From positions 310,001 through 374,000 of the forward strand of contig NZ_AGQV01000001.1 of NCBI RefSeq assembly GCF_000234355.1: a stretch of 64,000 bases of DNA, given 5' to 3'. Each line of letters begins with the position of its first letter. The stretch's first letter is position 1. Both the position numbers and the translations under genes were made by a program. This document shows positions 1 to 64,000 of this stretch, piece after piece. This stretch comes from Gluconobacter morbifer G707 (lineage in GTDB: Bacteria > Pseudomonadota > Alphaproteobacteria > Acetobacterales > Acetobacteraceae). The notes under the pieces were generated by a model. The model was not told the origin of the DNA. It saw only the letters and a program-made list of their open reading frames with translations, and did not search any database.

Positions 1-2
1 CG

Positions 3-314
3 ACGCGGGCTGAATTCTCCCGCGGGTCACTGCCCGTGCTTGGCGGTGTGTCTTCTGTTGGAGAGAATGCCCGGAAAGCGCATGTTCTCCTGCGGTCCCT
101 GCGGCGGCTGAGCGGTGAGGCCACGCTGCTGCGTTTTGATATTGCCGCGGGCCTCTGCAAAGGCGATGACGACAGCGCGCGCCGGTGGGCGGAGGAAGCG
201 GAGGCTCTGGAAAAGGGCGCTCCGCTTGATGAGATCGCCAGACAGCTGGAAGAGGGCAGCATCATGGCGGAAATCATGGCGCTTGACCGGATGGAAGCGT
301 CACCCCGCTCCTGA
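3..314 (+). CDS. C-terminal part of an unrecognised protein (5' end outside window)
   Basis: The reading frame is open from the left edge, so this is the last 103 codons of a longer gene. The visible part is rich in Arg, Glu and Ala and looks helical (for example ARRWAEEAEALEKG), with no membrane segment or catalytic motif. A GTG at 36 could serve as an internal start but has no convincing ribosome binding site, so a truncated gene is more likely. The gene ends 47 bases before the 3' end of the convergent Gly-rich lipoprotein gene. I do not recognise the family. Confidence 0.5.
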   Translation, partial: TRAEFSRGSLPVLGGVSSVGENARKAHVLLRSLRRLSGEATLLRFDIAAGLCKGDDDSARRWAEEAEALEKGAPLDEIARQLEEGSIMAEIMALDRMEASPRS

Positions 315-360
315 ACCCGGTCCTTTCATGCGGTTGAAGCCGTGACTGGAGGGGTGACGG

Positions 361-768
361 TCAGTGATGACCGCCACCGCCCCGGCCGCCGCCGCCCGGT
401 CCTCCTCCACCTCCGTGGAAACCGCCACCGCCACCCGGCCCACCATGGCCCGGACCGCCTCCGTGGAACCCACCGGGGCCACCACCATGGAAACCGCCGC
501 CTCCCGGGCCACCTCCATGGAACCCGCCCGGCCCTGGACCGCCGGGGCCCCGGCCTCCGTGCCAGCGCGGGCCGCCACCGCCATAATAGGGACCAACACC
601 GTAGCCCGGGCCCCAGCCGCCACCCCAGCCGCCACCCCAGCCACCATCAGCACCGTAATAGCCGCCGCCATAACCGTCGTAACCGTCATATCCCACACAG
701 CCGGAGAGCAGGGACAGAAGTCCGATCGCTCCGAACAGCGCGGCTTTTTTCGAGCGTTTCACGGTCAT
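361..768 (-). CDS. Gly/His-rich low-complexity lipoprotein
   Basis: The 135-residue product has an N-terminal signal with Lys/Arg, a hydrophobic stretch and the lipobox LSGC near residues 20-23, so it should be lipid-anchored. Nearly all of the mature part is Gly-rich, first with GYDGYGGGYYG-like Tyr/Gly units, then repeats of the type GGGFHGGGPGG, ending in HH. There is no folded-domain motif. Start chosen at the ATG preceded by AGGAGAGG rather than 11 codons upstream. The ATG overlaps the TGA of the upstream VOC gene (ATGA), so the two are co-translated. The His-rich tail could bind metal; that is inference. Confidence 0.75.
   Translation of the reverse strand: MTVKRSKKAALFGAIGLLSLLSGCVGYDGYDGYGGGYYGADGGWGGGWGGGWGPGYGVGPYYGGGGPRWHGGRGPGGPGPGGFHGGGPGGGGFHGGGPGGFHGGGPGHGGPGGGGGFHGGGGGPGGGGRGGGGHH
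365..650. repeat. Imperfect triplet-rich tandem repeat inside the Gly/His-rich lipoprotein gene
   Basis: Runs of CCACCG/CCGCC and CCATGG-containing units recur through this stretch and encode the GGxFHGGGPGG repeats. The period is irregular, so it is coding low complexity rather than a clean minisatellite. Copy number would be prone to slippage. Confidence 0.55.
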
Positions 769-1718
769 TTCGCCTCTCCTGCCGTATCGGGATCGTGCCA
801 TTCCATGATGCCGAAAGCCGCGCCGGAGGGATCGGCGATAATGGCGATCATGCTGTTCTGATGATCCAGATGAGGTTCGACCAGAACCTTGCCGCCCAGT
901 TGTGCGGCTTTTTCCGCCGTGGCGCCCACGCTATCGACCTGAACGAAGCTCATCCAGCGGGCCCTGGCCGTGGGAGGGAGGCGGGCGGGGAGGGGATTGA
1001 CCGTGGCCCGTGCCCAGGACTGGGAGGACAGGATATAGCGGAGGGCTTCCGGCTGTTCCTGCGCCGTCTGGACCTGATAGCCGAACAGTTTCTGATAGAA
1101 ACCGGCGGCGGGAGAGGGAGATGAGGTCAGCAAGGCGTTCCAGATCCACTGGCCCTGCACGGTCTGGGCGTCGCTGTCGACCGGGTCCCCGCTTTCGGAA
1201 TGCAGGGCGGCAAAAATGGCTCCCTGCGGATCGGAGACGATGGTTTCCTCGCCGCGCCCTGACAGGGATTTCGGTTTCAGCAGGATCTGGCCGCCCCAGC
1301 TGCGGGCCGAACGGGCAAGGGCCGCGGCGTCAGGCGTGGAAATGACGGGAAGCCAGAAAGGATGGGCGCCGCTCTTTCCCGCGGGGAGCGGATGCTCGAC
1401 CAGACCAGCCACGGCGTGGCCGTTGACCATGGCCTGCACGAAGTGGCCGTGGGAAACCGGGACATCCTCGAAGGTCCAGCCCAGAAGCTGGCCATAGAAC
1501 GCCTTTGTGGCGTTGAGGTCCGGGGTGGTCAGCTGGGCATAGACCATCTTGCCGGGCAGGGTCTGATGTGTCGGCGGGGTCACCAGCGGCGGCAGCGTGG
1601 CAGCCTGCACGGGTGCTGGCCCGGCGGCCAGACATAAACCGAAGGAGAGGGCTGCGAGAGCGCAGCGCAGTCCAGGCTTGAAAATAGGGGGCCGGTTCAG
1701 GGCTGGAAAGGACGACAC
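765..1718 (-). CDS. Secreted two-domain VOC (glyoxalase/bleomycin-resistance fold) protein
   Basis: The 317-residue product carries a signal peptide (hydrophobic core ALAALSFGLCLAAG, cleavage near PVQAA) and then two VOC modules. The first begins MVYAQLTTPDLNATKAFYGQLLGW and ends near DPQGAIFAALH; the second includes AGFYQKLFGYQV and ends DPSGAAFGIMEWH. These are the typical 'DP.GA.F' VOC half-domain endings. I chose the GTG preceded by AGGAGAG; an ATG 21 codons upstream has no such site. Most VOC proteins of this type are cytoplasmic, so export is unusual. Substrate unknown. It is cotranscribed with the downstream Gly/His-rich lipoprotein. Confidence 0.8.
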   Translation of the reverse strand: MSSFPALNRPPIFKPGLRCALAALSFGLCLAAGPAPVQAATLPPLVTPPTHQTLPGKMVYAQLTTPDLNATKAFYGQLLGWTFEDVPVSHGHFVQAMVNGHAVAGLVEHPLPAGKSGAHPFWLPVISTPDAAALARSARSWGGQILLKPKSLSGRGEETIVSDPQGAIFAALHSESGDPVDSDAQTVQGQWIWNALLTSSPSPAAGFYQKLFGYQVQTAQEQPEALRYILSSQSWARATVNPLPARLPPTARARWMSFVQVDSVGATAEKAAQLGGKVLVEPHLDHQNSMIAIIADPSGAAFGIMEWHDPDTAGEAK

Positions 1719-1857
1719 ACGCGACTCTCCTGTTTGACAATCCAGAAGCCCAGCATAGTTTCCCCGGAGAGGGGCGGCCATGGCCGGAGCACACTCATGA
1801 CGCTTCAGGAAAGGTTTTGTTCCCTGCGCCCGGATATCCGGCTCTGCGCATGGGCGG

Positions 1858-2277
1858 TCAGATCAGGGCCAGCTCCGCAAGCTCGCGCCGCAGATGCGCA
1901 GGGAGATCGGCGATGCCATCCGCTGTCAGGCCGCTTCCCAGATCGGGCGGAGCATCTTTGGCTTCGAGATAGCGCCAGCCCTGAAAGGCCTTCATCGGGC
2001 GCGGCTGGACGGGGATGATCTCGTCCGACACCACGATCAGTGTGCCGGTCGTCCCGTCAGCCCGCGTGCAGGCTTCAAGCCCGATGATGGGCTGACGGCA
2101 CAGGACCATGCCGTCCATGACGCGATAGAGCGACCCGCCGTCCAGAACCTCGTCCGCCCGACGCGGCATGGTGCGTGTCGGGACGGCGGCATGTCCGTTG
2201 AGGCGCTGATGTCTCATCCGCTCCCGCAGGGCCTCAAGGGATGGACAGCCGACGGCCAGCTTGATGATGTGCAGCAT
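1858..2277 (-). CDS. DUF1489 family protein
   Basis: This 139-residue protein matches my memory of the alphaproteobacterial DUF1489 family in length and in its opening MLHIIKLAVG, the central RTMPRRADEVLDGGSLYRV block, and IIGLEACTRADG. No signal peptide or membrane segment is visible. It follows the nucleoside hydrolase gene by 24 bases, with AGGAGG in that gap, so the two are probably one transcript. The family's biochemical role is not known to me. Confidence 0.8.
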   Translation of the reverse strand: MLHIIKLAVGCPSLEALRERMRHQRLNGHAAVPTRTMPRRADEVLDGGSLYRVMDGMVLCRQPIIGLEACTRADGTTGTLIVVSDEIIPVQPRPMKAFQGWRYLEAKDAPPDLGSGLTADGIADLPAHLRRELAELALI

Positions 2278-2301
2278 GTCTGTCGGATGTCCTCCTGTGT
2301 T

Positions 2302-3384
2302 TCAGTGTGTGCCCATGACGTTCTGCGCCTGGGTGACGAACGCATTCAGAAAGCGGGTCGTGTCCACGGACTGGACGATCTTCACTTTCCGCAGGCCCAT
2401 GCCCTTCGGCGCCGTGGAGTCCGGCCAGACATGCGCGTGCCCGTAATCCATGCCGTCGCGCGTGTCGATGTCCATGTATGCCGTCACGGACTTCGTCACC
2501 AGTGTCGGATCAACGGCAATGGCGGATGTCAGTTCATCCCATAGTGGCAGCGCGGCATAGAACCGCTTCAGATAATCCGTGACAGGTGTGTGGTGGCTGT
2601 CAATCCGGTCCATCAGGTCATGCGTCATCATGATGTCGTTGGAGACATTGCCGACGCAGGTGATGGAGGGCCAGGGTGCTGTCAGGGTGATATGTGCGGC
2701 TTCCGGGTCCGTGATCATGTTGAAGTCGGATGCGTAATTCGCATTTCCGGTGACGGACATCATGCTGGAATCCAGCAGGCCGCCCATGAAGACAAGCTGT
2801 CTGGCCGTCTCCGCGAAGGTGGGGTCCAGACGGATGGCAAGCGCCAGGTTGGTCAGTGGCCCGGTGGCGACGATGGTGACCTGATGCGGATGCGCATGGA
2901 CGGCGCGGATGAGGAAAAGGGCGGCAGGAAGCGGGTCGGCGGCCAGATGCGGACGGCCATCCGGCATGTCGCCCAGAGGGGGCTGGGTCGCTGGGACATG
3001 TGCGATGGAGCCGGTGCCGCCCCAGGCGCCTTTCCACGGGACGATGCCGAACTGCTGTTCCCGCAGGCGCGTGGCGGCTACGGAGTTCACGAGGGGGAGC
3101 GTCGCGCCATCAGCGACCGGAACCTGTGTCTGGTGTGCGATTTCGAGAAAACGGCGGATATGGGCTGATTCGGCGTTCTCCCAGTCATCCCCCATCGTTA
3201 CGGTTGCGCCGAGCAGTTCAACACCGGGACGGTTGAGCAGGGGGATGATGGACTGGATGTCTGATCCTCCCGGTCCGAGATAGTCATTGTCCTGAATGAA
3301 ATAGGCCGGTGCGGCAGAGGCGGCGGCTGCAAGGCCGGTCAGGGCGCAGACGGCAGACAGGGCAGAGAGAATGAAATGGCGCAT
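2302..3384 (-). CDS. Exported inosine/uridine-preferring nucleoside hydrolase family protein
   Basis: This 360-residue protein should hydrolyse the N-glycosidic bond of nucleosides. It has a cleavable signal peptide (ALTGLAAAASAAPA), so it acts in the periplasm. The family Ca-binding N-terminal motif, normally DxDxxxDD, appears in a variant form (QDNDYLGPGGSD). Also visible are VTIVATGPLTNLALAIR, the MGG strand, and DFNMITDPEAAHI, which fits the conserved (N)DPEAA segment with Asn/Asp ligands. Start ATG has GGAAGAG seven bases upstream. It is followed by DUF1489. The variant metal motif makes substrate and even activity uncertain. Confidence 0.82.
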   Translation of the reverse strand: MRHFILSALSAVCALTGLAAAASAAPAYFIQDNDYLGPGGSDIQSIIPLLNRPGVELLGATVTMGDDWENAESAHIRRFLEIAHQTQVPVADGATLPLVNSVAATRLREQQFGIVPWKGAWGGTGSIAHVPATQPPLGDMPDGRPHLAADPLPAALFLIRAVHAHPHQVTIVATGPLTNLALAIRLDPTFAETARQLVFMGGLLDSSMMSVTGNANYASDFNMITDPEAAHITLTAPWPSITCVGNVSNDIMMTHDLMDRIDSHHTPVTDYLKRFYAALPLWDELTSAIAVDPTLVTKSVTAYMDIDTRDGMDYGHAHVWPDSTAPKGMGLRKVKIVQSVDTTRFLNAFVTQAQNVMGTH

Positions 3385-3422
3385 GGACTCTTCCAGAGGA
3401 GAAACAAACGCCGATCATGCCT

Positions 3423-4586
3423 TCAAGTGAGGAGGCGCGCCAGTATTGCTTCAAGGCGAAGTCTGCCTTCCGGCGTCGCGCGAAGGAGGCCGTTTTCCTG
3501 CTCAAGGTAGCCTTCTTCCAGACAGGCCCTGAGCATCATGGGATCCACGCAGTCGGCCAGTGCCCGTCCTGTCCGCTCGGTAAAGCGTGCTTCGGAGATG
3601 CCTTCCATCAGACGCAGTCCCATGAGCAGGGCTTCGCGTCCTCGTTCTTCCACGCTCAGGGGGCTTTCATCCGTACTGCCGGAGCCGGTTTTCTCCACTT
3701 TTTCGGCCCAGGGTTCGGGCGCGCGGTGGCGGCGGGTGGCATGAAGATGTCCGTTGAGCGTCAGTCGTCCATGTGCTCCCGGTCCGATGCCGAGATAGTC
3801 TCCGTAGCGCCAGTAGGTCAGATTGTGGCGGCTTTCTGCGGCGGGTTTTGCGTAGTTCGAGACTTCGTAGGGGTGGAGGTCATGGCGGGCGGCTGTTTCG
3901 CCGGTCAGGTCATAGAGGGCGGCGGCCGTGTCTTCATCCGGAAGGACGAGTTCGCCCCGCCGGTGAAGGGATTCGTATTTCGTGCCGGGTTCTATGGTGA
4001 GCTGGTAGAGCGAAAGGTGATCGGCCACGAGATCGAGCGCCGTGGACAGTTCGTTCTGCCAGTCCGTGGTGCTCTGGCCGGGGCGGGCATAGATCAAGTC
4101 GAAGGAGATGCGCGGGAAGAGACGGCGTGCGGTTTCGAGCGCGCGGATGGCCTGCCCGGCGGAATGCTGGCGGCCGAGTTTCTCAAGGGCATCGTCCCGC
4201 AGGCTCTGGACGCCGAGTGACACGCGGTTGACACCTGCCTGACGGAACGCGGCGAATTTGTCGGCTTCCACACTGGTCGGGTTGGCTTCAAGCGTGATCT
4301 CGAGATCGTCTTCTGCGTCAAAGAGCCGTCGGGCGTCTTCGATCAGGGCTGCCACGGTTTCGGGCGCCATCAAGGACGGTGTGCCGCCGCCGAAAAAGAT
4401 GGAACGCAGGGGGCGGCGTCCGCCATCGGCGGTCAGGCGGGACGCGTCATGTGCCAGTTCGCGGCGCAGGGCCTCGGCGAAGCGCCTCTGGGGGATTTCG
4501 TCCCGGACGTGGGAATTGAAATCGCAGTAAGGGCACTTCGCCAGACAGAATGGCCAGTGGATGTAGAGCGAAAGCGGTTCGGTCAA
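3423..4586 (-). CDS. hemW: HemW-like radical SAM haem chaperone / coproporphyrinogen III dehydrogenase family
   Basis: The 387-residue protein has the HemW signature near its start: HWPFC followed by CxxxCxYC as CLAKCPYCDFNSH, the 4Fe-4S/S-adenosylmethionine site. GGGTPSL, ITLEANPTSVE and RVSLGVQSL are the next radical-SAM barrel motifs, and YEVSNYAKP with SRHNLTYW is characteristic of HemW. HemW proteins are thought to be haem-trafficking factors rather than the anaerobic coproporphyrinogen oxidase HemN. The start is TTG, overlapping the kup stop as TTGA, so it is translationally coupled to kup. Confidence 0.88.
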   Translation of the reverse strand: MTEPLSLYIHWPFCLAKCPYCDFNSHVRDEIPQRRFAEALRRELAHDASRLTADGGRRPLRSIFFGGGTPSLMAPETVAALIEDARRLFDAEDDLEITLEANPTSVEADKFAAFRQAGVNRVSLGVQSLRDDALEKLGRQHSAGQAIRALETARRLFPRISFDLIYARPGQSTTDWQNELSTALDLVADHLSLYQLTIEPGTKYESLHRRGELVLPDEDTAAALYDLTGETAARHDLHPYEVSNYAKPAAESRHNLTYWRYGDYLGIGPGAHGRLTLNGHLHATRRHRAPEPWAEKVEKTGSGSTDESPLSVEERGREALLMGLRLMEGISEARFTERTGRALADCVDPMMLRACLEEGYLEQENGLLRATPEGRLRLEAILARLLT

Positions 4587-6595
4587 ATGGCGATCCGGAC
4601 GCCGAATTCCACCACGCGATCCGGCGGAATGCGCAGGAATTCCGTGGTGGAGGCAGCGTTACGCAGGAGGAGAAGGAAGAGCACCATACGCCAGAGCTGC
4701 ATCTTCGGCACGCGGGAGCGGACGACGATCTCATGGGATGTGAAATAGGAGGCCTGGATGGGATCGAACGGCACGCCCATGGAGTTCAGTTCCTGGAGGG
4801 CGCGGGGCAGGTTCGGCATCTCCATGAAGCCGTAACGGACGATGACGCGATGGATGTTGGGGGCCAGTTCCTGCACGATGGCGCGATGGCCGCGGTCCGC
4901 TTCCGGCTGATCGAGGTTCTGGACGGTCGCGAACAGGATGTGATCGTGCAGGACCTTGTTGTGCTTGAGGTTATGCAGCAGCGAATTGGGCACGATGTCC
5001 GGGTTTGCCGTCAGGAAGACCGCCAGTCCCGGTACGCGGATGGTCCGGGACTGTGGCAGCCGCGCGAGGAAGGAGCCCATGGGCATGGAATCCGCCTGCT
5101 GGCGTGCGGCGATCAGGCTGCGTCCGCGCTTCCAGGTCGTCATGATGATGGTGCTGATGATGCCGATCGCCAGCGGAACCCATCCACCATCGGGGATCTT
5201 CAGAACGTTGGCCGAGAAGAAGATGCTGTCTACGATGAAGAAGAAGCCGAAGACGAGCCCGACGGTCACGGCCTTCCATTTGAAGACGCGCCGGAACACC
5301 ACCATCGCCAGCACGCAGGTGCAGATGAAGGTGCCGGTTACGGCGATGCCATAGGCTGCCGCCAGGGCGGAGGAGGACCGGAACGCCACGACTAGGACGA
5401 GCGCGCCGAAGGCCAGGATCCAGTTCAGGGACGGAAGGTAGATCTGGGCTTCTTCGGAAGCGTTCGTGTGGACGATGCGGGTACGGGGCAGATAGCCCAG
5501 CTGGATCAGCTGGCGGCACAGGGAGAAGCTGCCCGAGATGCCGGCCTGCGAGGCGATGACCGTTGCGAAGGTGGCAAGGATCAGCAGTGGGATCTGCGCC
5601 CAGTGCGGGCCAAGCAGGTAGAACGGATTGACGAGGGCATGCGGATCACGGATCAGCAGGGCTGCCTGTCCGAAATAGTTGAGCGTCAGGGCCGGCAGCA
5701 CGAAGAAAATCCATGCCTTGCGGATGGGCGCGCGGCCGAAATGTCCCATGTCGGCGTAAAGTGCCTCCGCGCCGGTGACGGAGAGGACGACCGATCCGAG
5801 CGCGATGAACGACAGGTAGCCGTGCATGATGATGAATTCGAGCGCGAAGGTCGGGGACAGGGCGAGGAAAATGTGCGGGTAGAGGAGGATACCCTTGACG
5901 CCGAGGATGGCCAGGGTGGTGAACCAGAGCACCATGACCGGGCCGAACGCCTTGCCGATCGTGCCCGTTCCCATGACCTGCGCAGAGAAAAGCCCCACCA
6001 GAACGACCATGGCGATGGGGATAACGAAGTGACCTGCGGCTGGAACCGACGTCTCGATCCCTTCCACCGCTGAAAGAACGGAAATGGCGGGTGTGATGAT
6101 GCTGTCGCCAAAGAAGAGGCAGGTTCCCGCAATACCCACCAGTCCGAAGAGCCATCGGAAATGCTGGGACTGGCATACGCGCTGGGCCAGGGACATCAGG
6201 GCGATGATTCCGCCTTCGCCATCATGGTCCGCCCGCATGATGAGGATGACGTATTTGATGGTGACGATCAGCATCAGCGCCCAGAAAGTCAGGCTGGCCA
6301 GCCCCATGACTTCCCAGGGCTGTGCCGGATGGCCCGGACCGCTGACGATGCTGACGGAAGACTGGAGGGCGTAAAGCGGGCTGGTGCCGATATCGCCGTA
6401 CACCACGCCGAGGACGGCGAGGATGGCACCGATGCCGGCGGGTCTGGCGTGTCCAGAAGATCCGTCTTCGTCACCGCCAAATTCGGAAGCATGTCCGTCC
6501 TTGCGGGCCTCTTCCACGGTCTGGAGGACTTCGCCCTTCTCCGTGGAAACGCCGTGGGGAGGTTCAGAAGTATGGGGACCGTCTGTTTCGGGCAT
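4583..6595 (-). CDS. kup: Kup-type potassium uptake transporter
   Basis: A 670-residue inner-membrane protein. An acidic, hydrophilic N-terminus of about 50 residues precedes the conserved Kup opening LGVVYGDIGTSPLYAL, then about twelve hydrophobic segments, and a cytoplasmic C-terminal domain of roughly 150 residues beginning near SFLARLPQSRTIRVPG. GDSIITPAISVLSAVEG and GVQVVTG-like transport motifs fit K+/H+ symport. I placed the start at the second ATG because GGAAGA lies upstream of it; the first, four codons earlier, lacks a site. Its stop overlaps the start of hemW. Confidence 0.93.
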   Translation of the reverse strand: MPETDGPHTSEPPHGVSTEKGEVLQTVEEARKDGHASEFGGDEDGSSGHARPAGIGAILAVLGVVYGDIGTSPLYALQSSVSIVSGPGHPAQPWEVMGLASLTFWALMLIVTIKYVILIMRADHDGEGGIIALMSLAQRVCQSQHFRWLFGLVGIAGTCLFFGDSIITPAISVLSAVEGIETSVPAAGHFVIPIAMVVLVGLFSAQVMGTGTIGKAFGPVMVLWFTTLAILGVKGILLYPHIFLALSPTFALEFIIMHGYLSFIALGSVVLSVTGAEALYADMGHFGRAPIRKAWIFFVLPALTLNYFGQAALLIRDPHALVNPFYLLGPHWAQIPLLILATFATVIASQAGISGSFSLCRQLIQLGYLPRTRIVHTNASEEAQIYLPSLNWILAFGALVLVVAFRSSSALAAAYGIAVTGTFICTCVLAMVVFRRVFKWKAVTVGLVFGFFFIVDSIFFSANVLKIPDGGWVPLAIGIISTIIMTTWKRGRSLIAARQQADSMPMGSFLARLPQSRTIRVPGLAVFLTANPDIVPNSLLHNLKHNKVLHDHILFATVQNLDQPEADRGHRAIVQELAPNIHRVIVRYGFMEMPNLPRALQELNSMGVPFDPIQASYFTSHEIVVRSRVPKMQLWRMVLFLLLLRNAASTTEFLRIPPDRVVEFGVRIAI

Positions 6596-6724
6596 GGGAT
6601 CTTCCATTTACGGGCATCGACAGAGTGCCGTTGTTTACTGTCACAGCGCCTGTTACAGGAGCGGTGCCGCATCCCGGCATGGTTCCCTCATGACAAGATT
6701 TCTTACGCGGATGCAACCCGTCTG

Positions 6725-7405
6725 TCAGAAATGCGTCATGGGGCGCGGGCCGAAAATGGCGCTTCCGACCCGGACCAGAGTCGCATTTTCGGCAATGGCC
6801 GTTTCGAAATCCGCTGACATCCCCATCGACAGAACCGGCAATCCATGGCGTTTCGCAAGCGTAGCGAGAAAGCGGAAATGCGGGGCAGGGTCTTCGTCTT
6901 CAGGGGGGATGCACATCAGGCCCCGGACCTTCTCCCCGAAGCGCTGGAGGCTGTTCTCGATGAACGTATCGGCCTTATCGGGGGAAACGCCGGCTTTCTG
7001 GGGTTCGTTTCCGGTATTGACCTGAACGAGGAGGTCGGGAAGGCGGCCTGTTTTGGCGGCGCCTTTCTCGATGGCGTCGGACAGGGCTTCCCGGTCCAGA
7101 CTTTCGATCATGTCGGCGATGGCGCAGGCCTCTGCGGCCTTGTTGGTCTGGAGGTTGCCGATGATGTGCAGTCGCAGGTCGGGATAATCCGCGCGCAGGG
7201 CCGGGAATTTGGACGCGGCTTCCTGAACGCGGTTCTCTCCGAAAATCCGCTGTCCGGCACGGAGGGCACTTTCAACGGCTTCGGCGGGATGGAATTTGCT
7301 GACGGCGACGAGGGACACGGCGTCCACCGGACGGTCGGCTTTTTCGCAGGCCCGGGCGATGCGGGCGCGGATGGCGCAGAGGTTTTCGGCGATCTGATTA
7401 GGCAT
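6725..7405 (-). CDS. YggS/PLPBP family pyridoxal phosphate homeostasis protein
   Basis: A 226-residue cytoplasmic protein of the YggS/PROSC family, which binds PLP and maintains free PLP and amino-acid balance without known catalysis. VAVSKFHP holds the PLP lysine; FGENRVQEA, HIIGNLQTNKA, LVQVNTGNEPQKAG, LMCIPP and LSMGMSADFE are all diagnostic, and VRVGSAIFGPR is the phosphate-binding C-terminus. An ATG six codons upstream is possible; neither has a strong ribosome binding site. It is divergent from rsmB with about 70 bases between starts. Confidence 0.92.
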   Translation of the reverse strand: MPNQIAENLCAIRARIARACEKADRPVDAVSLVAVSKFHPAEAVESALRAGQRIFGENRVQEAASKFPALRADYPDLRLHIIGNLQTNKAAEACAIADMIESLDREALSDAIEKGAAKTGRLPDLLVQVNTGNEPQKAGVSPDKADTFIENSLQRFGEKVRGLMCIPPEDEDPAPHFRFLATLAKRHGLPVLSMGMSADFETAIAENATLVRVGSAIFGPRPMTHF

Positions 7406-7478
7406 TCCGGAAGAAGACTCCATTGCGTCAACGGTCGCAAGATGCGATTTCCCGCATTATGCGCGAGATCGACACCCC

Positions 7479-8831
7479 ATGACCCAGAACAGATCCCCCC
7501 GCGGCTCCGCCCGCCTGAACCGTCCGTCCGGCCCATCCTTCGCCAGACGCAAAGGCGCACGTTCGTCCCGCCCGGAGCAGAACCGCCGTCCGTCTCCCGA
7601 TCCGACGCGGGATCTGGCGTTCGATATCGTCTGCGGCGTGGTGGAACATCGCCGGATGCTGGAAACCACGCTGGACCGCTCCGGCCCCATGGACCCGCGG
7701 GACCGGGCTTCCGCGCATCGTCTGGCCGCCACGACCCTGCGGCATCTGGGCAGCATGACGGAAGTTCTCCAGCCCATGCTCCGCCGGGAACCGCCGGAGC
7801 CGGTGCGCTGTGCGCTTCTGATGGGAGTGGCGCAGCTTCTGCATCTTGAAACGCCGCCTCATGCGGCGGTGGGCACGATCGTTGATCTGTTGCGCCGTCG
7901 CCGGCTGGCGCCGTTCGCCGGGCTGGCCAATGCCGTCCTGCGGCGTGTGGCGCGGGAAGGGCGGTCCCTGCTTGAGGGGCTGGATGAAGCCCGGCTGGAT
8001 GTTCCGCCCTGGCTGTGGAGTGCATGGGGTGCCCGCGCCCGTGCCATTTCGCGTGGTCTGCACCGCGAAGCTCCGCTGGACCTGACGCTTCGTCCCGGTG
8101 TGGAGGCTCCCGAAGGCGGCGAGACCCTTCCGACTGGCACGGTGCGTTACCCGGCAGGCACACGCATCACAGCGCTCCCGGGTTTCGAGGAGGGGCATTT
8201 CTGGGCGCAGGACGTGGCGGCGGCCATGCCCGTGAAGCTCATGGGGGATGTCGCGGGGAAAACCGTGATCGACCTCTGTGCCGCACCCGGTGGCAAGACG
8301 GCGCAGCTCGCAACAGGTGGCGCGCATGTCATGGCTGTCGAACGCGAGGAAGCGCGCGCCGCACGGCTGAAGGATAATATCGCCCGTCTGAAACTCACGG
8401 CGGAAACAGTCGTCGCGGATGCGCTGGAGTGGCAGCCGGAAACGCCGGTCGATGCCGTTCTGCTGGATGCGCCCTGTTCGGCAACGGGTACCCTTCGCCG
8501 GCATCCCGATGTGCTGTGGATCAAGCGGCCCCGGGATGTGACGGCTTTGGTGGAAGGGCAGGACGCCTTTATCGACGCCGCCCACAGGATGCTGAAACCG
8601 GGTGGGATGCTGATGTACGCTGTCTGCTCCCTCCAGGATGAGGAAGGACCGGACCGTGTCCGCGCCGCGCTGGAGCGGGGCGGGTGGAAACTGGTGCCTT
8701 TTTCGGAAGAAGAGCTGGCGGACATGGCAGCGGCCCGGACACCGGAAGGATTTTTCCGGACCCATCCGGGACTGTGGGTGGATCGTGGAGGCATGGACGG
8801 CTTTTTCGCGGCACGGCTGCAGCGCGTCTGA
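7479..8831 (+). CDS. rsmB: RsmB-type 16S rRNA (cytosine-C5) methyltransferase
   Basis: The 450-residue protein starts with a basic, disordered 40-residue segment, then a NusB-like RNA-binding domain (about 45-165; for example LLMGVAQLLHLETPPHAAVG and ANAVLRRV), then the Rossmann methyltransferase domain. SAM motif I is IDLCAAPGGKTAQLA; motif IV is DAPCSATGTLRRHPD; motif VI carries the catalytic cysteine in YAVCSL. These place it in the RsmB/NOL1/NOP2 family, modifying small-subunit rRNA in the cytoplasm. It ends convergently with the sensor kinase gene. Confidence 0.88.
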   Translation: MTQNRSPRGSARLNRPSGPSFARRKGARSSRPEQNRRPSPDPTRDLAFDIVCGVVEHRRMLETTLDRSGPMDPRDRASAHRLAATTLRHLGSMTEVLQPMLRREPPEPVRCALLMGVAQLLHLETPPHAAVGTIVDLLRRRRLAPFAGLANAVLRRVAREGRSLLEGLDEARLDVPPWLWSAWGARARAISRGLHREAPLDLTLRPGVEAPEGGETLPTGTVRYPAGTRITALPGFEEGHFWAQDVAAAMPVKLMGDVAGKTVIDLCAAPGGKTAQLATGGAHVMAVEREEARAARLKDNIARLKLTAETVVADALEWQPETPVDAVLLDAPCSATGTLRRHPDVLWIKRPRDVTALVEGQDAFIDAAHRMLKPGGMLMYAVCSLQDEEGPDRVRAALERGGWKLVPFSEEELADMAAARTPEGFFRTHPGLWVDRGGMDGFFAARLQRV

Positions 8832-8850
8832 AGGTGTAGGCCTGCTTTCT

Positions 8851-8869
8851 GTCAGGTCTTTTTCCTGAC
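8851..8869. terminator. Weak hairpin between convergent rsmB and sensor kinase genes
   Basis: GTCAGG and CCTGAC form a six-base stem around a T-rich seven-base loop. There is no terminal U tract, so this is only a possible transcription end signal between two convergent genes. Confidence 0.25.
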
Positions 8870-8880
8870 CGGAGGACGCG

Positions 8881-10446
8881 TCAGGCGGCGAGTGTCACAA
8901 GGACCCGCAAGCCGCCCTCCGGTCTGTTTTCAAGCCGGACGTCGCCCCCCTGTCCCCGCAGGATGGTCCGGGCGATCGAGAGGCCGAGGCCCGTTCCCCC
9001 CGTTTCCCGGTTACGGCTGGTCTCGACGCGCACAAAAGGCTCGAACACACGCTCCAGTTCATCCGGAGGCAGGCCGGGGCCGTTATCTTCAATGATGATC
9101 CGGACGTAAGGGGTGTTTTTGTTCCGGGCTGACGCTGCTGGCGCGGGCAGCAGGGTCACCTGTGCGCTGCCGCCATATTTCAGGGCATTGAGAATCAGGT
9201 TGTTGAGGGCCCGCTTCAGGGCGACGGAGCGGGCACGGATGCGGACGGGCACGGCGGGAGATTCGTAAAACAGGTTCTCGGCCATGTCCGGGCGGCTTTC
9301 GGCGGCTTCATCGACGATGGTCTGGAGCAGGGCGCGCAGGTCCAGCGAGACGACCGGTTCGTTCGAGGCGCTGTCCCGTCCGAAAGCCAGGGTTGCAGCG
9401 ACCATGGCTTCCATTTCATCCAGATCGGCCAGGATCTTGTCGCGCAGATTGTCATCGTCAATGAATTCCGCGCGCAGTTTCAGGCGCGTGATGGGCGTGC
9501 GCAGGTCATGACCGATGGCGGTCAGCATCAGGGTCCGGTCCGTGACGAAACGGCGGATATGAGTGGCCATGGTGTTGAAGGCGATGGCTGCGCGGCGGAT
9601 TTCGGACGGTCCGGTTTCAGGCAGGGCTGCGGTGTTGACGTCCCGGCCCAGCGCTTCGGCCGCATTGGCCAGGGTCGTGACCGGGGCGATCATCCGGCGC
9701 GTGGCCCAGACGATCAGGGCGCTCCCTGCAAGAGACATGAGCATGAAGGCGGACAGGAAGGTCGGCGATCCCAGGGGATTGGGCAGCGGCGCGACGGACC
9801 GCACGACGACCCAGCAGTCACAGTCCGGCAAAAGAAGCGATGTGGAATGGGTACGGGCCTTCTGCCCCATGCGCATTGCACGCGGGTAGAGGGAAGAGGG
9901 CAGCATCGCCCATCGCATGAAGGGCGGCATGCCGTGAGGGGGCCCCGCATGGCCGCCGAAAAACGAAAACAGATGACCCGGTCCCTGCATGTCGGGGGAA
10001 GGTGGCATCATGAAGTCGCCTGGTGGTTCCCCCATCCGGGGCGCAAAAGGCCCACCGTTCATGGGCGGTGGGCCGGAAAAAGGGGGAGATGTGGCTGGGG
10101 CCGGGTTCCGGCCATGAGCGAACGTTCCCGGCGGAAAAGCCGGCAAGGGGACCGGATGGGTGGGAAACAGGGGGTCGGGCTGCTTCAGCAGCAGGGCGGT
10201 GAAGTTGGGTGGAAGATGCAGATCCTCGATGGCGGCCTGACGGTCTTCCGCATGGGCTTCCGCCACGGTGCGGTAGATCGAGAAGACCTGGACCTGATCC
10301 TCATGGATCTGGCTGCGTTCGGCCAGATCGAACCGGTCCGCGGTATGAATGAGAAGACCTGCCAGTTCGACCACGGCCAGCCCCACGATCAGAACGAGGC
10401 TGGTCCGCGCGACAAGGGAGCGGGGCAGGAGGTGAAGGGGGATCAG
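8881..10446 (-). CDS. EnvZ-like membrane sensor histidine kinase with Pro-rich periplasmic region
   Basis: Product of about 521 residues: first membrane helix, a periplasmic region of about 150 residues that is strongly Pro/Gly/Met-rich (PPFSGPPPMNGGPF), a second helix (SAFMLMSLAGSALIVWA), a HAMP linker, HisKA with IGHDLRTPITRLK (phosphoacceptor His), and HATPase_c with N box NLILNALKYGG, G1 DNGPGLPP, F box FEPF and G2 GGTGLGLSIA. The first ATG/GTG/TTG in frame is GTG at 10386, which cuts the first helix in half. A CTG at 10446, overlapping the response regulator stop as CTGA, restores a basic N-terminus (LLPRSLVARTS) and a full helix, so I use it. Signal unknown. Confidence 0.83.
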   Translation of the reverse strand: MIPLHLLPRSLVARTSLVLIVGLAVVELAGLLIHTADRFDLAERSQIHEDQVQVFSIYRTVAEAHAEDRQAAIEDLHLPPNFTALLLKQPDPLFPTHPVPLPAFPPGTFAHGRNPAPATSPPFSGPPPMNGGPFAPRMGEPPGDFMMPPSPDMQGPGHLFSFFGGHAGPPHGMPPFMRWAMLPSSLYPRAMRMGQKARTHSTSLLLPDCDCWVVVRSVAPLPNPLGSPTFLSAFMLMSLAGSALIVWATRRMIAPVTTLANAAEALGRDVNTAALPETGPSEIRRAAIAFNTMATHIRRFVTDRTLMLTAIGHDLRTPITRLKLRAEFIDDDNLRDKILADLDEMEAMVAATLAFGRDSASNEPVVSLDLRALLQTIVDEAAESRPDMAENLFYESPAVPVRIRARSVALKRALNNLILNALKYGGSAQVTLLPAPAASARNKNTPYVRIIIEDNGPGLPPDELERVFEPFVRVETSRNRETGGTGLGLSIARTILRGQGGDVRLENRPEGGLRVLVTLAA

Positions 10447-11168
10447 ATACGTTCCACTTCAGCAGCCAGAACATAACCTCCGCCCCGGACGGTTTTGATG
10501 ACCTGCGCGTTGCGGCCGTCATCCTCCAGCTTGCGGCGCAGGCGGCTGACCGCAACGTCGATGGCGCGGTCAAACGGTCCGGCCTGACGGCCACGCAGCA
10601 GTTCCAGAAGCATGTCCCGCGTCAGGACGCGGTTCGCTCTCTCCAGCAGGGCCATGAGCAGGTCATATTCCCCGCCCGTCAGGGATACCTCGGCTTCCTC
10701 GGGGTTGAGCAGGCGGCGGCGCACCGGGTCGAGGCACCAACCGGCGAAATGGATTTTCCGTGTGTCGGCGCTCTGGTGCTTTTCCGTGGCATCCACCGTG
10801 CGCCGCAGAACGGCGCGGATGCGGGCCAGAAGCTCACGCGGGTTGAAGGGCTTGGCCACGTAGTCATCGGCCCCGAACTCGAGCCCGATGATGCGGTCCG
10901 TCTCGTCACTCATGGCGGTCAGCATGATGATGGGAACGTTGTCCTGCGTGCGGAGCCAGCGGGCGAGTTCAAGCCCGCTCTCGCCCGGCAGCATTAGGTC
11001 CAGAACGACAAGCTGGTAATGACCGTTGGCCCAGGCCTTGCGGGCTTCTCGCCCGTCCCTGGCCGCCGTGATGCGGAAATGGTTGCGTTCGAGGAACTGG
11101 CTCAGCAGTTCCCGTATTTCGCGGTCGTCGTCCACGATCAGAAGATGTGGCAGCGAGTCCGTGGCCAT
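10443..11168 (-). CDS. OmpR-family response regulator
   Basis: A 241-residue regulator. The receiver domain (about 8-120) has the acidic cluster VDDD, phosphoacceptor Asp57 in VVLDLMLPGESG, the Thr in IIMLTAMSD and the Lys in VAKPFNP. The C-terminal winged helix (about 140-235) shows LTGGEYDLLMALLERANRVLTRDMLLELL and VSRLRRKLEDDGRNAQVIKTVRGGGYVL. It directly precedes and overlaps its partner kinase gene. Targets cannot be read from this window. Confidence 0.93.
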   Translation of the reverse strand: MATDSLPHLLIVDDDREIRELLSQFLERNHFRITAARDGREARKAWANGHYQLVVLDLMLPGESGLELARWLRTQDNVPIIMLTAMSDETDRIIGLEFGADDYVAKPFNPRELLARIRAVLRRTVDATEKHQSADTRKIHFAGWCLDPVRRRLLNPEEAEVSLTGGEYDLLMALLERANRVLTRDMLLELLRGRQAGPFDRAIDVAVSRLRRKLEDDGRNAQVIKTVRGGGYVLAAEVERI

Positions 11169-11216
11169 GATCTAGACACCTTCAAAACCATTTGTGTCGT
11201 GCAATGGCATTACATG

Positions 11217-12287
11217 TCATGCCGTTGCACTGGTGGTATGTTCCTGATCCAGCCAAGGTGGGACCGGGAGGTTCCTGCTCCGCAGGAAATCCGGGTTGAA
11301 CAGCTTGGACTGGTAGCGTGCCCCCCCATCGCACAGGATTGTAACAATTGTATGTCCCGGGCCAAGTTTTTTTGCGGTCCGGATGGCTGCTGCAACATTG
11401 ATGCCGGATGACCCGCCAACGGAGAGACCTTCCTCCGCCGTCAATTCGAAAATCTGCTTCAGCGCTTCGGGGTCTGGAATACGCTCGGCATCGTCGGGGT
11501 GGGAGCCGTCAAGGTTGGCCGTCACCCGGGACTGGCCAATGCCTTCCGTGATCGAACTGCCGGTGATGCTCAGGTCATCGGACTTCACCCAGCCATACAG
11601 GCCGGAGCCTTCCGGGTCAGCGAGGACAATGCGGGGCGCGGTCTTTCCGGCGGCCTTTGCCTGTTCGCGCAGGCCCATTGCGATCCCCGCCAGCGTGCCG
11701 CCCGTTCCGCAGGCGCAGGTAAAGGCATCCACCTTGCCCTGTGTCTGGTGCCAGATTTCCGGTGCGGTCGTGGTGCGGTGCCCTTCGCGATTGGCGGTGT
11801 TGTCGAACTGGTTGGCCCAGAACGCCCCGGTTTCTTCCGCCAGTCGGCGCGAGACATGTACGTAATTGCCCGGATCACGATACGGTTTCGCTGGAACAAG
11901 GCGCAGGTCCGCACCAATCATGCGCAGGAAATCGAGCTTTTCGCGGCTCTGTGTCTCCGGGACGACAATAACCGCCTTGCAGCCCATGGCCTGCGCCACG
12001 AGGGTCAGGCCGATTCCGGTATTGCCTGCCGTACCTTCCACGACGGTGCCGCCCTTTTTGAGGGCGCCGCGTGCAAAGGCGTCCTGGATGATGGCCAGAG
12101 CCGCCCGGTCCTTGACCGATCCTCCGGGGTTCATGAACTCGGCCTTGCCATAGATGTCACATCCCGTTTCTTCCGAAGCGCGGCGCAGGCGGATCAGCGG
12201 CGTGCCGCCGATGGCTGCTGTCATGTCGGAAGAAAGGGTCTGCCATCCGTTGAGGACAGGCTGGCGTGAATGGGGGATGTCGGTCAT
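11217..12287 (-). CDS. Cysteine synthase family (fold type II PLP enzyme)
   Basis: The 356-residue enzyme should make cysteine from O-acetylserine and sulfide. PLP Lys59 sits in NPGGSVKDRAAL, the substrate loop is EGTAGNTGIGL, and the PLP phosphate loop is CGTGGTLAG. The C-terminal SVGGSSGINVAAA and TILCDGG also match CysK/CysM. It is longer than the usual 310-330 residues because of an N-terminal extension and C-terminal tail, which is a feature of a subgroup often annotated 'cysteine synthase A'; I cannot exclude a cystathionine beta-synthase-like activity. Start ATG has AGGAGTG upstream. Divergent from the rhodanese gene, which suggests a sulfur-metabolism pairing. Confidence 0.85.
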   Translation of the reverse strand: MTDIPHSRQPVLNGWQTLSSDMTAAIGGTPLIRLRRASEETGCDIYGKAEFMNPGGSVKDRAALAIIQDAFARGALKKGGTVVEGTAGNTGIGLTLVAQAMGCKAVIVVPETQSREKLDFLRMIGADLRLVPAKPYRDPGNYVHVSRRLAEETGAFWANQFDNTANREGHRTTTAPEIWHQTQGKVDAFTCACGTGGTLAGIAMGLREQAKAAGKTAPRIVLADPEGSGLYGWVKSDDLSITGSSITEGIGQSRVTANLDGSHPDDAERIPDPEALKQIFELTAEEGLSVGGSSGINVAAAIRTAKKLGPGHTIVTILCDGGARYQSKLFNPDFLRSRNLPVPPWLDQEHTTSATA

Positions 12288-12348
12288 ACGTTCACTCCTG
12301 TGCTGAGAGAATTATAGAACGCGTTTTGCGTGGATGAGGAAGGGTGTC

Positions 12349-12741
12349 ATGAAGGTTCTGACGGCAAAACAGGCGTGGGATGTGCTTGAGAACGCGCCGG
12401 AATGTGTTCTGGTTGATGTCCGCACCCCGGAGGAATGGCGGGATGTGGGGCTTCCGGACGCTGAGAAAATGTCCAGTCCGCTGATCTGTCTGACCTGGCT
12501 GCCGGACCGGCAGGCGGAGTTCGTGGCGGCGCTACGTGAGCAGGTGCCGGATGAGAACACGAGGCTTCTGTTTCTCTGCCGCTCCGGCATGCGTTCCCAT
12601 CACGCGGCACTGCTGGCGCAGGATGCCGGGTATGGCGATGTGACGAATATCGTGGACGGTTTTGAAAACAGGCATGGTCCCGGCACGGGCTGGCGTGCCG
12701 GTGGTCTGCCCTCCACTTACATGCCGCTGTCGGGCTCCTGA
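12349..12741 (+). CDS. Single-domain rhodanese-like protein
   Basis: A 130-residue cytoplasmic rhodanese domain. VLVDVRTPEEW is the conserved CH2-like A motif, and LFLCRSGMRSHHAALLAQDAGY is the active-site loop with the sulfur-accepting Cys in CRSGMRS. Length fits a free-standing sulfurtransferase. The start with AGGAAGGG upstream is preferred over an ATG five codons earlier. The gene is divergent from cysteine synthase, and its last 25 bases overlap the 3' end of the convergent DUF2272 lipoprotein gene. Confidence 0.88.
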   Translation: MKVLTAKQAWDVLENAPECVLVDVRTPEEWRDVGLPDAEKMSSPLICLTWLPDRQAEFVAALREQVPDENTRLLFLCRSGMRSHHAALLAQDAGYGDVTNIVDGFENRHGPGTGWRAGGLPSTYMPLSGS

Positions 12742-13631
12742 TCCGCGTCGTAATGGGTTTCCAGAATGGTGAGCCACGGGTAACGGCTGTCGTAGCTGTG
12801 GCCTGAGCCGTCGGCGATCATTCCGTTGGCATCGGTCGGGACATGCGTCAGGGCAACGGCGTCATCGACGTTGCCGCCCACGATGCTCAGTTCGCGCCCG
12901 AAAGGCGGCGCGTTCTGACCGGTGGCCGTGACAATGCCGCAATGAGACGGGAAGCCGTAGGAGGTTGGCAGCATGGCGAAGGTGATGCTTTTGCTGCGTC
13001 CCCGGCCGACACAGATCAGATCGCCGGTCTTCGGAGCGTAACTGCCCGGATCATGCGCCGTCAGGCCGGGGCTCTGACCGCTGGCGGCTGCGTTGATGTA
13101 GGTCGAATGATTGGGAGAATACGGGAAGCGCTCATTCGCGCCTGCCACCCGCATGACATAGGAAATGAACGCTGCCGACCAGGCGTAATGCCCGTCATTG
13201 TTCATGTCGAAGCGCGTTCCGTCCGCGTTGGTCTTGCCCGTCCAGCCGACTTCCGTTTCATACGGGTCTTGGCCGATCCACCAGTATTCTCCGACCCGCT
13301 GCCACAGACCGGGCAGACGTTCCGGTTTCAGGGCCGGATCGCTTGGCTCGGGCCGGTTCTCGGGGTCGTCGTCTGAAACGGGTGAACCGAACATCCGCCA
13401 TTCCCGCAATGCGATCGCGGTGACATCCTGCCGGTTGAAAGGCGTGAAATTCCGCGTCGCGAAATCCGGAACATGGCTGTCATAGCCTACGGGGCCGGTC
13501 GTGCCGTTCGCATACTGGGCGTTGGGCGTACGGGCTGGCGTTTGGCGTACACTGTTCTGACTGGCACAGCCGGTCAGTGCGAACAGGGCAGCCGTTGCAG
13601 CTGTTCGCCAGAAAAGATGCGAGTCTGACAC
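12717..13631 (-). CDS. DUF2272 domain lipoprotein
   Basis: A 304-residue protein with a lipoprotein signal (ALFALTGC lipobox) and a DUF2272-type domain. The conserved central motif YAWSAAFISYVMRVAG and a later FPSHCGIVT resemble NlpC/CHAP-like amidase folds, where these positions are the catalytic Cys and His; here the first position is Ser. PKTGDLICVGR also fits the family. I use the GTG start, which has AGAGG with correct spacing, because the ATG two codons earlier is immediately next to that site. Likely in the periplasm on a membrane; enzymatic role unproven. Confidence 0.78.
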   Translation of the reverse strand: MSDSHLFWRTAATAALFALTGCASQNSVRQTPARTPNAQYANGTTGPVGYDSHVPDFATRNFTPFNRQDVTAIALREWRMFGSPVSDDDPENRPEPSDPALKPERLPGLWQRVGEYWWIGQDPYETEVGWTGKTNADGTRFDMNNDGHYAWSAAFISYVMRVAGANERFPYSPNHSTYINAAASGQSPGLTAHDPGSYAPKTGDLICVGRGRSKSITFAMLPTSYGFPSHCGIVTATGQNAPPFGRELSIVGGNVDDAVALTHVPTDANGMIADGSGHSYDSRYPWLTILETHYDADQEPDSGM

Positions 13632-13691
13632 GATCATCCTCTTGGGGGTGTCTGTAGTACCCGCATCTTGAACGGCAAGAAGAGCGGGGCG

Positions 13692-14105
13692 TCAAGGATG
13701 GGAGTGGGGAAGGGGGTGCTGGGTCAGGTGAGCGAGCAGAACCTGGCTCCAGACTTTCAGAAGCAGGACAAGCAGGATCGGCGGGCTCCATATCCCGAGC
13801 AGGAGAGTCTGGATCAGGATGAAGATCCGTGCGCGCCGCACTGAAATCCTGAACGTCAGACCTGACAGGACGAGCGCGGCCACGCAGATGACGGGAAGCG
13901 CCCATAGATAGCCCAGGCTAATCCTGCAGAAGAGCGACCTGTCCGGTCTGTCAGACATCGCCATGCCGATCCCGAGGCTGGCAGCCGGAATGAAGCGGCA
14001 CACATACAGTCCCGCGATGGCATAGGCCGCCAGAAGAACACGCAGGATCCGAAATCGGCGGGGCAGCTGGTCAGAACGGAACGCAGGAGTGGAAGGCGGT
14101 TGCAA
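13692..14105 (-). CDS. Hypothetical four-helix membrane protein
   Basis: The 137-residue frame has a basic N-terminus, then about four hydrophobic segments (VLLAAYAIAGLYVC, SLGYLWALPVICVAALVLSG, RIFILIQTLLLGIW, ILLVLLLKVWSQVLL). The proposed start is TTG with no visible ribosome binding site, and it lies inside the terminator stem at 14102, so the real start may be internal. I do not recognise the family. Confidence 0.45.
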   Translation of the reverse strand: MQPPSTPAFRSDQLPRRFRILRVLLAAYAIAGLYVCRFIPAASLGIGMAMSDRPDRSLFCRISLGYLWALPVICVAALVLSGLTFRISVRRARIFILIQTLLLGIWSPPILLVLLLKVWSQVLLAHLTQHPLPHSHP

Positions 14106-14146
14106 TAAAAAGGCACTCCGGCAAAAGAAAGAATGCCTTTTATTGC
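14102..14146. terminator. Probable bidirectional terminator downstream of mtnA
   Basis: GCAATAAAAAGGCA is mirrored by TGCCTTTTATTGC (one base shorter) across an 18-base loop. The A-run/T-run arms give a U-rich 3' side on either strand. It lies 23 bases past the mtnA stop codon. Confidence 0.6.
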
Positions 14147-14168
14147 AAAATGTAACGTTGCGGAAGAC

Positions 14169-15266
14169 TTACTGGCCGTCGGGGAACAGCGCCTTCAGGC
14201 CCGCTTCCGAAGCATCGCAGCGTCCGCGCTCTGTGATGAGGCCGGTTACGAGGCGGGCCGGGGTGACATCGAAGGCCGGATTGGCGGCTGGACTGTTCTC
14301 TGGCGTAATGCGGACGTGACCAGGGCGTCCATCGTCCGTTCGCCCTGTCATGAACAGGACCTCGTTCTGGTTTCGCTCCTCGATCGGGATGTCCTTCACG
14401 CCGTCACGGACCCGCCAGTCGATGGTGGAGGACGGCAGGGCCACCCAGAACGGCACGTCGTTGTCATGCGCGGCCAGGGCCTTGAGATAGGTGCCGATCT
14501 TGTTGGCCACATCGCCCTGCGCGGTCACGCGATCCGTGCCGACAATCACCATGTCCACTTCGCCAGCCTGCATGTAATGACCGCCGGCATTATCCACGAT
14601 GACGGTATGGGGAACGCCATGGCTGCCGAGTTCCCAGGCCGTCAGGAGGCTGCCCTGATTGCGCGGCCGCGTCTCGTCCACCCAGACATGGACGGGGATG
14701 CCTTCATCATGCGCCATGTAAATGGGGGCCAGTGCCGTTCCCCAGTCCACCGTGGCGATCCAGCCTGCATTGCAGTGTGTCAGGAGGTTGACGCGTCCCT
14801 GTCGGCCCTTGCGGTCCCAGATCTCGCGGATCAGTTCCAGCCCGTGACGGCCGATCGCTTCGTTGACCTGAAGGTCCTCGTCGCACAGAGCGTCGGCTTC
14901 GGCATATCCGGCGGCCACGCGTTCGGCGGGGGAGAAGGGAGAAAGATGGCGGACCATGCGTTCGATGGCCCAGCGCAGGTTGATGGCTGTCGGACGTGTG
15001 GCGACAAGATCCTCCGCCGCTTTTGCGAGCGTGGCGTCGGATGCGTCTTCCTGAAGAGCAAACACCAGCCCGTAGGCCGCGACCGCCCCGATGAGGGGCG
15101 CGCCACGCACCTGCATTGTCCGGATGGCATGTGCGACTGCCCCGGCGTCCCTCAGGGCAAGGATCTCCACGTTCCAGGGAAAACGTGTCTGGTCGAAGAT
15201 GCGGATGCTCTGGGCGTCATCCGCGGGACGCCAGATGCTGCGATAGGAAACACCGTTGATTTTCAA
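14169..15266 (-). CDS. mtnA: S-methyl-5-thioribose-1-phosphate isomerase
   Basis: A 365-residue enzyme of the methionine salvage pathway, converting methylthioribose-1-phosphate to methylthioribulose-1-phosphate in the cytoplasm. Family motifs are all present: MQVRGAPLIGAVAAYG, LLTHCNAGW with the catalytic Cys, VDETRPRNQGSLLTAWEL, IVDNAGG and VGTDRVTAQGDVANKIGTY with the catalytic Asp. The start is TTG: KINGVSYRSIW is the usual MtnA N-terminus and AGGAG sits about ten bases before it; a TTG three codons earlier is one base from that site. No other methionine-salvage gene is adjacent. Confidence 0.93.
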   Translation of the reverse strand: MKINGVSYRSIWRPADDAQSIRIFDQTRFPWNVEILALRDAGAVAHAIRTMQVRGAPLIGAVAAYGLVFALQEDASDATLAKAAEDLVATRPTAINLRWAIERMVRHLSPFSPAERVAAGYAEADALCDEDLQVNEAIGRHGLELIREIWDRKGRQGRVNLLTHCNAGWIATVDWGTALAPIYMAHDEGIPVHVWVDETRPRNQGSLLTAWELGSHGVPHTVIVDNAGGHYMQAGEVDMVIVGTDRVTAQGDVANKIGTYLKALAAHDNDVPFWVALPSSTIDWRVRDGVKDIPIEERNQNEVLFMTGRTDDGRPGHVRITPENSPAANPAFDVTPARLVTGLITERGRCDASEAGLKALFPDGQ

Positions 15267-15452
15267 AGCGTGCAAACTCCTGAAGGGATGCGGGCGGACG
15301 GAAGCGGAGAATGATCCTGCTGCAGGGCCTGCATGTGAGTGATCCCTTGATCCAACTCAAGGACTTCTTTTCATGTTTCCTGTATGCGCCCCGGTTCTCT
15401 CGGGGATATGTTGCAAGAACCCATTCCTGTTTGTTCTGGAGGTAAAAGCACG

Positions 15453-15647
15453 GTGGCAGTTTACAGGGAAGAAGGTAATGACCCTGCCGACCTTCAGGAC
15501 GAAAAGCCGAAAGAAGGGTCCCGTGAAGCGTCTTTTGGGAAACGTCCTGCGATGAGTGCGGTCGAAAAGTACCGCCGTCTTCGGGAAAACCGGAAGCAGG
15601 CCCGTCGTCGGCGCCTTGAAGCAGAGCGCAAGTCGCCTTCTTACTAA
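15453..15647 (+). CDS. Small basic hypothetical protein
   Basis: A 64-codon frame with a GTG start and GGAGG ten bases upstream. The N-terminal half is acidic; the C-terminal half, beginning MSAVEKYRRLRENRKQARRR, is strongly basic and probably helical. It may be translated only from the internal ATG. It ends at the 3' end of the convergent GGDEF-EAL gene (four-base overlap). No family recognised; existence as a gene is uncertain. Confidence 0.42.
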   Translation: MAVYREEGNDPADLQDEKPKEGSREASFGKRPAMSAVEKYRRLRENRKQARRRRLEAERKSPSY

Positions 15648-17362
15648 GAGCTGGGACCGCTTTTCGTGGGGTTGTTCGGGAAGAGGCAGATCAGGTTCGT
15701 GAGAGGGCCGGGGCATCCCAGAAGAAAGCCCTGTCCGGTCTGACATTTCGTCGTTTGCAGGGCGTGGAGCTGTTCAGGCGCCTCGATGCCTTCGGCTACC
15801 ACATCAATGCCGAGTGCCTGCGCGAGATGCAGGATGGCGTCGACGATGGAGCGGATCCGGTCATCCTGAATCATGTCCTGAATGAAGGACCGGTCAATCT
15901 TGAGGCAGTCGAACGGGAAGCGCCGCAGATAGTTCAGGCTCGAATAGCCGATGCCGAAATCATCCATGACAATATGGACGCCAAGGGCGCGGATTTTTTC
16001 CAGCGTCCGCAGATTCTTCTGGTCCGCCTCCAGAAAAATTCTCTCCGTCAGTTCCAGTTCCAGCCTGCTGGCTGGAAAGCCGGTCTGCTGAAGGCTTTGC
16101 AGGACGACTGCGTACAAATCGTCGTTCTGGAACTGGATGGGAGAAATGTTGATGGCCATGCCCGTATCGGGGGGAAGCAGCAGCCCCTGACGGCAGGCGT
16201 CCAGCAGCACCCATCGGCCGATGGCCACGATCAGACCGCTGTCTTCTGCGACGGGAATGAAATCCAGCGGCGAAATGATGCCGTGGACGGGGTGATGCCA
16301 GCGGAGCAGGGCTTCCACCCCTTTGAGCCTGCTGGTCCGCAGGTCAAGGATGGGCTGGAAATCGAGAAAGAACTGCTGTTTCGTCAGGGCCGTGCGCAGA
16401 TCATGCTCCATCTCCGAGCGTGCGCTCGCCCGTCTGGCCATGCCGGGTTCAAAATGTATCCAGTCCCGGGTGGGGTTTTTCTTGGCTGCCTGAAGGGCCA
16501 GATCCGCATAATGGCAGGCCATGTCGAAACTGGCGGTATCGTGGGGCAGGAGACAGTATCCGATCCTGACCGTCAGATGGAGGCGTTCGTTTCCCTGATC
16601 GAGAGGGCTGTGACAGACATCCCGGATGGTCTGGGCGATATGCCGGGCTTGTGCGGGGTTGTCATAGGGGAGCGGGCAGAAAACGCCGAATTCGTCATCC
16701 CCGATGCGTCCCATCCGGCATGTATCGGGCAGGGCATCCTGCAGGCGGTTGGCCAGAGTCTGAAGGACACGATTTCCAGCGGACTGGCCATAAAAATCGT
16801 TGATGGTGTGGAAGCGCTGGATATCAAGAAAAAACAGCGCACCAGCGGGATTGCGGTCAAGCCTGTTGCGGAAGAAGGTCCTGACCTGCTCGTTGAAATC
16901 TTCCCGGACCAGAAGATGCGTGACCGGATCATGCCGGGCAGGGTCGGTCAGGGATGGTTTTTTATCCGGGGAGGAAAGGGTAATCGCCAGGGCCATGCAG
17001 AGATCCTGCTGCCAGCAGATGGCGTAAAGCCGGAAATGGATTGCCATGATTCCGTTGTGAACACGGTAGAGCAGGGCAGCGCGGTTCTGTCCGTCAGGTG
17101 GAGCGGTCAGGGCGGCGGGAAGAAAGTCCGTGAGGGGCGGAAGATCTTTCAGGGGGCAGTCAAAAAGGGAAAGAAAAGGCAGGTTGGCTTCAACGACCCG
17201 TCCCTGACGCAGGATGGCCAGTCCTTCGCAGGCAATGTCATGAAGGCTGGTAATGGAGAGACGGGCCACGGCGGGGGCTCTCTCCTGATCAGATGGTCTG
17301 GAACTGGCCACAGGATCTGTACTCTTTGATGCTGGCATGTCTTGGATACGTGAAAATCGCAT
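15644..17362 (-). CDS. GGDEF-EAL protein, probable c-di-GMP phosphodiesterase
   Basis: About 572 residues with no clear membrane span. An N-terminal PAS-like stretch (LARLSITSLHDIACEGLAILRQGRVVEAN) precedes a GGDEF domain (beginning DPVTHLLVREDF) whose signature reads GDDEF instead of GGDEF, so cyclase activity is doubtful. The EAL domain follows: GVEALLRWHHP, AINISPIQF, LELELTER, VMDDFGIGYSSL, LKIDRSFI and VVAEGIE keep the metal-binding and catalytic residues, so c-di-GMP hydrolysis is expected. I start at MRFSRIQ; an upstream TTG would add 30 residues but has no ribosome binding site. Divergent from the GT4 gene. Confidence 0.85.
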   Translation of the reverse strand: MRFSRIQDMPASKSTDPVASSRPSDQERAPAVARLSITSLHDIACEGLAILRQGRVVEANLPFLSLFDCPLKDLPPLTDFLPAALTAPPDGQNRAALLYRVHNGIMAIHFRLYAICWQQDLCMALAITLSSPDKKPSLTDPARHDPVTHLLVREDFNEQVRTFFRNRLDRNPAGALFFLDIQRFHTINDFYGQSAGNRVLQTLANRLQDALPDTCRMGRIGDDEFGVFCPLPYDNPAQARHIAQTIRDVCHSPLDQGNERLHLTVRIGYCLLPHDTASFDMACHYADLALQAAKKNPTRDWIHFEPGMARRASARSEMEHDLRTALTKQQFFLDFQPILDLRTSRLKGVEALLRWHHPVHGIISPLDFIPVAEDSGLIVAIGRWVLLDACRQGLLLPPDTGMAINISPIQFQNDDLYAVVLQSLQQTGFPASRLELELTERIFLEADQKNLRTLEKIRALGVHIVMDDFGIGYSSLNYLRRFPFDCLKIDRSFIQDMIQDDRIRSIVDAILHLAQALGIDVVAEGIEAPEQLHALQTTKCQTGQGFLLGCPGPLTNLICLFPNNPTKSGPSS

Positions 17363-17485
17363 GTCTGGTCCCGCTGGTATGCGCGAGAATGACGGAGGCA
17401 TTATTAAAAAAGTGGAAATATATGCAGCTGCGAGGAATGATCTTGGAAACAAAATGTTTCAAATCGTTTTGATTGGGAAAAATCC

Positions 17486-18568
17486 TTGTCGACGGTCCTG
17501 ACAGTTCTGCCACCGCGCGAACAGTACACAGACACACATGCCGGGGCGATTTCCCTGCTGGTCAGCCGCCTTGCGCAGCCGGGAGACATCATCTGTGGCA
17601 CCGGAACCCGGGACGCCGGGACACAGGGAGCGTCACTGCCGGGCGGGGTGTTCCATCGGCTGCGGCTGACCCGGTGGCCTTTTCCGCGCATGTTCCGGTA
17701 CGGCCTTGCCTGCCTTGAGGCCATCCGACAGTACCAGCCATCACTGGTGGAGGTTCACAACCGTCCCGATCTGGCGCAGTTCCTGTCACGTTTCGCGCCT
17801 GTCCGTCTGATCTTTCACAATGATCCCCGCGGAATGAAAGGTGCCCGGACGCCCGCCCGGCGAGCGGATCTCGCCCGCCGCGTGCTGGTCTGTGCCGTAT
17901 CGCGTTGGTTGGCGGAGCGTTTCACGGAGGGGAGCCAGGATATCCGCGTTGAAATCCAGCCGAACTGTCTGGACCTGATGCAGCTTCCTGCGCCCCGGGA
18001 ACGTCGACCATCTGTTCTGTTTGCCGGGAGGGTCGTATCGGACAAGGGTGCGGATGCTTTTGTGCGGGCGTGGGGGGCGGTCCGGGGGCATTTTCCGGGC
18101 TGGGACGCCGTTATCATGGGAGCGGACCGTTTTGGGGCGGATTCACCGGAGACCCCTTTCCTGTCGGAACTGCGGCCTCAGGCAGCGGCTCAGGGCGTGC
18201 GCATGACGGGATACCAACCTCATGAAGCCGTACTGGACGCCATGACGTCGTCTTCCATCGTGGTGGTGCCGAGCCGCTGGCCGGAGCCTTTTGGCATGAC
18301 GGCGCTGGAAGCCATGGGATGTGGCGCGGCCGTTATTGCCTCGCCGGTTGGTGCGCTTCCCGATGTTGTGGGAGATGCCGCCGTTCTGGCGGTGCCGGAT
18401 GAACCGGGGGCACTCGAAGATGCCCTGTCATGCCTGATGGCGGATGCCGAACTGCGGGTTGGGCTGGGACAGAAAGCCCGCCGGCGAGCGGCGCAGTTCG
18501 GCATGGAGGCAGCCCGGGCGCGGTTGCTGGACCTGCGCCGGGCTGCCGTGGATGCCCGCGGCCGATAG
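17486..18568 (+). CDS. GT4-family glycosyltransferase
   Basis: A 360-residue GT-B fold enzyme. The N-terminal acceptor domain is variable; the C-terminal donor domain has the glycogen-phosphorylase-like series VLFAGRVVSDKGADAFVRAW, MTGYQPHEAVLDAM, VVVPSRWPEPFGMTALEAMGCG and SPVGALPDVVGD, including the EPFGxxxxEA motif that binds the nucleotide sugar. It probably adds a sugar to a lipopolysaccharide core or exopolysaccharide; an O-antigen-ligase-like gene lies 1.1 kb further on. The start is TTG with only a weak GGGAA upstream. Confidence 0.85.
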   Translation: MSTVLTVLPPREQYTDTHAGAISLLVSRLAQPGDIICGTGTRDAGTQGASLPGGVFHRLRLTRWPFPRMFRYGLACLEAIRQYQPSLVEVHNRPDLAQFLSRFAPVRLIFHNDPRGMKGARTPARRADLARRVLVCAVSRWLAERFTEGSQDIRVEIQPNCLDLMQLPAPRERRPSVLFAGRVVSDKGADAFVRAWGAVRGHFPGWDAVIMGADRFGADSPETPFLSELRPQAAAQGVRMTGYQPHEAVLDAMTSSSIVVVPSRWPEPFGMTALEAMGCGAAVIASPVGALPDVVGDAAVLAVPDEPGALEDALSCLMADAELRVGLGQKARRRAAQFGMEAARARLLDLRRAAVDARGR

Positions 18569-18570
18569 GA

Positions 18571-19575
18571 TCAGTCGCGGAGGGGAGGCGCCATGAAGGT
18601 CGGATCAATGGCTTTCGGAACATGGCGTGCGAGGATTTCATCCACGGCCTTTTTCTCTTCCGCAGTCAGATGCCATCCGAAGACGTCACCCACGCCCGAG
18701 ACCTGCTCCGGCTTGCGGGCACCCCACAGTGCGATGACCGGTCCCTGATCCAGTACCCAGCGGACCGCGAAGGTCATGACGGACTTGCCGCGCTTTTCGG
18801 CCAGTTTTTCGAAATCGGCGACCGCGGCGAGATAATGCTCGAAATTCGGCTTCTGGAATTTCGGATCGCCGGAACGCAGGTCGGTTTTCGGGAAGGTGGT
18901 GTCCTTGTTCATCTTGCCGGTCAGCAGCCCGCGACAGAGCGCGCCATAGGCCAGGATGACCGCATGATGCTTCTCGGCATAAGGCAGGATGCTCTTCTCG
19001 ATCGTGCGCTCGAACAGGTTCAGCGGCGGCTGGATCGTGGCCAGCGGGGCAACCTCACGGAAAATATCCATCTGCTCCGGCGAGAAGTTGCTGACGCCGA
19101 GCGCGCGGATCTTGCCTTCCTTGTGGAGCTTCTGGAGCTCCCGGGCGGAGTCCTCGATGGGGGTCTTTTCGTCCGGCCAGTGGATCTGTTCCAGATCGAT
19201 CGTCTCGACGCGGAGGCGACGAAGGGAATCCTCGACTTCCTGACGGATGCGCTCCGGACGGGAATCCCGGAAAACTTTCTTGTTGTCGCCGTCGCCGCTC
19301 CAGTTCAGTCCCAGTTTCGTGGCGATCATCGCCTTGCCGGGTTTTTCGGCCAGTGCGCGCCCGACCACTTCCTCGGAGTGTCCGAAACCATAGACCGGAG
19401 CCGTGTCGATCAGGTTGATGCCCTCGTCGATGGCGCGGTGAATGGTGCGAACGCCATTGTCGTCATCCGGTCCACCCCACATCCATCCGCCGATGGCCCA
19501 GGTGCCAAGCGCCACGCGGGAGACGGGCGTGTCGATGCCGGGAATACGGATGGTGTTGGTATCGCTGCTGCTCAT
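18571..19575 (-). CDS. Aldo-keto reductase, AKR11B4-like (glycerol/glyceraldehyde reductase)
   Basis: A 334-residue NADPH-dependent (beta/alpha)8 barrel enzyme. The catalytic tetrad is visible: Asp57 and Tyr62 in LIDTAPVYGFG, Lys87 in IATKLGLNW and His132 in LEQIHWPD. The cofactor-binding end LGVSNFSPEQ and IALWGARKPEQ matches the AKR11 group. The sequence closely resembles, from memory, Gluconobacter oxydans AKR11B4, described as a glycerol dehydrogenase/aldehyde reductase. Start ATG has GGAGAG upstream. Convergent with the GT4 gene (two bases apart) and divergent from the ligase gene. Confidence 0.9.
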   Translation of the reverse strand: MSSSDTNTIRIPGIDTPVSRVALGTWAIGGWMWGGPDDDNGVRTIHRAIDEGINLIDTAPVYGFGHSEEVVGRALAEKPGKAMIATKLGLNWSGDGDNKKVFRDSRPERIRQEVEDSLRRLRVETIDLEQIHWPDEKTPIEDSARELQKLHKEGKIRALGVSNFSPEQMDIFREVAPLATIQPPLNLFERTIEKSILPYAEKHHAVILAYGALCRGLLTGKMNKDTTFPKTDLRSGDPKFQKPNFEHYLAAVADFEKLAEKRGKSVMTFAVRWVLDQGPVIALWGARKPEQVSGVGDVFGWHLTAEEKKAVDEILARHVPKAIDPTFMAPPLRD

Positions 19576-19667
19576 GGATCTCTCCAACAGAAATGGTCGG
19601 TGTCAAAAAAGCGCATGCCTCTCCGGGTGGTTGCATACGAAGGTGAAACCTTTCATCCACAAACATC

Positions 19668-20957
19668 ATGAGCAACCCTTCACGCCTTCTGCGCATCGCC
19701 CAATGGGCCGCGGTGATTCTGCCTCTGACCCTGACGCATCTGCGCGGTCTGGGGGAGGCGGACCTCGATATGCTCGCGGTCCTTCTTCTGCTGAATTCCC
19801 TCCTGACGGGGCGTCGGGAAGGTGGCTGGGCCTGGGCGCGTGAGCCATGGGTGGCGGCGACATTCTGCTGGTGGGGGTGGCAGGTGCTGTGCACGCTCTG
19901 GGTCTCGCCGGGGCATGGGGCGCTGGGGCAGGCGCTGGCGGCGATCCGTTTTCCGCTGGCGGCGGCGTCCCTCGGCTGCTGGGTGCTGCGTGATGCCGTC
20001 TGGCGGCGGCGCGTGTTGTGGGTGACCTGTGCGTGCGGGGCCTATATCGCCTTCCAGATGCTGGTACAGGCCGTCTTTGGGCGAAACCTGTTCGGCGTGC
20101 CCCGGTTCGGGGATGGAACGCTGACGGGGCCTTATACCCATCCCCGGGCGGCTGCTCCCCTTTCCCGGCTTGTCCTGCCGATGCTCATGCTGGGATGCAC
20201 GCTGATCGAGGGATGGAAAAGTCGCATGGCCCGGACGGCAGGTCTCTGCGCGGCGACCGTGCTGGCAGTCGGGACCATGGTTCTGGCAGGGCAGAGAATG
20301 CCGTTTGCGCTTTCCCTTTTGGGGATCGGGGTCTGTGCGTTTCTCTATCGGCCCATGCGCCCGGCGGCCATGCTCGCGGCAGGGCTGGTGCCAGTCATGA
20401 TGCTGGCCGCCAGTATTTTCTCCCCCCGGAGCTTCGCCCATCTTGTTCTGCTGGCCCGGCAGCAGCTCACCCATTTCAGCCAGTCCGCCTATGGCGAGAT
20501 CTACACGCATTCCGTGGTTCTGGCCGAACGTCATCCCTTGCTTGGCTGGGGCTATGACGGTTACCGCCATCACTGTGCGGAGCCGTCCACGTTCCATGGC
20601 GTACGGGGGCTGTCCACGATGGTGCCGGAGCAGGGCTGGCTGTCGCTCTGTGTGCAGCATCCGCACAACCATTATCTTCAGGCCCTGGTGAATGCGGGCA
20701 TTCCGGGCCTGATCCTGTTCGTCCTGATGGTGGCCTGCTGGCTGAAGGCGCTCTGGCCCGGACGAAATGGTCCTGCCATCCTGATCGGGCTGTTTGCCGC
20801 CGTCTTTATTCAGGAATGGCCCATCGCGTCTTCGTCCGACTTCCTGAACCTGCCCTTGAGCGGATGGGGTTTTCTTCTGCTGGGCCTGGGGCTGGCCTAT
20901 CGGGAAGGAAAAGGAGAGGGCGGGTTCCAAGCACGGGACCGGCGGCCTATATCGTAA
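19668..20957 (+). CDS. O-antigen ligase/polymerase family membrane protein (WaaL/Wzy-like)
   Basis: A 429-residue inner-membrane protein with about ten to twelve hydrophobic segments and one large periplasmic loop (about residues 245-345). Within it, PEQGWLSLCVQHPHNHYLQALVNAGIPGL contains the HPHN-x-YLQ signature of Wzy_C/WaaL proteins, which join O-antigen or exopolysaccharide to a lipid acceptor. Arg/Gly-rich THPRAAAPLSRLVLP is another family stretch. With the nearby GT4 gene it suggests surface glycan assembly. Ligase versus polymerase cannot be decided from sequence. Confidence 0.82.
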   Translation: MSNPSRLLRIAQWAAVILPLTLTHLRGLGEADLDMLAVLLLLNSLLTGRREGGWAWAREPWVAATFCWWGWQVLCTLWVSPGHGALGQALAAIRFPLAAASLGCWVLRDAVWRRRVLWVTCACGAYIAFQMLVQAVFGRNLFGVPRFGDGTLTGPYTHPRAAAPLSRLVLPMLMLGCTLIEGWKSRMARTAGLCAATVLAVGTMVLAGQRMPFALSLLGIGVCAFLYRPMRPAAMLAAGLVPVMMLAASIFSPRSFAHLVLLARQQLTHFSQSAYGEIYTHSVVLAERHPLLGWGYDGYRHHCAEPSTFHGVRGLSTMVPEQGWLSLCVQHPHNHYLQALVNAGIPGLILFVLMVACWLKALWPGRNGPAILIGLFAAVFIQEWPIASSSDFLNLPLSGWGFLLLGLGLAYREGKGEGGFQARDRRPIS

Positions 20958-20978
20958 GGCCAGATTACGGAGGTTTCC

Positions 20979-21965
20979 ATGTCCAGCAACAGTGACCCGG
21001 CACATGCCGGAACCATTCCCGTTACCGTCCTGACCGGCTTTCTTGGCGCCGGCAAGACCACGCTTCTGAACCATATCCTGACGGCGGAACACGGCCAGAA
21101 ATATGCCGTTGTCGTCAATGAGTTCGGGGAACTCGGCGTGGATAATGACCTCGTGGTGGATGCCGACGAGGAAGTCTTCGAAATGAACAATGGCTGCATC
21201 TGCTGCACCGTGCGCGGGGACCTGATCCGCATTCTCGGCAAGCTGCTGCGCCGTCGCGGCCGTTTTGACGGCATCATCGTCGAAACCACCGGTCTGGCGG
21301 ATCCGGCTCCGGTGGCCCAGACGTTCTTCGTGGACGAGAGCATCCGCGAAAAGGCCCGCCTGGATGCGGTCGTGACGGTTGTGGATGCGTTCAACGTCAT
21401 GCAGACGCTTGATGAAAGCCCCGAGGCGGTCAATCAGGTGGCTTTTGCGGATGTCATTATCCTCAACAAGGTGGATCTTGCTGATGAACCGCGGCGGCAG
21501 GAGATCATTGCCCGTCTGCGGCAGATCAACGCCGTTGCCCCGATCCATGAAGCGCAGCATGGCGGTGTGAAGCTGACGGATATCCTCGACCGTGGTGGTT
21601 TCGATCTCCAGCGTGCCCTGGCGACGATGCCGGATTTCCTTGAAAGCGATCATCATTCCCATGAGGAAGGGATCACCAGTATTTCCCTGTCGGTGAAAGA
21701 GCCGATTGACCAGCGGCGCTTTCAGGCATGGATCAGCGCGCTTCTTCAGGAGCAGGGCGGGGATATCCTGCGCTCCAAGGGCATCCTGCATTTCAAGGGG
21801 GAAAACCAGCGCTTCGCATTTCAGGCCGTTCACATGATGGCGGACGGTGATTTCATCGGCCCGTTCCGTGAAGGGGAGAGCCAAGAATCACGTCTGGTCT
21901 TCATCGGTCACAACCTCAACCGGCCGCGCCTGCGTCGTGGCTTTGAAAGTTGCATTGCGGAATGA
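20979..21965 (+). CDS. COG0523 (CobW/YjiA/ZNG-type) metallochaperone GTPase
   Basis: A 328-residue G3E GTPase. Walker A is GFLGAGKTT (20-28), the metal-binding CxCC motif is GCICC (72-76), Walker B is in VETTGLADP, and the base-recognition motif is NKVD. A His-rich SDHHSHEEG loop (about 220-230) joins the GTPase to the CobW C-terminal domain. Such proteins deliver zinc or another divalent metal to client proteins. GGAGG precedes the ATG. The stop overlaps the start of the WD40 gene by four bases, so the two are translationally coupled. Confidence 0.92.
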   Translation: MSSNSDPAHAGTIPVTVLTGFLGAGKTTLLNHILTAEHGQKYAVVVNEFGELGVDNDLVVDADEEVFEMNNGCICCTVRGDLIRILGKLLRRRGRFDGIIVETTGLADPAPVAQTFFVDESIREKARLDAVVTVVDAFNVMQTLDESPEAVNQVAFADVIILNKVDLADEPRRQEIIARLRQINAVAPIHEAQHGGVKLTDILDRGGFDLQRALATMPDFLESDHHSHEEGITSISLSVKEPIDQRRFQAWISALLQEQGGDILRSKGILHFKGENQRFAFQAVHMMADGDFIGPFREGESQESRLVFIGHNLNRPRLRRGFESCIAE

Positions 21966-23002
21966 CACGGGAACTGATCGAGGACCGGGGCTCGGAAAAG
22001 GTATTTGACAGCCCCATCATCGGGGCTGCGTCTTCCCGTGACGGCCGGACGCTGGCCGCAGCCACTGCGGATGGCGAAATCATCCTGATTCCCCGTGACG
22101 AACTGCGAAACCAGCATGCCTGGACCGTGGTTCTGGCTCATGAGGGCGCATTGTCCTTTACGCAGGACTGCGGCCCGGATTCATTTCTGAGCGGTGGTGA
22201 GGACGGAAAGCTTATCCGGACATTCGCTGACGGACGGATCGAAACCCTTCATGAAGGGAAAAAGTGGATCGACTGTGTGGCGACAACCCCGCAGCATCTG
22301 GCGTTTTCGACAGGGAAGACCCTGGAGATTCGTCCGGCTTCCGGACGCGAAACACTCAAGACGCTCGAACATCCCTCTACGGTGACGGGGATCGCCTTTG
22401 ACGCCAAGGGCAAGCGCGTAGCCGCCTCGCATTACAACGGGGCTTCCATGTGGTTCGTGCAGGCAAAGGTGGATTCCGTGCGGCCTTTCGAATGGAAAGG
22501 CAGCCATATCGGAATCACCATTCATCCGGGCGGCGAGGCGCTGGTGACGTCCATGCAGGAAAACGATCTGCATGGCTGGCGTTTGTCCGATGGGCACAAC
22601 ATGCGCATGAGCGGATATCCGAAACAGGTCCGCTCCATGAGTTTTACGCGCAATGGTAAGTGGCTGGCGACATCGGGGGCGGATTCCATCGTGATGTGGC
22701 CTTTCTTCGGTGGCGGTCCAATGGGCAAGGCCCCGAGGGAACTGGCGCGCCTGCCCAACATGTTCGTGACGGCTGTCTGTGCCAATCCTGCGGAGGATAT
22801 CGTGGCGGGCGGTTTCGAGGATGGAACCGTGGTTCTCGCGGAGACGGGAGGAAATGGCGAGCGTGTCCTGCCGCTCTGCTCCGGTCAGGACAGAAGGCGC
22901 GGCCCCGTAACCGCCCTGGCCTTCACACCGCAGGGCGGTGGTATCATTTTCGGGACGGAAGATGGCGTCCTTGGCGTGGTGGATCTTTCAGAGTCTGCCT
23001 GA
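21962..23002 (+). CDS. WD40-repeat beta-propeller protein coupled to the COG0523 GTPase
   Basis: A 346-residue cytoplasmic protein (no signal) composed of degenerate WD40 blades, for example GAASSRDGRTLAAATADGEIILI, SFLSGGEDGKLIRTF, GIAFDAKGKRVAASHYNGASMW, SMSFTRNGKWLATSGADSIVMW and ALAFTPQGGGIIFGTEDGVLGVV; about six to seven blades. The start overlaps the GTPase stop (ATGA). Pairing of a WD40 protein with a COG0523 gene recurs in Alphaproteobacteria as far as I recall, suggesting a client or scaffold for metal insertion. Function not established. Confidence 0.85.
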   Translation: MTRELIEDRGSEKVFDSPIIGAASSRDGRTLAAATADGEIILIPRDELRNQHAWTVVLAHEGALSFTQDCGPDSFLSGGEDGKLIRTFADGRIETLHEGKKWIDCVATTPQHLAFSTGKTLEIRPASGRETLKTLEHPSTVTGIAFDAKGKRVAASHYNGASMWFVQAKVDSVRPFEWKGSHIGITIHPGGEALVTSMQENDLHGWRLSDGHNMRMSGYPKQVRSMSFTRNGKWLATSGADSIVMWPFFGGGPMGKAPRELARLPNMFVTAVCANPAEDIVAGGFEDGTVVLAETGGNGERVLPLCSGQDRRRGPVTALAFTPQGGGIIFGTEDGVLGVVDLSESA

Positions 23003-23014
23003 CGCCACACCCTG

Positions 23015-23068
23015 AGGGATGGTTCTCCGGAAAGATTTCTCCCCTGTCATTCTGGCAAAACCATCCCT
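23015..23068. repeat. Perfect 10-base inverted repeat at the convergent gene ends
   Basis: AGGGATGGTT (23015-23024) is matched by AACCATCCCT (23059-23068) across 34 bases. It spans the end of the convergent hypothetical gene. No U tract follows, so a transcription-end role is only possible. Confidence 0.35.
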
Positions 23069-23538
23069 GAAACACGGGGACGGCTTCTGGCTGATGCGTC
23101 CCGCAAGGCCTTCAGAGTGATTCTGAAAGAATATTTGCGGTTTTTCTCCGGGCAGAGGGCTAGCACTTCGGACGGAGACGTCAGGAACGCCGCATGGATC
23201 GAGAGGGGGTCGTTCCTGTCATTCCATACGAGGCATATGATGTAAGAGTCGTGTTCATGGCCCCGCCCGAACCAGAAGCGCACTCCTTCTCCCCATTTGC
23301 TGAAAAGGCGGGATTTGAGGGCAAATCTGTGCCTTCTCCGGTACATATGCAGGGAATCCAGATACAGAAGGCGCGATTCCATGAAGATGCTGCATATTCG
23401 GGAGGCGATATCCGAAAGCAGTTGCGAGCGTGTATCGTCCTGTATGAGTGGGTGGGACAGTGCCTTGACGATGGTATCGCGTTCCGGAATTTTCAAATTC
23501 CAGATATCGTTCAGTTCCCGGGTAATATCTTTTACCAT
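23047..23538 (-). CDS. Hypothetical protein
   Basis: A 163-residue frame with natural-looking composition, rich in Arg, Leu and Ser, no signal peptide and no membrane segment. Base composition is lower in G+C than its neighbours. It starts seven bases after the DUF488 reading frame ends, with no clear ribosome binding site, so it could be coupled to that gene. The middle (WGEGVRFWFGRGHEHDSYIICLVW) is the most structured-looking part. No family recognised. Confidence 0.5.
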   Translation of the reverse strand: MVKDITRELNDIWNLKIPERDTIVKALSHPLIQDDTRSQLLSDIASRICSIFMESRLLYLDSLHMYRRRHRFALKSRLFSKWGEGVRFWFGRGHEHDSYIICLVWNDRNDPLSIHAAFLTSPSEVLALCPEKNRKYSFRITLKALRDASARSRPRVSGMVLPE

Positions 23539-23545
23539 GAATGCT

Positions 23546-23921
23546 TCACGGTTCCCTGTTCTGCTCCGTAATCACGGCTTCAAGAAAATCCTTCAGGACC
23601 CGTGCACGATTATGCTGAAGATCATGTGAGGCATAGAGCAGCGTGACATCCTCCTGCCGGAGCCGGGCAAGGATTTTCTGTACGCCGTCCGGATTGTGCC
23701 GTAGTTCCCCGGTAACGGATGGAAAATTCCGGGAATGAGCCGGGATTGGCATGGAACCATTTCCGCAGGTCAGTGGTCGGGGCGATCTCCCTGTCCCATT
23801 CATCCATTTCCAGGGCGTCTTTTCGGACACCACGCGGCCAGAGACGGTCAACCAGCAGGCGATAGCCGTCCTGTGGGGTTTGGGGATCATAGACGCGGCG
23901 CAGATGAATGGTGTGGAACAC
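23546..23921 (-). pseudogene. DUF488 family gene broken by a single-base frameshift
   Basis: The first part, from a GTG start, reads as a DUF488 protein (IHLRRVYDPQ, GYRLLVDRLWPRGVRKD, WFHANPGSFPEFSIRYR). The rest (LRHNPDGVQKILARLRQEDVTLLYASHD, then LKDFLEAVI) continues in the next frame. The switch falls at a run of four G on the minus strand (plus-strand 23707-23710); removing one G restores RYRELRHNP and a 124-residue protein, the normal family length. It is either a recent mutation or a homopolymer sequencing error. It follows the Rdx gene by nine bases. Confidence 0.8.
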
Positions 23922-23930
23922 GGGACTGTT

Positions 23931-24212
23931 TCAACGGTCCGTATGACCGAGGTCACGCTCGGGCGCGATGACGTCACGCACCCGCTGTTTCAGTTCTTTC
24001 GGGCCGGGAAAGCCGCCATCGCGTTTGCGCTCCCAGACGAGTTCGTCATTGACGCGGATTTCGAATACTCCTCCCGTATCCGGGAGCAGGGCGACTTCTC
24101 CGAGAGACTGTCCGAAGGTGGAGAGGAGTTCCTGGGCCATCCAGCCGGACCGCAGGAGCCAGTTGCACTGTGTGCAGTAGCGGATTGAAACCCGCGGAGC
24201 CGTGCCAGTCAT
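23931..24212 (-). CDS. Rdx (SelT/SelW/SelH) family thioredoxin-like protein
   Basis: A 93-residue protein with the Rdx fold signature: an N-terminal strand followed by the redox motif CTQC (Cys13, Cys16), then WLLRSGWMAQELLSTF, a GGVFEIRVNDELVWERK hairpin and the FPGPKELKQRVRDVI C-terminal helix. These are cysteine homologues of mammalian selenoproteins W and H; the role is probably redox but undefined. AGGAGG precedes the ATG; an upstream in-frame extension lacks a site. First gene of a probable Rdx-DUF488-hypothetical operon. Confidence 0.87.
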   Translation of the reverse strand: MTGTAPRVSIRYCTQCNWLLRSGWMAQELLSTFGQSLGEVALLPDTGGVFEIRVNDELVWERKRDGGFPGPKELKQRVRDVIAPERDLGHTDR

Positions 24213-24405
24213 GGAAGAGCCTCCTTGAATTCCTGTCCTGCCAATAATGGGGAACAGGCCTGTCGGCACAGTCATAAACCCTTTCCGGGCGGAAAGGCAG
24301 CCGGAGCAGATGTCATAAAATGGCCATGGCAAAAACCGTTCTGGTTTGGGATCGGAATTGTTATGACGGCGACCTGTCATCCTGTTCCGTGAGGTCTGCG
24401 CGCAC

Positions 24406-25215
24406 ATGAAATCTTCCATAACCCTGTCAACGGCTCTGCTCTTCTGTGTAACGGTTCTCGCAGGCTGCTCCGTCCAGCCGCGTCACGATATGCAGCCGGC
24501 CCGTTCGGTTGCACCTCTCACCATCGCAGCTCCTGATGAACGTCAGGTTCTGCCGCCGCCTCCTGCCATGGGCAGCGCTGCGCAGGCGGATGACGAACGG
24601 ATCTTCCGGCAGACCCGGGCCCTGCGTGATACACCGCGCTGGCAGCTTGCACAGCGCGATGCCGAGCTTGATCAGGCCCGGCTGGTGGGAGATTTTTCCT
24701 GTGCGGCCGGCTTTACGATAGAACTTGCCCGGGCGCCTCATCTGAAGACAGTTCTGGATCGTCTGCGGCCCGCGATAGGGCGCCGTACTTCCGAAGCCAA
24801 GCACTACTGGCACCGGACCCGGCCTTTTGTTGCAATCAATTTGCCGATCTGTACGTCCCCGGATGGACTTGGCCCGCATGCCTCCTATCCGTCCGGTCAT
24901 ACGACGGCGGGTTATGGCATGGCGCTTCTGCTGGCGCGTCTCCTGCCCGAGCATGCGACTGCTTTCCTGCAGCGGGGGCGTGTTTTTGGGGAAAGCCGGA
25001 TCGTCTGCGGGGCGCACTGGAAATCTGACGTACAGGCCGGTTTCCTGAATGCATCATCGCTGATGGATACCCTGCTGTCAGATCCGGCCCTTCAGGATGA
25101 TCTGACAGCGGCCCGTCGGGAACTGCTGGCACAGGCGTCCTCGCCCTCCGCACCCGATGCGGCGACATGCGCGGTCGAAGAGGATGCTGCCGCTCATTCC
25201 ATCCTGTCCGAATGA
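24406..25215 (+). CDS. PAP2-family (class A acid phosphatase-like) lipoprotein
   Basis: A 269-residue protein with a lipoprotein signal (TVLAGC). The three-part phosphatase signature is intact: KHYWHRTRP (KxxxxxxRP), YPSGHTT (PSGH with catalytic His) and ESRIVCGAHWKSD (SRxxxxxHxxxD with nucleophilic His). Two Cys flank the domain. It resembles the PhoN class A nonspecific acid phosphatases, acting in the periplasm on phosphomonoesters, rather than membrane-embedded lipid phosphatases, as it has no transmembrane helices. Divergent from the Rdx operon across about 190 bases. Confidence 0.88.
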   Translation: MKSSITLSTALLFCVTVLAGCSVQPRHDMQPARSVAPLTIAAPDERQVLPPPPAMGSAAQADDERIFRQTRALRDTPRWQLAQRDAELDQARLVGDFSCAAGFTIELARAPHLKTVLDRLRPAIGRRTSEAKHYWHRTRPFVAINLPICTSPDGLGPHASYPSGHTTAGYGMALLLARLLPEHATAFLQRGRVFGESRIVCGAHWKSDVQAGFLNASSLMDTLLSDPALQDDLTAARRELLAQASSPSAPDAATCAVEEDAAAHSILSE

Positions 25216-25256
25216 TACAGCCGACGCGCTTTCTGTCCCGCCAGCGGTCTGTCTCT

Positions 25257-26708
25257 TCAGTTCGAGGTGACAGACGTGGTGGAGGCGGGGAGTGTCGGTG
25301 GCTGTTGCGCCGCGGGTTTGGAGTGATGTCGTGCCCGGTCCGTAGCTTCCATGAAGCGGTCCGCGAGCGCTGTGTAGAGTGAGTGCGGGCAGATCATGCG
25401 CGAGACGCCGAAGGCAAGGAAGGATGTCGCCAGAAGGGCCAGCGTCACCTGCTGGTTGTCGCACATTTCCATGACGATGACTGTTGCCGTCAGCGGAGAC
25501 TGGGCCATGCCGCAGAAATAGGCCACCGTGCCGAGCAGGACGACCGCGCCTGGGGTGGTGTGCGGCAGGAACTGTTCCACCCAGCCGCCGATACCGGCGC
25601 CGATGGCGAGGGACGGCGCGAACATTCCTCCCGGAATGCCGGAGCAGTAGGAGACGATCATCGCCAAATATTTCAGCAGGAAAAATGACGCCGGATAGTG
25701 TTCCGTTCCGCTGAAGATGGCGCGGGCCTGTGCATAGCCGGTGCCATAGGTCGCACCCTTGGAGGCGAGTCCGATCAGGGCGATCAGGAAGCCGCAGATC
25801 GCCGCGAACAGGATCGGCCATGTGCCGGCGAAGCGTCCGACCGGCCCCGGCAGACCGCGGGATGCCTTGATGACGATGGCCGAGAAGCTGCCTCCCGCAA
25901 GTCCGCCCAGGATCCCGCAGGTCAGCACGGCGATCCAGGCGGTTCCAACCGGAACGTCCACATCCGCGTGACCGAAATAGGTGTAATTGCCGATCAGGGC
26001 GATGGCTGTCACGCCGGAGAGGACAACCACGGTCAGGGTGCGGCCCGAGGCTTTCTGCTCGAAAGAGTGGGACAGTTCCTCGATGGCGAACAGGATTCCG
26101 GCCAGCGGCGTGTTGAAGGCGGCAGCCATGCCGGCTGCGCCCCCGGCGAGGATCATGCTGCGCCGGGCCGCGACGTTCGACTGTCCGAGCAGCCGCGAGA
26201 AGGCATGCATGATGGAGGCGCCAACCTGCACGCTGGGGCCTTCACGGCCAATGGACGCGCCACAGATCAGGCCGCAGCAGGTCAGGAGGATCTTGCCGAT
26301 CGAGATCCGCAGGGAAAGGACCCTGTCCACAACCGCGAAATTCTCGATGTGCATCGTGGCGATGGTCTGCGGAATTCCCGATCCCTGTGCGCCCTTGAAC
26401 AGGGTCCGGGTCAGGAACGTGATGAAGGCGAGACCGGCTGGGGCCACGATCAGCATGGCCCACGGATGCCAGAGCACGATGCGTTCGCGGATGCCTGCTG
26501 CCCAGTCGCCCAGTCTTGCGAACAGGACGGCGACGACTCCCACCAGAATGGCGCCGAACCAGTAGACAGCGGCCCGCTTCCACTGCGACGTCGTTATGCG
26601 GGCCGAGCGTCGCAGGTACAGCACCCTGTCCTTCCGGCGCAGGGCATGGGCCGAGGAAACATGTCCAAGAGGACGGGAAGAATCAGCAGAAGGCGGTGTA
26701 TCGGCCAA
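25257..26708 (-). CDS. ClC-family chloride channel/exchanger
   Basis: A 483-residue inner-membrane protein with the ClC fold. The selectivity motifs are GSGIP, GREGPSVQ (external gating Glu) and GGMFAPSLAIGAGIG. FAIEELSHSF keeps the internal proton Glu found in H+/Cl- exchangers, so an exchanger helping acid tolerance is likely, which would suit an acid-producing bacterium. No C-terminal CBS domains. The start appears to be TTG without a clear ribosome binding site. Confidence 0.9.
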   Translation of the reverse strand: MADTPPSADSSRPLGHVSSAHALRRKDRVLYLRRSARITTSQWKRAAVYWFGAILVGVVAVLFARLGDWAAGIRERIVLWHPWAMLIVAPAGLAFITFLTRTLFKGAQGSGIPQTIATMHIENFAVVDRVLSLRISIGKILLTCCGLICGASIGREGPSVQVGASIMHAFSRLLGQSNVAARRSMILAGGAAGMAAAFNTPLAGILFAIEELSHSFEQKASGRTLTVVVLSGVTAIALIGNYTYFGHADVDVPVGTAWIAVLTCGILGGLAGGSFSAIVIKASRGLPGPVGRFAGTWPILFAAICGFLIALIGLASKGATYGTGYAQARAIFSGTEHYPASFFLLKYLAMIVSYCSGIPGGMFAPSLAIGAGIGGWVEQFLPHTTPGAVVLLGTVAYFCGMAQSPLTATVIVMEMCDNQQVTLALLATSFLAFGVSRMICPHSLYTALADRFMEATDRARHHSKPAAQQPPTLPASTTSVTSN

Positions 26709-26906
26709 TGGGAGACGTCCGGGAAGGATGGTCGGGCAACGGAAGATACGCCCGGGTCAGATCCGCGCGTTGATGTTCCGCTCCTGCCAGTAACACATGA
26801 AGAGGGTCAAGGGTTCTTCATGGTATTCCCCGGGCGTGGCCAAGGAATGACGGATTGTGACAAAAAACACACAGGATCTGAAAGGCAGACGGCCCGTTTT
26901 CCCGGG

Positions 26907-27800
26907 TCAGGACAGGACGAGCGCGCCGGAATGCTTGGCCTTGTCTGCCGGTTCGACGTGAATATGAATTGAAGCGCGGCCCAGGACCTTTCGGATCGCG
27001 GACTCCACGTTGTCGCAGATTTCATGGGCGTCATGGACGCTCATCTCGCTGGGAACGACCAGATGGAACTCCACGAAGAAGAGCGCCCCGACGCGGCGGA
27101 TGCGCAGGTCATGCGCTTCGAGCGCACCGCCGGCGCTGCTGGAAATGACGGACCGGACCTCATCCATGCACTCCGGCGCGGGGGCTTCATCCATCAGGCC
27201 GGATAGGGAGCGGCGCATCATGGAGAAGCCTGTTCGCAGGACATTGAGCGCCACCAGTCCGGACAGGACGGAATCCAGCCAGTTCCAGCCCAGCAGGGGG
27301 ATAAGGGACACGCCGAAGACGAGGGCGACCGTCGCCCAGACATCCGACTGGACATGATCACCTGCAGCCTGGAGGGCCTGTGAGGACTGGCGTTTGCCAA
27401 CGCCGATCAGCACCCGAGCCCAGATGAGGTTGACCAGTCCGCCCAGTGCATTGAGCGCGATGCCCCGGAAAGGCGCATAGACGGGAACCGGGTGCCACCA
27501 GTCGTAAATGGCGATGAAAAGAATGCCGATGGCGGTCAGGACAACCAGGACACCCTCGATCACGGCGGAAAGATATTCCGCCTTGCCGTGACCGTAAGGG
27601 TGGTTTTCATCCGCGGGGAGGGCCGCGACGGAGACGGCCCAGAGCGTGCCCGCTGCCGCGATGACGTTCAGGATCGTCTCGATGGCGTCCGAGAGGAGCG
27701 CATCGGAGCCGGAAGCGGCATAGGCGGCGTATTTGATGGCCAGCACGACCAGGCTGACCCCAAGGGAAGCAAAAGCCACCCTGATTCGTGTCGCAGTCAT
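26907..27800 (-). CDS. Cation diffusion facilitator (FieF/YiiP-like)
   Basis: A 297-residue metal/proton antiporter. Six membrane helices are visible; the transport-site motifs are LLSDAIETILN in helix II, where the usual D-x-x-x-D is replaced by S-D-A-I-E-T, HPYGHGKAEY, and AAGDHVQSDVW in helix V. The C-terminal cytoplasmic domain (about 205-297) ends in HIHVEPADKAKH. Exports Zn, Fe, Co or Mn to the periplasm. GAGGAC precedes the ATG. It is nine bases downstream of another CDF gene, so both are one transcript. Confidence 0.9.
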   Translation of the reverse strand: MTATRIRVAFASLGVSLVVLAIKYAAYAASGSDALLSDAIETILNVIAAAGTLWAVSVAALPADENHPYGHGKAEYLSAVIEGVLVVLTAIGILFIAIYDWWHPVPVYAPFRGIALNALGGLVNLIWARVLIGVGKRQSSQALQAAGDHVQSDVWATVALVFGVSLIPLLGWNWLDSVLSGLVALNVLRTGFSMMRRSLSGLMDEAPAPECMDEVRSVISSSAGGALEAHDLRIRRVGALFFVEFHLVVPSEMSVHDAHEICDNVESAIRKVLGRASIHIHVEPADKAKHSGALVLS

Positions 27801-27809
27801 GACATGTCC

Positions 27810-28889
27810 TCAGCAGCAGGTCTGATGGCTGTCGCAGGATGCTGCGATCCGTTCGATCTGGAACGTCGGATGCAGGATTCCGAACCGCTCGCTGACCATG
27901 CGGGCCGCTTCGCCGATGAGATCGTCGGATGTCATGCGAACCGTTTCGTCCTGTACCAGATGGACGGTCAGCGCCGTTTCAGTTGTGCTCATGGGCCAGA
28001 TATGGAGGTGGTGCAATCCGCTGACACCCGGGAGAGCGAGCAGGGCCGTTTCCACCTCGGGGGCGCTCAGGCCTGTCGGCACGGCGTCCAGGGACAGTTC
28101 CACGGACCCGCGCAGCAGGGACCATGTTCCGATCACGACCGATATCGAGACAAACAGGCTCATGATCGGGTCGATGATGGTGTAGCCCGTCCACAGGATC
28201 AGCAGTCCTGCGATCACGACGGCGAATGCCATCATGGCGTCCGAAGCCATGTGCAGGAAGGCGCCACGGATGTTCAGATCTTTCGATGCGCCTTTCATGA
28301 AAAGCAGCGCCGTCACGCCATTGACGGCGATCCCGGCGAGCGCGACCCAGCTGACGACGGCGCCCTGCACCGGCTGGTCGGTGAAAAGGCGCAGGATGGA
28401 TTCCCAGATGATCCCACCCGTTACGAGCAGAAGGACCACGGCGTTGAACAGTGCGGACAGGATGGTTGTACGGCGCAGACCATAAGTGAAGCGCGGTGTG
28501 GGCGCGCGCCGTGCGAGCACTTCCGCCAGCCAGGCCGCGCCGAGGCCCATCACGTCCGACAGGTTGTGTCCGGCATCGGCGAGCAGGGACAGCGAATGCG
28601 CCCACAGGCCCCAGAGCGTTTCACCGACCACGTAAACGGTATTCAGGGCTATGCCGATGGCGAACGCCATGCCGAAATTCGCCGGAGCATGGGTGTGGTG
28701 ATGGCCGAATCCGAAATGCCCGTGATCGTGGTCATGCCCATGGTCGCCATGCCCGTGGTCAATATGATCGTGCGCGTGATCGTTCCCGCCACCGGCGTGA
28801 TGGTCGTGGGAATGATCATGTCCGTGATCATGGGAATGGTCATGCGCTGCATGGTCGTGCGCGCAGGCTGAATGAGAATCTGTCGTCAT
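27810..28889 (-). CDS. Cation diffusion facilitator with His-rich N-terminus (ZitB/CzcD-like)
   Basis: A 359-residue metal exporter. The first 70 residues are an extraordinary His/Asp/Gly run (HDHSHDHGHDHSHDHH and similar), a cytoplasmic metal buffer. The CDF core follows: SLSLLADAGHNLSDVMGLG carries the HxxxD zinc site of helix II and FLHMASDAMMAFAV that of helix V. The cytoplasmic tail contains HHLHIWPMSTTETALTVHLV and ends with CDSHQTCC, another metal-binding motif. ATG 12 codons upstream is an alternative start; neither has a clear ribosome binding site. Zinc is the most likely substrate. Confidence 0.9.
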   Translation of the reverse strand: MTTDSHSACAHDHAAHDHSHDHGHDHSHDHHAGGGNDHAHDHIDHGHGDHGHDHDHGHFGFGHHHTHAPANFGMAFAIGIALNTVYVVGETLWGLWAHSLSLLADAGHNLSDVMGLGAAWLAEVLARRAPTPRFTYGLRRTTILSALFNAVVLLLVTGGIIWESILRLFTDQPVQGAVVSWVALAGIAVNGVTALLFMKGASKDLNIRGAFLHMASDAMMAFAVVIAGLLILWTGYTIIDPIMSLFVSISVVIGTWSLLRGSVELSLDAVPTGLSAPEVETALLALPGVSGLHHLHIWPMSTTETALTVHLVQDETVRMTSDDLIGEAARMVSERFGILHPTFQIERIAASCDSHQTCC

Positions 28890-28928
28890 GTCCGGGTGAG
28901 GCTGTGGAAGGCAGGGCTGGAGCATACT

Positions 28929-28942
28929 GCAAATGCATCTGC
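28929..28942. promoter_or_regulatory. Near-palindromic site upstream of the CDF operon
   Basis: GCAAATGCATCTGC is a 14-base palindrome with one mismatched pair, placed about 40 bases before the preferred start of the His-rich CDF gene and in the divergent gap toward the DJ-1 gene. It may be a regulator site; no known operator is recognised. Confidence 0.25.
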
Positions 28943-29072
28943 TCTCCCACCTGTTCCTTGATGTCCCCTCCCGTCATGGCTGAAATTGTGGTCTGCTGTC
29001 TTTCTGCGGCCCGGCCCCGTCCGCGTGGCGGGAGCGGGGCGGTCCTCACGAACGGAAACAGGGAGGCCGAGA

Positions 29073-29654
29073 ATGGCTGAAAAACGTATCCTCATGCTGG
29101 CAGGTGATTTCGTGGAGGATTACGAGATCATGGTGCCGTTCCAGATGCTTGTCATGGTGGGGCATCGGGTGGATGTGGTTTCGCCGGGCAAAAAGGCGGG
29201 ACAGCAGGTGGTCACCGCGATCCATGACTTTGAGGGCCATCAGACCTACACGGAAAAGCGCGGACATAACTTCACTCTGAACGCCACATATGAAGGCGTG
29301 ACGGCGGATGGCTATGATGCGCTTGTCATTCCCGGTGGGCGGATGCCGGAACAGCTGAGCACGGATGAAACCGTCCTGACGCTTGTGCGGGCCTTCGTCG
29401 AAAGCGGCAAGCCTGTTGCGGCGGTCTGTCACGGGGCGCAGATCCTGGCGGCGGCGGATGTTATCCGGGGCCGGAAGATCTCCGCCTATCCTGCCTGCCG
29501 TGCGGAAGTGACGCTTGCGGGGGCGGATTATCAGGCCCTGCCGATGGATGGTGCCGTGACAGACGGCCAGTTCGTGACGGCGCCTGCCTGGCCCGCGCAT
29601 CCGGCCTGGATCGGTCAGTTCCTGAAGGTTCTGGGAACGCAGATCACGGTGTAA
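29073..29654 (+). CDS. DJ-1/PfpI family protein
   Basis: A 193-residue class I glutamine amidotransferase-like protein. Cys119 in AAVCHGAQIL is at the nucleophile elbow, and the acidic residue in GDFVEDYE fits the DJ-1 partner Glu. ALVIPGGRMPEQL, VIRGRKISAYPAC and VTAPAWPAHPAWI are characteristic of the PfpI/YhbO/YraA-like group associated with stress and glyoxal detoxification. GGGAGG lies upstream of the ATG. Divergent from the two metal exporters. Confidence 0.88.
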   Translation: MAEKRILMLAGDFVEDYEIMVPFQMLVMVGHRVDVVSPGKKAGQQVVTAIHDFEGHQTYTEKRGHNFTLNATYEGVTADGYDALVIPGGRMPEQLSTDETVLTLVRAFVESGKPVAAVCHGAQILAAADVIRGRKISAYPACRAEVTLAGADYQALPMDGAVTDGQFVTAPAWPAHPAWIGQFLKVLGTQITV

Positions 29655-29896
29655 TGCATGGTTGGCCCGGCCATGTCTGTCGTGGGGGGCACAGGCAGTC
29701 TCAGGCCCCGGCCGTTTATGGGGCTGCTCCTGCGGAATAAAGGGCGGTGTGAAGCCTTGATGACGGTCCGGGCCTGTCAGCGTTCCCGGTTTTTCCCGGC
29801 TGGGATTGAGAGACATGCCATGTTTTTAGGGGCGTCCGTTGTAATCCGGTGCAAAGGGCATTGGCGGAAAAGCTCTCAAGATCGTAGAAAAAGGAC

Positions 29897-30499
29897 ATGA
29901 CGACCTCTCATTCTCCGCAGGGCCCGCGACCGGCTGGCCATTCCGGCAGTTTCGGCCGGGCTGAAAAGCTCATGGAACGGGCATTCTTTGCCACACGCTG
30001 GATTGCGGCTCCGCTCTATTTCGGTCTGACGGCCGGATTGCTGCTGGTAGCCTTCAAGTTCTTCCAGCAGCTGTTCCATCTCCTCCTGAAAGCCACAGGG
30101 CTGGATTTCGACGATGTGTTCGTGGGCGTGCTGGACCTGATTGACCTGGTCCTGCTGGCGAATCTGCTGCTGATCGTCATGTTCTCCGGTTACGAGAACT
30201 TCGTGTCCCGCCTCGATATCCGTCAGCATGAAGACTATCCGAGCTGGATCGGGCATGTGACGTTCGGAGACATCAAGATCAAGCTCATGGCGTCCATCGT
30301 CGCCATGTCCGCGATCCATGTCCTGGCCGATTTCATCCGCGTGGATGAAACCTCCACCCGTTCGCTGGAATGGAGTGTGGGGATTCATCTCGCCTTTGTC
30401 GTCTCGGGTGTGCTCATGGCCATCATGGACCGGATCATGGAGGGATCTCCGGATACGCACCATGCTGACCCGGCTTCTTCTGACAGTCACGACGTATGA
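29897..30499 (+). CDS. UPF0114 (YqhA/TIGR00645) family membrane protein
   Basis: A 200-residue protein with three to four membrane helices. FATRWIAAPLYFGLTAGLLLVAFKFFQQL, DLIDLVLLANLLLIVMFSGYENFVSR and WIGHVTFGDIKIKLMASIVAMSAIHVL are the conserved blocks of UPF0114. AAAGGAC precedes the ATG. The stop overlaps the start of the COG2509 gene (ATGA). Function unknown. Confidence 0.9.
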   Translation: MTTSHSPQGPRPAGHSGSFGRAEKLMERAFFATRWIAAPLYFGLTAGLLLVAFKFFQQLFHLLLKATGLDFDDVFVGVLDLIDLVLLANLLLIVMFSGYENFVSRLDIRQHEDYPSWIGHVTFGDIKIKLMASIVAMSAIHVLADFIRVDETSTRSLEWSVGIHLAFVVSGVLMAIMDRIMEGSPDTHHADPASSDSHDV

Positions 30500-32103
30500 T
30501 CCGCCTGACAGAACTGCGCCTGCCGCTGGATCACACACCAGAGGCCCTGCACGCGGCGATTCTGACGCGGCTGGGTATTCCCGGGAGTGATCTTGAGACC
30601 TTTACGGTGGCCCGCCGGGGATATGACGCCCGCAAAAGGGGGCATATCGTTCTGGTTTACAGCATCGACTGTACCGTTCGGGACGAAGCCGCCGTTCTTG
30701 CCGCCCACGAGGGGGATCAGCATATCCGCCCGACACCGGATACCCGGTACCGGCTGCCGGTTGCGCATCTGCGGGAAGGCGCACCACGACCGGTCGTGGT
30801 CGGCGCGGGGCCGTGCGGTTTCATGGCGGCCCTGACGCTTGCGCAGGCCGGACTGAAGCCCATCATCATCGAGCGCGGCAAGGACGTGCGTGCCCGCACG
30901 GTGGACACCTTTGCCCTGTGGCGGAAAGCCGTTCTTACGCCTGAGAGCAATGTGCAGTTCGGGGAAGGCGGGGCAGGGACGTTCTCGGACGGCAAGCTCT
31001 ATTCCGGTGTGTCCGATCCACGCCATCTGGGGCGGCGTGTGCTGGAGGAGTTCGTGCGGGCCGGTGCGCCCGAAGAGATCCTGTATCTGTCCAAGCCCCA
31101 TATCGGCACGTTCCGCCTCGTTTCGATGGTCATGTTCATCCGGGCCGAGATCGAGCGTCTGGGCGGTGAGTACCGCTTCGAAACGCGGGTGGACGGGCTG
31201 GAGACGGAAGGCGAGGGCGAAGACCGGCGCCTGCGTGGGCTGCGCCTGTCCACAGGGGAGACGCTGGCGGCCGAGCGGGTCATTCTCGCCGTGGGGCATT
31301 CCGCGCGTGATACGTTCGTCATGCTTCGCGACAGTGGCGTCGCCATGGATGCCAAGCCGTTTTCCATAGGGGTGCGGATCGAGCATCCCCAGTCCGTCAT
31401 CGATGTCGCCCGTTTCGGAACGAACGCCGGTAACGACCTGCTGGGAGCGGCGGATTACAAGCTGGTGCATCATGCTTCGAACGGCCGGTCGGTCTATTCC
31501 TTCTGCATGTGTCCGGGTGGCCAGGTCGTGGCGGCAACGTCCGAGCCGGGGCAGGTCGTGACCAATGGCATGAGCCAGTATTCCCGGGCCGAGCGTAACG
31601 CCAATAGCGGCATCGTGGTGGAAGTGAAGCCGGAAGAGGATTTTCCGGGCGATGTTCTCGCCGGCGTGTCCTATCAGCGCAGATGGGAAAAGGCCGCTTT
31701 CGAGGCCGGTGGCGGCAATTACCGCGCACCCGCGCAGAGGGTCGGGGATTTTCTGGCCGGTCGTCCGTCGACGTCGCTTGGTTCTGTTGTCCCGTCCTAC
31801 ACGCCCGGCGTCACCCCGACGGATCTGACCGTCTGCCTGCCTGATTTCGTGACGAACGCCATCCGCGAGGCCCTGCCGCGTTTCGAGCGCAAACTGCGGG
31901 GGTTCTCCATGGAGGATGCCGTCATGACAGGCGTGGAAACCCGGACGTCCTCTCCCATCCGCCTGCGCCGTGATCGGGATGGACAGAGCCCGACGCTGAA
32001 AGGGCTTTTTCCTGCCGGGGAAGGTGCGGGATATGCGGGCGGTATTCTTTCGGCCGGCATTGACGGCATCCGCGCTGCGGAATGGCTGGCGGCGTCCCTT
32101 TAG
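30496..32103 (+). CDS. COG2509-type FAD-dependent oxidoreductase
   Basis: A 535-residue flavoprotein. An N-terminal domain of about 95 residues resembles the DUF-type cap that precedes FAD in this family (DYDARKRGHIVLVYSIDC-like). The FAD dinucleotide fold is VVVGAGPCGFMAALTLAQAG with the ribose Glu in IIIERGKDV. FGEGGAGTFSDGKLYS is diagnostic of the group, and the C-terminal FPAGEGAGYAGGILSAGIDGIRAAEW closes the FAD site. Substrate unknown. Translationally coupled to UPF0114 and overlapping four bases with the convergent MFS gene. Confidence 0.87.
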   Translation: MIRLTELRLPLDHTPEALHAAILTRLGIPGSDLETFTVARRGYDARKRGHIVLVYSIDCTVRDEAAVLAAHEGDQHIRPTPDTRYRLPVAHLREGAPRPVVVGAGPCGFMAALTLAQAGLKPIIIERGKDVRARTVDTFALWRKAVLTPESNVQFGEGGAGTFSDGKLYSGVSDPRHLGRRVLEEFVRAGAPEEILYLSKPHIGTFRLVSMVMFIRAEIERLGGEYRFETRVDGLETEGEGEDRRLRGLRLSTGETLAAERVILAVGHSARDTFVMLRDSGVAMDAKPFSIGVRIEHPQSVIDVARFGTNAGNDLLGAADYKLVHHASNGRSVYSFCMCPGGQVVAATSEPGQVVTNGMSQYSRAERNANSGIVVEVKPEEDFPGDVLAGVSYQRRWEKAAFEAGGGNYRAPAQRVGDFLAGRPSTSLGSVVPSYTPGVTPTDLTVCLPDFVTNAIREALPRFERKLRGFSMEDAVMTGVETRTSSPIRLRRDRDGQSPTLKGLFPAGEGAGYAGGILSAGIDGIRAAEWLAASL

Positions 32104-33377
32104 GACGTCGTCTCATCGCCTTCCATGTGTTCGCCCGGTAGTGTTTTTGGCCTGATGAGGGCGACGGCCCCTGTCAGGAGGCTGGAGCCCAGCACGAAGG
32201 CTTCGGCTGATAGGGGAAGCGTCATGGCCGTGGGGCCGAAAACCGGCACCAGTTTGGCGGCGAGGCCCTGACCGATTGAGCCGAGGGCATAACCCAGTCC
32301 CATGCCGAAGCTGCGTGTGTCGGATGGAAAGCGCTGCGCCAGATAATGGGGCACGAGGGCGAAAATACCCGAGGCCGCAGCCCCCATTACGAAAGCTGCC
32401 GTCAGCAGGAGAGACCATGTCGGGGCGCTCAGGAAAGGCCAGATGCTCAGCATGACGATGACCAGCGCGCCAAGCATTACCCGCAGTTCCCCGTATCGCT
32501 CAGCCAGCCAGCCACAGAAGATCTTGCCGCTGAAAGATCCGACGCAGTAGAGCGTGATCGGCCAGAAGACGGCCTGCGGCGTGAGATGATGCGCGCCCCG
32601 CAGGATGGTGGGATAGAACGTGTAGATCGCCGCTTTCTGGAACTCCAGGAAACTCATGAACACGATGGCCTGGAGCGCTGCGGCGGAAAGCTGGAAACGC
32701 GGGCGCGCCGGACTGGCCTTCGGTCTGCTCGCCTGCGCGCGCTGTTCTTCCCGCATCCGGAGCCATACCGGACTTTCGTGCACGCCGACCCGCACGAAAA
32801 GGGCCAGCAGGGCCGGGGCCAGCCCGATAAAGAACAGAACCCGCCAGCCGTAATGCGGCAGGATCAGGGCCTGCGCGCCGGCTGCGGCGAAATACCCGAC
32901 TTCATAGCCCGACATCATAAGCGCCGAAGCCATGGGGCGCGTCGAGGCCGGTACGCTTTCCATCAGGAGCGCGGCCGAGGCCGTCCACTCCCCGCCAAAT
33001 CCGATACCGAAGAGGAACTGGACGATCATCAACACATAAAAGTGATGGGATAGCCCGGTCAGGGCAGAAAAGACGCCAAACCATACGACGCCCAGCATGA
33101 AAGCCGGTTTGCGGCCATACTGGTCCGACAGCCAGCCCCAGCCTGTGTTACCCACCGCGCGCCCGAAGGACTGGCCCAGCAGAACGGCGCCCAGATCTGC
33201 CAGCGTGCAGCCCAGGTCATGGGCGATGTCTGGCAGTGTGAACATCAGGGAGGTCTGGTCGAAAGCATCCAGAAACCAGCCCAGGAACGAGGCAAATGTG
33301 ACCTGCCAGTAGGGCAGAAGCGTACGAAAGGAGCTTTGGGAAGGGGACTGGGCGGTGCTGCTTGCGGCATCCGTCAT
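32100..33377 (-). CDS. MFS transporter, sugar/carboxylate type
   Basis: A 425-residue protein with twelve hydrophobic segments. GRAVGNTGWGWLSDQYGRKPAF is the MFS loop 2-3 motif (G-x-L-x-D-x-x-GRK-type) and GIGFGGEWTASAALLMESV resembles the metabolite:H+ symporter/SHS lactate group. FLGWFLDAFDQTSLMFTLPDIA in helix 1 fits the aromatic acid/sialate subfamily. I start at MTDAASSTA rather than 59 codons upstream, since the upstream part does not look like a transporter N-terminus. Substrate not readable. Confidence 0.85.
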   Translation of the reverse strand: MTDAASSTAQSPSQSSFRTLLPYWQVTFASFLGWFLDAFDQTSLMFTLPDIAHDLGCTLADLGAVLLGQSFGRAVGNTGWGWLSDQYGRKPAFMLGVVWFGVFSALTGLSHHFYVLMIVQFLFGIGFGGEWTASAALLMESVPASTRPMASALMMSGYEVGYFAAAGAQALILPHYGWRVLFFIGLAPALLALFVRVGVHESPVWLRMREEQRAQASRPKASPARPRFQLSAAALQAIVFMSFLEFQKAAIYTFYPTILRGAHHLTPQAVFWPITLYCVGSFSGKIFCGWLAERYGELRVMLGALVIVMLSIWPFLSAPTWSLLLTAAFVMGAAASGIFALVPHYLAQRFPSDTRSFGMGLGYALGSIGQGLAAKLVPVFGPTAMTLPLSAEAFVLGSSLLTGAVALIRPKTLPGEHMEGDETTS

Positions 33378-33543
33378 CGGGGAAGGGTCCTGTGCGGTGA
33401 TTCCCGGGAAGAACCACACGAAAAGGGTGTGTTCAGAATATGGCCGGAAGGCCATGGAGATAAACCGTAACAGCTTTGTCCTGATTGGGCGAACGGAAGG
33501 TTTGGTTACGGGTCCTGCCGCCTGTTCCCGGAGCGGCAGGAAA

Positions 33544-34614
33544 ATGCAGCGCATTAAGGAAAAATTAGAGTTTTGGGAGGCATTCTTCCGTCAGACAGAA
33601 CAGGAGGTCGCGGAGTTGGATGATCTAGGAGAGGAAGCCGGTTCGAGGCTGGCGGCTCCTCAGGCCCTGCCTGCTGCCCAGTCACCCGTTCCGGGAGGAT
33701 TTTTCCCTGTTCCGGAAGGGCATGCGGACTATGCCGCAGGCGTTTCGGCATCCAGCGCGGGCATGTTCGCCACCACGCTTCGCAGCCGTCGTGCACGCCA
33801 GAAAAGTGCCTTGCCGCCACTGCGATGGTTGCCACGTCTTGCGATCGGTCGCAGCAGCACGGACCGGACGATCGGAGCGCAGGTGGATATGAGCCAGTTA
33901 TGGCTGACCGTCCCCAGGCGTACGCTCCGCCGCAGCCGACGCAAGTCGCTGGGTCAGCAGCAGCGTGAGTTCGATACGGCTCTTCTGGCCGCAGCCTGCA
34001 CACAGGCCGCGACATGGCCGGAGGACATGCGGCTGATGGTTTCTCTGGAAGACGACCAGGCGCCGGACGGAGATTTCAACAGCCGTCTCAATACCGTTCT
34101 GGAAGACAGCGGTTTTCCGGTCAGCCGGCTGGATCTCGTTTTTCAGGAAAATGGCCTGGGGCAGGATAGCAGGGAGACCTGTTACACACTCTCGGCCCTG
34201 CGGGACCAAGGATGCCAGATCTTTCTGGGCGGTTTCGGCACGGCACCATCGAGCCTGAGCCTTCTTCGGGATCGTGCCATGGGGGGACTGCTGGATGCCG
34301 TGCAGTTTGATGCTTCCATCCTCTCCGCACCGCTCCTGCCGTGGCGGACAGAGGATGAAAGCCCCCTGAATGACGAAAGCGGCACGTTTTATCGTGCCGC
34401 GCTGGATGCCGTGAAGGCGCTTGGTCTTCGGATCCGGGCTATCAGCGTGGATAATGACGAACTGCTTGGTTTCATACAGCGTGCTGGCTGCACGGAAGCC
34501 TCCGGTACTGTCCTCGCGCCGGCTGAAACAACGGCGCAGGTTACCGAACGATTTGAAACATCAGCAGGACGCCCCCGTCGCAGGCGGTTTGCACGGACGG
34601 CAGAGGGTCTCTGA
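33544..34614 (+). CDS. Degenerate EAL-domain protein, probably not catalytic
   Basis: A 356-residue cytoplasmic protein. The first ~110 residues are charged and disordered (KLEFWEAFFRQTEQEVAEL at the start). The last ~200 align by pattern with an EAL domain: DLVFQENGL takes the place of LELTES, FLGGFGTAPSSLSLLRDRAMGGLLDAVQFD that of DDFGTGYSSLS...KID, and ALGLRIRAISVDNDELLGFIQRAGC that of ALGLxVVAEGVE...L...GC. The EAL signature, the DD pair, the catalytic Lys and the EGVE Glu are all replaced. It may bind c-di-GMP or a protein partner. ATG has AGGAAA upstream. Confidence 0.72.
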   Translation: MQRIKEKLEFWEAFFRQTEQEVAELDDLGEEAGSRLAAPQALPAAQSPVPGGFFPVPEGHADYAAGVSASSAGMFATTLRSRRARQKSALPPLRWLPRLAIGRSSTDRTIGAQVDMSQLWLTVPRRTLRRSRRKSLGQQQREFDTALLAAACTQAATWPEDMRLMVSLEDDQAPDGDFNSRLNTVLEDSGFPVSRLDLVFQENGLGQDSRETCYTLSALRDQGCQIFLGGFGTAPSSLSLLRDRAMGGLLDAVQFDASILSAPLLPWRTEDESPLNDESGTFYRAALDAVKALGLRIRAISVDNDELLGFIQRAGCTEASGTVLAPAETTAQVTERFETSAGRPRRRRFARTAEGL

Positions 34615-34615
34615 A

Positions 34616-34645
34616 CGCCATTCCCGGAAGAGACCGGGAATGGCG
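34616..34645. terminator. Perfect 12-base hairpin between convergent genes
   Basis: CGCCATTCCCGG and CCGGGAATGGCG form an uninterrupted 12-pair stem with a six-base loop directly after the EAL-like gene stop. No T run follows on either strand, so it may act as a transcript stabiliser or a weak terminator for both convergent genes. Confidence 0.5.
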
Positions 34646-34670
34646 AGGCTGGAGAGAGAGGAACGGCTGT

Positions 34671-35066
34671 TCAGTGAGGCTCGGCCGGATTGATCTGGCA
34701 CATGTATTTGAAAAGCCTGTCCGGATCTTCATGGAGCAGGGTTCCCAGCATCGGCAGAACATCCTGAAGGGCTGTTTCCAGCGCTTCGGGGGACTGTCCG
34801 GTCTGGTGAGAAAGGTGATCAAGCCTTCCTTCACCCATGATGTCCTGCACTTCCTGCGGGGACAGCTTCTTCTTGCCCGATGTGCCTAGCTCACCGACGG
34901 TCTCTGCGAAGCGGCAGTCATCCTTCATCATGCGGATGGTGACTTCGGTCAGGCCCGAACGATCGGTGCTGGCACCGCTCAGCCAGTCGCCAAAGCGGAC
35001 AAATGCGGAGGTGGCTTTCTGGGCCTGGGTCTCGGATGGGGTACCGGTCTGGATGGTCATCTTCAT
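34671..35066 (-). CDS. YidB-like (DUF937-related) small protein
   Basis: A 131-residue protein. The C-terminal half (KLSPQEVQDIMGEG, LDHLSHQTGQSPEALETALQDVLPML) matches the YidB/DUF937 pattern in which an 'LS..QV...LG' helix precedes '(A/S)..TG.S..E....L...LP..'. The N-terminal half is not recognised. GAGGAG precedes the ATG. Divergent from hemA; convergent with the EAL-like gene. Function unknown. Confidence 0.62.
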   Translation of the reverse strand: MKMTIQTGTPSETQAQKATSAFVRFGDWLSGASTDRSGLTEVTIRMMKDDCRFAETVGELGTSGKKKLSPQEVQDIMGEGRLDHLSHQTGQSPEALETALQDVLPMLGTLLHEDPDRLFKYMCQINPAEPH

Positions 35067-35309
35067 GACTCCTCAAAGCAGGAGAGCAGAGCACGCTGCG
35101 ATCCAGAGCTGTGCTCCTGCCACCTCAACGCTGGATGAGGGCGCAAGACGCAAGGAAAGCCCCACACCTTTGTGTTAGGTTTCTGTCTTAGTATTGCGTG
35201 TTTTGGTTCCTGGGTGTTTTCTGTGGTCCGGCGGAACTTCACGTTTCCCGTGATAGAGTGCTTGGTTCCAGAAAGTTGCGGGCTTACATTGCCGTCAGGA
35301 GAAAACGCG

Positions 35310-36521
35310 ATGAATTATGATGCGATGTTCCAGTCTGCTCTGGACGGGCTCCATGCTGATGGCAGCTACCGTTATTTTGCGGAACTTGAGCGGCGGGCCG
35401 GTAGTTTTCCGAAAGCTTTTCACCATGGGCTTGGTCGTGAAGTCACCGTCTGGTGCTCCAACGACTATCTGGGCATGGGCCAGCATCCGGAAGTCCTTGG
35501 CGCCATGCATGCCGCACTGGATGAAACGGGCGCAGGTGCTGGTGGAACCCGCAATATTTCCGGCACGAACCACTATCACGTGGAACTGGAGAAAGAACTT
35601 GCCGCCCTGCATGGCAAGGAAGGCGCTCTTCTCTTCAACTCCGGTTACCTGTCCAACTGGGTGACGCTGGGCACCATTGCCGGTCGTCTGCGCAACTGCG
35701 TGGTCCTGTCCGACGAGCTCAACCATGCGTCTATGATTGAAGGCATCCGTCATTCCCGCGCTGAGAAGCAGATCTTCCGCCACAATGACGTGGAAGATCT
35801 GGAACGCCGCCTGAAGGCTCTGCCGGCCGATGTTCCCAAGATCATCGCTTTCGAGTCGGTCTATTCGATGGATGGCGACATTGCGCCGATCGAAGCGTTC
35901 TGTGACCTGGCTGACAAATATGGCGCGATGACCTACCTCGACGAGGTTCATGCCGTTGGCATGTACGGGGATCATGGCGCGGGCGTTGCGGAAGAGATGG
36001 GCCTGTCCCACCGTCTGACGGTGATCGAGGGAACGCTCGGCAAGGGCTTCGGCGTGGTTGGAGGGTACATCGCGGCTTCCGTGCCGCTGTGTGATTTTGT
36101 GCGCTCTTTTGGTTCGGGCTTCATTTTCTCCACGGCTCTGCCGCCCATGATCGCGGCCGGCGCGCTGGCCAGCGTCCGGTATCTCAAGCGGAGCGGTGAG
36201 GAGCGGGCGGGACAGCGTCGTGCCGTGGCTCATCTGCGCGAAGCGCTGGATCGGGCAGGCGTGCCGCATATCCGTAATCCCAGCCATATCGTACCGGTCA
36301 TGGTCGGAGAGGCGGAACTGTGCCGTGATCTTTCCGATGAACTGCTGAATCGTTTCGGCAACTACATCCAGCCGATCAACTATCCGACGGTCCCACGAGG
36401 GACGGAGCGTCTGCGGATCACCCCGACGCCCCTGCACACCAATGAAATGATTGATGAGCTGGTCGAAGCCCTGTCGACCCTGTGGCGTGAACGTCAGCTC
36501 AAGCGTTCCGAGGCTGCCTGA
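35310..36521 (+). CDS. hemA: 5-aminolevulinate synthase
   Basis: A 403-residue PLP enzyme condensing succinyl-CoA and glycine, the first step of haem synthesis in Alphaproteobacteria. Motifs: [61 protein letters not shown] and the PLP lysine in [15 protein letters not shown]. Lacks the CoA-ligase-type insertions that distinguish KBL or AONS. The ATG has AGGAG eight bases upstream; about 240 bases of non-coding DNA precede it. Ends in a strong terminator. Supplies haem for the cytochrome c maturation operon at 47-52 kb. Confidence 0.95.
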
Positions 36522-36547
36522 ACGGACCTCTCTGAGGCCCGAACATG

Positions 36548-36587
36548 AAAAAGCCTGCCAGATCGAGGGATCTGGCAGGCTTTTTTT
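36548..36587. terminator. Strong bidirectional rho-independent terminator (hemA / Hint protein)
   Basis: GCCTGCCAGATC (36553-36564) pairs with GATCTGGCAGGC (36569-36580) around a four-base loop, flanked by five A on the left and seven T on the right. The same structure reads as a terminator on both strands for the two convergent genes. Confidence 0.93.
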
Positions 36588-36640
36588 GTCAGGGCAGCGA
36601 TCCTGGAATGGATCGGACCCTGACACAGGGAGCGGGCGAC

Positions 36641-38542
36641 TTAGCCGTGCTGCTGCACGATCAGCGCGGATGCCGTTTCGTCGTCCATCCGATAAGGGCC
36701 ACCTGCGCGGATCTGTATGCTGAGCATACCGATAGCGTCCGGACGGCGAGGTGGCAGCGGAAGGCGACCATATCCATCCGTCCAGCGGCAGGTGCCGTCT
36801 TCCACGTTGTTCCAGCCGCGCAGGGTTTCGTCCGTCAAATAACGTTTGAGGGTATGGGTCACGTCCGCATCGAAAAAGCGGATAGCGCCTACCAGAACGC
36901 CCAGGTGGCGGCGATCATCCACAAATGGCCCGATCGTGTCGCTGGGGCGGCTGGTACGGGAGACGATACTGACTTCCGTGACGCCGGGCGGGATCATGAA
37001 GATTGCAGCCCCTCCGGCCTCACGGATTTTGCGAATGACATATCCATTTGGCGTGAGCAGGTGCAGGTCCGGGTCATCTGTCAGCTGAACGGATTGCACG
37101 GTCTGGGAAAGTCCCAGCGCGTCTGCACGCTTTTCAAGCTGATTGAAAATCGGCTCCACGAAATCACGGGAAACGACAAGTGAAGCCGCCGCGTCTTCCG
37201 ACCAGCTTCTGACGGGACCGCCCAACTGCGCAACAGTGCCATGCTGATGAAAGGTGTGACGGTTGCCTGTCGCCAGATAGGATTCCGTCAGGGCACCATT
37301 GGCGGAAATGATGGAATGGTCCCGGGTTTCCACGTGATAATAGTCGTAGTCTGGAAAGCCGCGGTCATAGAAAATGCTGCGACCGTTCACCAGCATCCGG
37401 ACCGGCACGAAGCTGTCGTTCAGGAACAGGCAGTGTTCCGGCGTGATCAGCAGATCCTGGGCCGGGATGCCGTCACCGAGCGCATTGCGGACAACGCGGA
37501 CCGGATAGCCGGCCTGATCCAGCGGAAGGGACGGGTTGGCCGTCATGTGCTGGGTGCCGATCCAGACAACAGGCTGCGTTACCGGACGACCATGAACGTA
37601 AGTCGTGATCTCATCGCCGATTCGCAGGTCTTCGATGATCTTTTCGCCTTTGGGCGTAAGGATCTTCGTACCAGCCAGGAAGCAGAGTTGCCGGTTATAG
37701 CCTGTCGCACCGTTCACGACGCTCCAGCTGCCATCGGCATTGGTGACGATTGTCGGTGTTCCCACTGCGGAATTGGGACCGAACGCCACATCCGTCAGGG
37801 TGATGCCATTCCCCCACTGGTCGAAGGCGATCTTGAGGCTGTAGGTTCCGTTCCCGTTTGACACAAACGTTGCGCTGATCGGAGCCGCACTTCCCTTGGC
37901 GATTGTGATGACGGACGAAGCGTCAAATCCCGTGATGGGTGTGCTGACGGTCTGGTTATAGTCCGAGAAGACAATCTGGCTCGGCGTGCCTTCGGCGGAA
38001 TCGTCTCCGAAGACGATCTGCTTGCCTGCTGCGCCGTTGGTGGCGTTGTTTATGTAAACCGCGGCGCCATTTTCCAGGACCGTCGTCAGGGAGGATCCCA
38101 TCTGGAACGGTGTGTTCGTGTCACCGAGCGTTGTGCCATCCAGGATCAGCGTTCCGCTGCCCTGGACGCTACGACTGTTGATGGAGATGGCCGGATTGCC
38201 GCTGATGGTCAGTGTGCCATCGACCGTCGGATTGCTTCCCAGTGTAACGGGGCTGGACGTGTCGATGGAAAGCGCGCCACCGCTGTTGATGGTCAGACTG
38301 TTGACGCAGAAAACCGTGTTGCTGCCGTCTGTGACGCTGACAGCCAGTGTGGCACCGGTACCGACCGTCAGAACGTTCAGCTGCGTGCTGCTGGCGCTCT
38401 CATAGGAAACGGTTAGCGTCATTCCCGCGGAATTCCCGACAAAAACGCTGTCCCATGCCCTGTCCTGCGGTGTGAGGCCGTCACTCCAGTTCGCTGCGGA
38501 GAACCAGTTGCCTGATGAGGGATTGAGCCAGGAGTTCGTCAT
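36641..38542 (-). CDS. Surface/secreted protein with C-terminal Hint domain
   Basis: A 633-residue protein with no N-terminal signal peptide. Residues 1-285 are Ser/Thr/Gly/Asn-rich repeats of beta-helix type (WLNPSSGNWFSAANWSDG, LTVGTGATLAVSV, GTLTISGNPAISI), like autotransporter passenger segments. Cys287 begins a Hint_2 domain: CFLAGTKILTPKGEKI is block A, ITPEHCLFLND is the TxxH block B, and YYHVETRDHSII the final block. A terminal His-Asn is missing, so protein splicing is unlikely; N-S acyl shift with cleavage or ligation remains possible. A 200-residue tail with no recognised fold follows. Lacks any IS or phage context. Confidence 0.78.
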   Translation of the reverse strand: MTNSWLNPSSGNWFSAANWSDGLTPQDRAWDSVFVGNSAGMTLTVSYESASSTQLNVLTVGTGATLAVSVTDGSNTVFCVNSLTINSGGALSIDTSSPVTLGSNPTVDGTLTISGNPAISINSRSVQGSGTLILDGTTLGDTNTPFQMGSSLTTVLENGAAVYINNATNGAAGKQIVFGDDSAEGTPSQIVFSDYNQTVSTPITGFDASSVITIAKGSAAPISATFVSNGNGTYSLKIAFDQWGNGITLTDVAFGPNSAVGTPTIVTNADGSWSVVNGATGYNRQLCFLAGTKILTPKGEKIIEDLRIGDEITTYVHGRPVTQPVVWIGTQHMTANPSLPLDQAGYPVRVVRNALGDGIPAQDLLITPEHCLFLNDSFVPVRMLVNGRSIFYDRGFPDYDYYHVETRDHSIISANGALTESYLATGNRHTFHQHGTVAQLGGPVRSWSEDAAASLVVSRDFVEPIFNQLEKRADALGLSQTVQSVQLTDDPDLHLLTPNGYVIRKIREAGGAAIFMIPPGVTEVSIVSRTSRPSDTIGPFVDDRRHLGVLVGAIRFFDADVTHTLKRYLTDETLRGWNNVEDGTCRWTDGYGRLPLPPRRPDAIGMLSIQIRAGGPYRMDDETASALIVQQHG

Positions 38543-38611
38543 TATTTCTGAAGTGTCCCTGTCGCCTGCCGCAGGGGGTGACCCGGACTGCGATGGCGGA
38601 GTGTGGATGCT

Positions 38612-38626
38612 TAACTTTAAGTTAAC
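38612..38626. promoter_or_regulatory. 15-base palindrome upstream of the Hint gene
   Basis: TTAACTTTAAGTTAA is perfectly symmetric around a single central T, about 70 bases before the Hint gene ATG. It is a candidate regulator site; no named operator matches. Confidence 0.35.
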
Positions 38627-38641
38627 GAAAAATGATGCAAA

Positions 38642-38657
38642 AAGAAATTAATTTCTT
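38642..38657. promoter_or_regulatory. 16-base perfect palindrome upstream of the Hint gene
   Basis: AAGAAATTAATTTCTT is fully self-complementary. It lies 16 bases from the neighbouring 15-base palindrome, a spacing that would place two dimers close on the same DNA. Confidence 0.35.
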
Positions 38658-38883
38658 GTAAAAGATATTGGCGTGACATGCAGCCAAAAAACGCCGTGAA
38701 ACTGCGGTGGAATACAGATCGGAAGCTGGAAATTTTCTGTAATATTTTCGAATCGATAACGACTCCGGGAAACGATTTTTTAACGAACTGGAGGCGGCGC
38801 TGCCGGGACGACGGAGCGTTTTCCCGTATGCTGGAGAAACGCCGTCGCTTGCTTATGAAACTTATCCTCTTCATCATGAGATA

Positions 38884-39186
38884 ATGGCAGCCACCAGAAA
38901 GTCCGCATCGTTCCCAAAAAGCCGAAAGGCCACCAGTCTGGCGACGCGGCTGGGTCATGCGGCGTCTGTCTGTATTCTTGATGTCATGATCAATGACCGG
39001 TCGACCCTTATCCGGGACAGTGCGGTTTTCATCACGCTCTTGGAAAAGATCTGGAAAGAACGGAATCTGGAATCCGTTCAGGTGTGGAAAGAACTTGAAG
39101 CGCGGATCGAACTGGCCGAAGAATTGCGCGCAAACCGCATCCGCCCCATGAAGGGAGGGCGTTACCGTTCCACCAAACTGCCCTGA
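38884..39186 (+). CDS. Hypothetical basic protein preceding cvpA
   Basis: A 100-residue frame with a basic, Ser-rich first 25 residues and a helical, charged remainder (LLEKIWKERNLESVQVWKELEARIELAEEL). Two bases separate its stop from the cvpA ATG, supporting a shared transcript. There is no ribosome binding site; its ATG overlaps the stop of an upstream 68-codon frame as TAATG. A later start at MINDRS is possible. No family recognised. Confidence 0.5.
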   Translation: MAATRKSASFPKSRKATSLATRLGHAASVCILDVMINDRSTLIRDSAVFITLLEKIWKERNLESVQVWKELEARIELAEELRANRIRPMKGGRYRSTKLP

Positions 39187-39188
39187 TC

Positions 39189-39752
39189 ATGCCAGCCCCC
39201 TTTGATCTCTCCCATTTTTCCTTTGATGCGCTGACCCGTCTGGATGTCGCGGCTCTTGCTATCATGGGTCTTTCGGCCCTGTGGGGGCTGACCCGCGGCT
39301 TTGCGACGGAACTGTCCGGTCTGCTGGCCTGGGTGGGTGCGATTGTCGTGACCTACCGGTTTCATGCCCTGCTCGTGCCGTATCTTGCGCCGTATATTCA
39401 CGAGGACTGGCTTCTGGGCAGTGCCAGTACGGCCATTCTGTTCATCGTTGTCCTGCTGTTTTTCACCATGGTGGCCAGCCGGATCGGGACTGCGGCCAGA
39501 GGTGTGCTGTTTGGTGGGGTGGACCGTCTTCTGGGGGCCGCTTTCGGACTTGCGCGGGGGTATGTGGGACTGATTGCGCTTTATTTAATCTGTGGATCTT
39601 TTTTCGGGTCGGGGATGTCCTATGTGATGCATGGAAGCCTCATCGGCCCCTATATCGCCCTGGGAGCTGCCCGGCTGACAGGTTATCTGCCTCATTTTCT
39701 GCAACCGCATCTTGCGCCGCCGCCTTCAGGCGGTCATGAGGCGACTTTGTGA
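39189..39752 (+). CDS. cvpA: CvpA family protein (colicin V production)
   Basis: A 187-residue inner-membrane protein with four hydrophobic segments. LDVAALAIMGLSALWGLTRGFATELSGLLAWVGA is the CvpA N-terminal pattern and LFGGVDRLLGAAFGLARGYVGL the GxxxRxxGxxxGxxRG-type motif. cvpA immediately before purF is a very common bacterial arrangement; its last 58 codon-equivalents do not overlap the true purF start, which lies 26 bases beyond. Role unclear, linked to biofilm and cell-envelope traits elsewhere. Confidence 0.88.
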   Translation: MPAPFDLSHFSFDALTRLDVAALAIMGLSALWGLTRGFATELSGLLAWVGAIVVTYRFHALLVPYLAPYIHEDWLLGSASTAILFIVVLLFFTMVASRIGTAARGVLFGGVDRLLGAAFGLARGYVGLIALYLICGSFFGSGMSYVMHGSLIGPYIALGAARLTGYLPHFLQPHLAPPPSGGHEATL

Positions 39753-39777
39753 ATCCCGTCTGGAAAGGCCACGCTGC

Positions 39778-41217
39778 ATGACCCGGTCCGACACTCTCAA
39801 TCGTCCTTACGAGGAATGTGGCGTCTTTGGTGTATGGGGCGTCCCCGATGCCGCAGCACTGACTGCCCTTGGCCTGCATGCGCTACAGCACCGGGGACAG
39901 GAAGCGGCCGGCATCGTCAGCTTCGATGGCGACAGGTTCCATCAGCACAAGGGGCTGGGACTGGTCGGTGATGTTTTTGGAGACAGTCAGGTCATGGCGA
40001 CGCTTCCGGGTAGCGTCGCCATCGGCCATAACCGTTACGCCACGACGGGCGGAACGCATGTCCGTAACGTCCAGCCGCTTTATGCCGATTATGAATTCGG
40101 CGGTCTGGCTGTTGCCCATAACGGCAACCTGACCAATTCAGCGACGCTGAAACAGGCGCTGGTCAAACGCGGGTGCATCTTCCATTCCTCTACGGATACG
40201 GAAGTCTTCATTCATCTGATCGCCATATCCCTTTATTCAACCGTGCTCGATCGTTTCATTGATGCGGTTAAGCAGGTCAAGGGGGCATATTCCCTCGTGA
40301 CACTGACGCCGGATGATGGGCTGATTGGAATGCGGGATCCGCTCGGTGTGCGTCCGCTGGTTCTGGGGCGCATGTCAGGCCACGAGAAGGACAATGGCGG
40401 CTGGGTCCTGGCCAGCGAGACCTGTGCCCTGGACATTATCAGTGCGGACTACGTCCGGGACATCGAACCGGGCGAGATCGTTGTCATCAACGCCGACGGC
40501 ATTCGCTCGCTGCGTCCTTTCGGGGATCAGGGCAGCCGGTTCTGCGTTTTCGAATATATTTATTTCGCCCGTCCGGACTCCGTTCTGGAAGGTCAGCCGG
40601 TTTATGAAGCCCGCAAGCGCATTGGTGCGGAGCTGGCCCGTGAGAGCGCCGTGGAAGCGGATGTCGTGGTGCCGGTTCCGGATTCCGGGGTTCCTTCCGC
40701 GCTGGGATATGCGGCCGAGAGTGGCATTCCGTTCGAGCTGGGCATCATCCGCAACCATTATGTCGGGCGGACTTTCATCGAGCCGACGGACCAGATCCGT
40801 CATCTCGGGGTGAAGATGAAGCATTCCGCCAACCGGCCTGTTCTGGCGGGTAAGCGGGTTATTCTGGTGGATGATTCCATCGTGCGTGGCACAACGTCGC
40901 GCAAGATCGTGGACATGGTTCGTGCGGCAGGCGCGAAAGAGGTGCATATGCGCATCACGTCTCCGCCGACCAGACATTCCTGCTTTTACGGGATCGATAC
41001 GCCTGAAGAGAGCAAGCTCCTGGCCGCCACGCATACCCTTGAGGAAATGACGAAGGCCATCAACGTGGACAGTCTGGCATTCGTGACGTTCGACGGTCTT
41101 TACCGCGCGCTGGGACATCTCAACCGCGCCGAAGGGGCCGGCCGTTACTGCGATGCATGCTTTACCGGCGACTACCCGATTTCCCTTGTGGACAAGGAAG
41201 GCAATCTCGTGTCCTGA
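39778..41217 (+). CDS. purF: Amidophosphoribosyltransferase
   Basis: A 479-residue enzyme committing PRPP to purine synthesis. A 13-residue propeptide precedes Cys14 (CGVFGVWG), which becomes the N-terminal nucleophile of the glutaminase domain. HALQHRGQEAAGI and GHNRYATTGG are glutaminase motifs; VILVDDSIVRGTTSRKIV is the PRPP loop. Cys in SRFCVFEY, HSCFYG and RYCDACFTG suit the 4Fe-4S cluster of the Bacillus-type PurF. The in-frame ATG 22 codons upstream falls inside cvpA. Followed by a strong terminator. Confidence 0.95.
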   Translation: MTRSDTLNRPYEECGVFGVWGVPDAAALTALGLHALQHRGQEAAGIVSFDGDRFHQHKGLGLVGDVFGDSQVMATLPGSVAIGHNRYATTGGTHVRNVQPLYADYEFGGLAVAHNGNLTNSATLKQALVKRGCIFHSSTDTEVFIHLIAISLYSTVLDRFIDAVKQVKGAYSLVTLTPDDGLIGMRDPLGVRPLVLGRMSGHEKDNGGWVLASETCALDIISADYVRDIEPGEIVVINADGIRSLRPFGDQGSRFCVFEYIYFARPDSVLEGQPVYEARKRIGAELARESAVEADVVVPVPDSGVPSALGYAAESGIPFELGIIRNHYVGRTFIEPTDQIRHLGVKMKHSANRPVLAGKRVILVDDSIVRGTTSRKIVDMVRAAGAKEVHMRITSPPTRHSCFYGIDTPEESKLLAATHTLEEMTKAINVDSLAFVTFDGLYRALGHLNRAEGAGRYCDACFTGDYPISLVDKEGNLVS

Positions 41218-41236
41218 CGGGAGACCGTTCAGACAG

Positions 41237-41276
41237 AAAAAAGGCGCCTGTTCCGCATGGAGCAGGCGCCTTTTTT
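41237..41276. terminator. Strong bidirectional terminator after purF
   Basis: AAAAAAGGCGCCTG is mirrored by CAGGCGCCTTTTTT, with the stem extending inward through a G-U pair to a small GCAT loop. It separates convergent purF and the bacteriophytochrome gene and has a T tract in both directions. Confidence 0.92.
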
Positions 41277-41297
41277 CATGCCCGCCGAACGGGGATG

Positions 41298-43454
41298 TCA
41301 GTTGGCGGGGAGGTATGAATCCTTTTCTTCTCCGCCGGCGCTGTCGAGCGGGACGGTCATGACGGCTTCCAGTCCGGGGGAGAGGGGCGTGTAGGTCAGG
41401 GTTCCGGTCAGGCTGCTGACTACAGCTTTCATCATCCGTGTTCCAAAGCCATTGCCCTGCATATCCTGAAGCGCATTGACGCCCTGGTCGGACACGGTCA
41501 GGACCAGACGTTCGCCACTCTGGGCTAGGGAAATATGCAGAGGTCCGGCTTCGCCGTCATAGGCGTATTTGCTGGCGTTGATGACAAGTTCCGTCAGGAT
41601 CAGGCCGATATTGATGGCGCGATCAGCAGAAATCATGACCGGGACCAGGGCGAGATAGAGCTGGCTCTGCCATTCGCCACCCAGCGATGTGCAGAGTTCC
41701 TCCACCAGTTCTTCCAGATAGCGGCTGAGATCCACGATGCCGAAATGCTCATCCCGGTAAAGGCGGCGATGCACCAGACCAATGGCCGCCACACGGTGCT
41801 GGGCTTCCGTCAGCGCGATGGTGGTTTCCTCGTTGGTGGAGGTCCGTGCCTGAAGTTTGAGAAAGGATGCGACCATCTGGAGCGAATTCTGGACGCGGTG
41901 ATTGACTTCCCGCAGCAGGAAATCCTTCTGCTGCAGAAGGTTTTCCCGCTCCTCCAGCGTGGAAGCCAGCGTAACGTTCAGATCCCGGAGCTGCTGTGTC
42001 TGGTAGTCGGTGATCAGGATCCGTCTCAGGCGATGGGCGGACTGCTTCTGCTCTCCCGTCCAGCGGCGGCTCTGTCCGTGAACGGTCTCACGCCAGGTCT
42101 GGAAGGATGTGCGAGGGTGCAGCAGCCCATTCTCGCTTTCTTCCGGCTTGTGTGGATTGCCGGCCCATTCGATAGTCTGGATCACCTCGACACGGCTCCA
42201 GATCAGGGAGAGCGGGCGGCGCAGCGGCAGCGTGATGCTCAGGATGCCGGCCGCGCGGTTCGGCCAGGCGGCGGCCTCCGGATAATCCTTGGCGAGATGC
42301 GCACTGCAGAAAACGCCCCCATTGCTGCCCAGCCGGAGCCATTCCTGAAGGCGCAGCAGGTCATCGCGGTCCGGAACATGGCCGCTGGTGATGACGTTGC
42401 CATCTCCCACGATGGCAAAGCCGTCACAGGGGAAAAGGTTCTGCAGCTCTCCGCGGCCGAGGCGAAGGTTCTCCTCCAGTGAGTGATGCGTGCCGAAATG
42501 CGACGTGACGAATTCCATCGCGTTCCGCAGCTTCAGGCGCTCCTGGTATGTGACCAGCTCTTCCTTGTTCCGGAGCTGGCGGGACATGATGCCTGCGAGA
42601 GTCCGGCAGGCGGCGCGGATGTCTTCCGCCATCATGCGCGGGGTCGCGTTATGGCAGGCAATCAGGCCCCACAGCACGCCGTCCACCACGATCGAGATGG
42701 AGGCAGAGGCCGCAACGCCCATATTGGCCATGTACTGCAGATGGATGGGCGAAACGCTGCGGATCTGGACGTCGCTCATGTCCAGCCCGCTCAGTCCGGC
42801 CTCCACCGGGCGCAGAGGGGCGGCTTCGTAGCTGATGTCCGGAATGACGCGGATACGGTTTCGCAGATAGAGTGCGCGGGCCTGCCGAGGGATATCACTG
42901 GCGGGAAAGTGATGATGCATGAGCGTGGGAAACGCGTCATTGCGGCTCTCCCCAACCACGCAGCCACTGCCATCGTCCAGGAAACGATAGACCAGGACAC
43001 GGTCAAATCCCGTCAGGTCCCGGAAGACCTGTGCGCCATGGTGGCAGACTGACCGTGTGTCAGGACAGCGCTCGAAACGGTCGGCGGTGGCGTCGATCTG
43101 ACCGAAAATGTCCCATGTCAGGAGCTTGTCTTCCCGCATGGGCTCCAGTTCGAGCAGCAGCAGGCCTTTCTGGTCATGGCGGAGAAGAGAAAAGACTTCT
43201 CCCTGAAGACCATGAATGCGCAGATCCGAAAGGGATTTCGGCTGGGAACGGGACAGGCGTTCTGCGGGAAGATTCAGGAGGTCAGCCAGGTTCTGGCCTA
43301 GCCAGTCAGGGGCTAGCCGCGTTTCTAGATCGCCCGCACCGGCCACGACCTTCAGGGTCGTAGCCTCCGCGACGAGAAACAGGCCGTATGGCTGGATGGC
43401 GTCGGGGCGATGAATGGGTTCACGGTCGCAGGCTGTCAGGAATGCATCAGCCAG
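41298..43454 (-). CDS. Bacteriophytochrome sensor histidine kinase (PAS-GAF-PHY-HisKA_2)
   Basis: A 718-residue red/far-red photoreceptor if started at CTG 43454, where AGGTGGG sits seven bases upstream. This adds 36 residues containing ACDREPIHRPDAIQPYG, the PAS N-terminus with Cys9 at the biliverdin-attachment position; the first ATG/GTG/TTG (GTG 43346) would remove it. GAF: PASDIPRQAR (about 184-193) and SVSPIHLQYMANMGV. PHY tongue: PRTSF (447-451). Kinase: HisKA_2-type LLREVNHRVQNSLQMV with His519, then ELVINASKYAYDG and a degenerate G box FGTRMM. No response regulator or haem oxygenase is adjacent. Confidence 0.88.
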   Translation of the reverse strand: MADAFLTACDREPIHRPDAIQPYGLFLVAEATTLKVVAGAGDLETRLAPDWLGQNLADLLNLPAERLSRSQPKSLSDLRIHGLQGEVFSLLRHDQKGLLLLELEPMREDKLLTWDIFGQIDATADRFERCPDTRSVCHHGAQVFRDLTGFDRVLVYRFLDDGSGCVVGESRNDAFPTLMHHHFPASDIPRQARALYLRNRIRVIPDISYEAAPLRPVEAGLSGLDMSDVQIRSVSPIHLQYMANMGVAASASISIVVDGVLWGLIACHNATPRMMAEDIRAACRTLAGIMSRQLRNKEELVTYQERLKLRNAMEFVTSHFGTHHSLEENLRLGRGELQNLFPCDGFAIVGDGNVITSGHVPDRDDLLRLQEWLRLGSNGGVFCSAHLAKDYPEAAAWPNRAAGILSITLPLRRPLSLIWSRVEVIQTIEWAGNPHKPEESENGLLHPRTSFQTWRETVHGQSRRWTGEQKQSAHRLRRILITDYQTQQLRDLNVTLASTLEERENLLQQKDFLLREVNHRVQNSLQMVASFLKLQARTSTNEETTIALTEAQHRVAAIGLVHRRLYRDEHFGIVDLSRYLEELVEELCTSLGGEWQSQLYLALVPVMISADRAINIGLILTELVINASKYAYDGEAGPLHISLAQSGERLVLTVSDQGVNALQDMQGNGFGTRMMKAVVSSLTGTLTYTPLSPGLEAVMTVPLDSAGGEEKDSYLPAN

Positions 43455-43676
43455 CGGTTTCCCACCTTTGAGGGAGATTGTTTCCGGATGCTGTCAAACC
43501 CAGCGAGACCCCGTTACAGTTCCGGGTGGGACCCGTGGCACCCAGGCCGCGCTCTCAGGGGGAAAGACAGGAAAGGAAGCGGCAGTCATGAAGGCGCCCT
43601 GTTGTTTTGCCGGCCAGTGCCGGCAAATGTGGTAACTTCAACTCTACCGTTCCCCTTTTGCTCTTGTCAATTTATG

Positions 43677-45167
43677 TCAGGGATGATGGCTTTCTTCCTG
43701 AACCCAGGATGCCACGTCCAGTGAGAGGGCATGACGGCTGGCCGGGCGCGTATAGAGCATATGCCCGCCCTGATAGAGATGCAGGGAGACGCGGTCCGCT
43801 CCGACCGTCAGATGATCCTTCATCCAGCGCGTGGTTCCGAACGGGCAGGCCAGGTCGTAATAGCCATTGGCGACGAAGACGCGCAGCCCCGGATCAAGAG
43901 CCAGAAGCCGGTTCAGGACCGGGATCTGGTGCACGGGAGCCGGACCGCCATCGCTCCACTTCCAGCTGCTGTTCACTTTCATGGACAGGAGGTCGTAGGT
44001 CAGGGGTGTGCGGAAATCCAGTTCGTTAGACGCATAGCCCGAGAACGCATTGCCGTAGGCGCGGCCGAAACCGAACAGGGTCGGATCGGGGCTTTCATCG
44101 AGGCCATCTGATGACGGATCGGCGATGGACTGCGTGAAATCGTAAAGACCGTACAGGCGACCATTCCGTGACATGACATCATGCGAGCCGATGGCCAGGA
44201 CACCATGCTGTTTGGCGACCACGTCTTCGGGCAGGCCTGTCCGGCGTGCGATCTCGGCATAGAACGCCTTGCCGTCCGGGCCGGAAGGCAGTTTCCGGGC
44301 GACCGTACCCAGATAGGACCCCATGGCCCATTCATAGGCATCGTCTGCGGTTTTTTCCGTGACGTTCGGACTTTCATGCGCCGAAATCAGGCTGGGCATG
44401 GCAAGCGCTGCGGAAAGCGGATTGTCATCCGTATCGAGCAGCGGCATTTCCAGCGCCGGAGAAATCATGACAATGCCGTTCAGCAGGATTCCCTGTTCCA
44501 TCTGGAGCGCGTTGGCCACCTGAATGGAGCGGATGCCGCCATAGCTTTCGCCCACGAGGTAATGGGGGGCGGACTGGCGGTTGTTGCTGGCGGTCCAGAG
44601 CTGGATGGCCTTGGCGAAGGCGCTGGCGTCCTTCTTGACGCCATAGAACTGGTCGGCCGCCTTGGCGGTGTCGGCCGGGCGGGAATAACCCGTTCCCACT
44701 GCATCAATGAATACCATGTCCGTGAAAGGCAGCCAGCTGTCCGGGTTGTCGGCCAGGGAGGCATGGGTGCCATCGGTGGGATCTTTCGCCGGCATGTTCA
44801 GGACTTTTGGTCCCGCCGCGCCGAGGTTCAGATAGGCCGTCGCCGCCCCGGGGCCACCGTTGAAGAAGTAGGACACGGGCCGCTTTTCATCCGCGGCACC
44901 ATCCTTGGTGTAGGAGACGTAGAACATCCGTGCCGTTGGCTTGCCGTCGGGGCCACGCAGGATCAGCGTTCCGGCATGCGCGGTGTAGGCGATGCCGCCC
45001 AGATGATGCTTCGTGACGGCATCCGTCGGCAGAAGGGCGGCCTCTCCCTTGAAGCTGTCCGAATCCTTGGCCGTATCCGTTTTGGGGGTGTCGGCCGCCA
45101 TGGCGGGAAGGGTGGTGACAGGTGAGAGAAGAGAGAGGGTGAGCAGAAGCGCGCGGCGGGACATCAT
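43677..45167 (-). CDS. Exported S10-family serine carboxypeptidase-like protein
   Basis: A 496-residue protein with a signal peptide (LLLTLSLLSPVTTLPAMAA). The alpha/beta-hydrolase S10 elements are: oxyanion-hole FNGGPGAAT, nucleophile Ser208 in GESYGG, Asp in NGYYDLACPF and His in GGHMLYTR. Periplasmic peptidases of this bacterial S10 subgroup are common in Acetobacteraceae and are likely to trim C-terminal residues of peptides in the periplasm. GGAGATG precedes the ATG. Stand-alone gene. Confidence 0.88.
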   Translation of the reverse strand: MMSRRALLLTLSLLSPVTTLPAMAADTPKTDTAKDSDSFKGEAALLPTDAVTKHHLGGIAYTAHAGTLILRGPDGKPTARMFYVSYTKDGAADEKRPVSYFFNGGPGAATAYLNLGAAGPKVLNMPAKDPTDGTHASLADNPDSWLPFTDMVFIDAVGTGYSRPADTAKAADQFYGVKKDASAFAKAIQLWTASNNRQSAPHYLVGESYGGIRSIQVANALQMEQGILLNGIVMISPALEMPLLDTDDNPLSAALAMPSLISAHESPNVTEKTADDAYEWAMGSYLGTVARKLPSGPDGKAFYAEIARRTGLPEDVVAKQHGVLAIGSHDVMSRNGRLYGLYDFTQSIADPSSDGLDESPDPTLFGFGRAYGNAFSGYASNELDFRTPLTYDLLSMKVNSSWKWSDGGPAPVHQIPVLNRLLALDPGLRVFVANGYYDLACPFGTTRWMKDHLTVGADRVSLHLYQGGHMLYTRPASRHALSLDVASWVQEESHHP

Positions 45168-45215
45168 TGAACGGTCATCTCCATGGCAGGACTTCGGATG
45201 AGTCGCCCTATCAGT

Positions 45216-45237
45216 CCTGTAGCGAAACGGCTACAGG
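45216..45237. terminator. Hairpin 1 downstream of fumC
   Basis: CCTGTAGC pairs with GCTACAGG across a six-base loop. Together with the directly adjacent hairpin it forms a tandem structure in the gap between fumC and the S10 gene, both on the minus strand. No U tract. Confidence 0.45.
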
Positions 45238-45265
45238 CCCCGCATGAAGTTTTCGTCATGCAGGG
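45238..45265. terminator. Hairpin 2 downstream of fumC
   Basis: CCCCGCATGA pairs with TCATGCAGGG (ten pairs, one a wobble) around AGTTTTCG. It starts at the base after hairpin 1 and ends 14 bases from the fumC stop, so it would be the first structure met by polymerase leaving fumC. Confidence 0.45.
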
Positions 45266-45279
45266 CGACAGCAGGCTTT

Positions 45280-46683
45280 TCAGGAGGCGTGCGGCCTGAT
45301 GTTCGGGACTAGCATCAGGCGTGGATCGGCCACGCGGTCATAGTCTTCCGCCGTCATGAAACCGAGCTGGAGAGCGGCGTCCCGCGGGCCGATGTTCTTT
45401 TCCATGGCGTAATGGGCTACCTGCGAGGCCCGGTCGTAGCCGATGGCGGGCGAGAGAGCCGTGACCAGCACTAGTGAATGATCCAGCGACTGCTTCAGCC
45501 GGTCTTCGTTGGCGCGCACACCCTCCACAAGGAACATCCGGAAGTTTTCCGAGCCATCGTGCAGCAGGGTAATGCCCTGCATGATGTTGTGGATCATCAG
45601 CGGCTTGTAGACATTCATGTCGATCAGGCCGGAGGCGCCTCCCAGACCAACCGCTACATCATTACTCATGACCTGGAGGGCCAGCATGGCCAGCGCCTCG
45701 GCCTGGGTGGGGTTGATCTTGCCCGGCATGATGGAGGAGCCGGGTTCGTTCTCGGGCAGGTGCAGTTCTCTCAGACCGGCACGGGGACCGCAGGCCAGAA
45801 GGCGGACGTCATTGGCGATCTTGAACAGGCTTCCCGCCGTGGTGCGCAGGCAGCCCGACAGATGGACCAGCGCGTCATGGGCGCCCTGAAGGGCAAACTT
45901 GTTCAGGCCATGCGTGAAATCCAGACCGGTCAGACGGGCGATCTCCGCGCAGGCCCGGGCGTCGAAACCGTCATCCGTGTTGACGCCGGTGCCCAGAGCC
46001 GTTCCGCCGAGGGCCAACGGGAAAAGACCGTCCCGCGCGGCCTCCAGGCGGGCAATGTTCTCCGTGAGCATTCCGGCATAGCCGTGCCATTCCTGACCGA
46101 GCGTGATGGGCACGGCGTCCTGGAGATGGGTCCGTCCGACCTTGACCAGATCTTTCCACTCTTCGGCCTTTCGTGCGATGGCGTCCCGCAGGCGGGTGAG
46201 GGCCGGGATCAGGCGTCGATGTGTACCCAGAGCCGCCGCGACATGCATGGCAGTCGGGAAATTGCAGTTCGTGGACTGCGACATGTTCACATGGTCGTTC
46301 GGATGCAGGGGTGTCTTGCTGCCGAGCGGATGGCCAGTCAGCTGCGAAGCGCGGTTTGCGATGACCTCATTGACGTTCATGTTGAACTGCGTGCCCGAGC
46401 CCGTCATCCAGACGTGGAGCGGGAACATCCGGTCATGCTGGCCAGACACGATTTCATCGCAGACCGTATGGATCAGGTCCGCACGCTCCTGGGACAGCCG
46501 CCTGCTGGCGGCATTGGCCGTGGCGCAGGCACGCTTGACGATGGCGTAGGCCTCGATCATTTCGCGCGGCATCAGTTCACGGCCGATGCTGAAATATTTC
46601 AGGGAGCGCTGTGTCTGCGCGCCCCACAGGACGTCATCGGCGACTTCGATCTGGCCCATGCCATCGGTTTCAGTACGGCTCAT
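45280..46683 (-). CDS. fumC: Fumarate hydratase class II
   Basis: A 467-residue homotetrameric, iron-independent fumarase of the citrate cycle. Motifs: [65 protein letters not shown] and the superfamily signature [13 protein letters not shown] with the catalytic Ser. Start placed at [10 protein letters not shown], the usual FumC opening; two upstream ATGs (46701, 46755) are in frame and the 46755 one has AAAGGCGG upstream, so a 24-residue longer form is possible. Not part of a TCA cluster here. Confidence 0.95.
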
Positions 46684-46855
46684 TGATGTGGCGGCTTTCA
46701 TGCGGAGAATAGAAGAACGATTCTGGTCCGGAAGGATATTCCGGAACAACTGCATGGAAAACCGCCTTTGCGCACAGGAGAGGCAGCGGGCAGGGGCTGC
46801 AACCGGCCTTCCGACCCGGGGGAAGACCGGGGAGACGCTGGCTGGATGAGTGATG

Positions 46856-47137
46856 TCAGGGGAGCCAGCGGTCTCCGCCAAAGCGGTTATGGGAAAAGAG
46901 GAAACCGGCACCCAGTCCCGCTGCTGCGAAAACGACTGTCCAGAGCGAGATGGGCAGAAGGAGTGTGGAAATGGCCGAAAGCAGCACCATCCCCGCGAAA
47001 GCACAGATACTGGATTCGATAAGCCGCGGACCGAAATGACGTTCCGCGCCGCAATGGGGGCATTTCTCCGCCGTCGGGCGGATTTTCTTGCGGCAGACCG
47101 GGCAGATGGCGACGGAATTCGTCTGGGGTTCCATCAT
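46856..47137 (-). CDS. Zinc-ribbon two-helix membrane protein at the end of the ccm operon
   Basis: A 93-residue protein. An N-terminal zinc ribbon has two CxxC knuckles (Cys12, Cys15, Cys26, Cys29: CPVC and CPHC) and is followed by two hydrophobic segments ([21 protein letters not shown] and [16 protein letters not shown]). Its ATG overlaps the ccmI stop (ATGA), so it is translated with the cytochrome c maturation genes. No family assigned; a link to haem/thiol handling is inference from position only. Confidence 0.72.
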
Positions 47138-47874
47138 TGGCCGTTATTCTCCTGATGTTCGCCGACGGCAATGCGGGCTTCGACAGCCATGCGCCAGGGG
47201 GCGTCCTTGGGGGCTGCGGCAAGGGCACGTCTGTAAAGGTCAAGGGCTTCGGGAGAGATACGTCCGCCCTGCTGACTTTCAAGTTCCGCAAGGCGGATTG
47301 CCAGTTCAGGTTCGAAACGGGTCTCGAGCGCGGCGCGCCAGTCCCGGATGGCGTCAGCCGTCATGCCCTCGCGCGCCTCAACCTGCCCGAGGAGGAAATG
47401 TCCCGTCGCGTAGGTTGTGGAGCCTGCCGGAATGGTGGCTACCTGCGCCTGAAGCTTGTGGATCATGTCCAGGGATTTGGCGTCCGGGGCGACATGACGT
47501 TCGCTCAGGGGCTGGGGCGGCAGGGAAGGATGCCCGTTGACGATATAGAGCGCGAAGGCCAGCACCGGGACGCCGAGTCCGATGCCGAGAGCCGCCAGAA
47601 CGCCTTTCGTGCGCCGGGGCCGTTCCTGAAGGTCCGGGATGGAGGCTTCGCTGTCCGTTGCCAGAAGACGGCGCTGGATTTCCAGTTTCGCTGCGCCGTA
47701 TTCTTCATCCGAGATCAGGGCCAGCGCGTGGTCCCGTTCCAGTTCGCCAAGCTGACCGCGATAGAGCGCCAGCGCGGAATCCCGCGCATCCACGCGGCGG
47801 CGCAGGTGGCGCAGGCCAAGAAGGGCGGGAAGCAGCACCACCGCCGTAACAATCAGGGTTCCCAACCAGAACAA
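47134..47874 (-). CDS. ccmI: Cytochrome c maturation protein CcmI
   Basis: A 246-residue apocytochrome c chaperone. N-terminal helix (TLIVTAVVLLPALL), a cytoplasmic stretch with the CcmI leucine-rich motif (ALALYRGQLGELERDHALALISDEEY, then EIQRRLL), a second helix (VLAALGIGLGVPVLAFALYIV), and a periplasmic TPR region (GHFLLGQVEAREGMTADAIRDWRAAL and similar). The start is TTG with GGGAG six bases upstream, inside the end of ccmH. The preceding gene ends four bases earlier. Confidence 0.85.
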   Translation of the reverse strand: MFWLGTLIVTAVVLLPALLGLRHLRRRVDARDSALALYRGQLGELERDHALALISDEEYGAAKLEIQRRLLATDSEASIPDLQERPRRTKGVLAALGIGLGVPVLAFALYIVNGHPSLPPQPLSERHVAPDAKSLDMIHKLQAQVATIPAGSTTYATGHFLLGQVEAREGMTADAIRDWRAALETRFEPELAIRLAELESQQGGRISPEALDLYRRALAAAPKDAPWRMAVEARIAVGEHQENNGQ

Positions 47875-47877
47875 AAG

Positions 47878-48339
47878 CTACTCCCGACCCGACAGGGCAT
47901 CCAGACGTGCCCGCTCTTCATCCGAGAGCGGGACAGGCGTGGCGACGCGACGTTTTGTCGCCATACGCCACGCAATGACAAGGCCTGCCACAAGTGCCAG
48001 AAGCGGCATCAGCCAGAGCAGGGCGGTGGAAATGGAAAACTGCGGGGCCAGACGGATGAACTCGCCGTAGCGGTCCGTCATCCAGTCCATGATCTGCTGG
48101 TCCGATTTGCCGGCTGCGACCTGTTCACGCACCATTTTGCGCAGATCCCGCGCCAGCGGAGCGCTGCTGTCCTCAATGCTTTCGTTCTGGCAGACGAGGC
48201 AGCGCAGATGCGCGCCGAGGGCTTCGGCCCGTTTTTCCTGCGCGGGGTTTGGCAGCATTTCGGACGGATCGTCCACGGCGAGGGCGACGCTGCTGCCGAG
48301 AAGACCGATGACCAGCAGAAGGGCAGGAAACCGCTTCAT
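47878..48339 (-). CDS. ccmH: Cytochrome c maturation thiol reductase CcmH
   Basis: A 153-residue protein. Signal peptide, then the conserved LRCLVCQNESIEDS motif with redox Cys47 and Cys50 (the CcmH LRCxxCQ signature), a helical bundle, and one C-terminal transmembrane helix (ALLWLMPLLALVAGLVIAW). It reduces or presents apocytochrome CxxCH on the periplasmic side. The ATG overlaps the ccmG stop (ATGA). Confidence 0.93.
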   Translation of the reverse strand: MKRFPALLLVIGLLGSSVALAVDDPSEMLPNPAQEKRAEALGAHLRCLVCQNESIEDSSAPLARDLRKMVREQVAAGKSDQQIMDWMTDRYGEFIRLAPQFSISTALLWLMPLLALVAGLVIAWRMATKRRVATPVPLSDEERARLDALSGRE

Positions 48340-48893
48340 CGCAGGGTCGCCAGTCGCGGCGTGATTTCCGCTTCGTAGATCTGCGGGTCCAGGGCTGCGC
48401 TGCCATGCCAGATGATGCGTCCGCCCGGCGCGACGAGAAAGCTCTCCGGCACGCCGGTCACGCCCCAGTCGATCGCGACGCGGCCATGACGGTCGGATGC
48501 GACGCGGGCATAGGGATTGCCATCGCGCTGCACGAAGGCGCTCGCGTTTTCGGGCTTGTCCTCATAGGCCACGCCCCAGATGGGCATGTTGCGTGCAATG
48601 GCGCGCAGTCCGGGCATTTCCTGCACGCAGGGAATGCACCACGACGCGAAGAAATTCACGAGAATGGGGCGGTGCTGGGACCGGAGTTCCGCATCGGTGA
48701 AGCCATCGCCGAGATCTGGCAGGCCCGGCATGGCGAAGTTGGGGATCGGACGGCCGACATGGGGGTTGTTGACGGCGCGTGGATCGAACTGGCCGGTCCG
48801 CATTTCACTCAGGATCTTCCAGAATCCGACGCCGAGCACGCCGGCGCCCAGAATGGGAAGGGCGGTGATGAGACCGCGTTTGGTGGCGTTCAT
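48336..48893 (-). CDS. ccmG: Thiol:disulfide oxidoreductase CcmG/DsbE
   Basis: A 185-residue membrane-anchored thioredoxin-like protein. An N-terminal hydrophobic anchor is followed by the active site FFASWCIPCVQEMP (Cys86, Cys89), IWGVAYEDKPENA and the cis-proline loop GVTGVPESFLV. It keeps apocytochrome thiols reduced. GAGGAG lies upstream of the ATG. Sits between ccmF and ccmH in the usual order. Confidence 0.93.
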   Translation of the reverse strand: MNATKRGLITALPILGAGVLGVGFWKILSEMRTGQFDPRAVNNPHVGRPIPNFAMPGLPDLGDGFTDAELRSQHRPILVNFFASWCIPCVQEMPGLRAIARNMPIWGVAYEDKPENASAFVQRDGNPYARVASDRHGRVAIDWGVTGVPESFLVAPGGRIIWHGSAALDPQIYEAEITPRLATLR

Positions 48894-48905
48894 GTCTGCG
48901 TCTCC

Positions 48906-50885
48906 TCAGGCTCGGGCCATGTTGCGCGGCACGGCCCGCTTCGGAGCGCCTACACGCATGCGCCGGTCAGACAGCGAGAACGCGCCGCCGATGGCCATGA
49001 CCAGTCCGCCAAGCCACATCCATGGCGCCAGCGGATTTTCATGCAGGCGCAGGACATAGGTGGTATTCCTGCCTGTTCCATGCCGGTCTCCGATCACGCC
49101 GTAAAGATCCGTAATGAAATTGGTGTGGATGGCGACTTCGGTCGTGGTCTGGTTCTGGGTGACGAAATCGCGCTTTTCGGGATGCAGGACCGTCACCAGA
49201 TGGCCATGACGGCGAATGGCGATATCCGCCTGCATCGCCTTGTAGTTCGGGCCGACATGGTCATGCACGTCCATCAGCGTCCAGTCATCGCCTGCAAGGC
49301 TGCGCGTTTCGCCGACATGCACTTCCACGATGGCATGCTGCGCCTGTGACATACCGCACAGTCCAAGGACCGTGATGCCCACGCCGATATGGGCCAGCGC
49401 GGCCCCCCAGCTCGAACGCGGCAGGAACAGGATGCGGGATTTTACTTCCGCCAGAGACACTTGCCCCAGCCCGATCCGGCGCACGATGTCGGAGACGGAT
49501 GCGGCAATGACCCAGATGGCCAGTGTTCCGCAGGCGATGGGCAGGATGCCCGACAGTTTCCAGAAACAGAGTACAAGCCCGACGAAGGCCACACCCGCCG
49601 CGGCGTAAAGATGCGAGAATGTGCGGGCAAGCTGCGCGCGCTTCCACGGCAGGGCCGTTCCGATACCCATCGCCAGCATCAGGGGCAGCATCAGGGGAAT
49701 CGTCGCGGCATCGAAGAACGGCTTGCCGACGGAGATGGTGCGGCCGGCGAGAAGCTGCATGAAAGGCGGATACATCGTACCCGTCACGACCACGGCGCAG
49801 ATCGAGCACAGCAGGATGTTGTTCAGCACCAGCGATCCCTCGCGGGAGATGGGGGCGAACAGGCCTGTGGAGGTGAGGGAGGGCGCGCGCCATGCGAACA
49901 GCACCAGCGATCCGCCGATCACGATGGCCAGCAAGGCGAGAATGAAGACGCCGCGGGCCGGATCATTGGCGAAGGCATGGACGGAGTTCAGGATTCCGGA
50001 GCGGACAAGGAATGTGCCTGACAGGGAAAACGAGAACGTGGCGATGGCCAGCAGCACCGTCCAGATTTTCAGTCCTTCCCGCTTTTCCACGACGATGGCG
50101 GAATGAACGAGGGCCGTGCCCGTCAGCCAGGGGATCAGGGAAGCGTTTTCCACCGGGTCCCAGAACCAGTATCCGCCCCAGCCCAGCACGTAATAGGACC
50201 ACCATGATCCAAGTGCGATGCCGCAGGTCAGGAAGCACCAGGCCGCGACGGCCCAGGGGCGCACCCAGCGGCCCCATGCGGCGTCAACACGCCCCTCGAT
50301 CAGGGCAGCGACGGCAAAGGCGAAGGGAACGGCGAAACCGACATAGCCGGTGTAGAGAATGGGCGGGTGGAAGGCGAGGCCAGGGTCCTGGAGGAGAGGA
50401 TTCATGCCCTGACCGTCCATGGGAGCCGGGAAAACCCGGTCGAACGGATCGGAGGTCAGGAGACAGAAGGCCTGAAACCCGGCTGAAACGCCGCCCAGAA
50501 TCGCCAGAACGCGGCCGCGCAGCACATCCGGGAGGTTGCGCCCGAAGATGGAGACCGCTCCGCCACAAACGCCCAGGATCAGGGTCCAGAGCAGGACGGA
50601 CCCTTCGTGATTCCCCCAGACGCCGGTGATCTTGTAAAGCAGCGGTTTCGTGACGGCGGAGTTCGCGGCGACGTTCTGGACCGAAAAGTCATCATGGACG
50701 GCGCACATGATCAGGCTGAGGAATGAGATCGCCAGCGCCACGAACTGCGACAGGGCCAGATAGGGCGCAAGCCCCACAAGCCGGGCATCGCGTTTATGAG
50801 CGCCCCAGAGCGGGACGATGAACTGCACGATGGCCAGGATACAAGCGAGGGCAAGGGCGAAATGGCCCTGTTCAGGTCCGAACAT
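48906..50885 (-). CDS. ccmF: Cytochrome c haem lyase subunit CcmF
   Basis: A 659-residue membrane protein with about fifteen helices. WGNHEGSVLLWTLILG and the haem-handling WGGYWFWDPVENASLIPW motif (one Trp of the usual WWxFWDP is Tyr here) identify CcmF. AFHPPILYTGYVG and DPARGVFILALLA carry further conserved residues. The long C-terminal soluble loop contains TLMDVHDHVGPNY. With CcmH/I it ligates haem to apocytochromes in the periplasm. GGAGG upstream of the ATG. Confidence 0.93.
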   Translation of the reverse strand: MFGPEQGHFALALACILAIVQFIVPLWGAHKRDARLVGLAPYLALSQFVALAISFLSLIMCAVHDDFSVQNVAANSAVTKPLLYKITGVWGNHEGSVLLWTLILGVCGGAVSIFGRNLPDVLRGRVLAILGGVSAGFQAFCLLTSDPFDRVFPAPMDGQGMNPLLQDPGLAFHPPILYTGYVGFAVPFAFAVAALIEGRVDAAWGRWVRPWAVAAWCFLTCGIALGSWWSYYVLGWGGYWFWDPVENASLIPWLTGTALVHSAIVVEKREGLKIWTVLLAIATFSFSLSGTFLVRSGILNSVHAFANDPARGVFILALLAIVIGGSLVLFAWRAPSLTSTGLFAPISREGSLVLNNILLCSICAVVVTGTMYPPFMQLLAGRTISVGKPFFDAATIPLMLPLMLAMGIGTALPWKRAQLARTFSHLYAAAGVAFVGLVLCFWKLSGILPIACGTLAIWVIAASVSDIVRRIGLGQVSLAEVKSRILFLPRSSWGAALAHIGVGITVLGLCGMSQAQHAIVEVHVGETRSLAGDDWTLMDVHDHVGPNYKAMQADIAIRRHGHLVTVLHPEKRDFVTQNQTTTEVAIHTNFITDLYGVIGDRHGTGRNTTYVLRLHENPLAPWMWLGGLVMAIGGAFSLSDRRMRVGAPKRAVPRNMARA

Positions 50886-50892
50886 GGGCGGC

Positions 50893-51396
50893 TCAGCCTC
50901 CTGCTTTCTTCGCGGTCATGGTGTCCCAGGTGCTGGCGTCGGGCGCCTTGCCGAAACGGGGGTCCCATTTGCCGGTGCGCTTGAGTTCGTCTGCCACTTC
51001 CTTGGGCATGTAGGTTTCGTCATGCTTGGCGAGGACTTCGCTGGCCGTGAAGCCGCCGCCCTTCTGGACGGTGCCGAGAGCCACGACGCTCTGCCCTTCG
51101 CGGAACAGGTCGGGCAGGATTCCGGTGTAATGGACCTCGACGGCGGCTTGTCCGTCCGTAACTTCGAAGGAGTTCACGGGGGTGCCGTTCTCGTTGATGC
51201 GGTGCAGGCTGCCGGCCATCACCATGCCACCCAGCCGGATGGTGCGATCCGGGGAAGGAGGATGTGCCTTGACCTGCGAAGGCGCCATGAAGAACACGAT
51301 ATTGGATGAAAAGGCCCGGAGCGTCAGGGCTGCGGCCGAACTGATGCAGGCCAGGCAGGCGACGACGATCCAGAGGCGGCGTGTCTTGCGGGTCAT
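50893..51396 (-). CDS. ccmE: Haem chaperone CcmE
   Basis: A 167-residue periplasmic OB-fold protein with an N-terminal anchor (WIVVACLACISSAAALTL). IRLGGMVMAGSLHR, VHYTGILPDLFREGQSVVALG and VLAKHDETYMPKEV are the family blocks; His125 is the covalent haem-binding residue and Tyr129 the conserved ligand. The ATG overlaps the ccmD stop (ATGA). Confidence 0.95.
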   Translation of the reverse strand: MTRKTRRLWIVVACLACISSAAALTLRAFSSNIVFFMAPSQVKAHPPSPDRTIRLGGMVMAGSLHRINENGTPVNSFEVTDGQAAVEVHYTGILPDLFREGQSVVALGTVQKGGGFTASEVLAKHDETYMPKEVADELKRTGKWDPRFGKAPDASTWDTMTAKKAGG

Positions 51397-51560
51397 GAGG
51401 CAGTCCTTTCGCGGCGGCTGATCTGGCTTTCAATGGCCGCAAGCCGCGCTTTGGAGCGCCGCAGGCGAAGGGCTGCGCCCACACCGAGAACAAGGGAGCA
51501 GCCCAGCGTCAGGACATAGGAGGCTGCGATATACTGCCAGTGATTGGGAAGATGCATCAT
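51393..51560 (-). CDS. ccmD: Haem exporter accessory protein CcmD
   Basis: A 55-residue protein (54 from the second ATG) between ccmC and ccmE. One transmembrane helix (WQYIAASYVLTLGCSLVLGVGAA-like, starting at residue 8) is followed by a basic cytoplasmic tail (LRLRRSKARLAAIESQI), the standard CcmD layout that holds CcmC and CcmE together. It overlaps both neighbours by four bases. Short enough to be missed by default gene callers. Confidence 0.9.
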   Translation of the reverse strand: MMHLPNHWQYIAASYVLTLGCSLVLGVGAALRLRRSKARLAAIESQISRRERTAS

Positions 51561-52321
51561 GCGGTGGCGTCCCTGTCCGAACGGTTGAGACGTGAGCGGG
51601 CCATGATCTGGCGGGCACGGCTCTCATGGATGGCGGCGCTGACGCGCGTAAATATGACGGCGGCAACACCGAGCGTGAAGCCGAGCGTGGTGAGGAGCAG
51701 CGGCCACAGCATGGTCATGGACATGGTGGGCGCGCCGGTCAGGGTGATGCTGTCAGGCTGATGGAGGGTGTTCCACCACTGCACGCTGAACTTGATGATC
51801 GGCAGATCGATCACTCCGGCGATGGCGAGGATGGCGGCGGCGCGCTGGCCGCGGGCGGGCTCGTCGAAGGCGCGGATCAGGGCGATGTGGCCCAGATAGA
51901 GGAAGAACAGCACCAGCATGGATGTCAGGCGCGCATCCCAGACCCACCATGTTCCCCACATCGGCTCGCCCCACAGCGATCCGGTGATCAGGCACAGGGC
52001 GGCCGCGCAGGCGCCGACCGGTCCGATTTCAATGGCTGCGAGATCCGCCAGCGGATGGCGCCAGACAAGTGACAGCACGCCGCAGATGGCCAGTCCGAGG
52101 TAGCAGGACGACGCCAGCCAGGCCATCGGGACATGGACATACATGATACGGACGGTATCGCCCTGCTGCCAGTCGGCGGGTGCGAAGAACAGTCCCCAGA
52201 CCACGCCCACCGTCAGGAAGAGGATGGCTCCGCTGGACAGCCACGGCAGGAGCGCATGGGCCAGACGCAGGAACTGCCCCGGATTGGCGTAACGATGGAG
52301 CAGGTTTGGCGTAGGGCGCAC
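51557..52321 (-). CDS. ccmC: Haem exporter permease CcmC
   Basis: A 254-residue protein with six helices. The tryptophan-rich haem site is WGTWWVWDARLTS, with conserved His residues in YVHVPMAW and near LHQPDSI. It transfers haem to CcmE. I place the start at GTG 52321 because typical CcmC proteins begin shortly before HRYANPGQFLRL; TTG 52333, ATG 52399 and GTG 52420 are other in-frame choices with equally weak ribosome binding sites. First gene of the ccm operon; ccmA and ccmB are not adjacent. Confidence 0.9.
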   Translation of the reverse strand: MRPTPNLLHRYANPGQFLRLAHALLPWLSSGAILFLTVGVVWGLFFAPADWQQGDTVRIMYVHVPMAWLASSCYLGLAICGVLSLVWRHPLADLAAIEIGPVGACAAALCLITGSLWGEPMWGTWWVWDARLTSMLVLFFLYLGHIALIRAFDEPARGQRAAAILAIAGVIDLPIIKFSVQWWNTLHQPDSITLTGAPTMSMTMLWPLLLTTLGFTLGVAAVIFTRVSAAIHESRARQIMARSRLNRSDRDATA

Positions 52322-52468
52322 GGATACACTCAACTCAGCGGAAAGTTCCCTTTGAAATAGTCCGAAGCAATCACATTCGAAAGGGGCGCATTGTCCCATT
52401 CTTTCGATCACTGTTATCACGTTTCACGGAAATGAGCGCACAACCGGCTTCCGGAAGAGGAGAAAACC

Positions 52469-52885
52469 TTGGCGTACTGGCTGGTAAAATCGGAACCTGA
52501 GGCCTTCTCCTGGGAAGAACAGGTCCGGCATGACGTGGAGCCCTGGACGGGGGTGCGCAACTATCAGGCGCGGAACAATCTCTCCGCCATGAAGGTGGGA
52601 GATCTGGCGTTTTTCTACCATTCTGTCAGTGAAAAGCGGATTGTTGGCGTCGTGGAAGTCGTGAGGGAAGCCTATCCGGATCCGACGGCGGAGGACCCAC
52701 GCTGGGTCTGTGTGGATGTGCGGGCGCGGGGGGCTTTTGCGCGGCCGGTCACGCTGGCGGACATCAAGGCCGATCCGGCATTGGCGGAGATGGCGCTGCT
52801 GAAACAGTCACGTCTGTCCGTGGCGCCGGTGACGGAAGGGGAATTCCGCCACCTGACCCGAGAAGGAAAATGGGAGAAGCCCTGA
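52469..52885 (+). CDS. EVE domain protein
   Basis: A 138-residue protein made of one EVE (PUA-like) domain. YWLVKSEPEAFSWEEQ, WTGVRNYQARNNLSAMKVGDLAFFYHS, GVVEVVREAYPDPTAEDPRWVCVDV and LLKQSRLSVAPVTEGEF are the conserved blocks of the thymocyte nuclear protein 1-like group, proposed to recognise modified DNA or RNA bases. The start is TTG with GAGGAG upstream. Divergent from the ccm operon; no restriction or defence genes nearby. Confidence 0.92.
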   Translation: MAYWLVKSEPEAFSWEEQVRHDVEPWTGVRNYQARNNLSAMKVGDLAFFYHSVSEKRIVGVVEVVREAYPDPTAEDPRWVCVDVRARGAFARPVTLADIKADPALAEMALLKQSRLSVAPVTEGEFRHLTREGKWEKP

Positions 52886-52909
52886 AGGGACTGGCTTCCC
52901 CGGGTTTTT
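52872..52909. terminator. Possible rho-independent terminator after the EVE gene
   Basis: GGGAGAAGCC pairs with GGCTTCCCC (nine pairs and one mismatch), overlapping the EVE stop codon, and is followed by CGGGTTTTT. Reasonable but imperfect. Confidence 0.45.
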
Positions 52910-53424
52910 CAGTGAATGGGTGAGGAATCGCCGTTGACGAGAATGTCGGTCTGGCCGTTGGACGGATGCCCGGCATAATTTGCCGGTGTGTCCTCGCTCT
53001 CATAAGGTGGCCGGACCGGAGCATTGAATTTCACGGGCATCCCCAGAATGCTGAAATGGGATGGCAGGTTGTTGGTGCCGTTGGTTTTCTGCTGGGCGTT
53101 GGTGCCGGGCATGCCCAGTGGCAGGTGGGTGTGGACCGTGTCACTGAAGCTCGCAAGGGTGGCGTCACTGTCTTCCGTCACGGTATAGCCATGCGGAGGA
53201 GCAGGCGCGCCGCCATCGGGCAGGGCGACCTGCTGGGCCGGCGTGAGGGGTTTTTCGTCCGGTTTGCCAAAAGTCTGGGCCGCAGACGGCGGAACCGCAG
53301 GCAGACCCGCGGTGCCATGGGTATGGCGCGCATGCCGGGAGGCGGCGCTGGCGGGTGTCAGGGCAGGCAGGAGGACGCTGACGGCCATCGGGACGATCAA
53401 GATCCAGCGGGATAATAAAGGCAT
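52909..53424 (-). CDS. Hypothetical exported protein
   Basis: A 171-residue protein with a clear signal peptide (WILIVPMAVSVLLPALTPASA). The mature part is Pro/Thr/Gly-rich and probably disordered (GLPAVPPSAAQ, LPDGGAPAPPHGYTV, VKFNAPVRPPYES). No Cys and no recognised domain. GAGGAG lies upstream of the ATG. Convergent with the EVE gene. A cell-envelope role is inferred from export alone. Confidence 0.7.
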   Translation of the reverse strand: MPLLSRWILIVPMAVSVLLPALTPASAASRHARHTHGTAGLPAVPPSAAQTFGKPDEKPLTPAQQVALPDGGAPAPPHGYTVTEDSDATLASFSDTVHTHLPLGMPGTNAQQKTNGTNNLPSHFSILGMPVKFNAPVRPPYESEDTPANYAGHPSNGQTDILVNGDSSPIH

Positions 53425-53541
53425 GGTCGTTTTCTCCTCACCAGACCGGTGGCCTCAGAAAGCCGTCGTCCTCATGTTAATCTATGAAACCTGCTATCCG
53501 GTAAACGGTTTCGGGTCTCACGAACAGGAGTTTTGATCGTC

Positions 53542-54381
53542 ATGACCGCAGCGAATGATCCGCAGCTTCCGACCAGCGAATTCGCGTTCAAGGCGCTGGA
53601 CAGCGATTCCCTTGCGCAGCTTCAGTCCGTTCTGGAACGGGTGGAGCAGGGGCGGGGCGTGATTGTCCGTCTTGCGGATCTGATGGGCGGGGCTGTCGGG
53701 CAGGCCGCACGACTCGGCATGCAGGGGCTGGGAATGGCTCCCGTCGTTCAGGAAAAGCTACAGAGAGCGGCAGAAGTGGCGATCGAGCGGGCCTTCAATG
53801 TCGCCATTCTCGGAATCGACAACGACACACCTGCCGTCCGTGAAGTCTGGCGTGAGAATGCTGGACAGGCGGCCGTGGCGATTTCGGGCGCGCTGGGCGG
53901 TTTCGGCGGGGTGTTCGGTCTTGCGCCGGATGTCGGGTTTACGACCCTGACCATCATGCGCGAAATTGCGCAGATTGCCCGTGAAGAGGGCGAGGATCTG
54001 CGGGACGAGGATACGCGCCGCGCCTGTCTGGAAGTCTTTGCGCTGCGTGGTTTTCCCGCCCGGCAGAACGAGGAGGAAGGCGAGCTCGGGTTTTTCTCGG
54101 CCCGCGCATTGCTCCGGGGGCGGCCGATCGTGATGCTGGTGGCGGAAGTGGCCTCGCATTACGGGATCGGCCTGTCGCGCAAGTTCGCGCTCCAGATGGT
54201 CCCTGTGGCGGGTGCGCTGTGCGGTGCGTCGCTGAATGCGGCCTTCCTGGCGCATTACCGGGCCGTGGCGCGGGCCCATTTCACTATCCGGCGTCTGGAA
54301 CGGACCCATGGCAGGGCGGTCAAGGAAGCGGCGGAGGATCTGCGCAGCGGGGCTTCGGCATCATCTGAATCGTTTTCCTGA
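53542..54381 (+). CDS. EcsC family protein
   Basis: A 279-residue protein. Long amphipathic helices (AAEVAIERAFNVAIL), the Gly-rich segment ISGALGGFGGVFGLAPDVGFTTLTIMREIAQIAREEGEDL and FALQMVPVAGALCGASLNAAFLAHY match EcsC. The family's name comes from the Bacillus ecs locus, but biochemical function is not known to me. Start ATG has AGGAG eleven bases upstream; a TTG three codons earlier is closer to that site. Confidence 0.85.
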   Translation: MTAANDPQLPTSEFAFKALDSDSLAQLQSVLERVEQGRGVIVRLADLMGGAVGQAARLGMQGLGMAPVVQEKLQRAAEVAIERAFNVAILGIDNDTPAVREVWRENAGQAAVAISGALGGFGGVFGLAPDVGFTTLTIMREIAQIAREEGEDLRDEDTRRACLEVFALRGFPARQNEEEGELGFFSARALLRGRPIVMLVAEVASHYGIGLSRKFALQMVPVAGALCGASLNAAFLAHYRAVARAHFTIRRLERTHGRAVKEAAEDLRSGASASSESFS

Positions 54382-54560
54382 TTTTTTCGCGAATCTGTCG
54401 GAATCGGCTCGCTGGAACCGCCTCCGACACTGCCCATGAGGGCGCATGATGATTTTCCGGGGCGCGGAACCCGTACCGCCGGGAAATGTCCGGAGATGTC
54501 TGCCGGTCGGGACGTTCCGTCGCCTTCTCCCCAGTTCCTGCAAGTGAGACGTCCTGTTTT

Positions 54561-55223
54561 ATGTCCGAAGTAACGCCCGAGCTTCTTCTCCAAGCCTATG
54601 CGGCGGGAATCTTCCCCATGGCGCCGGATGCGGAAAGCTCGGAACTGCGCTGGTATCACCCTGAGGAACGGGGAATCCTGCCGCTCGACGGCATGCATGT
54701 TCCGCGCAAGCTGATGCGGTTCGTGCTGTCGGGGCGCGTAAGTGTGACGACGGATACGGCGTTCGATGCGGTGATGGTGGCCTGCGCCGAACCTGCTCCC
54801 GGGCGGGAAAGCACGTGGATCAGTCAGGAGATCCGGCGTCTCTATGGCGAACTGTACCGCCAGGGCCATGCTCATTCTGTGGAAGTCTGGGACGGGGAGC
54901 GGCTGGTCGGCGGGTTGTATGGTGTGTCGCTGGGGGCGGCATTTTTCGGGGAAAGCATGTTTTCGCGGGAACGTGATGTGTCTAAGGTGGCGCTGGTTCA
55001 TCTTGTCGCGGGTCTGCGCAGGGGCGGTTATCGCCTTCTCGATACGCAGTACACGACTCCACATCTGACCCGGCTGGGCGGTATCGGCATTCCGGCTGAA
55101 ACCTATCGTGCCCTGCTCAGTCAGGCGCTGACTGTCCGGGCCACATGGCCGGATGATTTCAGTCTTGGCAGTCTGCGCGACGTCATCTCGGCCTTGCGGT
55201 CACATCCGGGAGATCCCTCATGA
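54561..55223 (+). CDS. aat: Leucyl/phenylalanyl-tRNA-protein transferase
   Basis: A 220-residue enzyme that adds Leu or Phe to proteins with N-terminal Arg or Lys, marking them for ClpS/Clp[79 protein letters not shown] and [16 protein letters not shown] are all signature blocks. The ATG is preferred over an in-frame ATG 25 codons upstream. The stop overlaps the next gene's start (ATGA). Confidence 0.95.
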
Positions 55224-56056
55224 CCTTCTCTTCCCGCCGGAAACGGCTGAGCTTACTGGTGGCGGCGCTGTCCGCCGGCGTGGCCGCGCAGGCCGTGGCG
55301 GCGGATCATCCCCGGCTGACACCGGAGCGGGATGTCACGGTCGTCTATCAGCTTACTGCACCGTCCAGCCATCTGGCTCCTGGACATAACGATGTGAAGG
55401 TCTATTTTTCAGGATCGGGAGATCAGTTGCGGATCGATTCGGCTGATGGCAATGGCATCACCATTCTCGACCGTCCGGGCCAGCTCGTGACCCTCGTGAT
55501 GGTGCCGCGGAAGATCTACACCCGTCTGCGCCCCGAGCACGGGCTGCACTCGCCGTTCATGCTGGATCTGGAGATGCAGTATAAAAAAGTGGGGCAGGAG
55601 CGTGTTGCCGGTGTGGCGTGCCAGCGCTGGGATATTCAGACATCCCACGGCAAGGCCGCCGCCTGCGTTACGGATGATGGTGTTATCCTGGCGGAAAACG
55701 GGGTGGATGCCGACGGGGTCGAAGGGTCTCTGCGGGCGGTCTCTGTCAATTATGACGATCTGGCGAGCGACACGTTTCAGCCGCCGTCGGATTTCGAGGA
55801 ACTGAAACCCCGGAATGCGTCCTCGCATGTGACGGGCAATGAAAAGAAGCCAACCGAAAGCGCGACTCCCAGCCCTGTCCCGGAAGCCAGCACGCCCGCT
55901 GGAGGCGAGGACACGGGGAGCGGCGCGCAGGCCGCCATGCCGGTTCAGCCGGACACGACCGAGCCGTCCGTTCCCAACGATTCTGCCGGGGATGGAAGCG
56001 TGACGACGCCTGATCAGCCGCCCAGCGGTCCGAGCAATGGAAACAGACGCCCATGA
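55220..56056 (+). CDS. Exported protein of unknown function, DUF4412-like, paralogue A
   Basis: A 278-residue protein with a signal peptide ([19 protein letters not shown]). Residues ~30-190 form a beta-rich domain: [68 protein letters not shown] and [11 protein letters not shown]. Two Cys flank the central strand. The last ~80 residues are a disordered Pro/Thr/Ser tail. It overlaps aat upstream and paralogue B downstream by four bases each. Resembles outer-surface carrier-like DUF4412 proteins; no ligand known. Confidence 0.72.
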
Positions 56057-56640
56057 TGAAGCCGGTTCTTTTTGCTGTTCTGGCAGTCCTTGGGGCTGCT
56101 GCCTCAGGAAGCGCCCATGCGGATGCTCCGGCCAGCATGGCCGGTCAGGCGCCGCTGGTGACACCGCTGCATGATACCGACATCGATTACGCCATGACGG
56201 ACCCCAACGGGCAGCAGATGCACCAGCGGATGCGGTGGTCGTCCGCCCTGTGGCGTCAGAGGATCGATCCGCAGGGTTCGGCCACGTTCATGCTGACCGA
56301 TTATCGCAATCACAAGCTGATGGTTCTGGACAGTACAGCGCATACCGCAACGGTGATGTCCGCGCCGGGGGCGTCTTTTGCAGCGCCCGGGACGCCGGCG
56401 CTTGGAAGCTGGAAGAAGCTGGGCGGGTCCACCGTCGCCGGATTGCCCTGCACGGTCTGGGAAAGTGCGGATACGGAAAAGCAGCCGACGGATTTCTGTT
56501 ACACGGATGACGGGTTGATGCTGCGGGCGAGCCATGGCGGGCGGCTGATCGTTCAGGCTCTGTCTGTCAGTCATGCCCAGCAGCCTGCCGCGCTTTTCGA
56601 TCCGCCGCCGGGGTACCGGCGCAACGACGCGGCGCACTGA
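56053..56640 (+). CDS. Exported protein of unknown function, paralogue B
   Basis: A 195-residue protein with a signal peptide (LFAVLAVLGAAASGSAHA). It mirrors the domain of the preceding gene block by block: DIDYAMTD, WRQRIDPQG, FMLTDYRNHKLMVLD, WKKLGGSTVAGLPCTVWES, FCYTDDGLMLRASHG and FDPPPGYRR, with Cys at the same two positions, but lacks the disordered tail. The ATG overlaps the stop of paralogue A. The pair looks like an old tandem duplication whose products may work together in the periplasm. Confidence 0.72.
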   Translation: MMKPVLFAVLAVLGAAASGSAHADAPASMAGQAPLVTPLHDTDIDYAMTDPNGQQMHQRMRWSSALWRQRIDPQGSATFMLTDYRNHKLMVLDSTAHTATVMSAPGASFAAPGTPALGSWKKLGGSTVAGLPCTVWESADTEKQPTDFCYTDDGLMLRASHGGRLIVQALSVSHAQQPAALFDPPPGYRRNDAAH

Positions 56641-56793
56641 AAAGGCCTGAAACCGGCAGGGGCGTTCCTGTTACAATTCGTCCGGGAGGTGCCATGATTG
56701 CTGCCTTTTTCAGCCATTTTCGCGGAGCAGTATCCTGAAGACAGGGCGGGGAAGACCCGGTTCTTTTCCGCCCGTGAAAGTCAGGAGAATGCC

Positions 56794-57141
56794 ATGCATC
56801 ACATTACCCGTGCAGTTCTGATGGCTGTACCTCTGCTGATTGGCACGGCAGTTGTTCCGCAGGCGCAGGCCCATTGGCGGGGTGGTCCGCGTCCGGGTCC
56901 CTATGGCTATGGTGATCGGTGGCATGGTGGCCATCATGACCATACCGGCGCCATTGTTGGCGGCATCCTTGGCGGGCTTGCTGTTGGTGCAGTCGGTGGG
57001 GCCATGCTGGCGCAGCCTTACGGTCCGCCGCCGCCTCCGCAGGTCGTCTATGCACCGCCGCCGCCTGTCACATATGTACAGCCGCGTGTGGCGTATGGGC
57101 CTCCGCCGCCCCCGCCTGTTGCCGTCTATCCGGGATACTGA
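56794..57141 (+). CDS. Small exported protein with Gly-zipper segment and Pro-rich tail
   Basis: A 115-residue protein with a signal peptide (AVLMAVPLLIGTAVVPQAQA). A His/Gly segment (GDRWHGGHHDHTG) precedes a glycine-zipper helix (GAIVGGILGGLAVGAVGGAM) and a Pro/Tyr tail (PYGPPPPPQVVYAPPPP). Such layouts occur in outer-membrane-associated proteins of unknown role. AGGAG precedes the ATG; an upstream in-frame extension lacks support. Confidence 0.7.
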   Translation: MHHITRAVLMAVPLLIGTAVVPQAQAHWRGGPRPGPYGYGDRWHGGHHDHTGAIVGGILGGLAVGAVGGAMLAQPYGPPPPPQVVYAPPPPVTYVQPRVAYGPPPPPPVAVYPGY

Positions 57142-57198
57142 ACGGTTTCCGTCCTGTTTGTCTTGATCGGGCAGGACGGGTCGGGCAGACAGGATCTC

Positions 57199-57684
57199 AT
57201 GACAGCCTCTTCTCTTCAGCCGGGCGACCGCGCCCCTGCGTTCATCCTCCCCATTGCCGGGGGAGGAACGGTCAGCAGTGCCGGGCTGAGCGGCAGGCCC
57301 TACCTCCTGTATTTCTATCCGCGCGCGGATACGCCCGGTTGTACCACGCAGGCCTGTGGCCTTCAGGAAAGGCTGCCGACGTTCAGCACGGAGGGGTTGA
57401 CCATCATCGGTGTCAGCCCTGATCCGGTTGCGAAGATCGAGCGCTTTGCCTCCAAATATGATCTCACATTCCCACTGGCTTCCGATGAGGACCATGCGGT
57501 TGCGCAGGCTTACGGAACGTGGGTGGAGAAGACCATGTACGGACGCACGTCCATGGGTATGGAGCGCAGTTCGTTCCTTGTGGATGCAGATGGTATCATC
57601 CGCCATGTCTGGCGGAAGGTGAAACCGGCCGATCATGCCGAGCTGGTCGCAAACACCTTTCAGGACATGACGACGGGTACCTGA
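57199..57684 (+). CDS. Bcp/PrxQ-type peroxiredoxin
   Basis: A 161-residue thiol peroxidase. The active site DTPGCTTQACGLQ has peroxidatic Cys48 and resolving Cys53, the atypical two-Cys pattern of Bcp. YLLYFYPRADTPG, IIGVSPDPVAKIERFASKYDLTFPLASD and GMERSSFLVDADGIIRHVWRKV are conserved. Reduces hydrogen peroxide and organic hydroperoxides in the cytoplasm. AGGA precedes the ATG; a start 12 codons upstream is less likely. Confidence 0.93.
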   Translation: MTASSLQPGDRAPAFILPIAGGGTVSSAGLSGRPYLLYFYPRADTPGCTTQACGLQERLPTFSTEGLTIIGVSPDPVAKIERFASKYDLTFPLASDEDHAVAQAYGTWVEKTMYGRTSMGMERSSFLVDADGIIRHVWRKVKPADHAELVANTFQDMTTGT

Positions 57685-57718
57685 TCGGTTTCCTTCCGAT
57701 CCCATCCAGAGGGAGAAA

Positions 57719-57737
57719 AGCCGGCTGCGTGCCGGCT
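57719..57737. terminator. Short GC hairpin between peroxiredoxin and AsmA-like genes
   Basis: AGCCGGC and GCCGGCT form a seven-pair stem around TGCGT, preceded by AAAA. It is followed only by a short GTTT, so termination would be weak; it ends seven bases before the next gene's ATG. Confidence 0.4.
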
Positions 57738-57744
57738 GACGTTT

Positions 57745-60700
57745 ATGGGCGTGCCTGAGACCTACAGACCCGGACCACATTTCCCCCGACATCTCCATAT
57801 CGCCCGGTGGGTTGCGATCGCCCTGGCTGCGCCCGTTGCCCTGATGCTGGGCGCGGGGAGCATTTTTCTGTGGAAACTGACACAGGGGCCCGTGGACGTC
57901 ACCCGTGTGTCGAGTTTCTTTGAGCCCGTGGTCATCGCGGCAGGACAGCGGCGCGGTCATCCGGCAGGGCGTGTGACGTGGAAGCAGTTGCAGATCCAGT
58001 GGCGGCCAGGCAGCCACGGCGTATCGGCCGGGCTGATGCTGGAAGCGCACGGCCTGCGCACCCTGCGTTATGATGATACGGTCGCTTCCTACGCGGAAGA
58101 AGCGGACACGGTTCTCTGGCTGGGTGCGCTCCTGCGCGGGGCGATTGCGCCCCGCCGCCTGCGTTTGCGGAACGCGAATTTCTCTCTGCGGCGGATGCCG
58201 AACGGCGACGTGGAGTTCGATCTTCCCGAACAGAAAACCGGCGGCCAGAATGGTACGCCCGTCTGGCTGGACCGGCTGACGGAACTGGACATCCATAACG
58301 TCACGGTCACGCTGTCGGGCCTGCCTCACGACCGAACAGCACGGATCGGCCCCGTTGAAATTCATGCCCGGCGAAGGCGTCAGGGTCTTCTCTCGCGGGA
58401 CTACATGTGGACCGGGGAAGGCCGGATTCCGCTCGCGCTCGATGCTTTTCAGACTGTTCTCTCCCTGAAGGGGGAGCAGGTAGGAAAGGTTGGTCAGTGG
58501 CAGGTGACGGGTACGCCGTTCCGGCCGTCCGACCTGGGGCTGTTTAACCCGCTTGCGGGGGACTGGAATGTTCCCGTTTCGCTGTCTGCCACGGCAACCG
58601 TGGTGCCGCACCGCCTGAACGAACTGCCGCAGATGCTCACGCTCCAGATGGCGCTGGGCGACGGGATGGTCTCCCAGAAGAAGGCTGATCCGGTGCATGT
58701 TCAGGCCGGGTCCGTGCGGTTGCAGGTCAATATGGCGCGGGCGGGACTGTCGGGGCCGGCGCTCGTGCAGGTTCCATCTGCCCGGCTCACGGTTATGGAC
58801 AGCCGGGGCGCAGCGACGCAGGTGCATGCCTCGGCCTGGGCGAAGGTGGATGATTTGCGTCATCCCGTGATGCTGGATGGGGAAGCCGAGGCAGGGCTGG
58901 ATGGTCTCGATTTCGCCACGCTGGGGAGTGTCTGGCCGGAAAGCCTGATCCGTGGCGGGCGGCGCTGGATTTCCAAGAATATCACGTCCGGAACGGCGCG
59001 GGATATGGAGGTGAAAGCCCATCTTCATACCGGGAGCGGCCTCGATGATCTGAAACCCGTCTCGGTGGTGGGGCATGTCAGCGGTCATGACATGACCGTT
59101 CACTGGCTGCGGCCGATTGCGCCTGCGACCGGTCTGGAGGCGGATCTGCGTTTTGATGGCCCTGAAACGCTGGTCATCGCCCTCGGTCATGGCCGCCAGC
59201 CGGACGGCAAGGGCGGGATGATCCGGATTCCCGATGGGGAAGTCCGTATCGGGCAGCTCTACGCCAAGGACCAGACGGGGGACATCCGCACCCATCTTCA
59301 GGGCTCGCTGCCGTCGTTCATGTCGGTTCTGGCGCATCCACGGCTGCATCTCCTCTCGAAGCATCCGCTGCCATTTACCGATCCGGCCGGTGACGTGGAC
59401 TCGCATGTCCGTCTGACGCTGCCGCTGACGGCGCATATTCCGGATGGACAGATCCATGTGCATGCACAGGCCGGATTTGCCCGTGTCCATCTGGGGCATG
59501 TTCTGATGGGACGGCCGGTGGACGGTGCGAAGGGGACGCTGGCGGCGACGGAGAACGGTCTTGACCTGACCGGTGACGGAAGGCTTGCCGGGATTCCGGT
59601 ACATGTCGGGCTGAACGAGAATTTCAGCGGTGGGGCGCAGGACCGGGTTCTCCAGAAGATCGACGTCCGGGCGTTTCTGGACCCGCAATCCGCGGCACAG
59701 GCCCGGATCGGCCCGGCGGGTCTGTTTGCCGGACATGCCGTGCTGGATGCGCATTACCTCCAGAAGGCCAATGCGCAGGCAGATCTCGGTCTTGGGCTGG
59801 ATCTGGCGAAGGCCGGGATCACGGTCCCTATCTGGACAAAAGCTCCAGGCGAATCGGCGCAGGCCATGGCGCATATTGCCTTCCGCCACGGTGTCATGAC
59901 GGCCATTGACGGTCTGCGGGCACAGGGACGGGATCTTTCGATCATGGGACGCGGCGTCACCCTTCACGGGGGGCTGGCGGGAATCGTGCTGGAGGGTTTC
60001 CGTGTCGGGCGGACGCAGGGCGATGCGGAGATCACATTGCCGAAAGGGGAGGCGGACCCGATCGGGGTGTCCGTCAATGCCAACCCGCTCGATCTGGCAC
60101 CCCTGTTCATGCCGCATCCCGCGATCCGGAAGCCGCCACCCGCACCGGAACGTTCCTCCTCCCAGCGGTCTTCCATGGGAGACTCCTGGACCATCGATCT
60201 TCGTGCCCCGCATGTGTTTTACGGACCGAAGGGACAGGTCGGGGACGTCGTGTCGCATCTGGAGCTCCGCAAGGGAATCCTGCGTTCGGGGCGGTTCTCG
60301 CTGGACAGGCCGGCGCGGGTCCGGGCCGTTCTGGCGGATGCCGGGCGGGATCATCCTTTCGTGCTGGATATCGACAATCTGGGCCAACTTCTTCTGGGGC
60401 TTGGACTGTATGACCGCATCCGCGGGGGACAGACCCATCTGGATGGACGCTTCACGCCGGATCTTCACGCAACGCATACAGCCCAGGGACGGGATGCGAA
60501 GCTCTCGGGGCTTGGGGGAGGGCTGCCTCCCTTCGAAGGGCATGTGGAGATGGGGCCGTCCGAGTTCCTCCGCCCGCCCCTGGGGCTGACAGCGGTATCC
60601 GATCTCTCGCCGTTGCACTGGCTCAACAGCCATATGGACCGTTTTCAGATCGACCGGCTTTCGACGCGCCTGACGCTGGTGGGGCGCCTGTTAACTCTTC

Positions 60701-60981
60701 ATGATGGGGTGATCGGCAATCAGGCACTTGGAGCCACGGTCGAGGGGCCGATCAACCTCGATACGTCCGCCCTGCGTCTGCGGGGAACCATCATCCCGCT
60801 TTTCGGGCTTAATGTCCTGCCGGGGCAACTTCCCGGACTGGGAAAACTTCTCACTCCCGAGAAGGGCGGCGGGTTGCTGGCCGTGACGTTCGGGCTGCAT
60901 GGAACGGTGGAAAATCCGAAGCTCCAGATCAATCCGCTGTCCATGCTGCTGCCGGGAGTCCTGCGCCGAATTTTCCAGTAA
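57745..60981 (+). CDS. Large AsmA-like/DUF3971 (YhdP-type) envelope protein
   Basis: A 1078-residue protein anchored by one N-terminal helix (VAIALAAPVALMLGAGSIFLW), the rest periplasmic. Repeated beta-strand groove elements run throughout (RLRLRNANFSLRRMPNGDVEFDLP, GWKQLQIQWRPGSHGV-like, TRLTLVGRLLTLHDGVIGNQ), with an AsmA-like C-terminal region (ALRLRGTIIPLFGLNVLPGQLPGLGKLL, GLHGTVENPKLQINPLSMLLPG). Related proteins are thought to bridge inner and outer membranes and move phospholipids. No ribosome binding site is obvious before the ATG. Confidence 0.83.
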   Translation: MGVPETYRPGPHFPRHLHIARWVAIALAAPVALMLGAGSIFLWKLTQGPVDVTRVSSFFEPVVIAAGQRRGHPAGRVTWKQLQIQWRPGSHGVSAGLMLEAHGLRTLRYDDTVASYAEEADTVLWLGALLRGAIAPRRLRLRNANFSLRRMPNGDVEFDLPEQKTGGQNGTPVWLDRLTELDIHNVTVTLSGLPHDRTARIGPVEIHARRRRQGLLSRDYMWTGEGRIPLALDAFQTVLSLKGEQVGKVGQWQVTGTPFRPSDLGLFNPLAGDWNVPVSLSATATVVPHRLNELPQMLTLQMALGDGMVSQKKADPVHVQAGSVRLQVNMARAGLSGPALVQVPSARLTVMDSRGAATQVHASAWAKVDDLRHPVMLDGEAEAGLDGLDFATLGSVWPESLIRGGRRWISKNITSGTARDMEVKAHLHTGSGLDDLKPVSVVGHVSGHDMTVHWLRPIAPATGLEADLRFDGPETLVIALGHGRQPDGKGGMIRIPDGEVRIGQLYAKDQTGDIRTHLQGSLPSFMSVLAHPRLHLLSKHPLPFTDPAGDVDSHVRLTLPLTAHIPDGQIHVHAQAGFARVHLGHVLMGRPVDGAKGTLAATENGLDLTGDGRLAGIPVHVGLNENFSGGAQDRVLQKIDVRAFLDPQSAAQARIGPAGLFAGHAVLDAHYLQKANAQADLGLGLDLAKAGITVPIWTKAPGESAQAMAHIAFRHGVMTAIDGLRAQGRDLSIMGRGVTLHGGLAGIVLEGFRVGRTQGDAEITLPKGEADPIGVSVNANPLDLAPLFMPHPAIRKPPPAPERSSSQRSSMGDSWTIDLRAPHVFYGPKGQVGDVVSHLELRKGILRSGRFSLDRPARVRAVLADAGRDHPFVLDIDNLGQLLLGLGLYDRIRGGQTHLDGRFTPDLHATHTAQGRDAKLSGLGGGLPPFEGHVEMGPSEFLRPPLGLTAVSDLSPLHWLNSHMDRFQIDRLSTRLTLVGRLLTLHDGVIGNQALGATVEGPINLDTSALRLRGTIIPLFGLNVLPGQLPGLGKLLTPEKGGGLLAVTFGLHGTVENPKLQINPLSMLLPGVLRRIFQ

Positions 60982-61058
60982 CGGAGCGGATGTCACGGCC
61001 CGGGTTTGGAAACCGGCCTGATGCGTCATATGATTGCTGCCGGGATCAGGAGACCGCA

Positions 61059-62483
61059 ATGACGGACATGACGGATCTGTTCGGGAGTACGCCGGAGCCG
61101 GGAAACCGGTCCTCCGCCTCCCGGCATGGACAGGGGGACGGAAACGGTCATGGCCGCGCGTCGTCTTCGTCCCGTCAGATTGAGACGCCGCATGTGCCGC
61201 GCCGGTCTCCGCCGCGCACGCAGCCTCTGGCGGACCGCCTGCGTCCCCGGGCGCTGGAAGAGGTTGTGGGGCAGGATCATCTGCTGGGGCCGGAAGGCAC
61301 CCTCACACGGATGCTGGCACGCGGGACGCTGTCGAGTCTGATTCTCTGGGGTGGGCCGGGCTGCGGCAAGACGACGATCGCGCGATTGCTCGCAGGGCGG
61401 GCCAATCTGTACTTTGCCCAGATCTCGGCTGTTTTTTCCGGTGTGTCCGATCTGCGGAAAGCGTTTGACGAAGCGGATCGCCGTCAGGATGCGACGGGGA
61501 AGGGCACGCTGCTTTTCGTGGATGAGATCCACCGTTTCAACCGCGCCCAGCAGGACAGTTTCCTGCCTTATGTGGAGCGGGGGACGGTCGTTCTGGTCGG
61601 TGCGACGACGGAAAATCCATCCTTTGCGCTGAATGCGGCCCTTCTGTCACGCTGTCAGGTCCTGGTGCTGAACCGGCTGGACGATGCCAGTCTGGAAAAA
61701 CTGCTGGAGCGGGCGGAGCAGCTGATCGGACACAGGCTGCCGCTTGATCCGGAGGCACGGGCGAGTCTGCGCGCCATGGCGGATGGCGACGGGCGGTATC
61801 TGCTGAACATGGTCGAGCAGCTCGTGGTGCTGGAGCCGGGCAGGATTCTGACGTCAAAGGATCTGGCGGCGATCCTCTCGCGCCGGGCGATCCTGTATGA
61901 CCGGGACCGGGAGGAGCATTACAATCTCATTTCCGCCCTGCACAAATCCTTGCGCGGCAGTGACCCGGATGCAGGGTTGTACTGGTTTGCGCGGATGCTG
62001 GAGGGTGGAGAAGACCCGCGCTATATCGCCCGGCGTCTGACGCGTTTTGCGGCGGAGGATGTCGGTCAGGCTGATCCGACGGCTCTGCCGCTGGCGGTTG
62101 CGGCGTGGGAGACCTATGAGCGTCTGGGTTCTCCGGAAGGGGAACTGGCCTTGGCCCAGCTTGTCGTCCATCTGGCGACGGCCCCGAAATCGAATGCTGT
62201 CTATGTCGCGTACAAGGCGGCGCGGCGGCTGGCGCGTGATACCGGCAGCCTCATGCCACCATCCCATATCCTGAACGCGCCGACGAACCTGATGAAGGAC
62301 ATCGGTTACGGCAAGGGGTACGAATACGACCACGACACGGAAGAGGGATTTTCGGGTCAGAACTATTTCCCCGACGGGATGCCGCGCGCCACACTCTATC
62401 AGCCCACGGACCGCGGGCATGAGGGGCGGATCAGAAAACTGCTGGACATGCGGGCCGCCAAGAGGGCATCCCGCGAGCCATGA
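61059..62483 (+). CDS. rarA: Replication-associated recombination protein A (MgsA)
   Basis: A 474-residue AAA+ ATPase acting at stalled replication forks. A disordered, polar N-terminus of ~50 residues precedes PLADRLRPRALEEVVGQDHLLG, Walker A GGPGCGKTTIA, Walker B TLLFVDEIHRFNRAQQD, sensor 1 GATTENPSF and the sensor-2 arginine region. The C-terminal MgsA tetramerisation domain shows HKSLRGSDPDAGLYWFARMLEGGEDP and NAPTNLMKDIGYGKGYEYDHD. AGGAGA precedes the ATG. Its stop overlaps the next gene (ATGA). Confidence 0.94.
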   Translation: MTDMTDLFGSTPEPGNRSSASRHGQGDGNGHGRASSSSRQIETPHVPRRSPPRTQPLADRLRPRALEEVVGQDHLLGPEGTLTRMLARGTLSSLILWGGPGCGKTTIARLLAGRANLYFAQISAVFSGVSDLRKAFDEADRRQDATGKGTLLFVDEIHRFNRAQQDSFLPYVERGTVVLVGATTENPSFALNAALLSRCQVLVLNRLDDASLEKLLERAEQLIGHRLPLDPEARASLRAMADGDGRYLLNMVEQLVVLEPGRILTSKDLAAILSRRAILYDRDREEHYNLISALHKSLRGSDPDAGLYWFARMLEGGEDPRYIARRLTRFAAEDVGQADPTALPLAVAAWETYERLGSPEGELALAQLVVHLATAPKSNAVYVAYKAARRLARDTGSLMPPSHILNAPTNLMKDIGYGKGYEYDHDTEEGFSGQNYFPDGMPRATLYQPTDRGHEGRIRKLLDMRAAKRASREP

Positions 62484-63469
62484 AAGTCACCAACCGCATC
62501 GTGACCGAGGATGAGGCCGATCTGCGCCTCGACCGCTGGTTCAGACGTCATTATCCCAATCTCACCCAGGGCGCGCTGCAGAAACTCTGCCGCACGGGGC
62601 AGGTCCGCGTGGACGGGGGGCGGGTGCAGACCAGTGCCCGTCTCGCGCCGGGCCAGACCGTGCGCGTGCCGCCGCTGCCCGATGTCAGCCGCCCTGCGCC
62701 GCCTCCGCCGCCCGATCCCGCGCTGGTGCGTGAGATCGAGAAGATGGTGATTTATCAGGACGAGCATCTGCTGGTTCTGGACAAGCCCTCCGGTCTTGCG
62801 ACGCAGGGCGGCCCCGGCATCACCAAGCATGTGGACATGATGCTTGACGGGCTGCGCGTCGAAGGCGGTGACCGTCCGCGGTTGGTGCATCGCATCGACC
62901 GTGATACGTCCGGCATCCTGCTGATCGCACGCACTCCCGGTGTGGCGGCGAAGCTGGCGGCCGCTTTTCGCGGGCGTGATGTCCAGAAGACGTACTGGGC
63001 GGTCGTGGTCGGGCGGCCTTCACCGGCCTCCGGCATCATCGACCAGCCGCTGGCCAAGATCGGCGCGGGCGGTGCATCCCTCGTGATCGCGGCGTCCCGC
63101 GATGAAGAGGACGCCGCCTCGGCCAAGAGCGAATACGAGACGCTCGATGCGGCCGGAAAGAAGTTTTCATGGCTGAAGCTGTCCCCCCTGACAGGGCGCA
63201 CGCATCAGCTCAGGGTTCATTGCGAGTCCATCGGCACACCCATCCTTGGCGATCCGCGCTATGGCGGGAAGGCGGCGCATCCGGACGGTTTCATCGACCG
63301 GCTGCACCTCCATGCCCGCCAGCTTGATATACCCCATCCCGCCGGTGGACGTCTGATCGTCACGGCGCCGCCCCCGCCCCACATGCGCGAGACGTTCCGG
63401 ACGCTCGGCTTCGTGGCGGGGGACACGGCGGCGCCCAAACGGGTAAAAGGCAAAGGTAGCGTAAAATGA
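62480..63469 (+). CDS. RluA/RluC-family 23S rRNA pseudouridine synthase
   Basis: A 329-residue RNA-modifying enzyme. An S4 RNA-binding domain comes first (ADLRLDRWFRRHYPNLTQGALQKLCRTGQVRVDGGRV), then the catalytic domain: VLDKPSGLATQGG, the aspartate nucleophile in RLVHRIDRDTSGILLIA, and LKLSPLTGRTHQLRVHCESIGTPILGDPRYGG. Layout suits RluC, but RluD is not excluded. Start overlaps rarA and stop overlaps the AsmA gene, each by four bases, so three genes are coupled. Confidence 0.9.
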   Translation: MKVTNRIVTEDEADLRLDRWFRRHYPNLTQGALQKLCRTGQVRVDGGRVQTSARLAPGQTVRVPPLPDVSRPAPPPPPDPALVREIEKMVIYQDEHLLVLDKPSGLATQGGPGITKHVDMMLDGLRVEGGDRPRLVHRIDRDTSGILLIARTPGVAAKLAAAFRGRDVQKTYWAVVVGRPSPASGIIDQPLAKIGAGGASLVIAASRDEEDAASAKSEYETLDAAGKKFSWLKLSPLTGRTHQLRVHCESIGTPILGDPRYGGKAAHPDGFIDRLHLHARQLDIPHPAGGRLIVTAPPPPHMRETFRTLGFVAGDTAAPKRVKGKGSVK

Positions 63470-64000
63470 AGAAGCTGGCCGGTGCACTGATTGTCGTTAT
63501 CGTGGCTGTTGTGGGCGCGACTGTGGCAACGCATGTCCTTATTGATCAGGACGCCATGCGCGCGCGTATCAGCGAGGCCCTGAGACATCAGACCGGCCTG
63601 TCGATGCAGGCGCGGCAATCCTCCATCCAGCTCCTGCCCTGGCCGTCTTTCGAGGCGACGGGCGTGGTGCTGGGACGGTCCGGAGAGCCGGCGCTTCTCA
63701 AGGCGGGCGCGATCCATGCCGGAGTTTCCCTCCTGCCACTCCTGCATCGCGAGGTCCGCTTCCAGGATTTCACGATCGATGATGCCGCGGTCTCGCTTGA
63801 CCGGGACGCGCAGGGACGCGCGAGCTGGTCCATCACGCCTGACAGGGCTGACGAGAGCGGTTATGCGGCCCCTGCGCACGGGGACCGCGTTCATGCGCAC
63901 TGGGACCTTTCGCTCGATGCGCTGCATGTGACCAACACGACCCTGCACTGGGATGACGTTCCCGGGGACGCCCATGGGGCCTTCCGCATTTCCTCGCTGG
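63466..64000 (+). CDS. AsmA family protein, truncated by the window edge
   Basis: The frame starts ATGAAGAAG, overlapping the pseudouridine synthase stop, and stays open for 178 codons to the right edge. An N-terminal membrane helix (LAGALIVVIVAVVGATVATHVLI) is followed by the typical AsmA opening: a helix (ISEALRHQTGLSMQARQS), SIQLLPWPSFEATGVVLG and LKAGAIHAGVSLLPLLHREVRFQDFTIDDAAVSLDRDAQGRASWSI. Second AsmA-type protein in the window. C-terminus not visible. Confidence 0.83.
   Translation, partial: MKKLAGALIVVIVAVVGATVATHVLIDQDAMRARISEALRHQTGLSMQARQSSIQLLPWPSFEATGVVLGRSGEPALLKAGAIHAGVSLLPLLHREVRFQDFTIDDAAVSLDRDAQGRASWSITPDRADESGYAAPAHGDRVHAHWDLSLDALHVTNTTLHWDDVPGDAHGAFRISSL

Follow-up and report, generated by a model that had tools for sequence, protein, structure and literature searches.

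The phytochrome locus

The window, by which we mean the whole 64,000-nt stretch of DNA analysed, belongs to a 2.89 Mb genome of 19 contigs. On its minus strand, a phytochrome reading frame is open from a TGA at 43496-43494 down to 41298, and just after this TGA it reads QHPETISLKGGKPLADAFLTACDREPIHRPDAIQPYG. Its Pfam matches, all above the cut-offs, comprise the photosensory core of PAS_2 (43140-43430, 41.0 bits), GAF (42591-43055, 44.7 bits) and PHY (42006-42500, 139.1 bits), a HisKA_2/HWE-type dimerization and phosphoacceptor region (41685-41909; HisKA_2 80.9 bits, HWE_HK 27.2 bits) and a kinase domain matched by HATPase_c (41346-41612, 28.3 bits) and by HATPase_c_2 (33.8 bits). The chromophore-associated motifs that the first-pass annotation had read as intact, PASDIP and SPIHLQYMANMGV in the GAF domain and PRTSF in the PHY domain, are indeed all present in this frame. 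The DIP motif, the GAF histidine (SPIHLQYM) and the PRxSF motif of the PHY tongue align with the solved chain 4r70_A, as does the Cys of CDREPIH (codon 43428-43430), the biliverdin attachment residue of bacteriophytochromes.

By sequence, 107 distinct solved chains matched at E ≤ 0.001; among the best 60 of these 107, bacteriophytochromes are the closest, led by 4r70_A (E = 1.1e-91). Like the protein encoded here, 4r70_A, 6bap_A, 5hsq_A and other solved bacteriophytochromes combine a PAS-GAF-PHY core with an N-terminal Cys, a DIP motif and a GAF histidine, whereas the tongue motif of 4r70_A is RASF in place of PRTSF. Judged by its sequence, the gene is thus an ordinary bacteriophytochrome histidine kinase, a member of a known family and orthologous to the phytochromes of other Gluconobacter. 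In such proteins the N-terminal Cys is expected to attach biliverdin, and red and far-red light to regulate autophosphorylation; from this knowledge of the family, the protein in the window would be a light sensor too. A functional red-light sensor in this strain, which the first-pass annotation had thought probable, can nevertheless only be presumed, given the disrupted N-terminal frame and a genome with no match to three heme oxygenase families. In the literature searched, a single paper, on phycocyanobilin production, mentions both Gluconobacter and phytochrome, and two mention both Acetobacteraceae and bacteriophytochrome, one of them (PMC4646962) using the latter word in its reference list alone.

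What sets the gene apart is its start. The phytochrome frame contains no ATG, GTG or TTG between the TGA and the Cys codon (43430-43428), a difference from the solved bacteriophytochromes, which were compared at the level of protein sequence only. The first standard start in frame is the GTG at 43344-43346, downstream of the Cys, and would yield a product of 682 residues. The Cys is encoded in frame, but its presence in the protein made by this strain would depend on which start codon is used. The first-pass annotation had reported both points, which our reading of the frame bears out, and had gone on to propose a non-canonical start at a CTG (43452-43454), which encodes Leu and precedes the Cys by eight codons, giving a phytochrome frame of 41298-43454. 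Two of its distances needed amending: the TGA begins 42 bases upstream of the CTG, not 54, and 6 rather than seven bases separate the CTG from the Shine-Dalgarno-like AGGTGGG (43461-43467).

Two further features of the minus strand were noted. An ATG at 43589 opens a 31-codon frame (43496-43589) that is in the phytochrome frame and ends at a TGA overlapping the conserved TTG described below. Elsewhere in the window, 36641-38542 encodes a 633-residue protein with a Hint_2 domain (PF13403, 122.8 bits) preceded by a repetitive-looking N-terminal region.

Chromophore supply

Heme oxygenase is the usual partner of bacteriophytochromes, without being a strict defining feature of them. None of the three heme oxygenase families searched for (PF01126, PF10615 and PF14518) is matched in this genome. 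Across the 26 genomes of the genus, PF01126 occurs in 7, PF14518 in 2 (both among the 7) and PF10615 in none. In a sample of 299 Acetobacteraceae genomes, a PHY domain is found in 134, PF01126 in 88 and both in 80; the two are strongly associated (odds ratio 29), with 54 of the 134 genomes with PHY having no PF01126 and 8 of the 88 with PF01126 having no PHY. By these domain matches, many acetic acid bacteria appear to keep a phytochrome without a recognized (PF01126) heme oxygenase.

Orthologues across the genus

Each of the 26 genomes of the genus contains at least a partial match to the phytochrome, and in 25 of them this was the phytochrome itself, whole or broken. The exception, G023, has only a 38-residue phytochrome remnant (residues 25-62, 53% identical) in addition to matches to kinase domains. 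The orthologues at loci L002-L022 (L001 is the gene in the window) are 59-74% identical to it over most of the protein and are alike in domain order, in CDREPIHRP and in an upstream TTGAC; the one at L022 matches in pieces that are 65 and 73% identical. The orthologues at L023 and L024 are 53% identical and have a GTG in place of the TTG-ACN, 99 bases from the IQ of the IQPYG motif.

Two orthologous genes are broken. In G022 a change of frame near codon 153 divides the phytochrome (loci L022 and L027), and in G021 (L025) the frame is broken in a GGGGGG run directly past PIHRPG, with the next standard start after the break lying 197 codons beyond the IQ. Together with the remnant in G023, these breaks point either to recurrent loss of the gene within the genus or to faulty assemblies.

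The first-pass annotation had named an alignment with orthologues as a way to check whether similarity extends upstream of the GTG. It does: the orthologues carry the same CDREPIHRPDAIQPYG as the gene in the window. From the Cys to the GTG, comparison with nine relatives gave differences at codon positions 1/2/3 ranging from 2/2/14 to 6/2/20 per 28 codons, the latter being the count against L012. This concentration at third positions indicates that the long form is what selection has maintained, and upholds the view that the Cys segment is part of the protein and that a form beginning at the GTG would be truncated.

A conserved TTG, the probable start in the family

The sequences upstream of the Cys were aligned for 22 loci (L001-L022); the set excludes L023, L024 and L025, which are too divergent, and L027, which belongs to the same gene as L022. 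The pentamer TTGAC is invariant in these loci, and thus in 22 of the 25 genomes of the genus with the gene, and no other five-base run upstream of the Cys is shared by all 22. Its distance to the IQ varies between 96 and 100 bases: 17 loci have 99 and three have 96, this genome has 100, and L008 (genome G001) has 98. The TTG therefore shares the frame of the Cys in all of these loci but two, L001 and L008, which leaves 20 of the 22 in frame. All four bases occur directly after TTGAC, as would be expected of an unconstrained third codon position but not of a −35 promoter box. This variability of the sixth base, and a distance to the Cys divisible by three in 20 of the 22 loci, led us to reject a promoter element.

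Codon-position differences point the same way. In the largest group, of 13 genomes, pairwise differences at positions 1/2/3 are.454/.522/.421 over the 22 codons upstream of the TTG,.151/.153/.328 from the TTG to the Cys and.102/.072/.469 from the Cys onward. Two groups of three genomes agree for the stretch from the TTG to the Cys (.133/.033/.267 and.317/.19/.429) and are less clean upstream of the TTG (.121/.121/.061 in group B and.455/.515/.652 in group C); L001, L008 and L021 belong to no group. A codon pattern that is absent upstream of the TTG but present downstream of it, in the largest group, argues that the family starts at TTG-ACN. It also speaks against read-through of the TGA at 43496 from the ATG at 43589, bearing in mind that the 13-genome group does not include this genome.

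Most of the TTGs are preceded by an AGG-rich stretch. Among the 21 other TTG loci, the Shine-Dalgarno-like duplex energy is −3.8 in L021 and between −5.7 and −9.4 in the remaining 20; in this genome it is −6.2, from the weak stretch ACGGGG (43509-43514). From these alignments we infer that translation in the family starts at a TTG followed by a Thr codon (ACN), 21-22 codons before the Cys. Because additional start codons occur in frame before the TTG in several relatives (an ATG in L012, L013 and L017, for instance), the role of the TTG as the sole start is deduced from its conservation.

Frame displacement in this genome

In this genome the TTG is retained at 43497-43495 but is displaced by one base from the frame of the Cys. 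Read from there, the frame is 16 codons long (43447-43497) and stops at a TGA (43449-43447) five bases downstream of the first base of the CTG. In the phytochrome frame, the resemblance to L012 can be followed back to about 43478 (ISLKGGKP against ISLQSGQP), upstream of the CTG, which places the displacement between 43497 and about 43478 (43478-43497, where the distance from TTG to IQ is 100 bases against 96 or 99 in relatives). A difference of one base in length after the TTG takes the start out of frame with the phytochrome, and ribosomes starting at 43497 would stop after 16 codons. If the displacement is real, there would be little or no full-length chromoprotein, save by weak rescue at the CTG. 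Our preferred reading, held with fair confidence, is that the locus encodes an otherwise normal bacteriophytochrome histidine kinase, and that a recent frameshift or an error of assembly lies next to the TTG start of its family.

A second genome, G001, shows an independent frame change just past the TTG (L008). An in-frame ATG three codons before the Cys, which could serve as a start, is found in L008 and also in L002, L003, L004, L007 and L010. The four frame breaks, in this genome, G001, G021 and G022, map approximately to codons 5, 4, 31 and 153, respectively, of some 735 codons, a clustering towards the 5′ end with P of about 2e-4 by the sum-of-uniforms formula, calculated post hoc on positions set by hand. 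The suggestion of clustering is a weak one, comprising four events that may be assembly errors, with no nearby rescuing start for the break in G021.

Alternative starts

The proposal that the CTG is the start of the gene finds little support in the comparison with relatives. Coding similarity runs upstream past the CTG, its position reads CTT, CTC, TTC or TTT in 6 of the 22 genomes (L011, L012, L013, L014, L021 and L022), and the relatives share the TTG-ACN about 14 codons further upstream. Likewise, the claim that the CTG is the only good candidate holds in so far as the frame has no standard start before the Cys, but it overlooked the conserved TTG, which is one base out of frame. The need for the CTG arises solely from the frame displacement seen in this one assembly; the codon could serve as a local rescue at best and is not where the family normally starts. 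That it might nevertheless be the present working start of a truly displaced gene, reached through AGGTGGG and perhaps by termination-reinitiation after the 16-codon TTG frame, we judge unlikely. The only genome that needs such a start does have the strongest energy of the 22 loci at that codon (−8.8, against 0 to −6.1 at the homologous codon in the other 21), the 6-base spacing is good, the stop of the TTG frame overlaps the CTG site in a way that would allow reinitiation, and the rest of the gene shows neither disruption nor accelerated evolution. Equally strong energies are, however, common within the gene, at 49 of the 699 in-frame codons and 7 of the 57 CTG codons of its body, and the protein similarity continues through the CTG. 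In E. coli complexes, moreover, one study describes CUG initiation complexes as less stable than those on AUG, GUG or UUG (PMC11497404). A fuller version, in which a real frameshift was offset by an evolved CTG start, so that a 16-codon TTG leader is followed by a lineage-specific restart at AGGTGGG and the cell would make a full-length, possibly dampened phytochrome after losing its own biliverdin synthesis, seems more doubtful still.

Little more can be said for translation from the GTG at 43346, which would produce a Cys-less, light-blind kinase and which we hold to be improbable. It is the first standard start in frame, has an energy of −9.3 upstream and would accord with a genome in which the three heme oxygenase families have no match. 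Its best pairing, however, lies about 11-22 bases upstream, at the far end of the scanned stretch and thus at poor spacing; the resulting protein would lack the beginning of PAS_2; and the codons it would leave out are conserved in relatives with the third-position pattern of a translated, constrained segment. Shine-Dalgarno strength alone proved indecisive for choosing between the TTG and the CTG, with values of −6.2 for the TTG, −8.8 for the CTG and −9.3 for the GTG against a background of 300 random positions of the locus with a mean of −3.8, a tenth percentile of −7.4 and a fifth percentile of −9.3. Programmed +1 frameshifting from the TTG frame into the phytochrome frame would be in line with the change of frame right after the TTG in a second genome (L008), but the two displacements go in opposite directions (100 against 98 bases), 20 of the 22 loci need no shift, inspection of the stretch by eye revealed no recognized slippery sequence, and G001 has its in-frame ATG three codons before the Cys. 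We regard this mechanism as highly improbable.

Mutation or assembly error

Whether the displacement lies in the genome or in its assembly can be weighed from several sides. An assembly or sequencing error, with the strain using the TTG as its relatives do, is a serious contender that we place short of the probable. The species is represented by one searchable genome, so that the spacing is known from the assembly alone; the body of the phytochrome is intact and evolves at a normal rate; and assemblies of the genus do show frame changes, with four in 400 kb of G013 called by the genes of both other genomes, some of them possibly real. Against an error, the stretch from the TTG to the CTG contains no run of more than three identical bases and is not a typical site of indel errors, and 400 kb of this genome yielded only one frame change called by both relatives. 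In that stretch, 13 frame changes were called with the genes of G013 (223 comparable genes) and 4 with those of G007 (202 comparable genes), the one site in common lying near 117.6 kb; the same two-caller rule gave four in 400 kb of G013 and none in 400 kb of G007. This test cannot detect changes within roughly the first 20 codons of a gene, and the phytochrome was not flagged.

We also compared the phytochrome branch in this genome with those of 98 genes in three genomes. Its branch fraction of.324 ranks 54th of the 98 (mean.312), and hence there is no accelerated protein evolution of the phytochrome on this branch relative to the two other genomes. The lack of acceleration implies that the break is either recent or not real. 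On balance we lean towards a recent, real mutation.

Discussion

The apparent CTG start is best read as a footprint of the frame displacement, and the claim about the start codon is corrected accordingly. Phytochromes without a recognizable heme oxygenase raise the question of where their biliverdin comes from, or of whether they need it. More broadly, a TTG start shared across the genus means that gene callers preferring ATG or GTG may truncate this photoreceptor.
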